A program made the position numbers and the translations under genes. The notes under the pieces are model-generated. The model had not been told where the DNA came from, ran no database searches, and worked only from the letters and a program-made list of their open reading frames with translations. A stretch of DNA of 64,000 nucleotides, taken from Spirochaetales bacterium (lineage in GTDB: Bacteria; Spirochaetota; Leptospiria; Leptospirales; Leptonemataceae). Below are positions 1-64,000 of this stretch, in pieces; the stretch's first letter is position 1; the number at the start of each line of letters is the position of its first letter. The stretch spans positions 1,798,001 through 1,862,000 of the forward strand of contig JABTUL010000001.1 in NCBI GenBank assembly GCA_015075425.1, given 5' to 3'.

Positions 1-40
1 ACCTGAAGAGCCCGCAGAGCCACAAATTCATCTGTTCCTT

Positions 41-442
41 TCAGTTCCGATTCCAGCCGTAAGCGATAGTGCCGGCAAGAATTCCGGCGACCGTAAAGAG
101 GCCGGCCAGCGTACCAAAACCGATCTGTGCCAGGGCCGGCCCGGGACAGGCACCGGTCAGAGCCCAGCCCGCACCCGCAAGGAGGCCACCAATGATGTGA
201 TTGCGGTCGAGAGGTTCATTGGAATAGTCAATGGCTTCACCGGTGAGCAAGGCCTTTATTTTTAACTTTTTCAATAAAAAAACAAGCAGGAAAGAAATTC
301 CCACGGCAATGGCCAGCACGCCGTACAGATGGATACTCTGCATAAGAAACATGTCACGGATCACGTCGTAGTTGGAAACGCCGGAGAGGATCAGCACATA
401 GCCAAAGGCTGTTCCGGCCAGAAGAAAAAATATCCGCATCAT
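41..442 (-). CDS. YeeE/YedE-family (DUF6691-type) inner-membrane transporter, half unit B
   Basis: A 133-residue integral membrane protein with about four hydrophobic segments and the family hallmark GACPGPALAQIG near residues 97-108. YeeE/YedE proteins take up thiosulfate or related sulfur compounds through the inner membrane, and the central Cys in this loop is thought to handle substrate. Here the usual two-repeat protein is encoded as two half-size genes; this is the downstream one. It starts at an ATGATG whose first codons overlap the TGA of the upstream half, so the two are translationally coupled and probably form a heterodimer. Family is clear from sequence; the substrate is inferred from the family. 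Confidence 0.85.
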   Translation of the reverse strand: MMRIFFLLAGTAFGYVLILSGVSNYDVIRDMFLMQSIHLYGVLAIAVGISFLLVFLLKKLKIKALLTGEAIDYSNEPLDRNHIIGGLLAGAGWALTGACPGPALAQIGFGTLAGLFTVAGILAGTIAYGWNRN

Positions 443-936
443 CTTCCACCTCCCAGCAGGTATTCTACAAGATAGGTAACAATTACGCCGCCCACCAGAA
501 AGCAGACGGTCGCCATGAGGCTGGCAAGAGAACCACGTGAAAGGCCGGCAATGCTATTGCCCGAAGTACAACCCCGGGCCAGCCGGCTGCCATAGCCCCA
601 CAAAAATCCACCACTGACAAGAACCACAGCCATTACCCACAGGTCCTGCCCCCACAGAGATTGGAAACTGCCCAGGTCAAAAGAGGGCCGATACCCCTGG
701 GTAGTCAGGGCCGCGATGAAACCGCCAATGATGATTCCCGCAGCAAACATGGTACGAAATCCAAAGGGGCCACCCATTTCTTCGCGCACAAAAAAAGGAC
801 GTTTGATCAAGATGGAACAGGCGCTCACATAGCCGCGCGTCACGGAAATAAACTTTCCACCAAATAGCACAGTCGATACGGCAACCAGGGCAATTGCCGG
901 TCCCCCGATATAAAAAGGCCAGTATTCTAATAACAT
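439..936 (-). CDS. YeeE/YedE-family inner-membrane transporter, half unit A
   Basis: A 165-residue membrane protein and the upstream partner of the adjacent half-size transporter. It carries the second family hallmark, a Cys-containing loop reading RLARGCTSGNSIAG at about residues 118-131, flanked by hydrophobic helices. It overlaps the next gene by 4 nt. The pair resembles the split YeeE/YedE arrangement often found with rhodanese or sulfur-oxidation genes, but no such neighbour lies inside this window; genes to the left of position 1 are unseen. Role: probable thiosulfate/sulfur import. Confidence 0.85.
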   Translation of the reverse strand: MLLEYWPFYIGGPAIALVAVSTVLFGGKFISVTRGYVSACSILIKRPFFVREEMGGPFGFRTMFAAGIIIGGFIAALTTQGYRPSFDLGSFQSLWGQDLWVMAVVLVSGGFLWGYGSRLARGCTSGNSIAGLSRGSLASLMATVCFLVGGVIVTYLVEYLLGGGR

Positions 937-1038
937 GTCAGTCCCCCGGATTGGATTTACTTCCAGTTAATCGAATCATGACCGTTTTTCAACCAACAAT
1001 TTTTTTGACAGGGATCCGCTCTTCACAAGCGTAGCTTT

Positions 1039-2388
1039 GTGCCTCTAAGCGGTCAGAAAGTCCGGACCCTGCCCTTTGAAACCGGGCTGGATTTTTTCGA
1101 AATCTTTGAGCGCCTCCTGAAACACTGCCAGACCGCTTTCTTTCTGGAAAGCCTGGGGGAAGAAACCTACGAATCCAGACATTCGGTGATTGGCTTTGAA
1201 CCCGAACATCATATAGAGGCCAGGGCCGGACAATTCATCCTCGATGGCAGCTCGCGGACCTGTGTGAACCCCTACCTGGAACTGCAAAAAATGATGCCTG
1301 GAGATCATTTGAGCCGGCTGTACACCGGCGGCCTTGTGGGTTACCTGGGTTATGAAGCGATGAATTTCTTTGAACCCTCTTTGCTGCTCAAAGAGCATGC
1401 CGATTTTCCCTGTTTTGAATTTGGTCTGTATAGCGATGGCCTGATTCTGGATAAACTTACTGGAGCGGTTCAATATTTTTACTATAACAAAAACCGCCTG
1501 GATTTTATTCAGGAGTGTTTACTGAAGCAGCCCGCGGAAGAACCATGCAATGTTCATTTCACTGGCTTTTCGCGCAACCAGGAAGAGCACAGTAGAATGG
1601 TTCAGGCGGCCGGAGAAGAAATTCTGGCCGGCAATACCTTCCAGTGCCAGATCGGTTTTAAGGCCCACTACACCATTACCGGAAGCGACCTGCCGGTGTA
1701 TCGCGAGCTGCGCCGGGTCAATCCCTCACCACACATGTTCTATATAAAATTTAATGACCGTCGATTGATCGGTGCCAGCCCGGAGCTTATTTTCCGTCTG
1801 CGCCAGGGAGAAATGGAGACATTTCCTTTAGCCGGGACCATCGAACGGGGAAAGACATCACAGGAGGATCGCCAGCTGGCCCGTAAACTCCTCAGTGATC
1901 CCAAAGAAATTGCCGAGCATAATATGTTAGTCGATCTGCACCGCAATGATCTTGGCCGGGTGGCCCGCTTCGGTACGGTAAAAGTACGCCGGTTGTTTGA
2001 CCTCAAACGCTTCAGTCATGTGCAGCATATATCCAGCGAAGTTGCCGGAATCATCCGCCGGGACCACAATATGTTTTCGGGGCTGGCCAGTGTGTTTCCG
2101 GCAGGTACACTTTCCGGAGCCCCTAAGATCGAATCCATGAAAATCATTTCGCGTATTGAAAACGACCCGCGGGGCCCCTACGGTGGTGCCGTGGGCCACT
2201 TTGGCTTCAATGGTGATGCCACATTTGCCATTCCGATCCGGACTCTTTTCTTATCAGGAAATCGTGCTTACAGTCAGGCTTCGGGTGGTATTGTTTATGA
2301 TTCCCACCCGGAAGGAGAATACAGAGAAATACAGAATAAACTTGCTGCCATGCGCCAGGCATTGCGGCCTTTTGAGAAAGAATCGTGA
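1039..2388 (+). CDS. trpE: Anthranilate synthase component I (or aminodeoxychorismate synthase component I)
   Basis: A 449-residue chorismate-binding enzyme. Visible family motifs are the N-terminal FLES stretch that resembles the tryptophan-binding LLES site of TrpE, PLAGTIERG, the AEHNMLVDLHRNDLGR block, PAGTLSGAPK and the C-terminal SGGIVYDS. It converts chorismate to anthranilate using ammonia from the amidotransferase encoded by the next gene, overlapping by 4 nt (GTGA). The start is a GTG at 1039. It is somewhat shorter than many TrpE proteins. PabB is the main alternative; the LLES-like motif and lack of other pab genes favour TrpE. Confidence 0.85.
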   Translation: MPLSGQKVRTLPFETGLDFFEIFERLLKHCQTAFFLESLGEETYESRHSVIGFEPEHHIEARAGQFILDGSSRTCVNPYLELQKMMPGDHLSRLYTGGLVGYLGYEAMNFFEPSLLLKEHADFPCFEFGLYSDGLILDKLTGAVQYFYYNKNRLDFIQECLLKQPAEEPCNVHFTGFSRNQEEHSRMVQAAGEEILAGNTFQCQIGFKAHYTITGSDLPVYRELRRVNPSPHMFYIKFNDRRLIGASPELIFRLRQGEMETFPLAGTIERGKTSQEDRQLARKLLSDPKEIAEHNMLVDLHRNDLGRVARFGTVKVRRLFDLKRFSHVQHISSEVAGIIRRDHNMFSGLASVFPAGTLSGAPKIESMKIISRIENDPRGPYGGAVGHFGFNGDATFAIPIRTLFLSGNRAYSQASGGIVYDSHPEGEYREIQNKLAAMRQALRPFEKES

Positions 2389-3014
2389 AAGCACTCATCA
2401 TTGATAATTATGATTCTTTTACTTACAATCTTTATCAGTATGTAGGGGAATTGCTCGAAGAAAAAGGACGATTTGAACTACACGTCCGGCGGAACAATGA
2501 AATCAGCCTTGAGCAAATAGTGCAGAGTAAATATGATCGCATCATCCTCTCTCCGGGACCAGGACATCCGGCCGATCCCGCCTATTTTGGTGTATGTGCT
2601 GCGGTCATTGAATCCTGCCCGGCCCCGCTTCTGGGGGTCTGCCTCGGAATGCAGGGCATGGCAGAGGTTCTGGGTGGAAAAGTAGACAGGGCTCATATGC
2701 CCATGCATGGCAAACAATCCCTCATTGAGCATGACGGTAGCGTACTTTTCACACACCTGCCAGAGCAAATTGAAGTCATGCGCTATCATTCTCTGGTTGT
2801 CCAGAAATTGCCTGATGAATTGCGCATCACAGCGCGCACCTGCGATGATCGTAAAGAAATTATGGCCATCGAACACATCAAAAAACCCATGTTTGGTATA
2901 CAATTCCATCCAGAATCCTTCGGAACCGAAGGCGGGCAGATTATGTTAAGAAATTTTCTTTTCGCGCCGCTATCGGTTTCCCGTAAACCAGGTCCGTTAT
3001 CCGGACCATTTTGA
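2385..3014 (+). CDS. trpG: Anthranilate synthase component II, glutamine amidotransferase
   Basis: A 209-residue class I glutamine amidotransferase. It has the oxyanion-strand motif SPGPGHP, the nucleophile elbow GVCLGMQG (Cys near residue 86) and the catalytic His-Glu pair in HPES near the C-terminus. It hydrolyses glutamine and channels ammonia to TrpE. The GTG start overlaps the stop of trpE, so the two are coupled. The enzyme could also serve folate synthesis, as in organisms with one shared amidotransferase. Its 3' end overlaps the 3' end of the convergent metallopeptidase gene by 18 nt. Confidence 0.88.
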   Translation: MKALIIDNYDSFTYNLYQYVGELLEEKGRFELHVRRNNEISLEQIVQSKYDRIILSPGPGHPADPAYFGVCAAVIESCPAPLLGVCLGMQGMAEVLGGKVDRAHMPMHGKQSLIEHDGSVLFTHLPEQIEVMRYHSLVVQKLPDELRITARTCDDRKEIMAIEHIKKPMFGIQFHPESFGTEGGQIMLRNFLFAPLSVSRKPGPLSGPF

Positions 3015-3737
3015 GCTAAAGGGCAGCGTGGCAATCTGTGCTGTCAGGCGACGGACCTCCGGGCCTGGCACGGGTTTCTTAAAGCGCGAAATCACTGCAC
3101 GAAGGAGTGAATCCCGCGCCAGAGAGGCAACCAGGTCCCCGGCAATCTGCAAGTCAAAACGGTCCAAGGGTCCTTTTTCCATGGCCATGAGCCGCCGGGT
3201 AAGTTCAGCAGCAGATCCGCGGGTACGCCTGCGGGACGGCTCTTCTGCGTAGCTTGCCAGCCCTTCCCCCAGCCAGACAGGCAAAGCCAGGTGCTGGTAT
3301 CCAGCATGGGTGAGCTCATGGGTCAGTGTTTTTTGCCAGCTCCGGGCGGCCCGGATGATCAGGTGACCCATTCCTTTTTCCACATAGAGGCCGCTGAGCT
3401 GAATAGAGGAGCCGGCAACAGTCCGGACGTAACGCTGAAACATCGGCGGTGCGAGAATATAGATAACAAATCGACCGGCTGCCCGGCTCGAAAAATACGG
3501 CAGCTTTTCGAGTTTACCGAGAGCCCGTTCAGCTGCCGCCATCCGCTTCATGGACCCTCGCGGGCTCACAATCAAAAACTGGCTGGATACTTCGATTTGA
3601 TAGTTCAACTCGCCGGCGAACGCCCGAACAAAGTCCTTTTCCAGACGAGAGTATTGGGAGCCGCCGGGCAAGGCTTTGCTCCGCAAAAAGAGAAAACCAT
3701 TGCGGCGATAGACAGAGGACCGCAACTCCATGTTCAA
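2997..3737 (-). CDS. Putative zinc metallopeptidase with HExxH motif (peptidase MA-like)
   Basis: A 246-residue protein with a gluzincin-type site: HELTH at about residues 139-143 followed about 18 residues later by GEGLASYAE, whose Glu is the likely third zinc ligand. This pattern fits the peptidase MA-like superfamily. No clear signal peptide is seen, so a cytoplasmic location is possible. The likely start is TTG at 3737, overlapping the TGA of the upstream esterase gene; an ATG two codons later is the alternative. It is the last gene of a three-gene string with an esterase and a crotonase. Substrate is unknown. Confidence 0.65.
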   Translation of the reverse strand: MNMELRSSVYRRNGFLFLRSKALPGGSQYSRLEKDFVRAFAGELNYQIEVSSQFLIVSPRGSMKRMAAAERALGKLEKLPYFSSRAAGRFVIYILAPPMFQRYVRTVAGSSIQLSGLYVEKGMGHLIIRAARSWQKTLTHELTHAGYQHLALPVWLGEGLASYAEEPSRRRTRGSAAELTRRLMAMEKGPLDRFDLQIAGDLVASLARDSLLRAVISRFKKPVPGPEVRRLTAQIATLPFSSKWSG

Positions 3738-4381
3738 TCAGGAAAAAATTCCGGCGGCTCCTGGATAAAGCGAAACGATTCTTCTACCATCAAGGGCAGT
3801 GCATTGGTTAACTGGTGGTCGGAATGGAATAGAAGCAAACGGGATTTCTCATTGGCACTCAAATAGGCCACACTATCCTGGAAAGGCACAACATCATCGT
3901 TCAAGCCATGAAAGATGAGGCAGGGGATCTGCCGCTTCAACTGCTGCGGATGTTGCTTTAGATCGTCCAGAATCGCAGACGACCAATCCATCTCCTGGTT
4001 CTGCCCGTAATGAAAGATCCGCCTGCGGCCACTGGCTTTCCACTCCCTCAGCGCGGCTGCTCCCAGCTCCCTTTCATAACGGGTAAGGAAGCCGATGGCC
4101 GGAGCCAGAAGAACGATTCGCTCAATCTGTTGATCCTTTTCTGCGAGCAGGAGAGTGACAAGGCCGCCAAGGCTCGAGCCAATCAGGGTAATGGGACCCG
4201 GTCGGAACATGGAGGAAACCAGCTCCATCTGCGTTGAAACCGTCATGGAAAAGAAATCCGGCGTGTTAAGATCAGGAAGAGTGAGGGCAATGCCCCGATC
4301 GGCAAAGTAGCTTTGAAAGGCCTGTCCCTTGGTGGAAAGCGGCCCGGATGCGAGTCCATGTAAATAAATACATTGCATCAA
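3734..4381 (-). CDS. YqiA-like alpha/beta-hydrolase esterase
   Basis: A 215-residue compact alpha/beta hydrolase. HGLASGP lies at the N-terminus, the nucleophile elbow GSSLGG is near residues 88-93, the probable acid is in HGLNDDVVPF and the catalytic His is in HSDHQL. Length and motifs match the UPF0227/YqiA group of small esterases. It overlaps genes on both sides by about 4 nt, so it is co-transcribed with the crotonase upstream and the metallopeptidase downstream. Substrate is not predictable; a CoA- or acyl-ester thioesterase role would suit the crotonase neighbour. Confidence 0.8.
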   Translation of the reverse strand: MMQCIYLHGLASGPLSTKGQAFQSYFADRGIALTLPDLNTPDFFSMTVSTQMELVSSMFRPGPITLIGSSLGGLVTLLLAEKDQQIERIVLLAPAIGFLTRYERELGAAALREWKASGRRRIFHYGQNQEMDWSSAILDDLKQHPQQLKRQIPCLIFHGLNDDVVPFQDSVAYLSANEKSRLLLFHSDHQLTNALPLMVEESFRFIQEPPEFFPD

Positions 4382-5145
4382 CTTTTATTGCGGCTGGCTA
4401 TAGCCGCCATGGCCCGGGCAAAAACGGGCAGCTCAATGAGTTTGCTGGCCAGATCCCGGTCCCGCTCAAGGTCGCGCTCCATCTGTTCCAGTATTGTGCT
4501 GCGGTAGAGTTGCCGCGTGGGCAGATAGGCTTCCGGGTCCAGACGCAAAATCTGATCGGCCCTTTTCAAGGACAGACTGCGCAGAGCCTGGGCCGTTTCT
4601 GCCACTCCATCGATCAGTCCCATTTGCAGTGCTTCATCCGACTTAAAAGCCATGCCCTCAAGGAGTGATCGCACGTAAGACGGCGTAACAACGGCGTGCA
4701 TCATCCGCGTAAAACAAACGGGCAGGGGCAAACCCATGGCCAGTTCAGAAAAGCCGATTCTGCCCGATCCAGATAGCATATAGCGGTTATCTGCCGCAAC
4801 GGCAATCACCGCCCCGCCAGCCATGGCGTGGCCGGCAATCTCCACGATCCAGGGTTTGGGCAACCGATACAGTTCAAGAGCTGCATCGATCATGGCCAGA
4901 ATCGTCTCCCGGCGCTCCTGCGGGGAGCCCGCTACAAGCAGCGCCCCATCCAGGCCGTTGCAAAAAAATTTAGGATGAGCTGATGTACAGAGAATCACAT
5001 CCGCATCCTTTCCCGCATCACGAAGAGTTGTTATCAGTTCTTTAAGTAACGGTCGGGAAAGAGTATTATTGGGCGGAAGGGTGAGCAGAGATATATGCGC
5101 CAGGCGTCCATTCTTGCGTTCTTCCATTTCAATTGTAAAAGACAT
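4378..5145 (-). CDS. Enoyl-CoA hydratase/isomerase (crotonase) family protein
   Basis: A 255-residue crotonase-fold protein. The oxyanion-hole segments are visible as HPKFFCNGLD and AGHAMAGGAVIAVAADNR, and GFSELAMGLPLP occupies the position of the catalytic-glutamate helix. Crotonases act on acyl-CoA thioesters as hydratases, isomerases or hydrolases. The sequence is divergent around the second catalytic position, so the exact reaction is open. It heads a three-gene minus-strand string and is divergent from the 7TMR receptor gene, with about 79 nt between starts. Confidence 0.82.
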   Translation of the reverse strand: MSFTIEMEERKNGRLAHISLLTLPPNNTLSRPLLKELITTLRDAGKDADVILCTSAHPKFFCNGLDGALLVAGSPQERRETILAMIDAALELYRLPKPWIVEIAGHAMAGGAVIAVAADNRYMLSGSGRIGFSELAMGLPLPVCFTRMMHAVVTPSYVRSLLEGMAFKSDEALQMGLIDGVAETAQALRSLSLKRADQILRLDPEAYLPTRQLYRSTILEQMERDLERDRDLASKLIELPVFARAMAAIASRNKS

Positions 5146-5224
5146 CCCTGCTCATGGAGCCCGACCTTTAACGGGCAAGCAATTTTCGCTTTACAGACGG
5201 CGCACTCATAAGGCCAGATGGGTC

Positions 5225-7648
5225 ATGCAAAAAGCTCGCAGAAGTATTTTGGCACTCTTCTTGCTTGGCATCTCCTGCTTCGGTGCTGAGGATACAAGGA
5301 CGATCAAATTGGCCCAACTTCCGGCACGCCTGACCTACACCGCTGCTGGCCAGACCGCAATAGAGGAAGATGTCCCATCCCTACTGGATTTTGTACGCGA
5401 GCGCAAAAAAAAGGCCGCGCGATTGCAGGCCACGCTACAGTTGCCCGATCAAACGCTGAATGAGTTGCTCCATGCGGGCGCGCTAACTCTTTTTACCGGC
5501 TACATATCCGACGTAACGACCATCCGTATCAACGGACAAAAGATCATCCAGCTCGGCCGGATAGACCCTTATGAGTCAGCTTCCTATCGGAACGCTATCG
5601 TTGATCTGCCGGCTCACATTTTCCGTAAGCAGGATAATGTTCTGGAGCTGGACATGTACGGCACTGGAGTGCGTGATCTTTCCATAGAAAATACTTTCAG
5701 TATCGGGCCGGCCCGATCCATCTATTTTAGCTACTGGAAAGGGGAATTACTTACCTTTCTACTGCTTGTGGCCTATGCTCTGGTGGGACTCTATCACCTG
5801 CTTCTCTTCAGCCGAAGACCCCGCGATCGCCACAACTTTTTCTTCGGCATTTTTTGCCTGGGTGTATCCTTTTACTGGTTTTTCCGCACCTACTCACGTG
5901 ACATGATTGAACCGATCCTCCTGCGCCAGAAATTGGAATACATTACCCTGTTTCTTCTGGGCCCGCTGCTGCTCTGTTTCTTCAGCCTTTTCTTTAACAA
6001 TCGCTACGGTCGCTTTCCCCTGCTCTATTCGATCTTTGCACTTGTACTTTCCGTATTCGCTCTGTTGGGCAACTTTTCTGTTATGGAAAAGACGTTACTC
6101 ATCTGGCAGATCAGTGCGCTTTCGATCATAGGATATCTGGTCTACCTGGTCAGTGTTCAATTGTTTCGAAAAAAGAATATCGACGCACGCTACCTGGTTC
6201 TGGGAATTCTGCTTTTTGTGGCCGGCGTGATTCACGATATCCTGGCGGCCCGCGGAATTCTGGACACGGAAACTCATGTAACTCGTTACGCTTTTACTGT
6301 TTTCATTCTGGGCATTGGTGGTGTCCTGGCCAATCGCTTTATGCGAGTGCACAATGAAGTGGAGCATCTCAATGCCAATCTGGAAGCCCTGGTCGAAAAA
6401 AGGACGGCAGAACTCAAGAAGACACTCCGGGAAGTTCAGGCTTTAAAGACCCAGCAGGATGGAGACTACTATTTAACCTCCCTGCTCATTCAACCTCTGG
6501 TGGGCAATTTTACCGGACCCGGACGCATCAGCGTTGAGATGTTCATCAAACAGAAAAAAGAGTTTTATTTTCGTAAATGGCAGGCAGAAATCGGTGGTGA
6601 TGTTGCCACAGCCTACCCTCTTGTACTGCGGGGGAAAGAATACATCGCTTTGCTCAATGGAGATGCCATGGGCAAATCCATTCAGGGAGCTGGCGGAGCC
6701 CTGGTGGTGGGCACGGTTTTCAAGTCCATTGTCAGCCGGACGGAACACTCCTCGCAGGCCCGCAATAAAAGCCCGGAGCGCTGGCTCAAAGATACATTTA
6801 CAGAATTACAGAATATTTTTATCAGTTTTGACGGTCACATGCTGCTCAGTGCCGTGATCTGCCTGGCGGAACAGAAGACGGGTCTCCTGTACTACATCAA
6901 CGCTGAACATCCATTCAGTGTTCTTTACCGCAACAAGCGGGCAGATTTCATTGAAACGAAAACCGTTTGCCGCAAAATTGGCATTGATATTCTCGAAGGA
7001 CACCTCGCCGTAAAAACCTTCCGCATGCAACCGGATGATATCCTTTTTCTGGGATCCGACGGCCGCGACGATTTGCTTTTAGGAATAGATCCCTCCGGGC
7101 ATCGCATCATCAATGAAGATGAAAGCCGTTTCCTGGCGCTGGTTGAACATTGCGAGGGAGATTTAACGCGCATCGCCGATGGCCTGCTACAAACAGGTGC
7201 CTTAACCGATGACCTGAGCCTTGTGCGCATTGCTTATCTTGAAGATGCCGCTTACGAAGAGCGGGCTCCCGATACCGACTTCAAGGCAAGAATACAGGAA
7301 TTGCAGCAGAACAAAGAATACGCATCGGCTTTAGCACTTTGCCAGCAAGCACTGGAAATGTATCCAGAAGATGCAAATCTGCTTTACCGGGCTATGATTC
7401 TGCATCGGCTGAATGGAAACACACAGGAAGCGATTGACTGTGGCGAACGTCTACGACTGCGCGATCCTTCCCATAGCAACAATCTTTACAATCTATGTGA
7501 TGCTTACAGAGTTACGGGAGATATTGAACGGGCCCGCGGACTTTTTTCCCAGGCGACGCTGCTCGATCCAGACAATGCGGCAGCTCTACGCCTCAGGCAG
7601 CTACTCAAGCTAACAGCTGATGAAAACCTGCTGGATCGCCGGATTTGA
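5225..7648 (+). CDS. 7TMR-DISM receptor with SpoIIE-type PP2C phosphatase and TPR domains
   Basis: About 807 residues from ATG 5225, chosen because a hydrophobic leader ending in LLGISC follows directly (possible lipoprotein Cys near residue 18); the open frame reaches back to 5069 without a convincing start. Order: periplasmic N-terminal domain (about 20-165), seven transmembrane helices (about 170-375), a coiled coil (about 380-410), a SpoIIE-like phosphatase domain (about 425-670) with LNGDAMGKS and FLGSDGRDD metal-binding segments, and C-terminal TPRs (about 680-800). Such proteins sense periplasmic ligands and dephosphorylate anti-sigma antagonists or similar partners. The membrane part closely resembles that of the cyclase gene at 22771-24879. 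The partner is unknown. Confidence 0.85.
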   Translation: MQKARRSILALFLLGISCFGAEDTRTIKLAQLPARLTYTAAGQTAIEEDVPSLLDFVRERKKKAARLQATLQLPDQTLNELLHAGALTLFTGYISDVTTIRINGQKIIQLGRIDPYESASYRNAIVDLPAHIFRKQDNVLELDMYGTGVRDLSIENTFSIGPARSIYFSYWKGELLTFLLLVAYALVGLYHLLLFSRRPRDRHNFFFGIFCLGVSFYWFFRTYSRDMIEPILLRQKLEYITLFLLGPLLLCFFSLFFNNRYGRFPLLYSIFALVLSVFALLGNFSVMEKTLLIWQISALSIIGYLVYLVSVQLFRKKNIDARYLVLGILLFVAGVIHDILAARGILDTETHVTRYAFTVFILGIGGVLANRFMRVHNEVEHLNANLEALVEKRTAELKKTLREVQALKTQQDGDYYLTSLLIQPLVGNFTGPGRISVEMFIKQKKEFYFRKWQAEIGGDVATAYPLVLRGKEYIALLNGDAMGKSIQGAGGALVVGTVFKSIVSRTEHSSQARNKSPERWLKDTFTELQNIFISFDGHMLLSAVICLAEQKTGLLYYINAEHPFSVLYRNKRADFIETKTVCRKIGIDILEGHLAVKTFRMQPDDILFLGSDGRDDLLLGIDPSGHRIINEDESRFLALVEHCEGDLTRIADGLLQTGALTDDLSLVRIAYLEDAAYEERAPDTDFKARIQELQQNKEYASALALCQQALEMYPEDANLLYRAMILHRLNGNTQEAIDCGERLRLRDPSHSNNLYNLCDAYRVTGDIERARGLFSQATLLDPDNAAALRLRQLLKLTADENLLDRRI

Positions 7649-8471
7649 GCCATTGTTGCAGCTTGAATCGCTTTTCTCCTGCCAGGAAAGTAGAAAGAGC
7701 AGTGGAGCCACCTCTCTTGGACAACCGGTTGCCATCCGGGTCCTGGATCAGGTCTGTATGGTAGAAGGCGGGCGGCTGATGACCCAGGGCCTGGTAGAGG
7801 AGTAACTGTCGAGCAGTCGAACGCAAGAGATCCCTTCCGCGCACAACTTCCGTAATGGCCATGAGCACATCATCCACAACCACAGCCAGCTCGTAGGAGG
7901 GAAAACCATCCTTTCGCCAGATCAGAAAATCGCCCAGATCCTGCCCGCAAAGATAACTCTGCGGGCCAAAATGCAAATCTTCAAAACCGACCATTTTTCC
8001 ATAAGGAGCGGCAAATCTCCAATTTACCGCTCCGGGCTCTGTTGCCTGCTGACCGCTCCCTGTTTGGGGGCGCAAAGAAAGAGGAAAAATCGCTTCCTGC
8101 TCGGAATTATGGGGGGCCTGAAGTGCCCCTTCCACGTCTTTGCGGGAGAGATGGCAGGGATAGATAAGTCCCGTCTTGTGTAAAACTTTCCAGAACTTCA
8201 GGTAAATGGGGATGCGCTCACTCTGCCTGTACGGACCGTAAGCTCCGCCCACATCAGGCCCTTCTTCCCAGAAGATACCCAGCTCCCTTAGCTCGGTCAA
8301 AGCTCTGTACGCATATTCCGGGCGACAGCGAGCCCGATCCAGGTCTTCCATCCGAAAAATCAGAGCGCCGCCGGCCAGGCGACTGCGCGAAAAGGCCTGA
8401 TAGAACGTCCAGGCATGGCCCGCATGCAAGGGACCTCCAGGTGATGGCGCAATCCGGCCGCGGTAGCTCAC
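7605..8471 (-). CDS. gluQ: Glutamyl-Q tRNA(Asp) synthetase
   Basis: About 288 residues from GTG 8471, the start that overlaps the upstream stop as GTGA and puts the class I signature just after the N-terminus. The HIGH-like motif is APSPGGPLHAGHA, the KMSKS-like motif is RLSKRGGS, and the protein ends without an anticodon-binding domain. That truncation separates GluQ from full GluRS. It charges glutamate and transfers it onto queuosine in tRNA-Asp, making glutamyl-queuosine. The 3' end overlaps the end of the convergent phosphatase gene by about 44 nt. The open frame continues upstream to 8669 but that part lies inside the previous gene and looks unlike protein. Confidence 0.88.
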   Translation of the reverse strand: MSYRGRIAPSPGGPLHAGHAWTFYQAFSRSRLAGGALIFRMEDLDRARCRPEYAYRALTELRELGIFWEEGPDVGGAYGPYRQSERIPIYLKFWKVLHKTGLIYPCHLSRKDVEGALQAPHNSEQEAIFPLSLRPQTGSGQQATEPGAVNWRFAAPYGKMVGFEDLHFGPQSYLCGQDLGDFLIWRKDGFPSYELAVVVDDVLMAITEVVRGRDLLRSTARQLLLYQALGHQPPAFYHTDLIQDPDGNRLSKRGGSTALSTFLAGEKRFKLQQWLKSGDPAGFHQLLA

Positions 8472-9976
8472 GGCCGATAGATGCGATCCAGGACCGCTCG
8501 CAAGAGATCGCGAACAATCCCCCGCGCCGGGAGAGCAGCGGCCATACCATAAACCGGTGCCATGCCTGCTGACTTTAGCGGGGCCTTCCTTTCTGCCTGC
8601 ACAGCGATTTTCAGGTCTTTCAAAAAGCGTCCGGCCACGCCCTTTTGTGTATGCAGAAGGGTGACGCAAAGATGCAGACAGGCGGGCCGGTGCAGCCCGT
8701 TCAGATTCCAGCCTGCCCGGCCCAATCGCTCCGATATATTATAAATGTTCAAATCTTTTGATTTAAAGGCGATGACGAAAAGCGAATCCCCCAGCAGCTC
8801 AAGTCCTTCTATGTCTGCCAGGCCCTCTTTGATTTTCCGGGCGGTAAAAAAAATACGCCGGGCTGCATCCTGATACCCCTGGCGCCCCATTCTGAGCATC
8901 GCCGCCCGGCACTGGGCAATCAGGGCACCTGGCCGTGAACCTGCCAGAGTGGGCGAGAAATACAATCCGCCAGGCCAGTCTGTCGTGATGTAAAACTGAT
9001 GTTCACGCAATGAAGCGGACCGGTACAGAACCACAGAAGTACCCTTTGCTGCGTAACCAAACTTATGGGTATCCGCAGACAGGGAAGTCACACCGGGCAG
9101 GCGAAAATCAAAATCCGGCGCGCTATAGCCCAGCTCCCGGGCAAAGGGCAGGACAAAGCCGCCCAGACAGGCATCGGTATGAAAGCCTGCTCCAGCGCGC
9201 CTTGCCAGTTCTGACATTTCTGCGATGGGATCGATCACACCGTGAGGAAACGACGGAGCACTACCCACGACCACAATGGTCCGGGAACTCAGTGCCCGCC
9301 GCACGGAACGCACATCCGCACGCATATCAGCTCCCACGGGAACAGTCCTTTTCTTGATCCCGAAATACATCGCAGCTTTATCAAAAGCAGCATGTGCTGT
9401 TTCCGGCACTATCATTTCCCCGTGCCTGATTCCTCGCACCTCACGGGCATGGTCACGATACGTTTTCATCGCCAGAAGAATGCTCTCCGTGCCTCCGGAG
9501 GTAACGCTGCCTACAATATCAGCCTGGCTTTCCCTTTTTCCCAGAAGGTTGGCCGTCATGGAGGTAATTTCGTTTTCGTAGCGGGTTATGCTGGGCCACA
9601 GATCCACATGCAGGGGATTTGTTTGCGAATGCATAGCATAAATTTCATTCAGGAAATCGATGTGCTCTTTCTGGCCGTGGTAAACTCCCCCGGATACAAG
9701 GCCCTTCTGCCAGCGGGGGTTCTCTTTTTGCATCCGTTCGCGCATTTGTGCTTTAAGTTTTGTCGGGGCCACTCCCTGCCCCGGAAGCTCGAGAAAGCCT
9801 GGATCATAGGGCTTTAAAGTATGCTCCACGGAAAGTGTGGCCTTCTGTTGTTCGGCCTGCATTTCCCGCTTAACCGCAGGTAACTTTTTCAGGGCCTTTT
9901 CCAGAAAGGGGAAAAGGGCCAGCAGCCGCTCTGCAAAGGCCACGAGCCGCGGGTATTGTCCGAGTATAGCTTCCAT
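8468..9976 (-). CDS. PLP-dependent decarboxylase/aldolase resembling sphingosine-1-phosphate lyase
   Basis: A 502-residue fold-type I PLP enzyme. It shows GSVTSGGTES (phosphate-binding/PLP stacking region), FHTDACLGGFVLPF and the PLP-lysine motif SADTHKFGYAAKGTS, which is the pattern of sphinganine-1-phosphate aldolase rather than glutamate decarboxylase. Such enzymes cleave phosphorylated long-chain bases to a fatty aldehyde and phosphoethanolamine. Whether this bacterium makes sphingoid bases is not visible here, so a related amine or amino-acid lyase role remains possible. It lies 9 nt after the FGGY kinase and overlaps gluQ by 4 nt. Confidence 0.8.
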   Translation of the reverse strand: MEAILGQYPRLVAFAERLLALFPFLEKALKKLPAVKREMQAEQQKATLSVEHTLKPYDPGFLELPGQGVAPTKLKAQMRERMQKENPRWQKGLVSGGVYHGQKEHIDFLNEIYAMHSQTNPLHVDLWPSITRYENEITSMTANLLGKRESQADIVGSVTSGGTESILLAMKTYRDHAREVRGIRHGEMIVPETAHAAFDKAAMYFGIKKRTVPVGADMRADVRSVRRALSSRTIVVVGSAPSFPHGVIDPIAEMSELARRAGAGFHTDACLGGFVLPFARELGYSAPDFDFRLPGVTSLSADTHKFGYAAKGTSVVLYRSASLREHQFYITTDWPGGLYFSPTLAGSRPGALIAQCRAAMLRMGRQGYQDAARRIFFTARKIKEGLADIEGLELLGDSLFVIAFKSKDLNIYNISERLGRAGWNLNGLHRPACLHLCVTLLHTQKGVAGRFLKDLKIAVQAERKAPLKSAGMAPVYGMAAALPARGIVRDLLRAVLDRIYRP

Positions 9977-9985
9977 GCGCTCTGC

Positions 9986-11560
9986 CTATTCCTGAACTTT
10001 GATCACCGGATTCATCTTATGAAATAAGTCTCTATTCTTCTTATAAAATTCCATGAAATAGCGATACTTCTGCTCATAAATACGCTGGTCCTGCTCTTCT
10101 GGATAAAAGGTTTGCTGGACACGAGCCAGGTTTTTGATTTCCCCGACGCGAATGGCACCCAGAGCAAGCAGGGCCAGGTAGGCCGCACCGCGTGGCCCTG
10201 CATGGTGGGGATCCTCCATCTGATGCACCGGGCATCCCAGAACGCTTGCAAGGATCTGGCACCACAGGGGTGAGCGGGCACCGCCACCAATAGCATTAAT
10301 GGCCTTGAGCTTCCGTGAACAAAATCGCTCAACGGCCAGGGAAAGCCAGCGAGCATTGAAGGCCACACCCTCAAGCGTGGCCCGAATCAGATCCGGACGG
10401 CGGGTTGTTGCAGCAATGTTAAAAAAAGCTCCACGCAATTGACTGTCTTCCACGGGTGTGCGTTCTCCGTACAGCCAGGGAAAGAAAAGCGGTCCGTCAG
10501 CTCTGACCGGTACCCGAGCTGCCCGGTCAAGCATCTGTTCCATGGCTTTATCATTCTGAACTGTCAGTCCATCATCACAAAAAAATATATTTTCTTTTAA
10601 GAACTGGAGCGAGTAGCCCGCAGTTTCCTGTTCATTGGCGATCAGATACCGCCCTGGCAGGGCAGACGGCAGACTGGCCATATTTCGCAAAATATCCGTT
10701 TTCTTAAATGGAACGTGACAGGTAAGCCAGCTTGATGTGCCCAGACAGAAATGGGTCTCAAAATCCAGCACAGCGCCCGAGCCCACCGCGGCTGCCTGCA
10801 AATCGGGTGTACCCATCACTACGGGAATGGAACCGGAAAGTCCCAGTTCACGGGCACATTCGTCGAGCAAATCTCCAGCAATGGATGTGGGCGCTACCAG
10901 ATCCGGAAGTTTTTCCCGTTCAACACCTGCCCAGGAGAGGAGGCGCCGGTCATAGTCTATTTTATCAATATTTCTATTATCCGTAACCCAGTGCAGAGCG
11001 ATAGAATCAAAACCGGCCAGACGTTTGCCCGTAAGCCTAAAAATCAAATAATCCTTGGGTTCAAAGAAGGTTGCCGCCTGCCGATACAGTCCCGGGGCCG
11101 TAGCCTTGAGGTAGAGGATATGCGCCAGCGGATCTTTGCCAGATTTACCGGGAACTCCCCCGGTTTTGTAGATCCAGTAGGCCAGCCGGTAAAGGCCGTA
11201 CCCCTCAAAAGAAGGCCAGCCGCCGCACACCTGCTCGATCAAAGGTGCGCCCCGCGCATCCATCCAGATCAGAGCCCGCCCCAGGGCCCTGCCCGATCGA
11301 TCCACGGCCACGGTTCCCGACCACTGCGAGCTCACACTGATGGCGCGCACCTGGAGCGGGCCCGCTTTTTGCAAGGCATCGCGGCAAGCATGAATGAGGG
11401 CCTGCCACCAATCGGCCGGATCCTGTTCCGCGCCTCCGCCTGGCAGGAAATGGACGGGAACAGAAGCAACCGAATCGGCAAGAACCTCGCCCTTAAGATC
11501 CATCAGCACAACTTTGGGACCGGAAGTGCCCAGATCGAATGCCAGTACCGCGCCTACCAC
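9986..11560 (-). CDS. FGGY-family carbohydrate kinase, xylulokinase-like
   Basis: A 524-residue sugar kinase. The N-terminal ATPase motif AFDLGTSGPKVVLMD and the C-terminal INAIGGGARSPLWCQILA are characteristic of FGGY kinases, and the EQDPADWW segment is typical of xylulose kinases. It would phosphorylate a pentulose or related sugar with ATP. No sugar transporter or isomerase is adjacent. The GTG start at 11560 overlaps the stop of the McsA/McsB-like gene by a few bases. Exact substrate (xylulose, ribulose, erythritol) is uncertain. Confidence 0.82.
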   Translation of the reverse strand: MVGAVLAFDLGTSGPKVVLMDLKGEVLADSVASVPVHFLPGGGAEQDPADWWQALIHACRDALQKAGPLQVRAISVSSQWSGTVAVDRSGRALGRALIWMDARGAPLIEQVCGGWPSFEGYGLYRLAYWIYKTGGVPGKSGKDPLAHILYLKATAPGLYRQAATFFEPKDYLIFRLTGKRLAGFDSIALHWVTDNRNIDKIDYDRRLLSWAGVEREKLPDLVAPTSIAGDLLDECARELGLSGSIPVVMGTPDLQAAAVGSGAVLDFETHFCLGTSSWLTCHVPFKKTDILRNMASLPSALPGRYLIANEQETAGYSLQFLKENIFFCDDGLTVQNDKAMEQMLDRAARVPVRADGPLFFPWLYGERTPVEDSQLRGAFFNIAATTRRPDLIRATLEGVAFNARWLSLAVERFCSRKLKAINAIGGGARSPLWCQILASVLGCPVHQMEDPHHAGPRGAAYLALLALGAIRVGEIKNLARVQQTFYPEEQDQRIYEQKYRYFMEFYKKNRDLFHKMNPVIKVQE

Positions 11561-12423
11561 GCAGCCTCGCTGAGCGCCCGCTCCATACGCTCCAGTGTTG
11601 CGGCAATATCAAAAGGCCAGCTGGAAAACCGATTGCTGAGTTCAAAACGTTCCCGGCCGGGCAGCCGAAGTTCAAAACCGGAGCGAGCCAGAACGCGCCT
11701 GCCGACAGATCCGGGCATGGCGTTTAACGGCAAAGAAAGGGAAAGACGTATGCCCCCGCCAGAATTGGTGGGACAGGCAGCCAGATAGCCAAATTGTGGA
11801 TGAAACTGGAAAACAAAAAGTCCTGAGAGTACCTGCAATTGCGTTTGTAAATACGGAATGGCCCCCGAAAAATCCTGCCGCCGGGCCAGACATTCATAGC
11901 GTATATGGTCCTCATCGCCAGAGTAAAGTTGTGTAAAGATACCGGAGGGCCGCTCCGTTTCCGTAGCGATAGATAAAAAATTAACTATATTGTATGTAAT
12001 CTTTCCATAGGGCAGCCCGTGAATATTGCGCATCATACGCAAACGCACAATTTCTCCTGGAATTTCTTTAATAAAGAATTCGCGCTCATTGCTCTGGACT
12101 GTTTCTTCTGCTAAGCCAGAAGAACGCTCCAGTAGATCGCGGCTGCGCATCTGTGCGGCCGCAGACACAATTTCGGGCTGTACAGAGATCTTTTGTTTGC
12201 TGCGGAAGCGGCGCAAAAGCAAAACCAGCTCCGGTTGAAACGCGCTGTAACAGTGCTGACAGGAGAGAAGCCTCTTCTTCTGGAAAGCCGCATAGGAAGT
12301 TCCGCAATGAGGACAGCGCGGGCTGTGAGCACATCGCGAACAGTAGGGCTCAAAGATGAATCCTGTGGGTCCGGGCCGGACAAGCTCGGCCGTCAGGGGC
12401 TCTTTGCAGCCGCTACATTTCAC
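11554..12423 (-). CDS. Compact McsA-McsB-like fusion: zinc-finger adaptor plus protein-arginine-kinase-like domain
   Basis: A 289-residue protein starting at GTG 12423, overlapping the lolD stop as GTGA. Residues 1-75 look like McsA: four CxxC pairs (C3/C6, C28/C31, C37/C40, C55/C58) and the phrase CPHCGTSYAAF...CQHCYSAF. Residues 120-270 look like the arginine-kinase domain of McsB: RLRMMRN, GDEDHIRYECL (cf. NEEDHLR), GYLAACPTNSGGGIRLSLSL with the catalytic-site Cys near 217, then ELRLPGRE. The stretch between the first two kinase motifs is about 35 residues, far shorter than in McsB, and the C-terminal phosphoarginine-binding part is missing. It may be an active minimal kinase or a degenerate regulator. 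No clpC or ctsR is in the window. Confidence 0.72.
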   Translation of the reverse strand: MKCSGCKEPLTAELVRPGPTGFIFEPYCSRCAHSPRCPHCGTSYAAFQKKRLLSCQHCYSAFQPELVLLLRRFRSKQKISVQPEIVSAAAQMRSRDLLERSSGLAEETVQSNEREFFIKEIPGEIVRLRMMRNIHGLPYGKITYNIVNFLSIATETERPSGIFTQLYSGDEDHIRYECLARRQDFSGAIPYLQTQLQVLSGLFVFQFHPQFGYLAACPTNSGGGIRLSLSLPLNAMPGSVGRRVLARSGFELRLPGRERFELSNRFSSWPFDIAATLERMERALSEAAW

Positions 12424-13097
12424 ACGATCTGTTCCAGTCGGCCAGTTCGCAGACGATAGCGAAGCGGTACCCGACCGGCCAGCTCGCCATCATGAGTGAC
12501 GATAAGCAGCGTAAAACCCAGCTCCTTTTGCAAAGAAAAAAGAAGATCCGCGAGTTTTTCACTGTTGCTTCGATCCAGGTTACCGGTTGGCTCATCGGCG
12601 AGGATCATTTTTTTTCCACCGACCAGAGCGCGGGCCACACCCGCCCGGGCGAGCTCTCCGCCAGAAACCTGGGCCGGATAATGATCCAGACGATGCTCAA
12701 GACCAACCATCTTGAGTTTTTCCTCTGCTTCCCTCCGCGCTTCCTTGCGGGGGCGCCGCTGGATGAGGACAGGCATCATCACATTTTCAAGAACAGTGAA
12801 ATCGGGCAGGAGATTGTGCTGCTGAAAAACAAAACCCAGCTCTGTTGAACGGAACCGCTCACGAGCGCGCTCCTGCATGACAGATAAATCGACATCGTTC
12901 AAGAAAATATGGCCTTTACTGGCAAAATCAAGTGTTCCGATGATATTGAGAAACGTGCTCTTTCCCGAGCCGCTGGCACCTTCCACCGAGAGCACACTGC
13001 CTCGCGGCGCCACCAGCTGCAAATCATTCAGAACACTGACCACGCCGGATTCACTGCGGTATTCTTTGGCCAGCCCTTCAACTTTAATTTCTATCAT
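12420..13097 (-). CDS. lolD: ABC transporter ATP-binding protein, LolD family
   Basis: A 225-residue ATPase with Walker A GASGSGKST, the Q-loop region FVFQQHNLLPDFTVLENV, an ABC signature VSGGELARAG, Walker B MILADEP and the switch His in VTHD. The signature differs from the usual SGGEQQR form. It powers extraction of lipoproteins from the inner membrane together with the permease encoded 8 nt upstream, or belongs to a related MacB-type exporter. A large lipoprotein complement in spirochaetes makes the Lol role reasonable. Confidence 0.82.
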   Translation of the reverse strand: MIEIKVEGLAKEYRSESGVVSVLNDLQLVAPRGSVLSVEGASGSGKSTFLNIIGTLDFASKGHIFLNDVDLSVMQERARERFRSTELGFVFQQHNLLPDFTVLENVMMPVLIQRRPRKEARREAEEKLKMVGLEHRLDHYPAQVSGGELARAGVARALVGGKKMILADEPTGNLDRSNSEKLADLLFSLQKELGFTLLIVTHDGELAGRVPLRYRLRTGRLEQIV

Positions 13098-13105
13098 AAA
13101 ATTCC

Positions 13106-14422
13106 TTACACATTTGCTCGAATGGTTTCCACAACCTTGAGCGATGCAGCCCGGCGGGCCGGAATGAGACCGGCTACTCCAGAGAGCACCAGAGCCACAA
13201 GGGCAATGGAAAAGATGATCTTCATGTCCAGATACACCGGCAGATGATCAAAATAGTAAATATCGCGGGGGATGAGTTGAATGGGGCTGCAGCTCTGGTT
13301 AAACCACACGCAAAGAGCATTGGCCAGATCCTCCACCATCTGGATCACGGACTCCAGCTGATTGGCGGCCAGAATCCCGGTCACGCCACCGACAGACGTT
13401 GCCATAATTCCCACAAGGAGTGCATTGGCAGTGAAAACAATGGTAATGCTCTGACTGGATAAACCCATGGCCTTCAACATGCCGATACTGTTTTCCCGCG
13501 AACGCACAAGAAGATGAGAGGTTACCCAGATCCCGGCCACGCCGGCGACGATGAGAAATCCCAGAATGATCAGCATCAAAATACGTTCGAGCTTTAGCGC
13601 GGCCAGAAAATTTCCTTTTTCTTCCTCAATGGTTACGATACGGTACTCCGTTGCGGGCAGAAAATCCTGGAGCAGGCGCCGTTGCATTCTCACTTCATTC
13701 AGGTTGCGCGTTTGAACCACGATTTCCGTGGTCCGGTTGCCCAGTCCTAAAACTCGCTGGGCCGTACGCAAAGACATGAGAATCAAATTGAGATCAAATT
13801 CATAGAAACCGGTGCGGAAAAAACCGGCAATCACGAAATCCCCCCGGGCCACGTCGCCCTCTTCACGCAATAATCCCTGGGCTGGCATGTACAGTCGTAA
13901 GCGATCACCAATGCGCAACCCATAGTAACGAGCCATTTCGCGACCAATCAGAATTCGATTGCGACCGTCAAAATCCTCAAGCAAGTCTTTCTGGTGATGC
14001 ACGATTCGCGGAAAATAGTTCATTCCCTCAGGTCCGGCCAGTACCGGCAGGGCACGCACCATCTTGCCCTCAAACTGGTTTCGATTGTTCAAAAGCACAT
14101 TCAGGGAAATGGATCCGTAAACCTGACGAACATTTCCGCGAGGATCTTTTTCTAAAATTTCCGCTGCAATTTGTTCATGATTGGCAATGCGATCGGTGGC
14201 CTTTTTCTTTTTAATGGTGATGTGATTACCGGAATTCCACAGAGAGCTGCGGACTTCCTGTTGAAATCCCGTGAAAATTGCCAGCACCAGCACCATAATA
14301 AAAACCATCAGGGCCATAAAAAAAAGGGCCATCCGGCTACCCGGATTGAACAGCATGGTTTTTGTGGTGCTACCGAGGAAGCGCAGGGCAACCCAGAGTT
14401 CAAGCATCCGGCCATGATCCAC
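13106..14422 (-). CDS. LolC/LolE-type ABC transporter permease
   Basis: A 438-residue FtsX/MacB-like permease. One N-terminal transmembrane helix (about residues 30-50), a long periplasmic domain (about 55-280) and three C-terminal helices ending in LIPARRAASLKVVETIR, the usual family ending. With the following LolD it would form a lipoprotein-release machine; only one permease gene is present, so it may act as a homodimer (LolF-like). An alternative start is the Met six codons in. It heads the minus-strand string that runs down to gluQ. Confidence 0.82.
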   Translation of the reverse strand: MDHGRMLELWVALRFLGSTTKTMLFNPGSRMALFFMALMVFIMVLVLAIFTGFQQEVRSSLWNSGNHITIKKKKATDRIANHEQIAAEILEKDPRGNVRQVYGSISLNVLLNNRNQFEGKMVRALPVLAGPEGMNYFPRIVHHQKDLLEDFDGRNRILIGREMARYYGLRIGDRLRLYMPAQGLLREEGDVARGDFVIAGFFRTGFYEFDLNLILMSLRTAQRVLGLGNRTTEIVVQTRNLNEVRMQRRLLQDFLPATEYRIVTIEEEKGNFLAALKLERILMLIILGFLIVAGVAGIWVTSHLLVRSRENSIGMLKAMGLSSQSITIVFTANALLVGIMATSVGGVTGILAANQLESVIQMVEDLANALCVWFNQSCSPIQLIPRDIYYFDHLPVYLDMKIIFSIALVALVLSGVAGLIPARRAASLKVVETIRANV

Positions 14423-14491
14423 TGCGGCCAGGCGAGCGTCAAGTCCTGGAATTGCTTTACAGCCAGGCTCGGGGCAGGACTCTTGAAGTAG

Positions 14492-15505
14492 ATGAGAGTT
14501 TTACATCTATCCTTCTATGCCCTTTTGCTGCTGTATTTTTTAACCTTTCTTCTGGGCAGACCCGGGATTGTTGTAAGCCGGGCTACTGCGGCCACGCTTG
14601 ATTTACGGATCGACCAGGAATCAGACGCAGGAGCAGAAGAAGAAAAACCGCCCGCAGTCAAAGCGACCATATCTCCGGGCCTGTTCGGGCGAATCCAACT
14701 GGAACGCGAAGCTCTATTCGCCTTCGACGATCCATTGCTTGAATCGGAAGCCCGGCCGCAAAACCTGCTCAAATCTCTGGAAAGGCTGCTGGCCCTGGAT
14801 CTTTTCCTTACGACTCTATGTGTTGCCTGGTGTTTTTTACTCATCCTTACCGGGCTTGCTCTATGGAAGGACCACTGGTTTGCCCGCCGCATGGAGGTGA
14901 TGATGGCCCTCGGGGGAACCGGTTTCTTTGCCATCTACCTTTTATTCTTTCGCCGTAATGACCTGATTTTGAGCGACAATCATGGCCTTGCCCGGCTCCT
15001 CACCGCAATGGACACGGTACTGCTCTTTGCCTGCCTGGCATTTCTCATGAACCGGATCGCGGCAGCAAAAAAAGAACGCATTGCCGATCCTTTCATGGCC
15101 CATACAGAGAAGAGTAGCGAACACAGGCCCGCTGTATTCACGGTAATCTATCAGCTTCTGCTCATTGCTCTTTGCGGACTGCTGGCCACCAACTTCTTGC
15201 TTTTTCCCCTGTATTCCGCGCAGATCCATTTTCCTGGTGCCTTTGGCATGCTGATTTTGGGGCTCATTTTTGCATTGATCCTCTTCTATATCATAGCTTA
15301 TATGCGCGTCTCTCAAAAAGAGGACTATGAACCTTCCGTTTTCTCCGCGCTTTCTTTTCTGGGGTATCGCCTGCTCTTAAATACCGGATTCTTTGTCTTT
15401 TTAACTGTTATGATCGCACTGGGCATCGGGGCCATCATACTGCTTGCCGTATTCAATGTTAATCTACTGGAAGGTCTGCGTCTGCTCTGGATGCCATCGG
15501 CTTAA
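14492..15505 (+). CDS. Polytopic membrane protein of unknown function
   Basis: A 337-residue protein with an N-terminal hydrophobic leader, a polar acidic stretch (about 35-95, rich in Glu/Pro) and about six further transmembrane helices between residues 100 and 330. No recognised motif. The polar segment after the leader would face the periplasm. It is followed at once by a TPR gene whose probable start lies inside its 3' end, so the two are likely translated together. It is divergent from the lolE-like gene, with about 70 nt between starts. Confidence 0.6.
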   Translation: MRVLHLSFYALLLLYFLTFLLGRPGIVVSRATAATLDLRIDQESDAGAEEEKPPAVKATISPGLFGRIQLEREALFAFDDPLLESEARPQNLLKSLERLLALDLFLTTLCVAWCFLLILTGLALWKDHWFARRMEVMMALGGTGFFAIYLLFFRRNDLILSDNHGLARLLTAMDTVLLFACLAFLMNRIAAAKKERIADPFMAHTEKSSEHRPAVFTVIYQLLLIALCGLLATNFLLFPLYSAQIHFPGAFGMLILGLIFALILFYIIAYMRVSQKEDYEPSVFSALSFLGYRLLLNTGFFVFLTVMIALGIGAIILLAVFNVNLLEGLRLLWMPSA

Positions 15506-15573
15506 AACAGGCCCTGCTGGCCCTGCTTCTCATTTTCCCTCTGGCCACAGAGCGGCTGGCCGCAGAGGAAAGC

Positions 15574-16035
15574 TTGCAGGAACTCCTGCAACGTGCAGAA
15601 GAACATTTCTTTGCCGGCCGAATCCACATCGCTCTGAAACTCTTTGAACACATAAAAGCGAAAGATCCAGAGAACTATCTGGCCACTACCTACAGCGCGG
15701 ACATCTACGCCATGCAGAAGAAGTATGCAGAGGCCGTAGACAATTATAAAATCGCTCTGGATTTATCCCCGGCCCCATACCAGGAACATTTTCGACTCGG
15801 TCAGGTCTACTACCTGCAGCGCAAAGCGGATCCGGCGCGTGATGCCTTTCAGGAGGCTCTGAGAGCCCGCCCGGAACTCGCTGAATGCCACTACTATCTG
15901 GGACTGATCTACTTACGTTTTGATAATGACAGGGAAAAAGCTAAAGCTGCCTTCACTCTGTACCTGCAGGCCCGGCCGGAGGCTAAAGAAAGGCTGCAAA
16001 TCGAAACATTGCTACAACCCGGCAACACACCCTGA
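15574..16035 (+). CDS. Exported TPR-repeat protein; true start probably upstream at a CTG (about 15487)
   Basis: Coordinates use the first conventional start, TTG 15574 (153 residues), with at least three TPRs. The same frame stays open back to 15463 and encodes a good signal peptide (LKQALLALLLIFPLA, then an Ala-X-Ala-like end LAAEE) between 15487 and 15570, but contains no ATG, GTG or TTG. CTG 15487, preceded by GGAAGG at 15469-15474, is the best candidate start and would overlap the end of the membrane-protein gene. The TPR protein is then periplasmic. Function is unknown; it is followed after 49 nt by ugd. Confidence 0.65.
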   Translation: MQELLQRAEEHFFAGRIHIALKLFEHIKAKDPENYLATTYSADIYAMQKKYAEAVDNYKIALDLSPAPYQEHFRLGQVYYLQRKADPARDAFQEALRARPELAECHYYLGLIYLRFDNDREKAKAAFTLYLQARPEAKERLQIETLLQPGNTP

Positions 16036-16084
16036 CGCCGGAATTTCATTGCCTGCCGGGCAGGATCTAAATCCCTGACCTTCC

Positions 16085-17422
16085 ATGAAGTTAGCGGTAG
16101 TGGGAACGGGTTATGTGGGGCTGGTGGCCGGAACCTGCTTTTCTGAATATGGCAACGTTGTCTACTGCGTCGATATCGATGAAAGAAAAATTCAGGGACT
16201 CAAAAAGAACCAATTACCCATCTATGAACCCGGCCTCGCGGAAATGGTGGAACGCAACCAGAAAGCGGGCCGGCTGCTTTTTACCACAGACATCAAAGAG
16301 GCTGTTGAGGTCTGTGAGATTCTGTTCATTGCCGTGGGCACACCGGGCAAAGCCGATGGCCGCCCGGATATCTCCGGAGTCCTGAATGTAGCCCGCGAGG
16401 CCGGGCGGCACGCGCCCGGGCCGCGGATCATCGTGGATAAAAGTACTGTGCCGGTGGGCATGGCCGATCTGGTGAAAAAGGCGGCCAGTGAACATTCGCG
16501 CCACCCCATTTTTGTAGTCAGCAATCCTGAATTCCTGCGCGAGGGTCATGCGCTGGAGGATTTCCTTTATCCGGAGCGGGTGGTGATTGGCGCCGATGAT
16601 CCAGTGGCTGCCCGGAAAATGCAGGAACTCTATGCTCCTTTTGTGAAAAAAACAGATAATCCCATTTTACTTATGTCTATAAAGTCGGCGGAACTCACCA
16701 AATACGCCTGCAACAGCTTCCTGGCTCTAAAAATTTCCTTTGCCAATATGATTGCCAATCTGTGCACCGCTATGGGGGCCAACTACAACGATGTAAAGCG
16801 TGGCCTGGGATCGGATACGCGCATTGGTAAAAAATTCTTAAATGCTGGTATAGGCTACGGAGGCTCCTGTTTTCCCAAGGATGTTCGCGCGCTCATCCAG
16901 ATGGCAGAAGATGCCGGCGTGCAGGTACCGATGCTCCGGGAAGTCGAAGCCCTTAACGAATCGCAAAAGAAACGGCTGGTCGATATGGTCTGCGAACACT
17001 ACGGCAGTGCGGATCTACGCGGCAAAACCTTCGCCGTATGGGGGCTCGCCTTCAAGCCCGATACGGACGACATGCGTGAAGCTCCTTCGCTTTCTGTCCT
17101 CCCGGCTCTGCTCGCGGCCGGCGCCCAGGTGCGAGCGCATGATCCGGTGGCCATGGACGTTGCCCGGCCGCTCCTGCCCGCCGGGGTCACCATGGGAGAT
17201 CCTTTTTCTATTCTGGAGCAGGCGGATGCCCTCCTCATCCTTACCGAATGGCGTGACTATCAGGAAGTGGATTTGAACCTGGTGGGTAATCGTTTAAAAA
17301 GCAAAGTCATTTTTGATGGCCGGAACATGTATCCACCCGGACAGCTCAAAGCTATGGGATTCACTTACTACGGAATCGGTAACCATCCTGAACATCTGAC
17401 TCTGCTGGAGGGAATGCTCTGA
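16085..17422 (+). CDS. ugd: UDP-glucose 6-dehydrogenase
   Basis: A 445-residue NAD-dependent sugar-nucleotide dehydrogenase. It has the N-terminal Rossmann motif VVGTGYVGLVAGTCFSE, FVVSNPEFLREG, ELTKYACNSFLALKISFANM, the catalytic Cys in GIGYGGSCFPKD and the C-terminal VWGLAFKPDTDDMREAPS. It oxidises UDP-glucose to UDP-glucuronate for surface polysaccharide or lipopolysaccharide. Length and motifs are normal. Its last codons carry the ribosome-binding site and start overlap of the next gene. Confidence 0.95.
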   Translation: MKLAVVGTGYVGLVAGTCFSEYGNVVYCVDIDERKIQGLKKNQLPIYEPGLAEMVERNQKAGRLLFTTDIKEAVEVCEILFIAVGTPGKADGRPDISGVLNVAREAGRHAPGPRIIVDKSTVPVGMADLVKKAASEHSRHPIFVVSNPEFLREGHALEDFLYPERVVIGADDPVAARKMQELYAPFVKKTDNPILLMSIKSAELTKYACNSFLALKISFANMIANLCTAMGANYNDVKRGLGSDTRIGKKFLNAGIGYGGSCFPKDVRALIQMAEDAGVQVPMLREVEALNESQKKRLVDMVCEHYGSADLRGKTFAVWGLAFKPDTDDMREAPSLSVLPALLAAGAQVRAHDPVAMDVARPLLPAGVTMGDPFSILEQADALLILTEWRDYQEVDLNLVGNRLKSKVIFDGRNMYPPGQLKAMGFTYYGIGNHPEHLTLLEGML

Positions 17423-18099
17423 TCAAGGAATACGGCCATTCTCACCGCGGGCGCGCCATCAACCTCAAGCGCCTCAGTGAAGGCGAACATCCCGTCCTTG
17501 TGCTGGCCGGAGTTCATGGCGATGAGCCCGAAGGATATTTGCTGCTCGAACGTCTGGAAAAAGAAATCGTAAGCGGTGGCGAACTGGACAGGCGTATCTC
17601 CCTTTTCTCCTGCAGCCGCATCAACCCCGATGGCTGTGAAAAAAACCGGCGGACCAATGAACGCAATGTGGACTTGAACCGCAATCTACCCACCCGGGAC
17701 TGGCAGGCCGACTTTTCCAATGTGCGCTACTACCCCGGTGAAGCTCCGGGCAGCGAACCGGAAACCAGGGCCACCCTGAACATGATTGCCGATCTACAAC
17801 CCCTGGTAATTTTTTCTTTGCATTCTTATGAACATCCCATGATCAACTACAACGGGCCCTGCCTTGACCTCGCCGAAGAGATGCAAAAGCACAACGGACT
17901 GCACCCCAAAGGAGACATCGGCTATCCCACTCCGGGTAGCCTTGGAACCTGGGGTGGCTTTGAACGCTCCCTGCCGGTAATTACCCTGGAGATCCAGCGC
18001 GATCAAAAAGAGCATCACGTCTGGGAGCAGCACTGGCGCGGCCTTGTAGCCGGAATGAATTTTGCGTTAAACTACGCCGGACGCGCCAAACAACGATAA
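17419..18099 (+). CDS. M14-type zinc carboxypeptidase (MpaA-like murein peptide amidase), apparent CTG start
   Basis: About 226 residues if started at CTG 17419. The zinc site HGDEPEG, the DLNRN segment (Arg/Asn substrate binding), the downstream HSYEHP His and TLEIQRD Glu identify an M14 peptidase of the MpaA/succinylglutamate-desuccinylase type, which trims peptidoglycan peptides. The first conventional start, GTG 17500, would fall within the beta strand just before the zinc His. Upstream, IKEYGHSHRGRAINLKRL is in frame and looks like the YGxSxxGR start of MpaA. CTG 17419 overlaps the ugd stop as CTGA and has GGAGGGA at 17407-17413. It precedes dapD, consistent with recycling diaminopimelate. 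Confidence 0.8.
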   Translation: MIKEYGHSHRGRAINLKRLSEGEHPVLVLAGVHGDEPEGYLLLERLEKEIVSGGELDRRISLFSCSRINPDGCEKNRRTNERNVDLNRNLPTRDWQADFSNVRYYPGEAPGSEPETRATLNMIADLQPLVIFSLHSYEHPMINYNGPCLDLAEEMQKHNGLHPKGDIGYPTPGSLGTWGGFERSLPVITLEIQRDQKEHHVWEQHWRGLVAGMNFALNYAGRAKQR

Positions 18100-18115
18100 A
18101 CCGGGCAGGACTACC

Positions 18116-18934
18116 ATGGAAGTAAAAGAACTCTCAGCCATCATTTCGGAAACCTACCAGGACCGGTCCCTCCTTCAAAAAAATAAAGAGGCCGTTCTTG
18201 AGGCTCTGGCACTGCTACACCAGGGACAGATTCGCGTGGCTACCCGGCAGAAACCTGGTGTCTGGACGGTGAATGCCTGGGTTAAGGAAGCCATTCTTTT
18301 GTACTTTGCGATCCAGCCTATGGAGCAGATGGAGGCCGGCATTTTCTCTTTCTATGATAAAATACCGTTACGAACAGACTACGCCCGTGCCGGTGTTCGC
18401 GCGGTGCCGCCGGCGGTGAGTCGTTACGGTTCTTTCATTGAAAAGGGAGCCGTGCTCATGCCCTCCTACGTGAACATTGGTGCTTATGTCGCCTCCGGGA
18501 CCATGGTCGACACCTGGGCTACGGTGGGCAGCTGTGCACAGATTGGCCAGAACGTACACCTCTCCGGTGGCGTGGGCATCGGGGGCGTGCTTGAGCCACC
18601 GCAAGGAGCACCGGTCATCATTGAAGATGGTGCTTTTCTGGGCTCTCGAGCCATTGTCGTGGAAGGGGTCATCGTGGAAGAAGGAGCGGTTCTCGGGGCC
18701 AATGTGACCATAACTGCATCCACTCCCATCGTGGATGTGACCGCAGAAAAGGAAATCGTGCATAGAGGGCGTGTTCCGGCTCGCAGTGTGGTCATTCCAG
18801 GTATGCGTATGAAGCAGTTTGCTGCGGGCTCCTACGGCACTCCGGCAGCGCTTATCATTGGCCGGCGCAGTGAAAGCACCGATCAAAAAACCTCTCTCAA
18901 CCAGGCCCTGCGGGATTTTGAGGTGAGCGTTTAG
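18116..18934 (+). CDS. dapD: 2,3,4,5-tetrahydropyridine-2,6-dicarboxylate N-succinyltransferase
   Basis: A 272-residue left-handed beta-helix acyltransferase. The hexapeptide repeats run from about residue 100 to 230, including YVNIGAYVASGTMVDTWATVGS and GGVGIGGVLEPPQ, both typical of DapD. It transfers succinyl from succinyl-CoA to tetrahydrodipicolinate in the lysine/meso-diaminopimelate pathway in the cytoplasm. It follows the M14 peptidase by 16 nt, linking cell-wall precursor synthesis with probable cell-wall peptide recycling. Confidence 0.95.
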   Translation: MEVKELSAIISETYQDRSLLQKNKEAVLEALALLHQGQIRVATRQKPGVWTVNAWVKEAILLYFAIQPMEQMEAGIFSFYDKIPLRTDYARAGVRAVPPAVSRYGSFIEKGAVLMPSYVNIGAYVASGTMVDTWATVGSCAQIGQNVHLSGGVGIGGVLEPPQGAPVIIEDGAFLGSRAIVVEGVIVEEGAVLGANVTITASTPIVDVTAEKEIVHRGRVPARSVVIPGMRMKQFAAGSYGTPAALIIGRRSESTDQKTSLNQALRDFEVSV

Positions 18935-18981
18935 CGGCTCAATTTTCGGGAATTTGTTGACGATCCTTTAACATAAAGCAA

Positions 18982-20382
18982 ATGGATCGTGTTATGAAAA
19001 CAATTCCTCTGTGGATCCTGCTCCTGCTACTTTCCTGTAACAGCCAGCGGATGGTCAAGGTCAAACAGGGCGGAACGGCCAACCCGGCCCCGGAAAAAAC
19101 AGAGGAGCGCAGTGCGCCCCTTTTGCGGGATCTGACTCTGGACAAAAGCGATGGGCCTGACGACGGCAGGTTTACTCTGGGGATCCGCGGTGAACGCATC
19201 ATGTATGGCTACCCGGTTCCTCTATCTACATCACACTTCATACTTCGCGTTGGCGAGCGCTTTGCCAGCAACTACGCTGGCCTCGGTGTAACTCACATCA
19301 AGAGTGAAAGAAAAACCGTGACCCATGATGGGGTTCCGGCCACTGAGATGCGATTTCGCTATCACGGTGTGGAACTGATCCAGCGCCTGATTCCTTTAAG
19401 CCGGGAGCGCACACCCCAGAGCGATCCAGCCGCCGTCCAGTACTACCGCATTGCCTATGAAATACGTAATCAGCACACAGAAAATCAGGATGTGGGCCTC
19501 ATGCTACTCATTGATACGATGATTGCAGACAATGATGCAGCTCCCGTGCAGCACTCCGGCCGCGTGGTCACTACGGAAGGCAAATATGAAGGTTCTACAG
19601 TTCCTGATGAAGTCCTGATCTATGAAGCCGGTCGGGACCTTTCCCGACTCACCGGACAGATGTTTCTTAAGTCCGGCGGATCTACAGCTCCCGATTCATT
19701 TTTCATAGGTCGTTGGCCGGTCTTTCATTCCGCCGTATGGGAAATCAATCCTCTGCCCGTGGTCTACGGAGACAGTGCTGTTGTTTTGCGCTGGTCACCG
19801 CAATCTCTGGGCGCCGGGAAGGAGCGCCTGCTTTCTACCATTTACGGGGTTCATCCCCATTCCGGCAGTGGACTTCGAGCGCTCTACGATACGCCATCGG
19901 AACAAAAGCGCATTGCCCTGTTCTTTGCATCGGGATCCTCGCGTATTTCCGAAGAAGGCAAAGAAGAAATACGCAAATTTTTGCGCGAACATCCTCCCGG
20001 CAAAGTACTGGGTGTTGTGGCTGAGGCCGGAGCGGACGCACCGGGTAGCGAACGCGGAAATTTGCAGTTGTCCAGAAGACGGGCAGAAGCCGTGCGGGCC
20101 TACCTGGGAACGCTGGGCATTGCAACGACTCATGTGATTCCCAAAGCCTACGGAGACACCCGGGCAAGCCAGGAAGTGCCCCGCAAAAAGCAGGACCTGG
20201 ATCTACCGGCCGAGCTCCTCTACCACGCCACCAGGGAAGCCACCGGTAAGAAGCTATCGGTGAAAGAGCACCTTCAGAAGTTGCTGGAAGAACGCTATAA
20301 AAAGGCATACGGGATTCGTGAATGGGGCAATCCGGAAGACCGGCGGGTGGATCTGATATTCTTCATCGAACCTGGGCGCTGA
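18982..20382 (+). CDS. OmpA-like domain lipoprotein
   Basis: A 466-residue protein (an ATG four codons in is equally likely) with a lipoprotein signal ending LLLLLSC near residue 20. Residues 50-330 form an unrecognised extracytoplasmic domain. Residues about 335-465 match the OmpA peptidoglycan-binding fold: FFASGSSRISEEG, NLQLSRRRAEAVRAYL, IPKAYGD and the terminal RRVDLIFF. About 60 extra residues are inserted between the last two motifs. It probably anchors the outer membrane to peptidoglycan. Its gene lies after dapD. Confidence 0.75.
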   Translation: MDRVMKTIPLWILLLLLSCNSQRMVKVKQGGTANPAPEKTEERSAPLLRDLTLDKSDGPDDGRFTLGIRGERIMYGYPVPLSTSHFILRVGERFASNYAGLGVTHIKSERKTVTHDGVPATEMRFRYHGVELIQRLIPLSRERTPQSDPAAVQYYRIAYEIRNQHTENQDVGLMLLIDTMIADNDAAPVQHSGRVVTTEGKYEGSTVPDEVLIYEAGRDLSRLTGQMFLKSGGSTAPDSFFIGRWPVFHSAVWEINPLPVVYGDSAVVLRWSPQSLGAGKERLLSTIYGVHPHSGSGLRALYDTPSEQKRIALFFASGSSRISEEGKEEIRKFLREHPPGKVLGVVAEAGADAPGSERGNLQLSRRRAEAVRAYLGTLGIATTHVIPKAYGDTRASQEVPRKKQDLDLPAELLYHATREATGKKLSVKEHLQKLLEERYKKAYGIREWGNPEDRRVDLIFFIEPGR

Positions 20383-20427
20383 ATTTTTCCGATTGATCTT
20401 TGATGACGAGCAGTCAGAATCGCCCGT

Positions 20428-22212
20428 ATGTCCCTCTTTGATCAGAAACTGCACGAACTCAAAGAAGATGTAGCCGCCAGTCCTCTCTACAATGAGGATC
20501 TGGCGCCGACCCGCATCCAGGAAAGGACCTGGAACAAATGGAATTTTGCTGCACTCTGGGTGGGCATGGCCGTTTGCATCCCCACCTACCTGCTGGCGGC
20601 TGACATGCTGCGCAACGGACTTTCCTGGCTCACCGCAATCCTGATTATTCTGGCCGGCAACGTCATCGTGGCCGTACCCATGGTGCTCAATGCTCATGCA
20701 GGAACTAAGTATGGCATACCTTTTCCCGTCTTTGGTCGCTCCGTTTTTGGTATTTACGGTGTTCACCTGCCGGCGATTCTTCGCGGCATTGTTGCCTGCG
20801 GCTGGTTTGGCATCCAGACCTGGGTGGGCGGCAAGGCCATCATCGCCCTGGGCCTTGTCCTTTACAATCCGGAACTGAGCTATCTATCCACAGTGCAGGC
20901 CAATCCGTGGCTCGAATTTTTAGGCTTTGGTATATTCTGGTTGATTCAGATGTATTTCGTTTATGCCGGAACGGAATCCATCAAGTGGCTGGAAAACTGG
21001 TCCGCCCCCATCCTTCTGGCCGTTGGCGTTGTGCTTCTGGTCTGGGCGATTTTTGTGGGCGGAAGTCTGGGACAGGTTCTGGAGAGATCGGCCGATTTTT
21101 CACGGCCAGCTGTCGTTCTCAAGCAAGAAGACCAGGGGCTCGTCGCCAGCTTTCCTTTGCAAAAAGACAGTTCCGGAAAGCTACGTGCGACAAAGTTTCG
21201 CTTCCAGATCCAGCGTGCCTCACAGAGCGAACTGCAGCAACCTCTAAAAGACAGGCCCTTTCAACCACTTACAGAAAGGGCCGTTATCCCGGGAAATTTT
21301 TCCGCAGAGGATACCATCTTATTTCAGTTCGCATCGGATAGCTATGTCTCCCCGGAAATTTTGACCGTGAACGTGACTCCGCCGGCCCGTGAACCAGGCT
21401 GGCTTACCATACTCTTCTGGCTGGCTGCCATGGTGGGCTACTGGGCAACGCTGGCTTTGAATATCCCGGACATCAGCCGCTACGCGAAAAGTCAATCGGA
21501 TCAACTCATCGGGCAGTTTCTGGGACTGCCGGTTACCATGATGTTCTACTCTTTCATTGGTGTGGCAGCCACCAGCGCGGCCATCATTGCTTTTGACCAT
21601 GTGCTTATTGTTCAGGATGCACCCTGGGATCCGGTGACCCTCATCTCCCTCATTGGCGGAAATCGGTTTACGGGGACGATTGGCCAGTTTGCCCTCCTTG
21701 TTGCCACGCTTTCCACCAATATAGCAGCCAACATTATCAGCCCCGCCAATTCCTTTGCCAATGTCTGGCCCAAAAAGATTAGCTGGCGCACCGGTGGCAT
21801 GATAGCCGGTGTTCTGGGCATCCTGCTCATGCCCTGGAAACTGACCGGTCTGATTGCCGGATTTCTGATCACTTACGGCTCGGTCCTTGGACCTGTGGTG
21901 GCGGTGATGATTGCCGATTACTATTTTCTACGTAAAACAGAACTTTCCCAGGCCGACCTGTACCGGGTTAACGGTGCCTACCACTTTCATTCGGGGTTTA
22001 ACTGGGTAAGCATTGCCGCAGCCACTCTGGGCGCGGTCCTTGTGCTTTTTTCCGGACAACTGGCCGCTTCAAGTCTCTTCTTTAAGGCTCTGAGTTACGG
22101 CGCCTGGTTCTCGGGATTTTTTATCAGTTTTCTTTGTTACTGGGTGCTGCTGCAAATCCCGGGGGTCCGCGCCCACATTACCGGTTCAGATGCCACTGCT
22201 TTTGTTGACTGA
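20428..22212 (+). CDS. NCS1-family nucleobase/cation symporter with a periplasmic insert
   Basis: A 594-residue permease of the Mhp1/allantoin-uracil family. Family features are WNKWNFAALWVGMAVC in TM1, FGxRSVFGIYGVHLPA, the GWFGIQTWVGG substrate region and MVGYWATLALNIPDISRYAKSQ in TM6. The family is usually near 480-500 residues; the excess is a hydrophilic block at about residues 220-322 between TM5 and TM6, predicted periplasmic. Substrate would be uracil, thymine, hydantoin or allantoin; the pyrimidine-degradation genes nearby favour uracil/thymine. Start at ATG 20428. Confidence 0.88.
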   Translation: MSLFDQKLHELKEDVAASPLYNEDLAPTRIQERTWNKWNFAALWVGMAVCIPTYLLAADMLRNGLSWLTAILIILAGNVIVAVPMVLNAHAGTKYGIPFPVFGRSVFGIYGVHLPAILRGIVACGWFGIQTWVGGKAIIALGLVLYNPELSYLSTVQANPWLEFLGFGIFWLIQMYFVYAGTESIKWLENWSAPILLAVGVVLLVWAIFVGGSLGQVLERSADFSRPAVVLKQEDQGLVASFPLQKDSSGKLRATKFRFQIQRASQSELQQPLKDRPFQPLTERAVIPGNFSAEDTILFQFASDSYVSPEILTVNVTPPAREPGWLTILFWLAAMVGYWATLALNIPDISRYAKSQSDQLIGQFLGLPVTMMFYSFIGVAATSAAIIAFDHVLIVQDAPWDPVTLISLIGGNRFTGTIGQFALLVATLSTNIAANIISPANSFANVWPKKISWRTGGMIAGVLGILLMPWKLTGLIAGFLITYGSVLGPVVAVMIADYYFLRKTELSQADLYRVNGAYHFHSGFNWVSIAAATLGAVLVLFSGQLAASSLFFKALSYGAWFSGFFISFLCYWVLLQIPGVRAHITGSDATAFVD

Positions 22213-22260
22213 CCCTGCGGCGTGGGGGGGAGCCACCATGAGCACGTAGCCGATCAGCTG

Positions 22261-22767
22261 CTACTCTCTTTCCGAAACGCTTTTAGGCTGCGCCCGGGCA
22301 AGTCGCACGATTGCGTACTCCATACGCAGCCGGGCCACGCGTTTTCCCCCATCAGAAGTGAACAGGGCCACCATGTGAACGCGGCTTTCCGTACGGCGGG
22401 TCTCGTAGACACGACAGTGCAATGTTCCCCCGCTTACCGGGCGCAAGTAGGTGATCGAACAGTTGGCGGAAACGCCGTAGTAGGTTCCGTCGCTCGTGGC
22501 CCACAGCAGCGCCCCCGCCAGCGTGTCTCCGAGCGCAAAGATTGTTGCACCGTGCATCAATCCTGCCACGTTCGCGCTCTCCCTTCGATAAGGTACGCTG
22601 CCGAGAATCTGCTCCGCGTCAATGTGTTCGATGCAAACGCCGAGAGCACCCGGCAGCACCCGGTCAATGAGGTTCTGGAGAAAGGCTTTGGGCTCGTCAG
22701 TCAGTTCCCCCTGGAGCCAATCCGGACAGGCCTGGCGGACCAGTTCCCGCAGAATGCTCAGCTCCAT
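22261..22767 (-). CDS. Hotdog-fold thioesterase (PaaI-like)
   Basis: A 168-residue protein with the hotdog central helix NVAGLMHGATIFALGDTLAGALLW and a following strand with VSANCSITYLRPV, both typical of PaaI/YiiD-type acyl-CoA thioesterases. Cytoplasmic; substrate unknown. It begins 3 nt after the cyclase gene, so the two are cotranscribed. It is convergent with the NCS1 permease gene across 48 nt in which no terminator was seen. Confidence 0.75.
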   Translation of the reverse strand: MELSILRELVRQACPDWLQGELTDEPKAFLQNLIDRVLPGALGVCIEHIDAEQILGSVPYRRESANVAGLMHGATIFALGDTLAGALLWATSDGTYYGVSANCSITYLRPVSGGTLHCRVYETRRTESRVHMVALFTSDGGKRVARLRMEYAIVRLARAQPKSVSERE

Positions 22768-22770
22768 TTT

Positions 22771-24879
22771 TTATTTTTGGCCAATTTCCAGGACCCCCTG
22801 CCAGTTATCGGGAACAGGACCGGACCCAATCTCAGAAATTCTGCGCTGATACAGCCGGGCCACACCGTCCTCGGGAAAAATCTGCAAAACTGCATCAAAG
22901 TTTTCTCGCGCGCGTTCAAAATTGCCAATTTTATACTGGACCAATCCCTGGAAGAGTTGGGTAGAAGATGCGTCTTTTTTTTCTTTGAGTTCGGGCGGGT
23001 CGGCTTCGTATATCTCAACGATCCCAACCGGATCCCGTTTCCCCTTGACCTGGATTGCACCGATTTCGCGCATGGCTACATTGCGGTAGCGTCGCAGAGC
23101 GTGCACAACCGGAGCGCTAATCAGGATTCCCACGCCACAGGATGCGGTGATCGCTTCCAGTCGCGATGCCAGGTTCACGCTATCTCCAATTACGGTGGTG
23201 CTCAGCCGGTTTTCCGTGCCGACCGTGCCCAGTACCATCTGTCCGGTATTGATACCGATGCCAATTTCTAGCGCTTGATAATTCAGATTGCGCCGGTGTT
23301 CGTTGAACACATCCAGAGCTTTACGCATATCGAGAGCGGCCGCCAGCGCGCGATCCGCAGAAACATGATCCGTGCGATCTTCAAAAAGTGCAATAATTGC
23401 GTCGCCAATAAATTTATCGACAAACCCCTGGTGTTCGTTGATCAGGGGCTCCATTCGCTTTAAATAGCTGTTGAGGAAGCGTAAGTTTTCTTCAGGTGTC
23501 ATAGTTTCCGATAGCGTTGTAAACGCGCGGATATCAGCAAAAAGCACGCTCATCTGTTTCAAGCTGGCATCACCCAGGCGCACATCCTGCACAGAATGGC
23601 GGCCCAGCAATTCAAGGAAGGGAGCGGGAACAAATCGCTCAAAGGCGCTGGCCTGAGACGCGAGGATCGTATTTTTTTGTGCCAGCTCCACATTCAGGCG
23701 ATCCGCAGTATTGAAAGCGCGGGCGTATCTATCTGCCAGCACCACTGCGATGTTTAAAATCATGATCAGAAAAAAATAGCGCGTCACATGCGGGAGTCCG
23801 GGAACCAGTCGCGCCGCGACGATATCATGAAAGGAGGCCAGCACCAGAAGCAAAATCCCGGCTAGAATCCGCCGCGCTTCAATGTTTTTTTGCCACGCAA
23901 AAACTATTGTGTAGCTTAAGATTCCCAGAGCCACCGGAATAAACGCAATTTGCCAGACAGAAAGGATCCGCGTCAGAAAAGCGAGGTCGGGGCTGAACAG
24001 AGCCGCCCCCAGCAGGACGCCAAACAGTGCGCAAACGGCAAGCGCTATGCTCGGGATGCGCCCCTGAAAGAACTGGCACAAAAAACAAATCAGCAGAGGC
24101 CCGGTGAGAATCAAAAGGCTCATCTCCGTTTTGAATTGAGCCAGGGGATATCCCGCCATGACCAGGTCGCGGCTGGGCATACGATTGAACCAGTAGCCGC
24201 AGATGACAAGGCAGAATAGCCCAAAATACAAATAGTGCCAGTCGCTCAAGCGCCGCGAAAATAACAGCAGATGGTACAATCCGGTTAGCAAATAAAACGC
24301 CAGCAGGATAAAGGAAATCGCTTCGGCATAATAATGACCGGCGAAAATTGTATTTGCCGGACCAATTTCAAATTGCGGGCCATACCAGCTAAATGTCGGA
24401 AGACGATCGCCGCGATATAGCGTCGCCACAATCACATACTTGCCCTCGCCTGGTGGGAGCGCGCCGATTGTTGTCATGATGCTCTGCCCCCAGGCAGTCT
24501 GTCCGGCAACTGCCCCATTGCTAAAAAATAACCTGCCATTAAGATAAAACTCAACTATATCAAAGGAAAGAAAATTTGTGCGAAGGGCCAGCGGCTGACC
24601 GCTGTACTTGTGCACAATGACACTCGGGATTTCCTTGCGCAGAGTGATCCAGCCATCAGGGGATAAATCTCGCAAATTGCGGAAGGGAATGGTAAGCTCT
24701 TTCCATTCCAGGCTTGTCCAGCTACTCGGGTGCGCATGCTTTCCAGGCGTATATTGCCAGATTCCGGCCATTGATTCCGCGCCGGAGCGCGAACAGGCGG
24801 GTAACGCGCAAAGCAAAGCGAAAATCAGGGCTTTGCCCGGTTTGTGCGCAAGCGATCCTGACTTGAAAAAATTGATCAT
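22771..24879 (-). CDS. 7TMR-DISM receptor adenylate/guanylate cyclase
   Basis: A 702-residue receptor enzyme. The N-terminus is a lipoprotein-like leader ending CALPAC (Cys29), followed by a periplasmic domain (30-175), seven transmembrane helices (about 180-385), a short linker helix, a class III cyclase domain (about 440-625) with metal Asp residues in VLFADI (D449) and IGDAI (D493), GIGINTGQMVLG and VIGDSVNLASRLE, then a TPR-like tail. It should make cAMP (or cGMP) in response to a periplasmic signal. Membrane-part motifs such as LYHLLLFSRR are shared with the phosphatase receptor at 5225. The hotdog thioesterase follows. Confidence 0.88.
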   Translation of the reverse strand: MINFFKSGSLAHKPGKALIFALLCALPACSRSGAESMAGIWQYTPGKHAHPSSWTSLEWKELTIPFRNLRDLSPDGWITLRKEIPSVIVHKYSGQPLALRTNFLSFDIVEFYLNGRLFFSNGAVAGQTAWGQSIMTTIGALPPGEGKYVIVATLYRGDRLPTFSWYGPQFEIGPANTIFAGHYYAEAISFILLAFYLLTGLYHLLLFSRRLSDWHYLYFGLFCLVICGYWFNRMPSRDLVMAGYPLAQFKTEMSLLILTGPLLICFLCQFFQGRIPSIALAVCALFGVLLGAALFSPDLAFLTRILSVWQIAFIPVALGILSYTIVFAWQKNIEARRILAGILLLVLASFHDIVAARLVPGLPHVTRYFFLIMILNIAVVLADRYARAFNTADRLNVELAQKNTILASQASAFERFVPAPFLELLGRHSVQDVRLGDASLKQMSVLFADIRAFTTLSETMTPEENLRFLNSYLKRMEPLINEHQGFVDKFIGDAIIALFEDRTDHVSADRALAAALDMRKALDVFNEHRRNLNYQALEIGIGINTGQMVLGTVGTENRLSTTVIGDSVNLASRLEAITASCGVGILISAPVVHALRRYRNVAMREIGAIQVKGKRDPVGIVEIYEADPPELKEKKDASSTQLFQGLVQYKIGNFERARENFDAVLQIFPEDGVARLYQRRISEIGSGPVPDNWQGVLEIGQK

Positions 24880-25095
24880 TCTTTCTCAATCGCGCCAGGA
24901 TCCCTGCCGGCAAACAAAAAGCGGGGCGCGCCTCTTACAAGGACTCTCAGGCCCAGGACAATTAGAAAGCAAGCAGTATCGGCGTTGGCTAAGGAAATTG
25001 TTGCTGAAGACCTGGGCGTAAGGGGCCGTCCACTCCAGATCCTGCGAAGCAATCATATGGACTTGTGGAGTGAATTGAGTCCATTGCCGTAATAT
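24880..25095. other. Intergenic region with no convincing gene
   Basis: About 215 bases upstream of the cyclase gene start and before the decayed Rpn-like gene. A plus-strand frame is open from about 24863 to 25092 and reads plausibly as protein in its second half (for example KQAVSALAKEIVAEDLG and ILRSNHMDLW), but no good start, no match to a known family and overlap with the cyclase start argue that it is at best a fragment of a lost gene. The cyclase promoter should lie here; no clear -35/-10 pair was recognised. Confidence 0.3.
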
Positions 25096-25925
25096 GTGAC
25101 CCATCCGCTGCGTGAGGAAATAGCACTCTTGCGGGGGGGGGCCTTGTCGTTTCTACGGATCACCTCAATTCGGAGGCTATCCGGAGCTATTTCAGCGTGC
25201 TCCATTATTTCAGGGAACATAATATTATCAGTTTCAAGTCGCTTGGAGACAGGGTTGGCCAGGAACACATCATTGAACTTCTGAGCTACTACGCTGGCTA
25301 CATCAACATGACGACCGGGGCCAGTCCAGACAATACGACGATCTCACTGATTGCAGGTAATCTGCCCCCCAAATCTATGGAGCCCTATACCCGCTATTGT
25401 AGAAACCAGAACCCGGGTCACTGGATCCTTGAATTGAACTTGCTGGAAATCCATGTGCTTGATCTCAAAGATCTTGCTCTTTCTGGTTATGATTCCTACT
25501 TTCTCACCGCCTACGCGCCGCCCGAGCGCCTGCCTGCTCTGGCGCAGATAGTCCAGCGCACGGATCCAGCCGGGCTCGAGAAAAATATTCTCGACAAACT
25601 CAAAGAATCACTCTACATACGTATCAAGAGTTTTGAGCCAGAGGATATGTGGGAGGGTATTATGCCAACAGCCATGGAAGCGGATATCACAGACCTGGTC
25701 ATGCCCTACCTTGAAAAAATCAGAGCCGAGAGCGAACTCAGAGGCAGGCAGGAAGGCAAGCTCGAGGGCAAGCTCGAGGGCAAGCTCGAGGGTAAGCTTG
25801 AAGGTATGCTCGAGGGCAAGCTTGAGACAGCGCGCCGCATGCGCAGACGCGGCCTGGACCTTGAAATCATAGCCGAAGACACCAACCTGACTCTGACAGA
25901 GCTAAAGGCTGCAGGGATCGAGTAA
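25096..25925 (+). pseudogene. Rpn-like (PD-(D/E)XK nuclease/transposase family) remnant, frameshifted at a G tract
   Basis: The longest start in the main frame is GTG 25197, giving 242 residues, but the frame is open from 25116 and reads VVSTDHLNSEAIRSYFSVLHY before that start. A short coding-like stretch in another frame (THPLREEIALLRGG) runs into it at a run of nine G at 25133-25141; ten or seven G would join the two. The C-terminal half has the charged EGKLEGKLEG tail common in Rpn recombination-promoting nuclease relatives. The N-terminal catalytic core is missing. Family assignment rests on overall style and the tail only. Confidence 0.45.
25755..25826 (+). repeat. Six tandem 12-bp repeats encoding EGKL units
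   Basis: Unit GGCAAGCTCGAG, three perfect copies then three with one to three changes. It keeps frame and encodes the charged helical tail of the Rpn-like protein. In-frame 12-bp units could expand or contract by slippage without breaking the frame. Confidence 0.9.
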
Positions 25926-26118
25926 AAGGCCGCAAACAGATCCGTACAGTCGATTGTCAGATTTCCACGGAATTTTTTGTCTATGCAGACATATTATCTT
26001 CACGTTTCCAGGTGCGAGCCGGTCTTCAGACCTGCTCGTACCGCGCTTTTTCTTGACAGCCCGCTTCGTCGGTCACTACTTTCCATCAGAATACATACCA
26101 GCAGTGTCCGGGGGAAAC

Positions 26119-27513
26119 ATGTCTTTACTCATCAAAAATGGTCGCATCATTACAGCTGTCGATGACTACAAAGCTGATATTTTCATAGAAAAAGAGACGG
26201 TGACCCAGATTGGTATCGGGCTTTCTGTACAGGCCGATACCGTCATCGATGCCGGTGGCAAGCTGGTCATCCCTGGCGGAATTGATCCGCACACGCATCT
26301 GGACATGCCCTTTGGTGGCACCACTTCAGCCGATGATTTCGAAACAGGAACTCGCGCAGCAGCCCACGGTGGCACTACCTGCGTGATTGATTTTGCCATT
26401 CAGAATAAAGGACAATCGACACTTGCAGCCCTTGAAACCTGGCACAATAAAGCCAGCGGCAAGACAGCCATTGACTATGCCTTTCATATGATCGTCACAG
26501 ACATGGAAGACAGTCGCCTGTGGGAGATGAGAAAGCTGGCCGACGAAGGCATCACATCCTATAAATTATTTATGGCTTATCCGGGAGTTTTTTACGTCGA
26601 TGATGGTACGCTCTTTCGCGCCATGCGCAAAGCAGGCGAAGACGGCACACTCGTTTGCATGCATGCGGAAAATGGCATCGTGATTGATGAAATTGTCAAA
26701 CGCGCCGTGCAGGAAGGCAAGACAGAACCCAAATGGCATTCCCTGACCCGTCCCACGCGCATGGAGGCAGAAGGTGTCCACCGGGCCATTGCCATAGCAG
26801 AAGTCGCTCGTGTCCCGGTATACATTGTGCATCTCTCCAGTTATGACGCGCTCGAGCAGGTCAATATAGCCCGCAGCCGTGGCGTCTACGCTTACGCGGA
26901 AACCTGTCCCCAGTACCTGTTCCTGGACTATTCGTACTATGAAAAACCCAACTTTGAAGGAGCCAAATATGTCATGACCCCTGCCCTTCGCGAAAAATGG
27001 AATCAGGATGAGCTATGGCGTGGCTTGAAATTCGGCGATCTTTCTTCCATTGCCACAGACCATTGCCCCTTTTGCTTCAAGGACCAGAAAGAACTCGGTC
27101 GCGATTCCTTTACCAAAATCCCCAACGGAGCACCGGGTGTGGAAAACCGCATGAGCCTGGTCTACAATGGTGGTGTGGTCCAGAAAAGAATTTCTCTGAA
27201 TAAATTTGTGGAATTGACTTCAACCAATGCCGCCAGACTCTTTGGTCTTTTTCCACGGAAAGGAACCATTGCCGTGGGCAGTGACGCTGACATTGTGATT
27301 TTCAATCCGGATCGCAAAGAAACGATCAGTATCAATAATAAAATCACCCATAATATGAACGTGGACTATTCCACTTATGAAGGCACCGAGGTGCAGGGCA
27401 TTTCAGAAACGGTAATCTCACGCGGCAAAGTTGTGATCAAGGATTGTCAGTATGTGGGTAGGAAAGGCGACGGGCAGTTCGTGAAGCGGGGGCTTTTTAC
27501 CGGCCTGCATTGA
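26119..27513 (+). CDS. Dihydropyrimidinase (D-hydantoinase)
   Basis: About 464 residues from ATG 26119, which has GGGGAAAC just upstream and begins the family N-terminus (SLLIKNGRIITA); the frame is open back to 25954 but that part is not protein-like. Metal site residues are GGIDPHTHLD, the carboxylated Lys in SYKLFMAYPG, the His in IVHLSS and the Asp in IATDHCPF. It hydrolyses dihydrouracil or dihydrothymine to N-carbamoyl-beta-amino acid, the second step of reductive pyrimidine degradation. The other steps are encoded at 36.8-43.2 kb on the opposite strand, so the pathway is split into two loci. Confidence 0.95.
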   Translation: MSLLIKNGRIITAVDDYKADIFIEKETVTQIGIGLSVQADTVIDAGGKLVIPGGIDPHTHLDMPFGGTTSADDFETGTRAAAHGGTTCVIDFAIQNKGQSTLAALETWHNKASGKTAIDYAFHMIVTDMEDSRLWEMRKLADEGITSYKLFMAYPGVFYVDDGTLFRAMRKAGEDGTLVCMHAENGIVIDEIVKRAVQEGKTEPKWHSLTRPTRMEAEGVHRAIAIAEVARVPVYIVHLSSYDALEQVNIARSRGVYAYAETCPQYLFLDYSYYEKPNFEGAKYVMTPALREKWNQDELWRGLKFGDLSSIATDHCPFCFKDQKELGRDSFTKIPNGAPGVENRMSLVYNGGVVQKRISLNKFVELTSTNAARLFGLFPRKGTIAVGSDADIVIFNPDRKETISINNKITHNMNVDYSTYEGTEVQGISETVISRGKVVIKDCQYVGRKGDGQFVKRGLFTGLH

Positions 27514-27649
27514 TACGCCGGTCGCCTCGCCGATGGAAATCACAAGGCCCGCCAGTTGGAAAGTAATGCTCCGCCTTTGACCGTGGCTCAGGCAGGAGTG
27601 GATGGGCTTGTGCGAATTCGGGTTTACGAATAGCGGCGCAAGCGACTCA

Positions 27650-29596
27650 TCATTGCTTCCCCATTTTGATTCCCAGCACCCGGCGCCATTCGCGACCTTT
27701 CAGGCGGGTCCGGCTGTAGAGGATGCCGCCGAGCACCGTTGTTTTTTCGAATTCATTTTCCGTTTCTTTCTGGTATCGCCAGAGCGCATTCCAGAGTACA
27801 CCACGGGATTCAAAACCACGCTCGCCCCGGCTTGACTCCATGTAACAGGCACCCAAACAGTAAAGGCTCAAGCTGCGCCGCGAAGAGCGGTCAAGAAAGT
27901 AAAAGTGCCCCAGAGTGCCGAAGCTATAGGACAATTCTCCTTCCGGGCCGATGCGAGAGTAGTAGATGAACGGAGCGGCAATGGCAAGCACCCGGCGTTC
28001 ACCACGGCGATCGTACCACCAGAAAGGTACAAAACTGTTGTGGTAGTCCTGCTTCTTCTGAATCTGAAGTGCCCAGAGGATGTTGCGCTGATAATCCCCG
28101 TTTTGCCAGACGCGACTACCATACAAAAGGCCATAGCCCAGGCGCGAGAGTTCGTATTGCGGTGTGGACCGGTGATAGTAAAAAGAAAATAAAAATCCGC
28201 GTTCTCTGACAGCTTTTTCATGATCCTGAATCGCATCATAGATATAAAAGTAGTTCTGACGCGAGTAGCGGGCCGATTCGTAGTTGTAGATGCCAGCCAT
28301 GACAAAGCGTCGGCGAAATTCAGGCGTCTGTTCGCCGTAGTAAAAAGGAAGAAACCAGGAGGTGCTGCGCTTTACTCCGCCCCGATCTTCTTCCACGCTT
28401 CCCTGCAGCGGAAAAAGCGTGGTTAGACGCTTCTCATAGCGATAATCGGGCCCCTCTACTGTATGTTTGTAGTAAAGCCAGTTGAACCGCCGAACTTCGC
28501 GGCGGCCGTTTGCCGCATACTTCTCGCTATAAGAATAAAAAGGGATGAGCTTTTTTGTGACGTCACGGCCGTTCTGGCGAGTGTAGTACAACAGGGTCCA
28601 GTTACGCGTTTCACTGCCGGAAACAGAACGATAATGAAATGGAAAGAACCAGACAGCACTTGCTGCATTCTCTCCCCGCTTCTCTTTCCGGTAACCATGG
28701 AAGGGATACAGAGTCGTAACGTGTTTCTCAAAATAAGAGTTCGGTCCCTCAATCGTTTTTTTGTAGAAGAGCCAGTTGAAGCGACTCACTGTCCGGCGGC
28801 CGGCAGCGTCGTAGCGCTCCTGGTAGGAGTAGAATGGTACCAAACGCTCCGTCTGATCACGGCCCTGTCGATTACTGTAATACAGGATGCCCTTCCAGCT
28901 GGTTTCGCGCTCTTTATCCCGATAGCTGTAGTAAAATGGCAACAGCTGCACACTGCGAAGTTGTTCATCGGCACGGACCCGCCAGAGTCCATAAAAAAGT
29001 CGCGTGTCCCGGCCTGCCGGCCCCATAGACCGGGCCCACAGGCCTCCGAGAACGCTGCGATATTCATTCTGGCCTTTTATCCGCCGGAAGTACGGAAAAG
29101 CCAGCAGCGTTTCTTCTTTAAGGACACGACCCGAGTCATAGGACCGGAAATGGTAGTAGAGGGGCAGCCATAGAAAGCTCGTTTTACTGTGCTGGCCATC
29201 TGCCCCTACTTCTTCCCGGCTGTAGTAGAAAGGAGCAATGAGCCGATGCACCTGTCGCCTCGCCGTGCCTGTGCCCTCTGTAAAGGAACGCCGGGAATAC
29301 AGCGGTAAAAGCCGTGTGCCTTCGGTATCTGAATTCTTATAGGATTTCCACAAACCCCATAAGGCAGTGTTTGTATACTCCTTACCATCGGCAGATTTGT
29401 GGCGCGTGTATGCGCCCAGAAAATACATTTCGAATTCTCCTTCCGCTGTCTTCTGGTAACCGTAGACCCAGACGGGAAAGATGGGGAAAAAATAGTGCCG
29501 CGATGATAGCTCCCCGTACTGGAATTGGTAAGCCCAGGGATGCCAGTGGATCAGATTTTTCTGGCTTTCATGGATGGTTTCCCAGTAGAATGGCAA
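27650..29596 (-). CDS. Aromatic-rich repeat protein, C-terminal part (probably frameshifted from the upstream ORF)
   Basis: A 648-residue ORF with no signal peptide. It is packed with short strands such as LLPFYYS, WLPLYYHF and VPFYSYQE, and contains two tandem copies of a 98-residue unit (residues 237-334 and 335-430). The TTG start at 29596 is unlikely to be real: the frame stays open and protein-like upstream to about 29790, past the stop of the preceding ORF, and there encodes RPPEFRQKF, a match to the internal TPEFRRRF motif. Family unknown to me; the regular aromatic strands suggest a beta-rich outer-membrane or surface protein. Confidence 0.6.
   Translation of the reverse strand: MPFYWETIHESQKNLIHWHPWAYQFQYGELSSRHYFFPIFPVWVYGYQKTAEGEFEMYFLGAYTRHKSADGKEYTNTALWGLWKSYKNSDTEGTRLLPLYSRRSFTEGTGTARRQVHRLIAPFYYSREEVGADGQHSKTSFLWLPLYYHFRSYDSGRVLKEETLLAFPYFRRIKGQNEYRSVLGGLWARSMGPAGRDTRLFYGLWRVRADEQLRSVQLLPFYYSYRDKERETSWKGILYYSNRQGRDQTERLVPFYSYQERYDAAGRRTVSRFNWLFYKKTIEGPNSYFEKHVTTLYPFHGYRKEKRGENAASAVWFFPFHYRSVSGSETRNWTLLYYTRQNGRDVTKKLIPFYSYSEKYAANGRREVRRFNWLYYKHTVEGPDYRYEKRLTTLFPLQGSVEEDRGGVKRSTSWFLPFYYGEQTPEFRRRFVMAGIYNYESARYSRQNYFYIYDAIQDHEKAVRERGFLFSFYYHRSTPQYELSRLGYGLLYGSRVWQNGDYQRNILWALQIQKKQDYHNSFVPFWWYDRRGERRVLAIAAPFIYYSRIGPEGELSYSFGTLGHFYFLDRSSRRSLSLYCLGACYMESSRGERGFESRGVLWNALWRYQKETENEFEKTTVLGGILYSRTRLKGREWRRVLGIKMGKQ
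28306..28888 (-). repeat. Tandem duplication of a 98-residue unit within the aromatic-rich protein
   Basis: Two adjacent in-frame units of about 294 bp. Each encodes, in order, LYY, GRD, PFYSY, RRFNWL-like, EGP, TTL-P and a WF-PF-Y strand. They differ at many positions, so the duplication is old. Units in the rest of the protein are more diverged. Boundaries are approximate. Confidence 0.7.
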
Positions 29597-29684
29597 GACC
29601 CTGCTGTGGTGGTAACCGTCGGCATATTTGAAGGAGATCCAGCCAAAAAAAAGCGACCAGCCATGATAATCAGAATAATCTTCT

Positions 29685-31433
29685 TTATTCCATTTGAATT
29701 TCTGTCTGAATTCCGGCGGGCGAGTAAAAAGGCCAGACTCGAAAACTGCTTGTTTCCGCCAGGCGATCTTCTTCTTTTACAACGTTGAACCAGCGCGTGT
29801 AACTTCTTTCTCCCGTTGTGCTTTCATGAGCATAAAGAAAGGGAATTCCTGTGGGGATGGATACGCTTCTGGAGGTGACAGGACCGCCCGGACCGGGCCT
29901 GATTTTCACTTCCCGTTTCCATAAGCTGACAACGCGAGTGGTTACTGCCTCCCCTTTTGCCAGATCACCCTGCTCTTTATGACTGTAGTAAAAGGGGAAA
30001 AAGAAAAACCAGCGCCGACTTCCCTCCCACCCGGAGAACCAGAATGGAGCTATCCAGCTCCTGCCCCGTCCATCTTTTACATTTTTATAGTAAAAAGTTA
30101 GAATGCGAAAGTGGTCATTCCGGGAGGGATTGTCGGCTGTCGTATTCTTGTAGAGTCCAAAGGCAGCCACGGCTTCCTCGCGGTCGCTGTAGGTGGTCCT
30201 CTGATAGATGGGAAGGTAAAAGACACTCGCCCGGAATTTTTTTATCGGTGCCTCTTTATCCCGACGCCTTTCTGGATCCAGCAGTCTGTAGCGGTAGTGA
30301 AAGGGGGACAGGGTCGATGCATACTCCTGTGTTACCTTTTTGCGCATAACAGGAATGTAAAACAATGAAAATTGATCAATAGATCTAAGTTGATCACTTT
30401 TGATCTTTGCCCGGTAGGTCCGATGAAACGGAGAGTAGCTGGAAAATTTTTGCGGTGAATCCTCACGGGTGGCAAGCCATAGAAAATAGTTTATGTAGCT
30501 ATAACCGGGCCTTATTTCTCTGGAATACAGCGGAAAAAGCCAGAACAGGCCGGCCATGAATTCTTCTGCAAGAATACCGGACGGCCCGGGAGCTTCGTCA
30601 GTCGCTCCGGCAAGACGCGTGATGCGCCGGCGACGGTGGAAGAAGGTACCGGATGTCTCTTCGCGGACGGTGTGCAGCCCGGAAGCAGGATCCCGGTACA
30701 GGACGTTGCTGTCCTTTGTCGAATAGTAAACCAGAGGTAAGATGGGAATGAGCAGGGAATGGTCCCCCGGACGGGGCCGGGAATGGTAATAGAAGGGAGT
30801 GATGGTATGACCTCCTTCACCCCCTTTGTGAAAGACAAAAGGTGCAACGTAGTAGGAAGAAATCCTGTTATCTTTACAAGTTACATTGATGAAACCCAGA
30901 ACATTGTGGCTGCGTTTCTGCTTCTCAATCCTTCTATAATAGAGGAAAGGGAGGGTGGGCACTGAAAGGATGGAGTGATCCGCAGCGTGGCGGCTGTAAC
31001 TGTAAAAAGGAAACCAGCCATTACGACTCAGCTCGCCTTTCTGCTCCCGGTAGCGGACAAATGGCAACACAGGCCACCAGGCCAGGTATTGATAGCCCTT
31101 CTCCTCACGCCAGTAATGCAGTAGACTCCAGCTACGCCGGCGACCGTCAAGGCGGCTCTGAATCCGATCATAGAAAGGAAAGAAAGATGTCCTCTCATAG
31201 CGGGGATAGCGGGTGTACTTGTAAAGGAACAGAATACGTCTGCTGTAATGACCATCCCAATCCTCGATTTGATACAGGGGAAAAGTACTCGGAAACTTCT
31301 CTTCCTTCTCACTGCCATACAATTCCCTGTCTTCTGCAAAAAGATCCGGCCAGATCACTGGCCGGCCCTGGAGGGGATTCATGGTGGTAAAAATAAAGAA
31401 ACAGAAAATGCAAAAAAGAATGGACAGATGCAC
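29685..31433 (-). CDS. Aromatic-rich repeat protein, N-terminal part with signal peptide
   Basis: A 582-residue ORF with a hydrophobic N-terminal leader (about residues 1-22) and then many short strands rich in Phe, Tyr and Trp (WPVLPFVRY, GWFPFYSYS, FFFFPFYYS). No known domain recognised. It ends at a TAA at 29685 shortly after VWPFYS. The next ORF, in the +1 frame, continues the same pattern across this stop; loss of one base near the A5 tract at 29726-29730 (T5 on the coding strand) would join the two into one protein of about 1,250 residues. It lies 5 nt after the membrane-protein gene and is likely cotranscribed with it. Confidence 0.65.
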   Translation of the reverse strand: MHLSILFCIFCFFIFTTMNPLQGRPVIWPDLFAEDRELYGSEKEEKFPSTFPLYQIEDWDGHYSRRILFLYKYTRYPRYERTSFFPFYDRIQSRLDGRRRSWSLLHYWREEKGYQYLAWWPVLPFVRYREQKGELSRNGWFPFYSYSRHAADHSILSVPTLPFLYYRRIEKQKRSHNVLGFINVTCKDNRISSYYVAPFVFHKGGEGGHTITPFYYHSRPRPGDHSLLIPILPLVYYSTKDSNVLYRDPASGLHTVREETSGTFFHRRRRITRLAGATDEAPGPSGILAEEFMAGLFWLFPLYSREIRPGYSYINYFLWLATREDSPQKFSSYSPFHRTYRAKIKSDQLRSIDQFSLFYIPVMRKKVTQEYASTLSPFHYRYRLLDPERRRDKEAPIKKFRASVFYLPIYQRTTYSDREEAVAAFGLYKNTTADNPSRNDHFRILTFYYKNVKDGRGRSWIAPFWFSGWEGSRRWFFFFPFYYSHKEQGDLAKGEAVTTRVVSLWKREVKIRPGPGGPVTSRSVSIPTGIPFLYAHESTTGERSYTRWFNVVKEEDRLAETSSFRVWPFYSPAGIQTEIQME

Positions 31434-31438
31434 CGGGC

Positions 31439-32197
31439 TCAGCCTTCTGCCAGATCCAGGATCATGATCTTCTGCCAGACCTTTTGCGAGAGTCCCTGAT
31501 TTAAAGATTCCAGGTCATTGACTGCGCTTAGCACAACAGGATCCTGCATACCCTGGGCAAAGAGTGCAGCCACTTTGCTGTTTAAAGCCAGGAGTTCAGA
31601 GCAGTAGTCCAGGTAACGCGTCAACTGATAGCGCGACAGAGTCCGCTCAGGAGACGACTCCGTCTTTAAGTGTGCGGCAAGCAGGCTGGCTGGATCCTTG
31701 GTAAGCTGATGCATATCCACAACATGGGCAATGCTGCGCAACTCATCCAGGGCAGCCAGAATCCGTCGACGTTTCATGCGCATCTCAAGACCGGTAAGAA
31801 AAACCAGTGCCAGACCGAGAAAAATGAGTTCGTTGATCGCTGATTCTGCGATCTGCAGTAAGTCAGCTATGTCATACGAAGTTAGAGAGAACTGCCTGGC
31901 CACGGCTACAGCTGCTGCGCTCGCAACCATCAGAAGCAGGGACGCAGCCAGGTATACTACCAGGCGCACAGGCCAGATAGGTTGCGAGCAGGCATGAGCA
32001 AGCTCCTCGATGCCACCGGCCAGCTCGCGAAATTCGCGACACACCTGCCGCAGGCTCGATGCAGGGAATCTTTCCGCGATTCGCTTCTCAAGCTGATCAA
32101 TAGTGGATAAAATTCTACTGGCGCGTAAATGTCTGAAATTGCCGGACGAACCTTCCATGGGCAGATTTTTTCCGGAATGGTTGTGACTTACAATCAA
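31439..32197 (-). CDS. Membrane protein with two central transmembrane helices, unknown function
   Basis: 252 residues (a Met 13 codons in is a possible start). Soluble helical N-terminus (to about 80), two hydrophobic helices (about 82-103 and 122-140) and a cytoplasmic helical C-terminus with a KRRR stretch just after the second helix. No signal peptide or known motif. It sits 3 nt downstream of the endonuclease III gene and 5 nt upstream of the aromatic-repeat ORF, so it belongs to a minus-strand string. A role linked to the putative surface protein is only a guess. Confidence 0.6.
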   Translation of the reverse strand: MIVSHNHSGKNLPMEGSSGNFRHLRASRILSTIDQLEKRIAERFPASSLRQVCREFRELAGGIEELAHACSQPIWPVRLVVYLAASLLLMVASAAAVAVARQFSLTSYDIADLLQIAESAINELIFLGLALVFLTGLEMRMKRRRILAALDELRSIAHVVDMHQLTKDPASLLAAHLKTESSPERTLSRYQLTRYLDYCSELLALNSKVAALFAQGMQDPVVLSAVNDLESLNQGLSQKVWQKIMILDLAEG

Positions 32198-32200
32198 AAA

Positions 32201-32818
32201 TTAAAGCGATTGAAAATACTCACAATGCGCGCTGATGATGCACTCCGCGCATTTAGGTCGGGGCCGGCAGACTTCCCGTCCCAGATGGGTCAGGGCCATG
32301 CCCGCCTCTTTCCAGTGTTTTTGCGGAAAAAAAGCCATCAATTCTTTTTCAACTTTTTCCGGAGTCTTTCCGGTGCACAGCCCAATCCGGGGTGCCACTC
32401 GCAACACATGCAAGTCTACCATCACTCCTTCCATTCTGTAACCCAATTCTCCCATAATGACGTTGGCAGACTTACGACCAATTCCCGGAAGCGCAGTCAG
32501 GCCGACCATGTCTTTCGGGATGTTCTCATCCGACTGAATCTTTCCGGCAAGATCGCACAGCCAGCGGCTTTTATTTCCCGAATTGCTCACCTTACCCATG
32601 ATTTCCAGAAGGTCGGCAGGGGTGGCCCGGCAGAGCGCTGCCATATCCGCAAATCGCTCAAAGAGGCGCGGTGAGATTTGATTGATATGCCGATCGGAAT
32701 CCCTGGCGGAAAGGATGACGGCGACGAGAAGCTGGTAGGCATTCGCGTATTCCAGCGGATGCTTCTTTTTCCCGTATTTTTTTAGAAGATTGGCAAAATC
32801 TTTCCATTCCCTGGCCAT
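32201..32818 (-). CDS. nth: Endonuclease III
   Basis: 205 residues. The helix-hairpin-helix LPGIGRKSANV carries the catalytic Lys, MVDLHVLRV carries the catalytic Asp, and four C-terminal Cys bind a [4Fe-4S] cluster. The Cys spacing here is C-x5-C-x2-C-x5-C, one residue shorter in the first gap than the E. coli pattern. The enzyme removes oxidised pyrimidines and nicks abasic sites in base excision repair. It starts 2 nt after the MerR-TPR gene and is followed by the membrane protein. Confidence 0.93.
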   Translation of the reverse strand: MAREWKDFANLLKKYGKKKHPLEYANAYQLLVAVILSARDSDRHINQISPRLFERFADMAALCRATPADLLEIMGKVSNSGNKSRWLCDLAGKIQSDENIPKDMVGLTALPGIGRKSANVIMGELGYRMEGVMVDLHVLRVAPRIGLCTGKTPEKVEKELMAFFPQKHWKEAGMALTHLGREVCRPRPKCAECIISAHCEYFQSL

Positions 32819-32820
32819 GC

Positions 32821-33594
32821 TTACCTCACCGGATCCAGGGGAGTCTGCCGGGTGGCCTGGGAAAGAGCGGCCAGCAGCTCGGGAAGTACATCCGATTCCC
32901 CACCAAGTCGGGAGAAATGCAGAAATTCCTCATACGCAGCTCTGTAGTCCCCCTTGAGGGCCAGAACCAATCCCAGATTGAAGGCAACGTCACAAAACTG
33001 TGGTGCCAGATCCCGGGCCAGTTCATAGTGCAACTGGCTCAGTTCGAGTTCTCCGTTGTGAAAATATAAATTTCCTAAATTGTACTGTGCCTCAGCATGC
33101 CGGGGATCCAGAATGAGAGCGCGACTGAACGCCTCAAAAGCCTGGCGCCGTTCCCCTGCCTCAAAAGAAAGAATGCCCAGGTTGACCAGTGCATCGGCGG
33201 CATAGTCGCCTGAAGCAACGGCTTCTTCAAGCAATGTTCTGGCTTCGGGACTCCGCCGGTCAAATGCCAGCAGAGCGCGGAAAAAAGGTGTCTCCCGTAA
33301 AGGCACAACCTCTGGACTGGCCCACAGATCCATCTGGCCCTGTAGCTCCTGTTCTATGCGAGCAAGACTGCTATGTTGCAGCGTACGCAAGCGACGCAAT
33401 TGGAGAATATCTTTGAAATTTAAATAAATTTCCCCTTCGCATTCTGTTGTTTGAAAAAAACCGCGCTGAATCAAACGCGACAACCAGCGTAAGGGCAGGC
33501 CCGACAACCTGGCCGCTTCTTTTAAGGAAGTATAAGGCTTGCTACCTTGAAATTGCTGCAGCCGATCGGCTGGAAATGAAAGCAACTTGCCCAT
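32821..33594 (-). CDS. MerR-like HTH/TPR protein, paralogue 1
   Basis: 257 residues. Residues about 20-70 look like a MerR-type winged HTH (YTSLKEAARLSGLPLRWLSRLIQRG followed by LNFKDILQLRRLRTL); a linker of about 50 residues follows, and residues 120-250 hold about three or four TPRs (DALVNLGILSFEAGERRQAF, EAQYNLGNLYFHNGELE). No transmembrane segment. The same order of domains and length occur in the gene at 54523-55326. Probably a regulator or adaptor combining DNA or partner binding with TPR contacts; targets unknown. Confidence 0.7.
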   Translation of the reverse strand: MGKLLSFPADRLQQFQGSKPYTSLKEAARLSGLPLRWLSRLIQRGFFQTTECEGEIYLNFKDILQLRRLRTLQHSSLARIEQELQGQMDLWASPEVVPLRETPFFRALLAFDRRSPEARTLLEEAVASGDYAADALVNLGILSFEAGERRQAFEAFSRALILDPRHAEAQYNLGNLYFHNGELELSQLHYELARDLAPQFCDVAFNLGLVLALKGDYRAAYEEFLHFSRLGGESDVLPELLAALSQATRQTPLDPVR

Positions 33595-33627
33595 TCATGT
33601 TTAGCATTTCCGGATTATGAAAGGCCG

Positions 33628-34509
33628 TCAAACTGCTTTCTTTCTGGACTTTCTGGCCGGTTTCTTCTCCGACTCCACGACTGCAGCTTGATCCCTTCCG
33701 GTTTTTTTGCCCGTAGCCACGGCCATGCCCCGTGTTTCCGAACGAGCCTTCTCTATGCTGGCTTTCAGGGCTGTCATGATATCGACCGGCGTCTCTTCCT
33801 CTTCCTCCATCACCACGATTTCCTGCCCGGCAATCTTTGCCTCAATCAATTCTTTGAGGGCACCCTGGTAGCCGTCCTTGAGATCGAGCTCGGAAAGCGG
33901 CCGGGTCATGGTTTCGATAAGACTCAGAGCCAATTTCTGTTCCTCTTTTTTGGTGGCAGGCAAATCACCAAGCTGCGGCACGTCCTTCATTTTGCGGAGT
34001 TCACCAGGGTAACGTAGACGGTAAAAGAGCAATCCATCCGCCTCAGGGGCAATCAAAACAACATCTTCACGATCTCTGAGTATGAGTTTGCCAACAGCGA
34101 CTTTGCGGGATTCTCGCAGGGCCTGCACAAGCAAACTGTAGGACTTGCCGCTCACCGGACCATCCGGACCGGCAAAATAGGGTTGCTCAAAAAGTGTGGG
34201 AGCAACTTCATCCACGCTAACAAAAGCTTCGATATCTAAAATTTTTGTACTTTTCAATTTTACCTTCTGGAAGTCATCGTCCTCCATTACTACATAGTGA
34301 TCCGGCTCATACTGAAAACCTTTTACAATGTCCTGACTTTCCAGAGTGGCATCACACTTCTTACAATATTTCCGGTATCCCACCGGCCCGTTACATTCCC
34401 GGTGAATTTGATTGAAGCGAATCTGCTCGCCCGTCTCCAGAGCATTGTAGACCCGCACCGGGATGGTAACCATGGAAAATCGTATATGTCCTTTCCAGAT
34501 TGAGCGCAT
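33628..34509 (-). CDS. ku: Ku-type DNA end-binding protein
   Basis: About 293 residues from ATG 34509, which begins the family N-terminus (MRSIWKGHIRFSMVTIPVRVYNALE); the open frame upstream to 34626 lies inside ligD. The Ku core is seen in QIHRECNGPVGYRKYCKKC, VKGFQYEPDHYVVMEDDD and ELDLKDGYQGALKELIEAK. The Lys-rich tail is typical of bacterial Ku. It binds double-strand ends as a dimer and recruits LigD for non-homologous end joining. It begins 1 nt after the ligD stop. Confidence 0.93.
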   Translation of the reverse strand: MRSIWKGHIRFSMVTIPVRVYNALETGEQIRFNQIHRECNGPVGYRKYCKKCDATLESQDIVKGFQYEPDHYVVMEDDDFQKVKLKSTKILDIEAFVSVDEVAPTLFEQPYFAGPDGPVSGKSYSLLVQALRESRKVAVGKLILRDREDVVLIAPEADGLLFYRLRYPGELRKMKDVPQLGDLPATKKEEQKLALSLIETMTRPLSELDLKDGYQGALKELIEAKIAGQEIVVMEEEEETPVDIMTALKASIEKARSETRGMAVATGKKTGRDQAAVVESEKKPARKSRKKAV

Positions 34510-34510
34510 G

Positions 34511-36787
34511 CTATTCCTCCCTTTCGAGCCGACATTCCTCCCGCGAAAAATCCGGCCGTAAACGATGAAAGACCGGAGCCCGCAGAAGGCCATCCGTTGT
34601 AAGGCTACTGTAGTGAATATCGGCAAAAAGGCCTTCTTTTAACCAGGTAACTTTTTTCAGATCCGGGTGGGAAAACCAGGCTTTTTTAGCCGTTAGCGTG
34701 TCCAGCCGGGATCGAATATCCGTCAGGCTGCGCTGCGTAAAACCACTGCCAACGCGGCCCCGGTAGCGGTATTTTCCCTCTGTCCATTCGCCCACCACCA
34801 GAGAGGCAAAAGTCTCTTCACGCTCCCCCTCTCCTGGAGTGTACCCGAGCACTGCCAGGGTACAATCGCGAGAAACCTTAACCTTAAGCCAGCTTGCGCT
34901 GCGTTCCCCCGGCGTGTAACGACTGCTGCGATCTTTGGCGACAATCCCCTCGAGACCCGATGATTTTACCGCGGCAAACAGAGCCTGTCCATCATCCAGA
35001 ACTTCACTGAGCCGCATCGTTTGACGGTCGCGCAATAGATCTGCCAGCCATTCCCGACGCAGCTCCAGCGGATCGTTGATCACAGAGCGCCCATCGAGGT
35101 ACAGTAGATCAAAAAAGTAACAAACCGCCTTCTCCTTTGCTGCCGACGATTTGCGCATTCGCTTGATGACTTTCTCAAAAACCGGTCGGCCCAGATCATC
35201 AAGGACAACGATCTCACCGTCAAGCACTGCCGTTGTAGCCCGCAGATCATCCGGTCGCAGGAGTTCGGGGAAGGATTCTGTAATCTCATGACCGTTTCTG
35301 CTGAAAATTCTGATTTGCCCTTCCTCCAGAGTGAAAATGGCCCGGATTCCGTCCCACTTGAGTTCGTATAAGAATCGCTCGCCAACGGGGACAACATCCG
35401 TTGCATCCGCAAGCATGGGAGAGGGGGGGTTGAGAAGATAGTCCCGTGCTGGCGCATCCAGCCGGTCTATCAGCCATTCCTTATTGTTCAGTTCAATCAT
35501 GCGGTATTCGGCTGAGAGAGCCGGGCTGCTCAATCTTAAGTAAAATCCGTCCTTTTTTTGTTTCAAAATCTCAAATTTTCCGCGGGCAAAAATCCACATC
35601 TGCCCTGCTCCATAGTGCCCGGCTGGAATCGTACCCTGAAATTCCAGGTATTTTAATGGATGTTCCTCTGTTTGCACGGCCAGCCGCTTCACGGAAGGGC
35701 GCGGCGGCAAGCCGCGCGGCAGAGCCCAGGATCGCAGGGCCCCATCCATTTCCAGTCGCAGATCATAGTGCAATCGGGAGGCATGATGGCGATGCAAGAC
35801 AAACTCGAGACCGCTGGTGGAAACAGGGACATCGGGGGCCGGCTCTCCGGATTTTTCTAAATTTCTTTTAGCTCTATAGACCGGCAGTTCGCCCCCTGCC
35901 CCCTTACCGGGGCGTGCTGTCGTGTGCAGATCCACGGCAAAGGCAGCAAAAGCCTCCCAGGGATCGCCCTTAGTACTTACCCGTTCCGGAAGATTGCGTA
36001 AATTGAACTCTACCGGGGAAGTCAGTGAATCCAGATCCTCCCAGAGCAGAGGTGCAGAAACCGGCGCACCGGTCCGACCGCGCACGGAATAAGGACCGAT
36101 GATTGTCTGTCCCAGTCGATTGCGGTACACATCAATGAGAACGCGGCCATTTCGTTTTTCTTTTTTGATTTGCAGGGTTGCCTGTTTTTCTTTTTTCAAG
36201 AATAGGTCGGCCAGATGTTTGGCCGCATCAAAGACATCGTCGTAGGAGTGGCGGGGAAGCAGCGGACAGAGCACATGCAGCCCCTTGCCACCCGTCGTTT
36301 TGATAAAGGGATGATACCCGTGATTTTGTAAATGCTCACGCAATCCACGGGCCAGATCTCTGGTTCGGGAAAAGTCGAATCCTTCCGGCGGGTCCAGATC
36401 AAAAATCATGTAATCGGGAGCTTCCACATGCGGCAAACGACTCTGAAACGGATGCAGCTCAATGCAGGCCAGATTGGCCAGAAAGACAAGGGCTGCATCC
36501 TCTGCCGCGATCATGTATTTAAGATCAGAAATCTGGCAGCTCTCCACCCAATCAGGAGCCCAGTCAGGACGATTCTTTTGAAAGAACGTTTCACCGTAGA
36601 TGCCATCCGGAAACCGAACCAGCGAAAGAGGCCTGCCCTTGATGTGACGCAGTATAATCGGCGCCAGCCGATGGTAGTAATCGATCAATTCCGCTTTGAC
36701 AATGCCATCGTCGGGAAAGAGGACTTTGTCCAGGTTGGAAAGCTCAAGCCGCCTTTTGCCAAGTTGAACCGCCTGGCGACGCGCCAT
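34511..36787 (-). CDS. ligD: Multifunctional ATP-dependent DNA ligase D (Pol-PE-Lig)
   Basis: 758 residues with the three LigD domains in the order polymerase, phosphoesterase, ligase. The primase-polymerase (about 10-290) has the metal pair in FDLDP (D130, D132) and TTGGKGLH. The phosphoesterase (about 325-470) has HRHHASRLHYDLRLE and GHYGAG. The ligase (about 475-755) has KWDG with adenylation Lys477, VLDGEIV and SGLEGIVAKDR. With Ku it performs NHEJ end processing, fill-in and sealing. It begins only 6 nt after the aminotransferase of the pyrimidine operon. Confidence 0.95.
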   Translation of the reverse strand: MARRQAVQLGKRRLELSNLDKVLFPDDGIVKAELIDYYHRLAPIILRHIKGRPLSLVRFPDGIYGETFFQKNRPDWAPDWVESCQISDLKYMIAAEDAALVFLANLACIELHPFQSRLPHVEAPDYMIFDLDPPEGFDFSRTRDLARGLREHLQNHGYHPFIKTTGGKGLHVLCPLLPRHSYDDVFDAAKHLADLFLKKEKQATLQIKKEKRNGRVLIDVYRNRLGQTIIGPYSVRGRTGAPVSAPLLWEDLDSLTSPVEFNLRNLPERVSTKGDPWEAFAAFAVDLHTTARPGKGAGGELPVYRAKRNLEKSGEPAPDVPVSTSGLEFVLHRHHASRLHYDLRLEMDGALRSWALPRGLPPRPSVKRLAVQTEEHPLKYLEFQGTIPAGHYGAGQMWIFARGKFEILKQKKDGFYLRLSSPALSAEYRMIELNNKEWLIDRLDAPARDYLLNPPSPMLADATDVVPVGERFLYELKWDGIRAIFTLEEGQIRIFSRNGHEITESFPELLRPDDLRATTAVLDGEIVVLDDLGRPVFEKVIKRMRKSSAAKEKAVCYFFDLLYLDGRSVINDPLELRREWLADLLRDRQTMRLSEVLDDGQALFAAVKSSGLEGIVAKDRSSRYTPGERSASWLKVKVSRDCTLAVLGYTPGEGEREETFASLVVGEWTEGKYRYRGRVGSGFTQRSLTDIRSRLDTLTAKKAWFSHPDLKKVTWLKEGLFADIHYSSLTTDGLLRAPVFHRLRPDFSREECRLEREE

Positions 36788-36793
36788 GCCGAC

Positions 36794-38128
36794 TCAGTTG
36801 CAGTGCTGGTCGGCGATTTTCAGCGCTTCGGAGATAATGGCCAATCCCTCATCCATGCCGGCTTCATCGATAATGAGCGGTGGCGCGGTAAATATATAGT
36901 TCCAGCGCACAAAGGTAAACATTCCCAACTCGCGCAGTTTCGCAGCCACCTGATTCATCACCGCCATCTGCGGCGCCGTCGCGTTAAACGGGGCCATAGG
37001 CTCTTTTGTCTGCCGATTCTTTACCAGTTCAAAGCAACCCAGAAGCCCGGTGTTGCGGTAGTCTCCAATGGACGGATGCCTGCCTTTCATTTCTTCTGCT
37101 TTACGCCGCATATAATCGCCCATGCGTGCGGCATTTTCAATCAGATTCTGCGACTCGTATTCTGAAATGACAGCCACCGCAGCCGCGCAGGCCACAGCAT
37201 GTGCCGAATAGGTCAAGCCCTGCTGGAAAGGTTTGTCATTGTAGTAGCTGGCAATTTTGTCCGTCACAATGATTCCACCCAGAGGTAGATAACCGGAAGT
37301 GAGGCCCTTAGCCAACACCATGATATCGGGAACCACACCGGAATGATCGATACCAAACCATTTGCCCGTGCGTCCAAAGCCACTCATCACTTCATCGGCA
37401 ATGATCAAGATCCCATACTTATCCGCAATCTGGCGCAGCTTCTGCCAGTAATCCGGAGGATAGGTGATGCAACCGCTGGATCCGGATACGCCTTCCATGA
37501 GAATGGCGGCTACATTGCCTGGACCCTCAAACTGGATAACCCTTTCGATATGCTCTACACATTCGCGCTGACAGCTTTCGATTTTCTGTCCAAAGGGACA
37601 GCGGTAGCAAAAGGGATCCTCAACATGCACGACATTGGGCATTTGCTGACTGTCGTGAGCCAGCTTGCGGGGATCTCCGCCAACAGTCATGGCACCAATG
37701 GATGCCCCATGATAGGCACGGTAGCGAGCGATGATTTTATGACGACCGGTGTAGGCCCGGGCCAGTTTGACGGCATTGTCAATAGCTTCAGCACCACCAA
37801 GAGTGAAGAATGTTTTGGTCAGATCTCCGGGCGTGATTTCTGCAAGCTTGCGGCCCAGCTCTCCTCGAGCCTGGGTGGCAATACCCGGATAAACAAAGGC
37901 CACCTGCTCCATCTGTTTTACAACAGCAGCGGTGATCTTTTGATTGCCGTGACCTATATTATTATTCATCAACTGGGAAGAAAAATCTATGTAACGTTTC
38001 CCGTCCTTATCCCAGAAATAAATCCCCTCGCCCCGATCCACGACAATGGGACTGAGTCCGCCCTGGGTGGACCAGGAAAAAATCGTGTAATCTAAATTGT
38101 TTTTCTTTATTTCTTCTCTTGTTGCCAT
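36794..38128 (-). CDS. Class III omega-amino acid aminotransferase (beta-alanine/beta-aminoisobutyrate)
   Basis: 444 residues with fold-type I PLP features: FFTLGGAEAIDNAVKLAR, YRAYHGAS, LIIADEVMSGFGRTG and the PLP Lys in VLAKGLTSGYLPLGG. Its place between mmsA and ligD, downstream of preA, preT and the ureidopropionase, indicates that it converts beta-alanine and 3-aminoisobutyrate to malonate and methylmalonate semialdehydes with pyruvate or oxoglutarate as acceptor. Substrate is inferred from context. Confidence 0.88.
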   Translation of the reverse strand: MATREEIKKNNLDYTIFSWSTQGGLSPIVVDRGEGIYFWDKDGKRYIDFSSQLMNNNIGHGNQKITAAVVKQMEQVAFVYPGIATQARGELGRKLAEITPGDLTKTFFTLGGAEAIDNAVKLARAYTGRHKIIARYRAYHGASIGAMTVGGDPRKLAHDSQQMPNVVHVEDPFCYRCPFGQKIESCQRECVEHIERVIQFEGPGNVAAILMEGVSGSSGCITYPPDYWQKLRQIADKYGILIIADEVMSGFGRTGKWFGIDHSGVVPDIMVLAKGLTSGYLPLGGIIVTDKIASYYNDKPFQQGLTYSAHAVACAAAVAVISEYESQNLIENAARMGDYMRRKAEEMKGRHPSIGDYRNTGLLGCFELVKNRQTKEPMAPFNATAPQMAVMNQVAAKLRELGMFTFVRWNYIFTAPPLIIDEAGMDEGLAIISEALKIADQHCN

Positions 38129-38152
38129 AAGTATTCCGGAGCCTTCAGCCCT

Positions 38153-39610
38153 TTAACTCATCCAGTCCGTCTTCTTCTGCAGTTCCCACTTTTCGGTTAT
38201 CTTTTTGGATTGCGACCACAGTTCAATGCCCCCGGCACCGGTCATCTCGCCCACACCAAATCGGGAATCATTCCAGCCGCCAAAGGGAAAAGGCTCGCGC
38301 GGCACCGGAACGCCTACATTGACTCCGACCATTCCGGCCTGAGCACGATGGCTGAACTCCCGAGCCCAGGCACCATTCTGGGTATAGATGGCTGCCGCGT
38401 TGCCATAAGGACTCGCATTTTCAATGGCGATGGCCTCATCAAAATCTCTGGCCTGCCGGATGGTTATAACCGGCCCAAAGATCTCCTCAGACGCAGATGC
38501 AGTTTTACCTTCCGGATCCAGGATGATTGTCGGCCCGACATAATAGCCGTTTTCCTTGCCTTCTACTTTAGCCTGGCGGCCATCGAGCAGGATCTTTGCT
38601 CCATTTTTTTCTGCATCATCAATGTAACGCAGGATACGCTCCTGTGCGGCGCGGGAAATAACGGAACCCATATCCTGACCCAGCTTGAGGCTCGCAGCAC
38701 GCTCGCGGATTTTTTCGAGGATCGGATCCACCCGGCCCACAGCCACAAGCACCGATGCTGCCATGCAGCGCTGTCCGGCACAACCGGTAAAAGAGTCCGT
38801 TACATTTTTGGCCGTCATCTCCGGATCCGCATCGGGCATGACAAAAAGATGATTCTTGGCCCCGCCAAGCGCCAGAACTCTCTTGCCGGTTGCCGAGGAG
38901 CGACTGTAAACCAGTTTGGCCACAGCAGTTGAACCCACAAAACCAACTGCTTTAATATCTTTATGATCACAGATTGCTTCAACGATTTCCTTACCGCCAT
39001 TTACGATGGAAAACACGCCGTCCGGGATACCTGCATCCCGCATGTGCTCGGCAATGCGCTGGGATGTAACCGGTACCACTTCACTGGGCTTGAGGATAAA
39101 AGCGTTCCCGAGACCCACTGCTTGAGGAATCATCCAGAAAGGTACCATAAAAGGAAAATTGAAAGGTGTGATACCGGCCACAACCCCCAGCGGATAGCGC
39201 ATGGCCCGGCACTGCACCCCGGTTGACACTTCCAGAATGGGTTCGGCAACGACCGAAGGCAGGGAAGTGCCGTATTCAATGCATTCAATCCCGCGCATGA
39301 TTTCTGCTCTCGATTCCGGAATGGTCTTGCCATTTTCTTCATTCACGTAAGCCGCCAGTGTATCGATATCTTTCTCCAGGCTGGCCTTGAGCTTATAGAA
39401 AATCTGCGCTTTCTCGCGAATGGGCACAATCTGCCAGCTGTGCTGCACCTTGAGAGCCGCCTGCACAGCGGCATCCAGCTCTGCAGCACTGGACAGGGGC
39501 ACATCAGCAATATGCTCACCGGTTGAAGGGTTGGTCACAGCCTGAACCGCCGTGGCCGCAGAATCAACAAACTGTCCGCCAATAAAATTCTTTAATCTTC
39601 CGTATTTCAT
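38153..39610 (-). CDS. mmsA: (Methyl)malonate-semialdehyde dehydrogenase, CoA-acylating
   Basis: 485 residues of the aldehyde dehydrogenase superfamily. GITPFNFPFMVPFWM, FVGSTAVAKLVYSRS, GGAKNHLFVMPDAD and the catalytic Cys in GCAGQRCMA are the pattern of MmsA. It oxidises malonate or methylmalonate semialdehyde to acetyl-CoA or propionyl-CoA with NAD and CoA. It follows the aminotransferase substrate logic directly and lies 18 nt after preA. Confidence 0.92.
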   Translation of the reverse strand: MKYGRLKNFIGGQFVDSAATAVQAVTNPSTGEHIADVPLSSAAELDAAVQAALKVQHSWQIVPIREKAQIFYKLKASLEKDIDTLAAYVNEENGKTIPESRAEIMRGIECIEYGTSLPSVVAEPILEVSTGVQCRAMRYPLGVVAGITPFNFPFMVPFWMIPQAVGLGNAFILKPSEVVPVTSQRIAEHMRDAGIPDGVFSIVNGGKEIVEAICDHKDIKAVGFVGSTAVAKLVYSRSSATGKRVLALGGAKNHLFVMPDADPEMTAKNVTDSFTGCAGQRCMAASVLVAVGRVDPILEKIRERAASLKLGQDMGSVISRAAQERILRYIDDAEKNGAKILLDGRQAKVEGKENGYYVGPTIILDPEGKTASASEEIFGPVITIRQARDFDEAIAIENASPYGNAAAIYTQNGAWAREFSHRAQAGMVGVNVGVPVPREPFPFGGWNDSRFGVGEMTGAGGIELWSQSKKITEKWELQKKTDWMS

Positions 39611-39628
39611 ATATTTCCTCTGGCGATT

Positions 39629-40969
39629 TTAGCGCGAATATCGACCGGGATCTGTTGAGCCGGCTTCCGTGGGGATGTTGGGATCCGGTATGTAAGGCCG
39701 GGGATCATTGGCATCAAGCGGCATACCCAGCTTCTGGTGCTCCGCCCAGGTCAGGCGGTCACCCTTGCGCCGCTCTACCATGGTAATGCACCCTTCAACC
39801 GGGCACATGAGCTTGCACAGATTGCAGCCCACGCATTCAGGTTCAATGATTTCGTATTTGTTGTGCGGCATTCCGCGTGTCATCCGGATGGACTGATGGG
39901 AGGTGTCTTCGCAGGCAATGTAACACAGGCCACAGTGAATACAGGTCTCTTGATTGATGTTGGCCACGATGTGAAAATTCAGATCCAGTTCTTCCCAGCG
40001 CACAAGAGTACGCACGGACTTTCCACGAAAATCATCCAGGGTCTTAAATCCCTTTTCATCCATCCAGTGCGAGAGGCCATCGCACAGATCGCGTATAATG
40101 CGGAACCCGTACTTCATGGCCGCCGTGCATACCTGCACGGAAGTGGATCCAAGCAAAATAAATTCCGCCGCGTCACGCCAGGTAGAAACACCGCCAATCC
40201 CGCTTACCGGAACCCTTGCTGTCAGAGGATCCTGAGTGATGGTCGTAAGCATTTTCAAAGCGATGGGTTTCACAGCCGGACCGCAGTAGCCTCCAAAGGC
40301 AGATTGCCCGCCCACATTGGGTTCGGGCACGAAGGTATCCAGATTCACACCCATCACGGACTGGATGGTATTGATCAGCGACAGGGCATTGCAGCCGGCT
40401 TCGACGACGGCTCGGCCTGTGGGCACAACAGAATGGACATTGGGCGTCAGTTTCACTATGACCGGAATTTGAGCGACTTCCATGACCCATTCCGTGATCA
40501 TGCGGGCAATCTCCGGATCCTGACCCACGGCGCTACCCATGCCCCGTTCACTCATCCCGTGCGGGCAGCCAAAATTCAGTTCAAAACCGTGGCATCCCGT
40601 ATCCTGGGTTTTTTTTACCAGTTCATGCCAGGCATCCCTTTCCGTGCAGGCCATGAGCGAAACGATGGTTGCCCGGTCCGGCCATTCGCGGACCACTTCG
40701 CGAATTTCTTTAAGATTCACGTCCAGCGGGCGATCGGAAATGAGTTCAATGTTGTTTAAGCCCATCACCTTCTGACCGTAGTAGTCCACGCTGCCGTAGC
40801 GCGAAGAAACGTTACGGATTTGATCACCCAGCGTTTTCCACACAGCGCCACCCCAGCCCGCTTCATAGGCGCGGTGTACGTTGTATTTTTTATCCGTGGG
40901 TGGCGCGCTGGCCAGCCAGAAGGGATTGGGACTCTTAATTCCCAGAAAATTTGTCTGTAGCGAAGCCAT
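39629..40969 (-). CDS. preA: NAD-dependent dihydropyrimidine dehydrogenase, subunit PreA
   Basis: 446 residues. An FMN TIM-barrel like dihydroorotate dehydrogenase (about 1-310), with NFGCPHGMSERGMGSAVGQD and VSGIGGVSTWRDAAEF, is followed by two [4Fe-4S] motifs (CIHCGLCYIACEDTSHQ and CVGCNLCKLMCPVEGC). It reduces uracil or thymine to the 5,6-dihydro form with electrons passed from PreT. It begins 2 nt after preT. Sequence and context agree. Confidence 0.95.
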   Translation of the reverse strand: MASLQTNFLGIKSPNPFWLASAPPTDKKYNVHRAYEAGWGGAVWKTLGDQIRNVSSRYGSVDYYGQKVMGLNNIELISDRPLDVNLKEIREVVREWPDRATIVSLMACTERDAWHELVKKTQDTGCHGFELNFGCPHGMSERGMGSAVGQDPEIARMITEWVMEVAQIPVIVKLTPNVHSVVPTGRAVVEAGCNALSLINTIQSVMGVNLDTFVPEPNVGGQSAFGGYCGPAVKPIALKMLTTITQDPLTARVPVSGIGGVSTWRDAAEFILLGSTSVQVCTAAMKYGFRIIRDLCDGLSHWMDEKGFKTLDDFRGKSVRTLVRWEELDLNFHIVANINQETCIHCGLCYIACEDTSHQSIRMTRGMPHNKYEIIEPECVGCNLCKLMCPVEGCITMVERRKGDRLTWAEHQKLGMPLDANDPRPYIPDPNIPTEAGSTDPGRYSR

Positions 40970-40971
40970 AT

Positions 40972-42342
40972 TCAGTTTACCTGTGCCTTCAGTTTGATGT
41001 GCTGGTAGGGTAGGCCCAGCTGATGCAGGATGCCGCAGGCGGCCAGCTTCCCGTCCTCCACCGCATCAACTACTTCCCGGCCGCCATTCACCGAATCGCC
41101 TCCAGCGTAGATACCGGACACGCTTGTCTGACGCATGCCATTCACTTCAATGATACCGCCGTGGTGTTTGATGCCCATTTCATCAAGCAGGCTTTGATAG
41201 GGTAACTGACCGAGCGCCTTGATTACCATATCCGCTTCCAAGGTGAACGTCTCACCTGTTGGTTCCGGACTCTGTCGGCCAGAGGCATCGGCGGCACCAA
41301 GCTTCATTTTCTCACAAACAATGCGCTCCACCCGGCCATTTCCCTCAATGGACCTGGGTGCGGCCAGCCAGATCACCTGCACTCCATCTGTACGCGCCCC
41401 TTCCAGTTCCTTATCTGTAGCCGGCTTTTCTTTTTCCGTTCGCCGGTATACCATGGTCACGTCTGTTGCACCCAGTCGCTTGCTCTGCCGGGCAGCATCA
41501 ATGGCGGTCATACCCATCCCGATGACCACCACCTTCTCGCCAACGGGTATGGTTGACGGTCTGCGGGTGCGAATGTCATATATATAAGAGATGGCATCAA
41601 TCACTCCATCCAGACCTTCCCCTTCCACTCCGAGTTTTCGCGTGGTGCCAAGGCCGAGACCCAAAAACAGGGCATCAAAGTTGCTGCGCAGTTCCGCGGC
41701 CAGGATGTCTTTGCCAAAGACCTTGCCGTATTCCACATGGATCCCGCCCAGCCCCAGGATAAAATCCACCTCCGAAGCACAGAAATCCGCATTGACTTTA
41801 TAACCGGCCACTCCGTAGGTCATAAGACCGCCGCCTTTGTCTTCCTTTTCATAGATGGTTACATCTACGCCTTCGCGGGAAAGCACATGGGCACAGGACA
41901 GACCGGCAGGGCCGGCCCCAACAATGGCCACTTTTTTCCCTGTAGAGGATTTACGTTCAAACAATTGAATGTTTTTGTTGATGAACTCTTCTGTAGCATA
42001 ACGCTGCAAAGTTCCGATGGGAATGGGCTCTTCGTGCAGCTGGTTGCACACACAGGCACCCTCGCAAAGCTTTTCCACCGGACAGACCCGGGCACAACCG
42101 GCCCCAAAAATATTGGCATCAAGAATGGTTGTGGCCGATCCTTTTAGATTCCCGGTGGAGATTTGTTTGATAAACAGGGGCACATCAATACCGGTCGGGC
42201 AGGCTTTGGTGCACGGTGCATCATAGCAGTAAAGACAGCGATTGGCCTCAATGAGCGCCCGGCTTTCTACGAACGGCGGATGAATGTCCGCAAAATTTTC
42301 CCTGTATTTTTCCTCGGATAAACGATTGCTCTGTAAGGCCAT
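40972..42342 (-). CDS. preT: NAD-dependent dihydropyrimidine dehydrogenase, subunit PreT
   Basis: 456 residues of the GltD-like flavoprotein family. An N-terminal Fe-S region (RCLYCYDAPCTKACPTGIDVP and CARVCPVEKLCEGACV) is followed by an FAD-binding GAGPAGLSCAHVL, a NAD-binding GMGMTAIDAAR and a C-terminal YAGGDSVNGG. It takes electrons from NADH to PreA. It lies 30 nt downstream of the ureidopropionase gene in the same operon. Confidence 0.95.
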   Translation of the reverse strand: MALQSNRLSEEKYRENFADIHPPFVESRALIEANRCLYCYDAPCTKACPTGIDVPLFIKQISTGNLKGSATTILDANIFGAGCARVCPVEKLCEGACVCNQLHEEPIPIGTLQRYATEEFINKNIQLFERKSSTGKKVAIVGAGPAGLSCAHVLSREGVDVTIYEKEDKGGGLMTYGVAGYKVNADFCASEVDFILGLGGIHVEYGKVFGKDILAAELRSNFDALFLGLGLGTTRKLGVEGEGLDGVIDAISYIYDIRTRRPSTIPVGEKVVVIGMGMTAIDAARQSKRLGATDVTMVYRRTEKEKPATDKELEGARTDGVQVIWLAAPRSIEGNGRVERIVCEKMKLGAADASGRQSPEPTGETFTLEADMVIKALGQLPYQSLLDEMGIKHHGGIIEVNGMRQTSVSGIYAGGDSVNGGREVVDAVEDGKLAACGILHQLGLPYQHIKLKAQVN

Positions 42343-42372
42343 ACTTTCTCTAAATTTTTTTATTTTGAATGT

Positions 42373-43239
42373 CTAAAGCTGTACCAGTGGCCCGTAGGTC
42401 TCCGGCCGGCGATCCCGGTAGAATTGCCAGACAGAACGAACTTCCTCTATCATATCCAGATCCAGATCAGCGATGAGGAGTTCATCCTTATCTTCTGAGG
42501 CACAGGCAAAAATCTGCCCGCGAGGATCGACAAAATAGCTGGACCCGTAGAATTTCCCCAGGTTCCAGGGCTTTTCTGTTCCCACTCGATTGATGCAACC
42601 CATAAAATAGCCGTTGGCAGCTGCGTGCGCTGGTTGCTCAAGTTTCCATAGATATTTGGACAATCCCTCCACCGTTGCCGATGGATTGTAGACGATTTCC
42701 GCACCGTTGAGCCCGAGACACCGGGCACCATCGGGAAAATGCCGATCGTAGCAGATGTACACGCCGACTTTCGCAAAAGCTGTCTGGAAGACGGGATAAC
42801 CCAGATTTCCTGGTTTGAAAAAGAATTTCTCCCAGAAGCCGGATGTGTGCGGGATGTGGTTTTTCCTGTACTTGCCCAGGTATTTGCCATCAGCATCCAC
42901 GACGGCTGCAGTGTTATAGAGGAAACCGGCCTGCTCTTTTTCATACAGCGGAACGACAATCACCATTCCGTACTTTCTGGCATACATCTGCATTTCTTCC
43001 GTAGTGGGACCCGGGACGCTTTCCGCCGAGGCATACCAGGCCTTATCCTGACCGGGACAGAAGTAGGGAGTATTAAAAATTTCCTGCAGGCAGAGGATCT
43101 GCACACCTTTCCTACCCGCTTCCTCAATAAAGGGAATATGTTTGTCTGTCATGGCCCGACAGATCTGTTCGATAGTTCCTTCCCCTTCTGAAATGGGCAG
43201 ACCGCATTGAATGAGTCCGGATTTTACGATTCTTGGCAT
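42373..43239 (-). CDS. Beta-ureidopropionase / N-carbamoyl-beta-alanine amidohydrolase
   Basis: About 288 residues from ATG 43239 (start of the conserved N-terminus MPRIVKSGLIQCGLP). A nitrilase-superfamily amidase with the Glu in LQEIFNTPYF, the Lys in KYRKNHIPH and the nucleophile Cys in VYICYDRHFPDG. It hydrolyses N-carbamoyl-beta-alanine or N-carbamoyl-beta-aminoisobutyrate to the beta-amino acid, CO2 and ammonia, the third step of reductive pyrimidine degradation. First gene of the operon running to ku. Confidence 0.93.
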   Translation of the reverse strand: MPRIVKSGLIQCGLPISEGEGTIEQICRAMTDKHIPFIEEAGRKGVQILCLQEIFNTPYFCPGQDKAWYASAESVPGPTTEEMQMYARKYGMVIVVPLYEKEQAGFLYNTAAVVDADGKYLGKYRKNHIPHTSGFWEKFFFKPGNLGYPVFQTAFAKVGVYICYDRHFPDGARCLGLNGAEIVYNPSATVEGLSKYLWKLEQPAHAAANGYFMGCINRVGTEKPWNLGKFYGSSYFVDPRGQIFACASEDKDELLIADLDLDMIEEVRSVWQFYRDRRPETYGPLVQL

Positions 43240-43361
43240 GGCCGAATTTTTTGTCCTTCTTCGCCCAGGGCAATCCTTTTTATTTGTGGCGCTGTAAAAA
43301 TTTGCTTGTTGCACCGCACATAAAATGTTGCCGCCAATCGGAGCCGCCGGGTGCATGTCGC

Positions 43362-44654
43362 ATGATCGATCAGACCCGCTCTGCCGTAGAAATTTCCCGC
43401 CGCAGCCTTGAAATTGCCGAGGCTCTTGGCAAAGAATCCCTCGGAGGGCTGCGGAACTTTCTGGGCGGCTCTCTTACCTGGGTAGCGCGACAGCTCAACG
43501 ACCTGGGCCGACCGCTTGAGGGTACAGCAGCCGGAACGTCTCTACGACAGGCAGCGGAAAGCCTTGAAGCCGGGGCCAGTGCGGGAACCGCAAGTCTGTC
43601 CCGGGCCATGGAGGGCCTGGAGTTGTCCTTCCAGCAAATCATGGACAGGTTCGATCAGGGCGGACAGGCCGTCCAGGGATTCCTCTTTGAAAACGTTCAG
43701 CTATCGAGCATCGTCGGACAATCCTTCCTGGGAGTCGATGTATCCCGAATCCAGCCATCTTTCCGCTTAAACAGGAAGGACGTGACGCCCGGAGAAATGG
43801 CTGCAGCATTCCTTGAGTCCGGACGCCGCCACCTGGTCATCTGTGTGCCCGGCCTGTTTTGCGATGAGTCGGTCTGGGATGGCTTTATCGATCAATGGAT
43901 GGCCCTTGATTTTTTTCCATTGCATTTGCGCCTGAACCCGGGGGATCCCATCGGTCAAAACGGTCAGGCCTTGCTTGAGCTAATGGAGTCCTTCCTTGCC
44001 CAGGAATCGATTCGCTCGATTTTCCCTGCCGACTTTAATACTGGCCTCTCTCGTGGGCTGGCTTTCAGCACACCCCGACAGAGAGAGCGCAAGATGTCCG
44101 CCATTGCCTACAGCCAGGGAAGTCTCATACTGCGCAGCGCACTTTACTATGCTCGCAGCAAAAAGTCGGCATTGCCTGCTATCCTCGAAAAAATAGTCCT
44201 GATCGCCGCGCCGGATGGCGGCAGTTACATGGAAAAGCTGGGCTTTGCTCTGGCCGCTGTTCTCTCCCACCTGCCTGGCTGGCCTTTTGAACTGGCTGCA
44301 CTCATTGGCAACGAACGCAGCGCAGCCATGCAGGATCTATCCCACGGGATCATTCGATTGGAAGATCGCAACCAGAGCCACACGGACCGCAGACAGGCCC
44401 AGCGCTACTTTGGAGAACTCGATGGCCTTTCCGTTTACCATATCTACGGGCTCGTTTCCCGGACAGACAATATACTCACAAACTGGATAGGTGACGGTGT
44501 GGTTGAAAAAGCCAGCCTGGAAACACTTTCGAAAATTTATGAACGCAGCGGCAGAGTGTATCCCCTGTCAGGGTACAACCATTTCCAGATCCTGAGGGCC
44601 CGTGAGCTTCCGGAAATCTTAGATAGCATCTTCCTGCCAGAGGCCGGTCGCTGA
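43362..44654 (+). CDS. Lipase-like alpha/beta hydrolase with an N-terminal amphipathic helical domain
   Basis: About 430 residues from ATG 43362; the frame is open to 43233 but that overlaps the divergent ureidopropionase start. Residues 1-110 are Ala/Leu/Ser/Gly-rich amphipathic helices, phasin- or apolipoprotein-like. From about residue 150 an alpha/beta hydrolase follows: HLVICVPGLFCDESVWDGF, nucleophile elbow AYSQGS, LVSRTDNILTNWIGDGVVEKASL and YNHFQIL with a likely catalytic His. No signal peptide. It may act on a lipid or polyester surface; substrate unknown. Confidence 0.65.
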   Translation: MIDQTRSAVEISRRSLEIAEALGKESLGGLRNFLGGSLTWVARQLNDLGRPLEGTAAGTSLRQAAESLEAGASAGTASLSRAMEGLELSFQQIMDRFDQGGQAVQGFLFENVQLSSIVGQSFLGVDVSRIQPSFRLNRKDVTPGEMAAAFLESGRRHLVICVPGLFCDESVWDGFIDQWMALDFFPLHLRLNPGDPIGQNGQALLELMESFLAQESIRSIFPADFNTGLSRGLAFSTPRQRERKMSAIAYSQGSLILRSALYYARSKKSALPAILEKIVLIAAPDGGSYMEKLGFALAAVLSHLPGWPFELAALIGNERSAAMQDLSHGIIRLEDRNQSHTDRRQAQRYFGELDGLSVYHIYGLVSRTDNILTNWIGDGVVEKASLETLSKIYERSGRVYPLSGYNHFQILRARELPEILDSIFLPEAGR

Positions 44655-44696
44655 AAAAAGAATGCCGACTGACTCATCAGCCATTATTATGGTTGT

Positions 44697-45089
44697 ATGG
44701 AATATGGAATGGGCAAGGCCGTCGCGCTATCTTACGATGATGCTATCACAACAGTCACGGAAGAACTGAAGAAACAGGGCTTTGGTGTATTAACCACAAT
44801 TGATGTGAAGGATACTCTCAAGAAAAAAATCGATAAGGACTTTGAGCGCTACGTCATCCTCGGAGCCTGCAATCCAAATTTTGCTTACCGGGCACTGGGT
44901 GCGGTTCGCAATCTGGGCCTACTGCTACCCTGCAATGTTATCGTGCACGAAACGCCGGCCGGCCAGACGATGGTGGAAATCTTCAATCCACTTTTCATGG
45001 CAGAAATCATCGACCATCCCGATATCAAAGAAATCGCCGGATCTGTCGGCCAGGCACTGAAGACAGTCCTCGATGCTCTGCCTGCTTGA
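44697..45089 (+). CDS. DUF302 family protein
   Basis: 130 residues. The N-terminal KAVALSYDDAITTVTEELKKQGFGVLTTIDV and the ACNPNFAYRAL...GLLLPCNVIV core match the DUF302 fold. The start ATG at 44697 has two in-frame alternatives nearby. The domain is widespread, often single, and of unknown function (possible lipid or metal binding). No signal peptide. It is 42 nt after the lipase-like gene and may be cotranscribed. Confidence 0.85.
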   Translation: MEYGMGKAVALSYDDAITTVTEELKKQGFGVLTTIDVKDTLKKKIDKDFERYVILGACNPNFAYRALGAVRNLGLLLPCNVIVHETPAGQTMVEIFNPLFMAEIIDHPDIKEIAGSVGQALKTVLDALPA

Positions 45090-45110
45090 TGCAGCCAATA
45101 GCAAGACGTC

Positions 45111-45596
45111 TTACAATCGGCTGAAAGCTATGTAATCCGTGACCGGTAGCTTCCCGGTCAGACGGCGCACAAGGGAAGCAGCCTGTCCACGATGATACGT
45201 TCCGTGATTGGTCACATGGGTGAGGATGGACCAGAGCTTGCTGTGGTGCTCATCTCCTTTCAGATCATGATAGCGGAAAGAATCCTTCAGTGTCTCGTTG
45301 GTTTGCGCATCCAGAAAAGAAACCCAGGCCTGCTCCGTTCGAGACCAGAGCTCCTGGAGCGCAGGTAGATCGCCGACACGATCCGGTGTCATAAAAGGCT
45401 CGGGGCTGCCTGTCAGACGCTCAAGCCAGATCTTTTCAGCGGCGAAGATATGCGTCAATTTATCCCGGATGGATCCCACTCCATCACCCAGATCCAGAAT
45501 AAACTGCTGCGGATCCAGATGACCCAGGACTTCAAAAAAACGATCGCGCGCCCAGTAGTTGTAATCAAAAAGATTTCTATAAAAGGAAATCGTCAT
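45111..45596 (-). CDS. DinB-family metal-binding protein
   Basis: 161 residues of four-helix-bundle DinB/YfiT type. The three metal-binding His positions appear as LTHIFAAEKIWLER and HVTNHGTYHRGQ. These proteins include thiol-dependent transferases and many of unknown function, sometimes DNA-damage induced. It is convergent with the DUF302 gene and divergent from the tRNA-Arg/pckA unit. Confidence 0.85.
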   Translation of the reverse strand: MTISFYRNLFDYNYWARDRFFEVLGHLDPQQFILDLGDGVGSIRDKLTHIFAAEKIWLERLTGSPEPFMTPDRVGDLPALQELWSRTEQAWVSFLDAQTNETLKDSFRYHDLKGDEHHSKLWSILTHVTNHGTYHRGQAASLVRRLTGKLPVTDYIAFSRL

Positions 45597-45712
45597 GACG
45601 CAAGCAGGTCCTGTGGCTCATAGAATCAAGGATTTTCTGCAATTGCTTGAGCTGCGAAACATGCCCCAAAATACAGTTGCGATAGATGGCATTGACGAAA
45701 AGCTGGCAGCGG

Positions 45713-45786
45713 GCTCCCGTAGCTCAGCTGGATAGAGTGATGGACTTCGAATCCAGAGGTCGCAGGTTCGAATCCTGCCGGGAGCG
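45713..45786 (+). tRNA. tRNA-Arg (anticodon TCG)
   Basis: Acceptor stem GCTCCCG/CGGGAGC is perfect, the D-arm is AGCTCAGCTGGATAGAG, the anticodon loop is CTTCGAA with TCG, and the T arm is CAGGTTCGAATCCTG. CCA is not encoded. It ends only about 20 nt before the pckA start codons, so the pckA message is probably released by tRNA processing if the two share a promoter. Confidence 0.95.
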
Positions 45787-45809
45787 TGCTCAGGATAAGG
45801 AGACTTATG

Positions 45810-47390
45810 ATGAAAACTCTGCAGAAACTGACCGAATTCCCCCATTCCACCACGCTCTTTCGCAATCTAACCTACGATGAAATTTTCGAGCATGAAAAAC
45901 GCAATGGTGAAACTGTCCTGACCGCGCAGGGAGCCATGGCCGTCGACACGGGCATCTATACCGGTCGTTCCCCTAAAGATAAATACTTTGTGGAGGAGCC
46001 GGGGAGTAAGAATGAACTCTGGTGGGGCAAGGTCAACCAGCCTGTTAAAGAAGAAGTTTTCAATGAACTCTACAACCGTGTGCTCCAGTTTCTCGATGGC
46101 AAAAATCTCTACGTTTTTGATGGCTACGCCGGAGCACGCAAGAGCACGCGATTGTCCCTGCGCGTTGTTACGGAAAAAGCCTGGCAGCACCATTTTTGCT
46201 CCAACATGTTCATCCGCCCCGCAGACGGCGATCTGGAACACTTTGCCCCGGACTTTACCATCTACAATGCAGCCATGCTCAAAAACCAGGATTTCAAAGC
46301 GCACGGACTCAATTCTGAAGTCTTTGTGATTTTCCATCTGGGCAAGCGCATCGCGATCATCGGCGGCACCGAGTACGGTGGAGAAATGAAGAAGGGAATC
46401 TTCTCTGTCATGAACTACTACAAACCCCTGCAGCACATTCTTACCATGCACTGCTCGGCTAACGTTGGTAAGGAAAAAAGCGATTCGGCTCTGTTCTTTG
46501 GCCTGTCCGGGACGGGTAAAACCACGCTGTCCACGGACCCCAAGCGTCCCCTCATTGGAGACGATGAGCACGGCTGGGATGATGAAGGGATCTGGAACCT
46601 GGAAGGCGGATGCTACGCTAAATGTATCAATCTCAATCCTGACGATGAACCCGATATCTACGCCGCTATCAAGCGCGATGCCCTGCTGGAAAATGTTGTC
46701 GTCGATACAAACGGCGTTGTGGACTACTCATCGGCCTCAAAGACAGAAAACACCCGGGTCAGCTATCCCATCTTCCACATCCCCAACCGGGTGGACCCGT
46801 CCATCGCTGGCCATCCAGAAAACATCATCTTTCTGACTGCGGACGCTTTCGGAGTCTTGCCACCGGTGGCCCGGCTATCTGCTGAACAGGCTTCGTACCA
46901 TTTCCTCTCCGGCTATACGGCTAAAGTAGCGGGCACGGAACGCGGCGTGACAGAACCTCAGGCCACTTTCTCTGCATGTTTTGGTTCTGCTTTTATGCCA
47001 CTGCATCCCACACGCTACGCTCGCCTGCTGGCAGAGAAAATCAAGAAACATGGATCGAAAGCCTATCTCATCAATACGGGCTGGGCCGGTGGACCCTATG
47101 GCATTGGCAGCCGGATGAAAATCAAGCTGACCCGTAGTTTGATTGATGGAATTTTTAACGGCGCTCTGGATCACACGGACTATACCCATGACCCGGTTCT
47201 CAATCTGGATATTCCCAATCGCGTGGGCGATTACGATAAATCGGTCCTGCACCCCTGGGAGACCTGGAAAGATCGTGCTGCCTATGACGAACAGCGGCGG
47301 AAACTGGCCGGCATGTTCATTGAGAACTTCAAGCAGTATGCCGATGCCGGTCCGGAGTTCGATTTTACGAAATACGGCCCCCATCTATAA
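45810..47390 (+). CDS. pckA: Phosphoenolpyruvate carboxykinase (ATP)
   Basis: About 526 residues. The start is one of two adjacent ATGs (45807 or 45810); AAGGAG at 45797-45802 is better spaced for the second. The GTG at 45786 lies in the tRNA and is rejected. Motifs are [11 protein letters not shown], the P-loop [11 protein letters not shown], the metal-binding IGDDEHGWD and [10 protein letters not shown]. It converts oxaloacetate and ATP to phosphoenolpyruvate for gluconeogenesis, fitting growth on fatty acids or on acetyl-CoA/propionyl-CoA from pyrimidines. Confidence 0.97.
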
Positions 47391-47433
47391 AAGCGTTTGA
47401 CCACTCCCTTCACCCGACGAAGTTGACCCGCAC

Positions 47434-47505
47434 GGCGTCGTAGCCAAGTGGCTAAGGCAGGGCTCTGCAAAAGCCCCATCCCCGGTTCGAATCCGGGCGA
47501 CGCCT
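47434..47505 (+). tRNA. tRNA-Cys (anticodon GCA)
   Basis: Acceptor stem GGCGTCG/CGACGCC is perfect, the anticodon loop CTGCAAA carries GCA, and the T arm CCCCGGTTCGAATCCGGG is well formed. Discriminator T at 47505. CCA not encoded. Nine bases separate it from tRNA-Leu, so they are a pair. Confidence 0.95.
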
Positions 47506-47513
47506 CATTACCC

Positions 47514-47595
47514 GCCCGGGTGATGGAATTGGTAGACATACAGGACTTAAAATCCTGGGACTTCGGTCGTGCGGGTTCGATTCCCGCCCCGGGTA
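47514..47595 (+). tRNA. tRNA-Leu (anticodon TAA)
   Basis: Acceptor stem GCCCGGG pairs with CCCGGGT (one G-U), the anticodon loop CTTAAAA carries TAA, there is a long variable arm typical of leucine tRNAs, and the T arm GCGGGTTCGATTCCCGC is clear. CCA not encoded. Confidence 0.95.
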
Positions 47596-47656
47596 TGCAT
47601 ACGCGGCCAGAGGATGCCCTGAAGTGCCGACTCCCGTATGATGGACCCTTTAAAAT

Positions 47657-48112
47657 CTACTTCAAGTGACTGAAGCCAGGGTGATCAAACAAATCTTCAT
47701 AGCGCAGCAGAGCATTATGAATCAGTTCATGACCTTCCTTTTCCTTACCGTTCTTGAAGAGGTCGGCACCTTTGAGTAAATCGGAAAGAATCGGGTGGAT
47801 CGCCGCGTCGGCTGCGGGTTCCAGTTTACATTCTTTGAAAATATCTTTCACTGTGGCCTCAATTTTGGCGCCGGTTTGTGAAAGGTTACCCTTCCCGCCC
47901 GCTTCATGCATGGGCTTCATCGTGTTCATCACCGCAGTCATGCGTACCCGGAGATTGTCATCAGTGGGAAATTTTCCTGCCTTTTTCGAAACCGGCGCAG
48001 TCGCCACCTTTTCATCGTGATGGTGATGCTCTCCTTCACCGGCTGTTTCTTTCTGGCAACCAATTATGGCCGCCGCCTGCAATGCTACAAAGATAAACAT
48101 TTTTACTCTCAT
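47657..48112 (-). CDS. Small helical lipoprotein, cytochrome b562-like fold possible
   Basis: 151 residues with a lipoprotein leader ending AAIIGC (Cys19), then a His/Glu-rich linker (GEHHHHDE) and four predicted helices. Met- and His-bearing helices (RMTAVMNTMKPMHEA and LIHNALLRYEDLF) recall the b562 family, but haem ligands are not secure. The histidine cluster could bind metal. Periplasmic or outer-membrane anchored. Function unknown. Confidence 0.6.
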   Translation of the reverse strand: MRVKMFIFVALQAAAIIGCQKETAGEGEHHHHDEKVATAPVSKKAGKFPTDDNLRVRMTAVMNTMKPMHEAGGKGNLSQTGAKIEATVKDIFKECKLEPAADAAIHPILSDLLKGADLFKNGKEKEGHELIHNALLRYEDLFDHPGFSHLK

Positions 48113-48164
48113 ACATTCCTCCCATAAAATTCAATCTCCACCTGCTCCTGAACTCTCCCCGACA

Positions 48165-48932
48165 CTACAATTTGATCAGGCGCTTTCCATCCCATTTAAG
48201 CCAGAAACTTTCACGAACAACACTTTTGGAATCGTCGTGATCACCCTCCTCGCGCTGGATCAAGATTTGATTGGGCCGGCCACCCTTCTGGTCCGGAAAG
48301 ACTTGATCCTCACTGGCATAAACGGGCGCATCCGATCCCTCAACGGAACTGTGCACATGCGTCAGACTCTTTCCATCGTAGAAGAAAAAGAGCTTATTGC
48401 CCACCCCGGCACAGTATTCCTGCTGGAAGGCAACGACAAAAATCGATTCAATGCCGGAAAAGCCACGACTGCCTCCAAGAGTTACCCTGGCTTCTGAATC
48501 AAAACCGGCCCCCTGGTTTACGATCAAGTCAGCCAGCGACTTACCGTTCCGGAGCAGCCGAACGCGGGTGCGATGCGACTCCGGGTTGCCCGAAAAACCA
48601 ATGCCATACATAAACAAAGTGCCATCTGCCCGGCGAACGTAATTGCGGGCAATCAGCGGACCCCAGACATAGCCTTTTTTTGTTCCCGACTGAACCCCAA
48701 ACCAGGGTGCTTCCACGCCGCCGATTTTGCTCTGCTGTTCTGTCTGCGAAAGAATCCTTACTTCCTGCCCGGCTGAAAGAGTCGCCAGCGAGGCACTTGT
48801 TTCCGCCGGGGCCTTTCGCAGGTGCACCTGATCAGCAATCAGGTACTGGATTTCCCCGACTGGCAAGTATTCGCGAGCAGCAACATTGCTGACCAGCAGG
48901 AGGAAAAAGAATGGAACCGAATTTCTGAACAC
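48165..48932 (-). CDS. Exported SH3-domain protein
   Basis: About 255 residues if started at GTG 48932, the start that places a clean signal peptide (FRNSVPFFFLLLVSNVAA) at the N-terminus; TTG 48968 is the alternative. A bacterial SH3 domain spans about residues 28-95 (IADQVHLRKAPAETSASLATLSAGQEVRIL to YVWGPLIA). The rest (about 100-255) is unrecognised and ends FWLKWDGKRLIKL. Probably periplasmic, binding cell wall or protein. It follows fliG on the same strand, where fliH might be expected. Confidence 0.6.
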   Translation of the reverse strand: MFRNSVPFFFLLLVSNVAAREYLPVGEIQYLIADQVHLRKAPAETSASLATLSAGQEVRILSQTEQQSKIGGVEAPWFGVQSGTKKGYVWGPLIARNYVRRADGTLFMYGIGFSGNPESHRTRVRLLRNGKSLADLIVNQGAGFDSEARVTLGGSRGFSGIESIFVVAFQQEYCAGVGNKLFFFYDGKSLTHVHSSVEGSDAPVYASEDQVFPDQKGGRPNQILIQREEGDHDDSKSVVRESFWLKWDGKRLIKL

Positions 48933-48981
48933 AGGTCGATGGGTTTTCCCGGCAGTCCACGGAGTCAAGCGAACTTGCGAA

Positions 48982-50001
48982 TCATACCACCAGTTCTTCT
49001 TCGCCGGCACGGGCCACGACGATTTCACCGGCATCCTCAAGTTTACGAATAATGTTTACGATTTTCTGCTGGCAATCTTCCACGTCTTTGAGTCGCACCG
49101 GGCCCATGAATTCCATGTCCTCACGGAGTAGCGAAGCCGCCCGCTTGGACATATTCTTGAAGATCTTTTCCTGGACTTCTGCTTCCACGGACTTGAGCGC
49201 CTTGGCCAGTTCCTGATTGTCCACTTCTCGAAGCACACGCTGGATGGCGCGGTCGTCGAGGAGCACAATGTCTTCGAACACAAACATTTTCTTTTTGATT
49301 TCTTCGGCCAGCTCGGGATCCTCTTCTTCCAGAGCTTCGATGATAGTCTTTTCCGTTCCGCGGTCCACCAGGTTCAAGATTTCCACAACGGCATCGATGC
49401 CGCCGGCCGTTGTATAGTCCTCTGAAGCCAGCGTCGAGAGCTTGCGTTCGAGCACACGTTCCACTTCCCGCAGAACATCCGGCGAGACTCGTTCCATGGT
49501 AGCGATGCGCTTGGCTACATCGGCCTGGATATTGTGCGGTAAACTGGATAAAATAAAAGAAGCTTTCTGTGGTTCCAGATAACACAGAATCAGAGCGATC
49601 GTTTGCGGATGCTCATTCTGGATGAAGTTCAAAAGATGGGCCGGGTCCGTGCGGCGGATAAAATCAAACGGCCTCACCTGCAAGGAGGAAGTCAGCCGAT
49701 TGATGATATCAATAGCCTTCTGCGTACCCAGAGCCCGCTCAAGCACTTCGCGGGCGTAATCAATACCGCCTGAAGTGATGAATTCTTGAGCCATCATGAG
49801 CTCATTGAATTCTGTCAGTACAGCTTCTTTATCTTCCGGGGTAACCTTATCCAGCCGGGCCATCTCAAAGGTAAGTTGCTCGATTTCATCTTCCCGCATG
49901 TGCTTGAAGATATCAGAGGCAACTTCCGGCCCCAGACAGACCAGAAAGATGGCCGCTTTCTGCCGGCCGGTGAGATTACGCTTGGATTTGGAGGCCAGCA
50001 T
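48982..50001 (-). CDS. fliG: Flagellar motor switch protein FliG
   Basis: About 339 residues from ATG 50001, the start of the conserved N-terminus (KSKRNLTGRQKAAIFLVCLG). The middle-domain EHPQTIALILCYLEP and the C-terminal torque helix DDRAIQRVLREVDNQELAKALK are diagnostic. FliG sits on the MS ring on the cytoplasmic side, binds FliF and FliM and interacts with MotA. It lies downstream of fliF but is separated from it by a strong terminator-like hairpin. Confidence 0.96.
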   Translation of the reverse strand: MLASKSKRNLTGRQKAAIFLVCLGPEVASDIFKHMREDEIEQLTFEMARLDKVTPEDKEAVLTEFNELMMAQEFITSGGIDYAREVLERALGTQKAIDIINRLTSSLQVRPFDFIRRTDPAHLLNFIQNEHPQTIALILCYLEPQKASFILSSLPHNIQADVAKRIATMERVSPDVLREVERVLERKLSTLASEDYTTAGGIDAVVEILNLVDRGTEKTIIEALEEEDPELAEEIKKKMFVFEDIVLLDDRAIQRVLREVDNQELAKALKSVEAEVQEKIFKNMSKRAASLLREDMEFMGPVRLKDVEDCQQKIVNIIRKLEDAGEIVVARAGEEELVV

Positions 50002-50044
50002 TGCTGGATTTATTTTCGGAACAAGAGCCGGGGAAGGCAACTGC

Positions 50045-50074
50045 AAAAAAAAGGCCCCCTTTTGCAAGAGGGCC
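50045..50074 (-). terminator. Rho-independent terminator-like hairpin between fliF and fliG
   Basis: On the coding (minus) strand a 9-bp stem GGCCCTCTT/AAGGGGGCC (one T-G pair) with loop GCAA is followed at once by eight T. It lies about 30 nt after the fliF stop and about 45 nt before the fliG start. It would reduce read-through into fliG unless fliG has its own promoter. Confidence 0.8.
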
Positions 50075-50104
50075 GCAGGAGAAGCCTGAATTGGTCTTTA
50101 GAGT

Positions 50105-51796
50105 TTAGCTATCTTCCGCCAGCCAGGTGCGCAGCAGCTTGGCCACCTGATCCGGTTTTTCGCGAGCCAGATTGATGGCATTTTCCAGCATTTCACGTCG
50201 GGCCCGTTCATCGATGGAGAGTTCGACTTCGGCCGCACCTTCATCGGCCACCCGCAGAGCCGCCTCCCGCATCAACTGCTGCTGGGCTGCCAGCTCCTCT
50301 TCGCGCAAGCGACGCCGCCGGGCGATTTCATTCTTGATGGCTCGATAAAGCAGAAAGATGAGAAAAAAGGAAACCAGAGCTATTCCGGACACGATCAGCA
50401 ACCGGCGCATGAGAAGTTGCTGGCGCAGATCGGCATCTTCGGCCTCGAATTCATTTGTGCGGTCCTTTTGCATGTGCGAAACAACAATCTGATCGCCACG
50501 GGCAGCATTAAATAACATGGACGCTTTGAGCTGTCGCTCGAGTTCGCGCAGCTCATCTTCAGAAGGAGGCGTGTATTTGCGTTTGTAACCGGACTGATCT
50601 TCTTTGATTCCATCCTTGACCCACAGGCCATCGAGCATAACAGCCACGCTGCGACTGCGCTCTTCCCAGGGCTGGCGGGTAATATCCTTTTCAATACGAT
50701 TGAATTCATAGTTGCGAATCAGATCATTGTTACCATACTCGGAGCGCTGGTAGTCCAGGTCGCGATAGCCTGGCGGTAACTGCTGCTCTGTGCCCGTTGG
50801 CCCGCCAGGGGTGAATCCGTTACCACGGAAGCGTTCGTCGCGTGTATTCTCAGAAACAATCAGAGTGCCGTTGGGCATGAGCTCACGATCGGGATAAGGA
50901 GTTTCCGGATTTTCCGGCGTTTTTTCTACGGGTGCGACGAGCTTTTGCTTTTCCTTTACTTCATCCCAGTTGATGTCGAGGGCCAGACGGGTAATGGAAA
51001 TCCGATCCGGATTGTAAAACTGATGCAGTCCGCCGGTGATCTCTTCCAGCCAGCGTTTGCGTTCTCTTTCTTCAAATTGCTTTTTACGATCTACCAGATC
51101 CAGGCGCCTCTGCTCTTCATCGAGTTCATCAGGCTCTGCATATTCTTTACCCTCTTGATTGGTAATGGTAATGTTTTCACGCTTGAGTCGGGGCACGGAA
51201 CGGAAGATCAAATTCTTTATGCCCATGATGTTCTTGCGGTTGATGGTTTCCACTCCGGGCTTCAGGGTTAAGACAACGCTCGCTTTAACCGGGTCTGTAT
51301 CGGTTAAGAAATTGTTGCTTTGAGGAATGGCGAGTTCCACCCGCGCACTCTTGATAAAGTCAAGGGTCATGAGCATCTGTTCCAGAGAACCTTTCATGGC
51401 CCGATGCAGTTTGACATTCTTATCAAAAGCGGTCTCATCCCAGCGCGAGACATTAAAGATTTCCCAACCTTCAATGCCTGCCGGAATCAGGTTGTCCTGA
51501 GCCAGGCGGGTGATGATGGCCTGGCGGTCTTTGGGTTCAACGTAGATGGCTGAAGTACCGCTCCCCGACCAGGAAAAACCCATTGTATCGAGTGCCTTGG
51601 TGATGGCCGCGTAATCAGAAGCGCTCAGATTGTCGTAGAGCGGCTCTCTGGCCTGCTTGCTTGAGAAACCGGCCATTACAACGTAGGCTATAATCACGAT
51701 GCCCAGGACGGCACCTATGGTTATTTTTTTAATATTGTCGAGCTTGTTCCAGAGTTCTTGCAACTGGCCCAGGACTCCCTGTAAAAATTCAGGCAT
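50105..51796 (-). CDS. fliF: Flagellar MS-ring protein FliF
   Basis: 563 residues. N-terminal transmembrane helix (about 22-42), the YscJ/FliF domain with LYDNLSASDYAAITKALDTMG and AMKGSLEQMLMTLDFIKSARVELAIPQ, an FliF C-domain, a second transmembrane helix near residue 470 and a FliG-binding C-terminus (VAKLLRTWLAED). It forms the inner-membrane MS ring on which the flagellum is built. It follows fliE by about 98 nt. Confidence 0.96.
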   Translation of the reverse strand: MPEFLQGVLGQLQELWNKLDNIKKITIGAVLGIVIIAYVVMAGFSSKQAREPLYDNLSASDYAAITKALDTMGFSWSGSGTSAIYVEPKDRQAIITRLAQDNLIPAGIEGWEIFNVSRWDETAFDKNVKLHRAMKGSLEQMLMTLDFIKSARVELAIPQSNNFLTDTDPVKASVVLTLKPGVETINRKNIMGIKNLIFRSVPRLKRENITITNQEGKEYAEPDELDEEQRRLDLVDRKKQFEERERKRWLEEITGGLHQFYNPDRISITRLALDINWDEVKEKQKLVAPVEKTPENPETPYPDRELMPNGTLIVSENTRDERFRGNGFTPGGPTGTEQQLPPGYRDLDYQRSEYGNNDLIRNYEFNRIEKDITRQPWEERSRSVAVMLDGLWVKDGIKEDQSGYKRKYTPPSEDELRELERQLKASMLFNAARGDQIVVSHMQKDRTNEFEAEDADLRQQLLMRRLLIVSGIALVSFFLIFLLYRAIKNEIARRRRLREEELAAQQQLMREAALRVADEGAAEVELSIDERARREMLENAINLAREKPDQVAKLLRTWLAEDS

Positions 51797-51894
51797 AATC
51801 TTCCTCTCTTTTTCTGGAGCAGATGTTATGTCTCATTTATAAGTACAAGAATTTTTTTGCCCCGGATGTAATTTTTTTCAGCTTATCCTACGGC

Positions 51895-52263
51895 TTAACG
51901 GGGATTGGTGATTTCCTTAAAGGTCCGCACCAGGCCGTCAGCCATGGTTCTCGTGAAGTTCAAAGCGAGTCGCGATTTTTCCGCGGCCAGCATAACTTCA
52001 TGAAGTTCCACAGAATCCGGCTCAAAAACAGCCCGGGCGCTCAGGTCACTGGACCGGTTGGCTGTCTCTTCCACGGACTGGATACTCTTGTTCAGTAGAT
52101 CGGCAAAGCTGCCGGTTGGATCCTGCGCAATGGCCTCAAGGCCCCCCGGCCGGATGTGCCGATCCTGGGTTGTATGCATATTCAATTTCTGTAAAGAATG
52201 GGCACCGACCACAGATGGCATGCGCCCCGAAAATTCGATTCCCCGCGTGTTTACGATTTCCAT
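51895..52263 (-). CDS. fliE: Flagellar hook-basal body protein FliE
   Basis: 122 residues ending with the conserved VMLAAEKSRLALNFTRTMADGLVRTFKEI of FliE, with FADLLNKSIQSVEET ahead of it. It joins the MS ring to the rod. Slightly longer at the N-terminus than the E. coli protein. Position between flgC and fliF is normal for spirochaetes. Confidence 0.93.
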   Translation of the reverse strand: MEIVNTRGIEFSGRMPSVVGAHSLQKLNMHTTQDRHIRPGGLEAIAQDPTGSFADLLNKSIQSVEETANRSSDLSARAVFEPDSVELHEVMLAAEKSRLALNFTRTMADGLVRTFKEITNPR

Positions 52264-52316
52264 GATAGCTCCTTTATGGCCCGCCTATTTCCGGCTGCCA
52301 GCTGTACAACTCATTT

Positions 52317-52781
52317 TTATACGCTTCGACTCAGCTCTAAAGTTTTCATTAACATTTGTTTCGTAGTGCTGGCCACCTGTAGATTGGCCTCATAAGACCG
52401 GGAAGCGGAGATCATATCCGTAATTTCCTCGACTACATTGACATTGGGCATTTCCACGTAGCCCTGTTTGGGACCGATTTTGATGGCATCGGGATGGGAC
52501 GGATCATAGACCAGTCGTAGCGGGCGCATATCCTTTTCAATGCGCATGACTTTAACGCCCATCCCCATTCCGGTATCAAGACCCCGGGGGTACACAGGAC
52601 TGCGCCAGACGCTGCGCAGATTGATGGGCGTCATAACAACCCGGTCACGCCGAAACGGACCATCGCCCTGAGCATTGCGGGTTGTGGTCGCATTGGCCAG
52701 ATTGTTGGAAATAACATCAAGCTTCAGTCTCTGGGCCGACAGGCCGGTGCCGGCAATGTTGAGTGCTGTAAACATACCCAT
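52317..52781 (-). CDS. flgC: Flagellar basal-body rod protein FlgC
   Basis: 154 residues. N-terminal NIAGTGLSAQRLKLDVISNNLANATTTRN and C-terminal YVEMPNVNVVEEITDMISASRSYEANLQV are the paired coiled-coil rod motifs of FlgC. Part of the proximal rod. It begins 23 nt after flgB. Confidence 0.96.
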   Translation of the reverse strand: MGMFTALNIAGTGLSAQRLKLDVISNNLANATTTRNAQGDGPFRRDRVVMTPINLRSVWRSPVYPRGLDTGMGMGVKVMRIEKDMRPLRLVYDPSHPDAIKIGPKQGYVEMPNVNVVEEITDMISASRSYEANLQVASTTKQMLMKTLELSRSV

Positions 52782-52804
52782 AGCTTAATTCTCTCCCTAA
52801 TAGA

Positions 52805-53245
52805 TTACATGCTCAGTCGAATCATGGAATTGAGCATTCTGTAGTTCGAGCCCAGCCGATCAATGTAAAGGTTGTAACTCATCTGATTACGGGATAGTTC
52901 CATCATCTCTTCTTCTATATCTACGTTGTTGCCATCATTGCGCATGGTGCTCACGGTATCGGTATGCACGGCGGGCCGGACACTGCGGTAATCTATAGAG
53001 CGGCGGCCAGGAATGTGCGCGGGGTGCGTGGTAGAGAGGGCCTCTTCTTCTTCTACTTTGCGCCTTGAATCCAGAGCCCGCTTCATCTGACTTTCAAAAC
53101 TCACGCTGGAACGCTTAAAATGAGGCACATCAACATTGGCTATGTTATTGGCGATCACCTTGCGGCGCAAACTGGCCACTTCCAGCCCTTTCTCCAGGAG
53201 AAACTGGGTTTTCATGAGCGGCCCGGTTGGTTCGAACATACTCAT
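52805..53245 (-). CDS. flgB: Flagellar basal-body rod protein FlgB
   Basis: About 146 residues from ATG 53245 (a second Met two codons in is possible); the frame is open to 53479 but that part has no FlgB similarity. ASLRRKVIANNIANVDVPHFKRSSVSFESQM and DIEEEMMELSRNQMSYNLYI are the FlgB hallmarks. Proximal rod protein and first gene of the flagellar string. The promoter should lie in the 170 bases up to the divergent small gene at 53418; none was recognised with confidence. Confidence 0.94.
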   Translation of the reverse strand: MSMFEPTGPLMKTQFLLEKGLEVASLRRKVIANNIANVDVPHFKRSSVSFESQMKRALDSRRKVEEEEALSTTHPAHIPGRRSIDYRSVRPAVHTDTVSTMRNDGNNVDIEEEMMELSRNQMSYNLYIDRLGSNYRMLNSMIRLSM

Positions 53246-53417
53246 TGTTCGGAAACTTCCTGGCAGGCTTGATCCTTTTATGTCTCCTCCGGTAGAAAAA
53301 ACAATGATCCAAAGGGGAAGCATCAGACGAAAAAAATCCGCTGGAGACATAAAAAAGTGCTGTACTTCCTTCCTGGTCGTACCGTAGAGATAGCAAAGTC
53401 CAGAGGCGGGAGTAACC

Positions 53418-53633
53418 GTGAAACTACATTCTTCAGAATTTCGTAAACAATTGCAACAATATATTGATTTTCGAGGCATCGATATTGTTCTTTACCTCAA
53501 GGACGGAACCGTTCTTGAGCTCGATAAAAACAGACAGATGGAAGGGGACGTGGTCATCAAAAACAGCAGAGAAGGCATTCAGGCCAGCGTACGTCTGGAT
53601 GAAATCACCCGCGCGGAATTCTACGCGGCCTGA
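53418..53633 (+). CDS. Small conserved-looking protein of unknown function
   Basis: 71 residues starting at GTG 53418 with GGGAG a few bases upstream. The sequence looks like a genuine small fold, with strand-turn patterns such as DIVLYLKDGTVLELD and GDVVIKNSREGIQASVRL. No signal peptide or known motif. It is divergent from flgB and convergent with the next gene, whose stop is adjacent. Possibly flagellum-linked, by position only. Confidence 0.5.
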   Translation: MKLHSSEFRKQLQQYIDFRGIDIVLYLKDGTVLELDKNRQMEGDVVIKNSREGIQASVRLDEITRAEFYAA

Positions 53634-54548
53634 TCAGGCAAGTACATCTCCAGCTTCCTGGTAACTGCGCAGGAGCTGGATTTCCTTTTCCGTTATGATC
53701 AGTTCGTTGCGCAGGCGCTCCAGAAAATAATCCTGCAAGCCGGGTCGCAGCTCCTTGCAGAGCGTCAGCGTGGCGGACACCACCGCGTTCGATCCTTTTT
53801 TGTCGTACAGATCCTGTAAAGCCTGGTTTTTTTGAACCAGGAAATTTTCCAGATCTTTGATATCCTTCTGGATATCAGCCGGCAAACAGGAACAAACCCC
53901 GGGACTTTGAAACAGATTTAAATTCGAGCGTACCGAGGGAATAAGGAGTTGGGCGGGTACAAGACTCAGAAGCTGCGGCCGCTTCTCAACAATCATTTCA
54001 ATAAGTAAAGCACGCAGTTCCCTGTCAGAAAACAAAAGAATACTCAGACAATTGAGTGGCTTTTTTTCTACCCAGGGACCCAGAATCAGCCGGGCCCTGT
54101 CCGGCCCAAGTGCGGTAAGATAGGAAAACTGGATCTTTTGCTGCCCGGCTGAACGACCCAGAAGACCAAGAAGCTCTTCAATCTGATCAGGCTCCGGCGT
54201 GGCCCGGGGATCATCAATGGAATCCAGAAATAAGGATAACAAAGCGAAATCCTCAGCAGCAGAGACATGGGCAATTTCCCGTATCATGTGCAGCCTCAAT
54301 TCTTCCTCAACTATATACAGTATAGAAGCATCATTCAACCTGGCCAGTAGCTCCTGGGCCCGGTCACGATCCAGGATGTTCAGTAAAAAGATCAGAATCG
54401 ATGAGTAAGACTTTACAAAATCTTCAATGTCTTCATGATCCAGGGAACAGAGCAAACGAACTGAATTCTTCAGGGTCAAAATGTCAAAACTTTGAAATAT
54501 AGAGCGCGCCGTTTCTTTACCGTCACTCATGAAATAGACCTTCCGCAA
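53634..54548 (-). CDS. Helical protein of unknown function next to a MerR-TPR gene
   Basis: 304 residues (Met at codon 7 is an alternative start). Almost entirely helical and Leu-rich with repeated charged helices, e.g. DFVKSYSSILIFLLNILDRD and LRALLIEMIVEKRPQLLSLV, giving an alpha-solenoid impression loosely like FliG or MgtE N-domains. No transmembrane segment. It overlaps the 3' end of the MerR-TPR gene, so the two are co-translated and may work together. Confidence 0.6.
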   Translation of the reverse strand: MRKVYFMSDGKETARSIFQSFDILTLKNSVRLLCSLDHEDIEDFVKSYSSILIFLLNILDRDRAQELLARLNDASILYIVEEELRLHMIREIAHVSAAEDFALLSLFLDSIDDPRATPEPDQIEELLGLLGRSAGQQKIQFSYLTALGPDRARLILGPWVEKKPLNCLSILLFSDRELRALLIEMIVEKRPQLLSLVPAQLLIPSVRSNLNLFQSPGVCSCLPADIQKDIKDLENFLVQKNQALQDLYDKKGSNAVVSATLTLCKELRPGLQDYFLERLRNELIITEKEIQLLRSYQEAGDVLA

Positions 54549-55326
54549 TGTTTAACTGGCTCTTCATTGTAGCAACCAGTTTTCCGGCCCGCTCGCTCCA
54601 GTCCGAATCAGGGTCCATCTTGCGATACATTTCCAGAAACATTATAGAACGGTCAAACATCCGTAAAGTGTAGTACAGCATGCCCAGATTGTAATAGGGC
54701 TCCGGGAAAGCAGGATCACTGGAGATACAGTCCATAAAACAGCGTATGGCCACAGCATGCTTGCCCGTGCGGAAATACAGATTTGCCAGGTTGTACAGAG
54801 CTTCTGTACAAATTCTATCCGTTTGCAGGGCACGCTCGTAACAGCTTTCGGCAAGGCCAAGATCCCCCCTTTCATAAGCCATATTGCCTTTCTCTATCCA
54901 CGCCGCCGTGTGCTCCGGGTCCCGTTCCAGAATCAATTCCAGAAGCCGGGCCTGCTCCTGTGGATCGGTTATGCTATCTCGAAAGGCCGCCTCCAGATCC
55001 TCTCTGGCAGAAAGCGTGTAGAGGCTGCCCGTCTGAGATCCAACAGGCAAAACGAATTGCCGACTGCCCGCTTCCAGGTAGCCTTCCGGCGAATGCTCCA
55101 CAATAAGGCCCTGCTGAATCCCAAAGCGACTGACCCAGTCCGTCCCCGCAAGGAGGGAGCGGATCTTTTGTAAAGAGTGCCCGGCCTCGCGGGCACGGAC
55201 AATGAACTGCAGTTTTTTTAAGTCAAGAAAGGAGAAGTCGCCCTCTGGCAACAGGGCTGTTCTCCGCCAGTAAGCCAGGTAATGATAGGGAACTCCGAGT
55301 CTCTGGGCCGCCTGTCGGGCATTCAT
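54523..55326 (-). CDS. MerR-like HTH/TPR protein, paralogue 2
   Basis: 267 residues. Residues 1-60 look like a MerR-type HTH ([26 protein letters not shown] and [22 protein letters not shown]); a middle region follows and residues about 125-250 carry three TPRs ([56 protein letters not shown]). Same layout as the gene at 32821-33594. It is divergent from dnaE, with about 100 nt between starts, and overlaps the unknown helical gene downstream. Confidence 0.7.
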
Positions 55327-55430
55327 GGCTTTTCAGAGGCCCGGCACCGGCTTCGCCGGCCAGCAAAAAAATCCCGTCCGGTAAGCGCTGCAAGACTTGC
55401 CCCAACCGGCAGGGGGCAGAATTATGTCTC

Positions 55431-58400
55431 GTGCCCCCTGCTCCCTTCACGCATTTGCATCTGCACACGTCCTTCAGCCTCCTGGATGGAGCGATCCGGA
55501 TCAAGGATCTGATGGCCCACTGTAAAAGTACGGGGATGGGAGCTGTGGCCATGACCGACCACGGCAACATGTACGGGACCATCCAGTTCTATAAAGAGGC
55601 CCAGAAAGCGGGGATCAAACCCATCATCGGCTGCGAGTTCTACGTAGCTCCAGGTTCTCGCTTTGAAACCCGCCAGGACGAGTCCGTGGCCGACGGCAAC
55701 AACTTCCATCTCATTCTTCTGGCCCGTAACGAAATCGGCTACCGCAACATGATCAAGCTGACCAGCCTTTCCTACACGGAAGGCTTTTACCGCAAACCCC
55801 GGATCGACTACGACCTGCTGGCGAAACATTCAGAGGGTATTGTGGGACTGTCGGCCTGTCTGGCCGGTGAAGTGCAGCGGAAGATCGTCCTCGGTAAAGA
55901 AGAAGAGGCGCTGCGCCTTGCCGGCAAACTACAGGAAATTCTGGGCCCGGAACACTTTTACCTGGAAATTCAAGATCACGGACTGCCGGAGGATCAACTC
56001 GTCGCCCGGGGCAATCTAGAGATCCATAAGCGCACCGGCATTCCGCTCGTTCTGACCAATGATGCTCATTTTTTACGCCGCGAGGATCAAATGGCTCAGG
56101 AGGTACTGCTGCGGATCAATCAGAAGAAAAATATTACTGAACCACTGTTCTTCAGTTTCAATGATGAATTCTACGTGAAAAGCCCGGCGGAGATGGCGCT
56201 CCTCTTTCCCGAACTACCCGAGGCTTTTGCGAATACCCGGCACATCGCAGACATGGTGGATCTTTCTTTTCAGTTTGGCAATCCTCTATTACCTCGCTTT
56301 GACGTTCCCCCTGGAGAAACGCGCGATTCGTATCTGCTCAAACTGGCTCGCCAGGGCCTGGAACGCCGCTATCCCCGGATCACTCCGGAAATTGAGCAAC
56401 GCTTCGAGTTCGAATATCAAACGATTACCAAAATGGACTTCGCGGGCTACTTCCTGATCGTCCAGGACTTCATCCGTTATGCACGGGAATGCGGAATTCC
56501 CGTTGGACCGGGCAGAGGCTCGGCTGCGGGGAGCATCATTTCCTATGCCCTCGGGATCACGGATATAGACCCCCTGCGCTACGACTTACTTTTTGAACGA
56601 TTCCTCAACCCTGATCGCAATGAAATGCCGGACATTGACATCGATTTTTGCACGGAAAGGCGCGAGGAAGTGATCAATTATGTACGGGCCCGCTATGGGG
56701 AAGACCATGTCGGGCAAATTGTAACTCATGGAACCATGGGGGCGCGGGCCTGTATTAAAGATGTGGCGCGCGTTCTCAACATTCCCTTCGATGAGGCAAA
56801 CAGGATATCCGGTTTGATCCCTGGTGAACTCAATATCAAACTCGACCGCGCTCTGGAAAGCTCCAGAGATTTGCGAAAGTATGCAGAAAAAGGCGATCTG
56901 GAACGCAAACTCTTTGCCATTTCCCTGGCGCTCGAAGGCAATGCCCGCCACAGCGGAGTGCACGCTGCCGGCGTGGTCATTGCGCCGGAACCCTTAGCGG
57001 AAATCGTGCCCATGGCCACCGTTGCTCCACCGGCTGGATCCAAAAACCGCGAGCGCATCCCCGTAACCCAGTACGACAAAGGGGATCTGGAAACTGTTGG
57101 CCTTGTGAAGATGGATTTTCTGGGACTGCGTAACCTGACCATCATCCAGAATACTTTAGATCGCTTAAAAAAAGAGAACATTGTTCTGGATATGAGTAAC
57201 ATCCCGCTGGATGATGAACCTACATATAAGATGCTTCAGAAGGGAGATGTGGCCGGCGTATTTCAACTGGAATCTTCCGGAATGCGCGAATTTGTGCTGA
57301 AGACACGCCCTACCTGTTTTGAAGATATCATCGCCCTTATTGCTTTGTTCCGTCCAGGACCGCTGGATAGCGGTATGGCCAATAGCTTCATCGATCGGAA
57401 AAATGGGAAGGAACGAGTTCGCTATCCACATCCGGATCTGGAAGGCATTCTGAAAGATACCTACGGCGTTTTCGTTTACCAGGAACAGGTGATGCTGATC
57501 TCGCGCATTATCGGGGGATTCACCCCTGGTGAATCCGATGCCCTGCGCAAAGCCATGGGCAAGAAAGATGAGCAAAAAATGGAAGCCATGCGGATCAAGT
57601 TCGTGGAGGGAGCCCGCGGTCGCGGCTATGAAGCCAAATTTGCAGCCGAGCTGTACGCGCAAATGGCAGAGTTTGCCAAGTATGCATTCAATAAGTCCCA
57701 TTCCGCTGCCTATGCCATGATTGTCTATCAGACAGCGTTTCTCAAAGCCAATCATCCAACAGCCTATATGTGCGCGGTGCTCGACAGCGTGATGGACCAC
57801 ACAGAAAGTCTGGTTCCTTACATTCAGGCCTGTGCGCGCATGGGAATTTCCATTCTGGGGCCGGATATCAACGAATCCGAATCCTCATTTGCCAGCCCCG
57901 ACGGGGGCCGCATCCGTTTTGGTCTGGCAGGAATCAAGAATGTGGGCCAGGCGGCCGTCGAATCCATTCTGGCCGTCCGCAAGAAAGAAGGTGCGTTTTC
58001 GAGTTTCTCCCGGTTTCTGGAAAGAATTGATTTGAAGCTGTGCAACAAGCGCATGCTGGAATCCCTCATAGTATCGGGCGCCTTTGACTCGCTCGGCTAC
58101 ACCCGCCGTGCTCTTTGCGAAGGGCTGGAGCAGGCTTTGAAGAATGCTCAATCGCTCCAGAATGATCGTCAGGCCGGACAGAGTCTTTTGTTTGCTGCGG
58201 CCCAGATGGAACCACTGCCAGAATTCATTCCCAGAGGTCCGGACGTCCTCGAATACGAAGAATCGGCCCGGCTGCTCGCAGAAAAAGAAGTCCTGGGATT
58301 TTACCTTTCCGGACATCCCATCGCCCGCTACGCCCGTATCCTGCGCAGCATCAAATCGCGAAGTATCCAGGAACTTTTAGAAAGCCGATCCAGCGGGGAA

Positions 58401-58919
58401 GTAGAACTGGCCGGCGTGATCCGCGAACTCCAGATCAGAGTAACCCGCCAGAAGAAAGAAATGGCGCGGGTCAGCATTGAGGACATGACCGGAAACATTC
58501 AGGCCCTTGTTTTTCCGGACGCCCTGAGCAAACTCAAGGAACGGCTGATCAAGGATACGCCCCTTTTCATCAAAGGCCAGCTGGAACGCGATGAAGAAAC
58601 CGGTACGACTGAACTCATCATGAAAGACGTGGCCCTGCTGACGGAAGAAAAACTTGAAGAAAAGCTGGAGCGCGCATTGCATCTGCGTCTGGATTTAAAT
58701 TTGATGCAACCCACCACCTTACAAAAACTGCACACGATACTGCGCTGCCACAGCGGCCCCCTCCATGTATTCTTTCATCTGGAAGACGACCGCGTGATAC
58801 GCGCTCATGACAGTTTCAACGTAGCCCTGAGCCAGGATATGATCGGCCAGCTGCGCAGCGTTGATACAGTAAAAGGCCTTTACCTTTCCGTTGGCAAGAA
58901 GATCCGCTCCCTGTCCTGA
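55431..58919 (+). CDS. dnaE: DNA polymerase III alpha subunit
   Basis: 1,162 residues, start GTG 55431. The N-terminal PHP domain ([20 protein letters not shown]) is followed by the polymerase palm with the metal Asp motif [18 protein letters not shown] near residue 400, [20 protein letters not shown], the fingers, an HhH region, and a C-terminal OB domain ([19 protein letters not shown]). It is the replicative polymerase. Length and motifs are those of the standard DnaE1 type. No proofreading domain is fused. Confidence 0.97.
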
Positions 58920-58922
58920 AAT

Positions 58923-59561
58923 CTATACGATTTCTATAGACACGGATCGCGATGGCTGATACTTGAGCTCAAAGGATAAATCATATTGCCCCCGCGAAAG
59001 GCGGCTGAACGTTGCCTGCCCCTGCTCCAGAGATTCTGATTGCAGCAAGCGATTCTCCTGACGAAGAGTTACTTTACCGGCCGGTGTTTTCTGGCTGGCC
59101 AGTATGAGATCCACTTCTGCTGAACCATGACGAATAATCTCATAGGTGAAGTCGTAGAGGTCTTCCAGAACGATTCGATTGCTCATCTCCAGATTCTGGC
59201 CGGAACGCACCGCCGCTGCGGTTCGGGCCCTGCATTCAAAACCGGCCATAAGCCCTTCCATGAGCCTCAGGCTTTCTTCACGGATGGCCACAACAAAGGA
59301 AGCTTTCCTTGCCGGCTCTACATGCTGCCGCTCCAGATAATGCTTTAAGTAGGAAGGCACGGGAAAGGTAGTGCGATTGAAGCGGGCCTTGAGGACATCC
59401 TGCACGGCCGTGAGATCGGCAGCAGAAAGCTGACTTGCATCCACGTTCTTCCCATCCACGATGTTATCGATCAAAAGAGCCAGATCTTCAGGGTCTTTGA
59501 CCGTATCACTCAAGCCCTGACGATACATTAAAGCGGCAATCAATGCGTCCAGATTCTGCAT
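58923..59561 (-). CDS. Unknown protein following a sigma-factor gene
   Basis: 212 residues with no signal peptide or transmembrane helix. The N-terminus is helical (LDALIAALMYRQGL), the middle contains RKASFVVAIREESLRLMEGLMAGFECR, and the C-terminus has strands ending in a run of alternating hydrophobics (YDLSFELKYQPSRSVSIEIV). It lies downstream of the unusual sigma-factor gene with 87 nt and a hairpin between. An anti-sigma or regulatory partner is possible but not supported by motif. Confidence 0.55.
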   Translation of the reverse strand: MQNLDALIAALMYRQGLSDTVKDPEDLALLIDNIVDGKNVDASQLSAADLTAVQDVLKARFNRTTFPVPSYLKHYLERQHVEPARKASFVVAIREESLRLMEGLMAGFECRARTAAAVRSGQNLEMSNRIVLEDLYDFTYEIIRHGSAEVDLILASQKTPAGKVTLRQENRLLQSESLEQGQATFSRLSRGQYDLSFELKYQPSRSVSIEIV

Positions 59562-59600
59562 GGTTTTCTCCCGTTATAACAAAGATGACGAAAATTTCCC

Positions 59601-59622
59601 GCCCGGGTGGATACATCCGGGC
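59601..59622. terminator. Nine-base-pair hairpin between the sigma gene and the downstream gene
   Basis: GCCCGGGTG and CATCCGGGC pair (one G-T) around a GATA loop. A T-rich stretch begins only about seven bases beyond it on the plus strand, and on the minus strand no T run follows. It may be an attenuator or RNA-stability element rather than a standard terminator. Confidence 0.35.
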
Positions 59623-59648
59623 AGAAAAATTCCTTTTTTTGCATTTTT

Positions 59649-60596
59649 TCAGGCACTTGCCTCCATCAGGTGGCTTGATAACTGCTCGGAAACTTTCATC
59701 ATGATGACGGATATGCTGCCTTCCGGGATACCCAGCAAACCGGTGATAAAGCGGTAAGGGGCACGAACCACAAAAAGCCCCTTATCCCGCCGCTCCAGAA
59801 GCCTGTCGCGTTGCTTGCGTTTCTTCTCCATGGCCTGATCCAATAGTTCCAGTTCATACGACAACGTGGGATTGCTCTGATTCTGGAGCAACTTATCACG
59901 CCGGGAACGCAGTTCAATGAGATTCATGTAGAGGGCAGTGATTTTGTCTTCTTCGGCAATATTGGCCATCTCCCGGCCGGATAATTCATCGCGCTCTTTA
60001 GCAATACAGGTCATGATTTCTGCGGCGCGCAAGCCGGAACGCTCCGCCAGGTAGGCAAGCTCATCGGCTTCCAGATGCAGATAGTATACATATGTTAGCT
60101 TAAAAACAACGCGCTGCTCCACGGGAATACGGGACAGATTTTGTGCGAATTGATCGATCCAGTCCTGAATCCCTTCGCGTTCAGAGCGCGGGTCCGGAGT
60201 ATTTTCTATGCCACTGAGTTCACGGCCGTCTTCATCGCGGAAGGTAGATGGAACGATCTGGATGTCGCGGACAGTCCGCATCCAGTCGATAACCAGATTG
60301 CGCAGCACAGTGTAAAACCATGTCCGGAAGCTTGATTTTCCCCGAAATGTCCGGAAGCGCTGACCGTCTTTGAGCCGCTCGTAAGCATAAATAAAGTAGT
60401 CCGAGGCCTGATCCCCGTCCAGGTGAAAGACCCGAATGGGAAAGTTGTAAATATCCTGAGCAAACAACTCGAAAAATTCACTCAAGGCCGGGGCTTCACC
60501 GCTTCCACAACGCTTCACGAGCTCTAAAACTTGCTTGCTATTAAAGCGTGCTTGTTCCTGTGTATCAGTGGAATCGTTGTTTAATTCCTCGGGCAC
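59649..60596 (-). CDS. ECF-like sigma-70 family factor with interrupted region 4
   Basis: 315 residues. Region 2 is clear at about 38-108 (ALSEFFELFAQDIYNF, DYFIYAYERLKD, FRGKSSFRTWFYTVLRNLVIDWMR). Region 4 begins near 152 (NLSRIPVEQRVVFKLTYVYYLHL) and its final helix appears only at 282-310 (FITGLLGIPEGSISVIMMKVSEQL), after about 90 residues of charged helix (about 190-280). Standard ECF sigmas are about 170-200 residues. It should direct RNA polymerase to specific promoters; signal unknown. It is divergent from the M23 peptidase gene by about 20 nt. Confidence 0.75.
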   Translation of the reverse strand: MPEELNNDSTDTQEQARFNSKQVLELVKRCGSGEAPALSEFFELFAQDIYNFPIRVFHLDGDQASDYFIYAYERLKDGQRFRTFRGKSSFRTWFYTVLRNLVIDWMRTVRDIQIVPSTFRDEDGRELSGIENTPDPRSEREGIQDWIDQFAQNLSRIPVEQRVVFKLTYVYYLHLEADELAYLAERSGLRAAEIMTCIAKERDELSGREMANIAEEDKITALYMNLIELRSRRDKLLQNQSNPTLSYELELLDQAMEKKRKQRDRLLERRDKGLFVVRAPYRFITGLLGIPEGSISVIMMKVSEQLSSHLMEASA

Positions 60597-60617
60597 CGGG
60601 TACTATCACCTTTTATT

Positions 60618-61499
60618 ATGAAGCAAAATTGCGGATTTCCCTGTAAAGTCATTTTCCTCTGTTTACCGCTGCTTGTCCTCAGGGCTGATTCCTTCCGCTG
60701 GCCAATGGGACTGGACCGGGGGAAAGTCCGTGGTCTGACCTCCACTTTTGGAGAGGAGCGCTCGGACCATTTTCATAACGGGCTCGACCTTGCCGGGCAG
60801 GGAAAGAGCATTGAGGCCGTGGCTTCCGGCCAGGTTCTTTTCAGTCGCATGGCAGAGGATCACCCTTTCAGACCGATTGAGGGGCCGGGCAACCAGCTCC
60901 TTCTGCGGCACGCCGGACTTATCAGCGGCTACTACCATCTTAAAGAAATAGCGCGGCGGGCCGGACCGGTCCAGGCCGGAGAAAGAGTAGCGGTGAGCGG
61001 CAACAGTGGCTATTCAGGAGGGGCTCATCTTCATTTCTTTTTGCTGGAGAAAGGGACGTTTTTGAATCCTCTCAAGTACCTGCCGGCAGCAGAAGACCCC
61101 TCGCCTCCAGGCACAGCCCGCTTGCATATCATTACCTCCGCCTCACGAACAACCATCCAGTCAGGGAAACTGGCGCGCATTCGCCTGACCCGGAGGTTTC
61201 CTGTCGTTCTCGAAATTCACGATGCTGGCCTGGAACAGAGCAGGCGTGGTGTTTATTCCTTGAGCTGGAAACTCAATCAGGACCCGGAGCAATCCTTACG
61301 ATTTGATCAGATCAGCTTCTCGGATGGAGCCTGGCGCCTGGAAGGGAAGGATTTCCACCAGGTGTTTCTTGGCGGCCACTATTTGCTCGGTGAGCTGCCT
61401 TTTCAAGCGGGGGAAAATCGTGTTGAAATCAAGGCCGCTGACTTTAGCGGAAATGTCAGCCAGGCTACGTTTTTACTGGACGTACAGAAAGAATTCTAA
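60618..61499 (+). CDS. M23-family (LytM) peptidase
   Basis: 293 residues with an N-terminal hydrophobic leader (about 8-25). The LytM site is complete: HFHNGLDLAG (first zinc His and Asp), GYYHLKEIA and GGAHLHFFLLEKG. The C-terminal 150 residues are a separate beta-rich domain. Periplasmic endopeptidase or LytM-type activator acting on peptidoglycan. The sigma gene is divergent just upstream, so a shared promoter region of about 20 bases is likely, with elements reaching into the coding sequences. Confidence 0.88.
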   Translation: MKQNCGFPCKVIFLCLPLLVLRADSFRWPMGLDRGKVRGLTSTFGEERSDHFHNGLDLAGQGKSIEAVASGQVLFSRMAEDHPFRPIEGPGNQLLLRHAGLISGYYHLKEIARRAGPVQAGERVAVSGNSGYSGGAHLHFFLLEKGTFLNPLKYLPAAEDPSPPGTARLHIITSASRTTIQSGKLARIRLTRRFPVVLEIHDAGLEQSRRGVYSLSWKLNQDPEQSLRFDQISFSDGAWRLEGKDFHQVFLGGHYLLGELPFQAGENRVEIKAADFSGNVSQATFLLDVQKEF

Positions 61500-61518
61500 T
61501 TTTAAATCGGCCCGCAGC

Positions 61519-63450
61519 CTACTCTTTCACCAGGTCACCGACCTGAAAGCGGTCCGCAGCGGTTTTTTCCGGAACAGCGCGCGCCACGTAGGTTGCTACT
61601 TCAACGACACGCACTTTGCCGCGCAGGGCTCCGCCGCGATAAACATCGAGAACTTTATCTTTGACCAGACCATCCAGACTGCCCACATTCAAAAAAATAT
61701 CTCCGGGCCGTAATTTGACCACATTGCCCTGAAGCGGAACTACCTGCTGCAATTTTTCCGCAAGGCGTGCCCCCAGCAAATACAGTGCGTCCTGCCCTTC
61801 TTCTTCCAGAGTCCAGCGAACCAGACGCGTGCCTGAATTTCTCTCTATAAGATCGACCTCCAGACGCAATTTCTCCGGAAAAGAGAGGTAGCTGCCTGTC
61901 AGTATATAGCGAGTCCGGCTCCGTCGCTGTTCAAGGAAGGCGCTCAGTTCAGCACTGTAAAAAATCGGTCCCTTTCGATTTTTCATCTGCCGAAATTCCT
62001 CAAGCAGTGCCCTGCGTTCTGAGGCAGGCGGAGCCCGTAACCGCCCGCCGCGATTGATGAAATAACCAATCGCTTCCGGCAGGATCTCTTCCGATCCGGG
62101 AGGAGACTGCAGGGGATCCAGAGCTTTGAAATCGACTGGAAAGACCGGCCAGGGCTGGCGCTTTACTGTCTCCTCACCGTGGATGAGAGATGGATGCGCG
62201 AGCAGATTTTCTCGCAAGGGTAGATAATCATTGCGACGGGAAAGAAAATTCTCCAGCTGAAAATGAAAGCTCTTCTCCGATGGATAACGGTTTCGAGCCG
62301 CATACAGAGTATGAAGGAAGAGTTCATGATTGCCCTGTCTGCGGTACTCCTCGACCAGCGCTGTAGCTGCCGGTGAATCCGGATACAGAAGGTTTTCCCG
62401 TTCCAGATGAAAGAAAGCTCTATCGCGGCGCATGAGTCGCCCCTGGGCCTGCCGCCGGGTGCGATGGTACGCCGCAAGACTTCGCCGGATAGCATGCAGC
62501 GGCGGCAGTTCTGTTAAAGCCAGTTCCTCTGCGGCAAACCGCTGCAGGGAATCGGAACTATCCTGCTTCAAAAATTTTGCATAGCTCGAAAGTGCCTCCG
62601 TTTTCTGTCCCTGCCGGGCCTTCAGTGTGGCAATCAAAGCCAGAGTCTGTGCGTCCTCCGGGTGACGCTCGTAGAGGCGGCTGGCCCGATCCAGAGCACC
62701 CGACAGATCCCCCAGCAAAAGATCAATGCGATACAGATGCCTTTCGAGGGCTGGATTGTCCGGTGAGAGTTCAAGGGCCGTCAGAAAGGAACGGCGGGCA
62801 TCCAGAAGCTCATCCTGGTTTCCCGATTTCACAAAGGCATGCAACAGGATCAAACCCCGGCTTTCGTGAAAGCGGTGGTGCATGGAATTGATGCGCCGCG
62901 CTTTTTCCAGATGGGCAAGAGCCAGCTCACTGCGCCCTTCTCTGGCATAGTGCCGGGCAAGTCCCAGCAGGGCCAGAAAATGGGCTGGATGATTCTGGAC
63001 TATGCGCCTGTAAAAGTCAAAAGCGAGCCGGGATTTCCCTTCCGTTTCATAATAATCTCCCAGAGCCGTTAACACCTGGGGGTTTCCTGGATCTGCAGAG
63101 CGAACCTGATTGAGATCAGCCAGAGCTTTTTCTCTATTGCCCAGGCGGGTGTGAATCCTGCCGCGCAAAAGAAGGGCCCTGGTATTTTTCTCATCCATGC
63201 GAAAAACACTTTCGAGACTCTGCAGAGCACGACCCAGTTCCGCTAACTCAAAGTAACTCTGGGCCAGACCCAGATGCGCATCCTTATATCCGGGGTTCTT
63301 CTCTATCGCCATTCGATAATGGTATACTGCATCGCTGAAACGCGCCTGCGAAGCCAGTGTCTCCGCCTGACGAAAGTTGCTCTGGGCTGTGCCCTCTGCG
63401 GCAAGGCCCCGGCAGAGAATCAGAAAAATATAAAAAATTACCTTTTTCAT
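61519..63450 (-). CDS. Exported TPR protein with FlgT-like C-terminal domain
   Basis: 643 residues with a signal peptide (MKKVIFYIFLILCRGLA). Residues about 25-310 are TPRs (AVYHYRMAIEKNPGYKDAHL and others), 310-470 a helical region, and the last 70 residues (GDIFLNVGSLDGLVKDKVLDVYRGG to RFQVGDLV) match the SH3-like C-terminal domain of FlgT-type proteins. A middle segment near 545-590 has the RTRYILTGSYLSF style of a curli-assembly/FlgT-like domain. It overlaps the next gene upstream by 4 nt. Probably periplasmic scaffold; partner unknown. Confidence 0.7.
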   Translation of the reverse strand: MKKVIFYIFLILCRGLAAEGTAQSNFRQAETLASQARFSDAVYHYRMAIEKNPGYKDAHLGLAQSYFELAELGRALQSLESVFRMDEKNTRALLLRGRIHTRLGNREKALADLNQVRSADPGNPQVLTALGDYYETEGKSRLAFDFYRRIVQNHPAHFLALLGLARHYAREGRSELALAHLEKARRINSMHHRFHESRGLILLHAFVKSGNQDELLDARRSFLTALELSPDNPALERHLYRIDLLLGDLSGALDRASRLYERHPEDAQTLALIATLKARQGQKTEALSSYAKFLKQDSSDSLQRFAAEELALTELPPLHAIRRSLAAYHRTRRQAQGRLMRRDRAFFHLERENLLYPDSPAATALVEEYRRQGNHELFLHTLYAARNRYPSEKSFHFQLENFLSRRNDYLPLRENLLAHPSLIHGEETVKRQPWPVFPVDFKALDPLQSPPGSEEILPEAIGYFINRGGRLRAPPASERRALLEEFRQMKNRKGPIFYSAELSAFLEQRRSRTRYILTGSYLSFPEKLRLEVDLIERNSGTRLVRWTLEEEGQDALYLLGARLAEKLQQVVPLQGNVVKLRPGDIFLNVGSLDGLVKDKVLDVYRGGALRGKVRVVEVATYVARAVPEKTAADRFQVGDLVKE

Positions 63451-64000
63451 TCGGGAATGAAATAGCCGCCGTCAGCCAGGCCGCTGCTACCTGCATAATC
63501 AACTTCCACACGCACGTCCACATAGCGACCCCGCAGAACCTGTTCGCTGCGGGTACGGTAGGTAATGATATATCGCTGATCCTTGTCTTTTGTGAGATCG
63601 ATAAAATAATCTTTCAATCGACTTTCGTCGAAAGCAGATATATAGCTACCACCGGTCATACTCGTTAGATCCAGCCACTCCGAGCGGACCAGACTGCTTT
63701 TTTCCGGATCGTCTTCTCCCTGGTAACTGATCACATCAACCTTAATCTGGTGTGCACGGGCAAACTGAACAATGCGTTGCAGGGAATACTGTCTGAAGGC
63801 CACCGGATGATAGGCACCGGACGTGATCAGAGTTACCCGCCGTGGACCCAGCGCATCCAGCAGTCCGGCCAGGGCGTCAAAGATGGCTTTACCCAGATTT
63901 ACTGTTTGTGTTACCTCACCTTCCGTCAGAATGCGCGCAATTTCGCGCCGCTTCAGATCCGCTTCTTGCGTTGCCTGGTATACCGTTCTTACCTGCTCCC
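63447..64000 (-). CDS. von Willebrand factor A-like domain protein, partial (N-terminus beyond the window)
   Basis: Open from the window edge to 63447. The visible 184 residues contain the end of a VWA fold: RREIARILTEGEV, VNLGKAIFDALAGLLDALGPRRVTLITSG and a later LDLTSMTGGSYISAFDESRL, followed by a beta-rich tail. The N-terminal part with the expected MIDAS motif is outside the window. It overlaps the TPR gene at ATGA, so both are one operon. The Met-starting reading of the C-terminal 118 residues alone is rejected, as the frame continues to the edge. Confidence 0.7.
   Translation of the reverse strand, partial: EQVRTVYQATQEADLKRREIARILTEGEVTQTVNLGKAIFDALAGLLDALGPRRVTLITSGAYHPVAFRQYSLQRIVQFARAHQIKVDVISYQGEDDPEKSSLVRSEWLDLTSMTGGSYISAFDESRLKDYFIDLTKDKDQRYIITYRTRSEQVLRGRYVDVRVEVDYAGSSGLADGGYFIPE

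Follow-up and report, generated by a model that had tools for sequence, protein, structure and literature searches.

What could be the function of a protein in which the zinc fingers of McsA and the catalytic domain of McsB are joined in one chain? This question is raised by a gene in a 64,000-nt stretch of DNA, here called the window, from Spirochaetales bacterium GCA_015075425.1 (contig JABTUL010000001.1, positions 1,798,001–1,862,000), which GTDB places in the lineage Spirochaetota; Leptospiria; Leptospirales; Leptonemataceae. An initial annotation had located the fusion correctly at 11554–12423 and had not given the strand, which is minus. The minus frame is open throughout the 289 aa, and the opposite (+) strand is full of stops. 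The GTG start lies inside the stop codon of lolD (4-nt overlap), and the 3' end overlaps the downstream FGGY sugar kinase gene by 7 nt (Table 1). Scanning the surroundings of the fusion gene for promoters and terminators gave sites that were no more frequent than in shuffles.

Table 1. The fusion gene, its parts and its neighbours in the window (aa, amino acids).
Feature	Coordinates	Strand	Description
mcsA-mcsB fusion gene	11554..12423	-	289 aa, GTG start at 12423, stop ending 11554; homologues in 20 genomes
McsA-type zinc finger 1	12328..12423	-	Residues 1–32, Cys 3, 6, 28, 31; alignable with the first finger of separate McsA proteins
McsA-type zinc finger 2	12244..12315	-	Residues 37–60, Cys 37, 40, 55, 58; NCBIfam McsA, 8wtb_B and 8gqd_E matches
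Tail after zinc finger 2	12166..12261	-	Residues 55–86; likeness to the phosphagen kinase N-domain end in the family, weak in the window member
Phosphagen-kinase catalytic domain	11557..12054	-	Residues about 124–289; PF00217, PDB profile, Foldseek, residue table
lolD (lipoprotein-releasing ABC transporter ATPase)	12420..13097	-	TIGR02211, 4.5e-70; neighbour conserved in relatives
lolC/lolE permease	13106..14422	-	TIGR02212, 2.7e-53; neighbour conserved in relatives
FGGY-family carbohydrate kinase	9986..11560	-	PF00370/PF02782; occupies the clpC place of relatives

The encoded protein consists of two McsA zinc fingers, whose eight cysteines form the four CxxC pairs already noticed (C3/C6, C28/C31, C37/C40, C55/C58), followed in the same frame by a McsB/phosphagen-kinase catalytic domain. 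The kinase motifs that had been read there (RLRMMRN, EDHIR, GYLAACPTN and GIRLS) are all present in the minus-strand frame. PF00217 matches the protein with an E value of 2.8e-10 (40.4 bits, versus a gathering cut-off of 22.4); it is the single PF00217 match of this genome, and the same family is matched in all 20 members of the fusion family. The two NCBIfam models fall on the two halves: McsA (NF053706) on residues 34–76 (E 9.1e-7, 28.8 bits, below the 210-bit equivalog cut-off) and McsB (NF053707) on residues 170–236 (E 3.2e-10, 36 bits, below the 500-bit equivalog cut-off). The proposed single-gene fusion of McsA and McsB is thus confirmed. A profile of the 20 members searched against the PDB matched McsB (6fh1, 2.8e-28), the McsB kinase domain alone with McsA (8wtc, 2.9e-28) and McsA (8wtb_B, 5.2e-12). 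AlphaFold gave models with pLDDT values of 78.5 for the window protein and 70.2 for a relative (L083), and the best 50 Foldseek matches listed for each model were all phosphagen kinases, including McsB and 8wtc. Since the TM-scores are moderate (0.34–0.54 by query length), these models support the fold and not the domain placement. An unrelated fold for residues 110–289 had been envisaged at the outset; the PDB profile and Foldseek both assign the phosphagen-kinase fold to this region.

Zinc finger 2 corresponds to the finger by which McsB is activated in S. aureus (PMC12467219). Compared with separate McsA, the spacer between the fingers is shortened and a linker is found where the UVR domain stood. 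The McsA C-terminal UVR domain is not in the fusion; searching with this region of McsA picks up other genes of the genome instead. Outside ClpC, the match belongs to a protein of 184 aa (L164:3376-3927, + strand), which has a UVR motif at its C terminus and looks like the bifunctional-nuclease type, and similar matches occur order-wide in frames of about 200 aa. On the kinase side, the chain stops where the phosphotransferase domain ends. The dimerisation/phosphoarginine domain, which in McsB of S. aureus comprises residues 252–336 (PMC12467219), is absent in all 20 members, in agreement with the missing C-terminal part that had been pointed out for the window gene. The kinase part measures about 170 aa, versus about 250 in McsB, and had rightly been called short. 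The "short middle" described at the same time is partly peculiar to the window member, in which only about 40 residues separate RxRxxRN from DEDH (about 90 in McsB), GDED replaces NEED and the loop after E258 is shortened; this member is among the shorter ones of the family, the proteins of its relatives having 239–417 aa.

Homologues were searched in 393 genomes of the phylum, together with a PF00217 search of the order, and 20 were aligned. They are found in the family of the window genome (f1) and in its sister family (f2), for example in a Spirochaetia MAG (JAOUOA01), in JANSYA01 and in "Leptospiraceae bacterium HKST-UBA05". All 20 have the McsA-type zinc finger 2 and the kinase in one frame, which rules out a sequencing artefact joining two frames, a concern raised with the initial annotation; its expectation that the fusion would recur across Leptospirales was borne out. 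Zinc finger 1 is present in most members and missing in the f2 members and in two of f1 (L010 and L044). Among the genomes searched, the fusion is confined to this one order. Within Spirochaetota no fusion was evident outside Leptospirales, the McsA and McsB matches sitting in separate frames, and the other families of the class gave no PF00217 match. Outside the phylum, 77 loci (from Clostridia, Gemmatimonadota, Planctomycetota, Omnitrophota and other groups) likewise contained no fusion; mcsA and mcsB are separate there wherever both were recognised, and usually adjacent. In a tree of the kinase domain a single branch (support 99/100) separates all fusions from the other sequences; with long branches present, among them that of the window member (2.56), this tree is compatible with a single fusion event. 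We found no description of a McsA-McsB fusion in the open-access literature searched, and an earlier mention elsewhere is possible.

Is the shortened kinase domain still an enzyme? Mapping on McsB and arginine kinase showed that the window protein retains all eight mapped ATP- and arginine-binding residues (R127, R129, E171, R175, C217, R226, R253 and E258), and N220 likewise. E171 is the second acidic residue ahead of DH, and we take it to be the catalytic Glu225 of arginine kinase. R253 and E258 presumably correspond to Arg309 and Glu314, E258 lying five residues past R253 as E314 does past R309. Glu225, Glu314 and Cys271 have been named as essential in arginine kinase (PMC11075012). All 17 members of f1, the window protein among them, have R127, R129, E171, R175 and R253; R226 and E258 reach 94% conservation. 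Over these members the conservation of the eight residues ranges from 0.82 to 1.0, and their mean identity is 0.96 versus 0.45 for the kinase region, a value equalled in none of 20000 random draws. Because all mapped ATP- and arginine-binding residues are retained, an active minimal protein-arginine kinase appears much likelier for the window protein than a pseudokinase. Of the two readings offered in the initial annotation, the minimal arginine kinase therefore gains support from the intact set of active-site residues, and the pseudokinase sits badly with it. The fusions of f2 (L016, L020, L043 and L070) are different: they are shorter, they have lost the E258 loop, R226 is replaced by Lys in three aligned members, and in L070 the His of the catalytic motif is also lost (GDEDGIR). 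These sequences likely represent decay towards a pseudokinase. McsB is reported to need dimerisation in order to be fully active (PMC8370763). The surprising part is a family with intact catalytic residues yet without the dimerisation domain.

The genetic context points to a partner. The usual order is lolC/E-lolD-fusion-clpC: 17 of the 20 loci fetched from relatives have clpC directly after the fusion, and lolC/E and lolD are usually upstream. As the fusion gene lies between lolD and clpC in most relatives, ClpC, rather than lipoprotein export, is most likely its functional partner. The "lipoprotein-export operon" suggested earlier is right as to lolC/E and lolD upstream, and incomplete in that the gene mostly sits between lolD and clpC. 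A look-up of clpC, advised at the time, showed that the gene is present in the window genome, 117 kb from the fusion; in G090 it is about 40 kb away. In both genomes the relocated clpC still has its customary genes downstream, which indicates a split of the locus. The window genome's clpC (L163:6413-8986, - strand) is followed by genes for a protein of about 160 aa, a TPR-like protein and a MiaB-like protein, as usual. The parallel look-up of ctsR, over 30 genomes of the order, gave no CtsR match above the cut-off. In one genus (g7; L165 and L167) lolC/E-lolD is directly followed by clpC and the fusion is missing; this is a clean lineage-specific loss, and the gene is dispensable there. No phosphatase resembling YwlE was recognised: the genome has two LMW-phosphatase genes, with the loops CLGNICRS and CIENSNRS. 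Neither has a YwlE-like Thr in the loop, which we take as the criterion for YwlE. Loss of the phosphoarginine pocket of ClpC was considered as a marker of kinase loss and proved uninformative, the G-x-EH motifs being largely kept with and without the kinase.

A further likeness concerns the tail past zinc finger 2. HMM matches of the fusion profile relate it to the last part of the N-terminal domain in arginine, creatine and taurocyamine kinases, and its place is collinear: in both cases the segment stands directly before the kinase domain. It was first spotted by eye and is only about 18–20 aa long. With a threshold of at least 3 bits, an HMM of five arginine/taurocyamine kinase segments matched 31 of 62 McsA and, among the fusions, 5 of 20 (those listed being matched at the tail), as well as 1 of 1218 other proteins and none of 39 McsB. 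Against the PDB (177,635 sequences), the tail profile of all 17 f1 fusions placed taurocyamine kinase 4wo8 at the top (E 1.4e-4), above McsA, the match falling precisely where its N-terminal domain ends and the kinase domain follows; a tail profile of selected sequences gave 4wo8 (0.0025), 1vrp and 7re6. For the unselected McsA-only tail profile the best non-McsA match was creatine kinase M (1vrp, 0.09), followed by one unrelated protein, 4wo8 (1.0) and two creatine kinases (2.1–2.3). PF02807 was the Pfam family most matched by the selected tails (2 of 21 members, best E 0.038). The whole McsA profile searched against the PDB gave no phosphagen kinase at E<=10, zinc-finger matches filling the list. 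Judging from these matches, the tail and the phosphagen kinase N-domain end are likely homologous. It is a tentative and somewhat doubtful possibility that a McsA zinc-finger tail followed by a kinase domain, as displayed by the fusion in a living organism, was the ancestral architecture of creatine and arginine kinases. In that case the N-terminal domain of eukaryotic phosphagen kinases would derive in part from McsA. In an unrooted tree the eukaryotic kinases, the fusions and the separate proteins form three mutual clades, a pattern that does not place the eukaryotic kinases inside the fusion clade or the separate clade. No McsA origin of this N-domain was found proposed in the open-access literature; it may have been mentioned earlier elsewhere.

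Three other functions deserve to be weighed. One is that of a pseudokinase adaptor, no longer capable of phosphate transfer, whose task would be to bind clients or phosphoarginine and to hand them over to ClpC. Such a role would fit the missing dimerisation domain, the shortened loop of the window member and its long branch, as well as the f2 sequences, which lack zinc finger 1 and the E258 loop and carry Lys for R226 or GDEDGIR. However, the f1 members keep the catalytic arginines and glutamates, and the Glu pair that binds the guanidinium group would not be expected to persist in a protein that only binds. We thus regard an adaptor as unlikely for the window protein. A kinase acting on free arginine, or another phosphagen-type small-molecule kinase, seems quite improbable. 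Animal arginine kinases do use the same catalytic residues on free arginine, and the segment linking the fingers to the kinase is similar to the final part of the arginine/creatine kinase N-domain, but McsA, to which the kinase is fused here, activates a protein kinase, and clpC is the immediate downstream gene in most relatives. Moreover, the part of the N-domain with the specificity loop of arginine kinase, which we take to lie in that domain, is absent from the fusion.

Even less credit can be given to an accessory of lipoprotein export working with LolCDE. The upstream lol genes in the window and most relatives, and the translational overlap in the window, speak for it. Yet genus g7 keeps lolC/E-lolD and clpC without the fusion, which makes the lol link positional; G120 and G214 keep fusion-clpC without a recognised lolD adjoining, and the protein has no domain that would suggest export.

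Our preferred reading, which we hold to be probable on sequence grounds, is that the gene encodes a single-chain minimal protein-arginine kinase, with the McsA zinc fingers tethered in cis to the McsB phosphotransferase domain. In McsB, the catalytic Cys is oriented by the C-terminal zinc finger of McsA, which contacts the loop that precedes this Cys (PMC12467219). The window protein has both counterparts, zinc finger 2 and a loop at about residues 205–213 ahead of C217. Since the equivalent finger and loop are both in the fusion, activation in cis is the simplest model: zinc finger 2 would dock on the extended loop just before C217 and position the Cys, as McsA does in trans. The kinase domain could then phosphorylate arginines of damaged or selected proteins, and ClpC would recognise the arginine-phosphorylated proteins for degradation. 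Such a role would be the tagging of clients rather than control of CtsR, because no CtsR was found in the order. The dimer, the octamer cage and the phosphoarginine feedback of McsB are expected to be absent because the dimerisation/phosphoarginine domain is missing, and control would rest mainly with the tethered zinc fingers.

McsB has been described as a dimeric enzyme with a separate activator that senses its own product through a C-terminal pocket. Here, a whole order of Gram-negative spirochaetes appears to manage without the dimerisation domain or a separate activator, and the gene shares its locus with clpC in an order where no CtsR was found. Taken together, the sequences most likely represent a natural McsA-McsB fusion cut down to the zinc fingers and the catalytic domain, a predicted active protein-arginine kinase serving ClpC. 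If it is active, it would constitute a compact single-gene system for arginine phosphorylation, useful for studying the mechanism and as a tool, and it would add bacteria that lack the classical circuit to those with a phosphoarginine-ClpC pathway. The tail homology, if it holds, bears on how creatine and arginine kinases acquired their N-terminal domain.

Compared with known systems, the fusion shares with McsB of B. subtilis, G. stearothermophilus and S. aureus (6tv6, 6fh1, 8gqd) the phosphotransferase domain, the active-site Arg/Glu/Cys set and the association with McsA zinc fingers and clpC. It differs by the lack of the dimerisation/phosphoarginine-binding domain, by GDEDH for NEEDH in the window member, and by having its activator in the same chain. 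With McsA (8wtb, 8gqd) it has in common the two zinc fingers of four Cys each, arranged in the same order, together with the CYxxF tail, whereas its finger spacer is shorter and a kinase stands where McsA has the C-terminal UVR domain. Arginine, taurocyamine and creatine kinases share its catalytic fold and residues and a CYxxFxxxLxPLxxxYHG-like segment directly before the kinase domain; unlike the fusion, these eukaryotic enzymes have no zinc fingers, a helical N-terminal domain and small-molecule substrates. Identical in composition are the 8wtb and 8wtc structures, in which a McsA zinc finger is combined with the McsB kinase domain without the dimerisation domain. Those are two chains obtained by laboratory truncation, whereas the fusion is a natural single gene.
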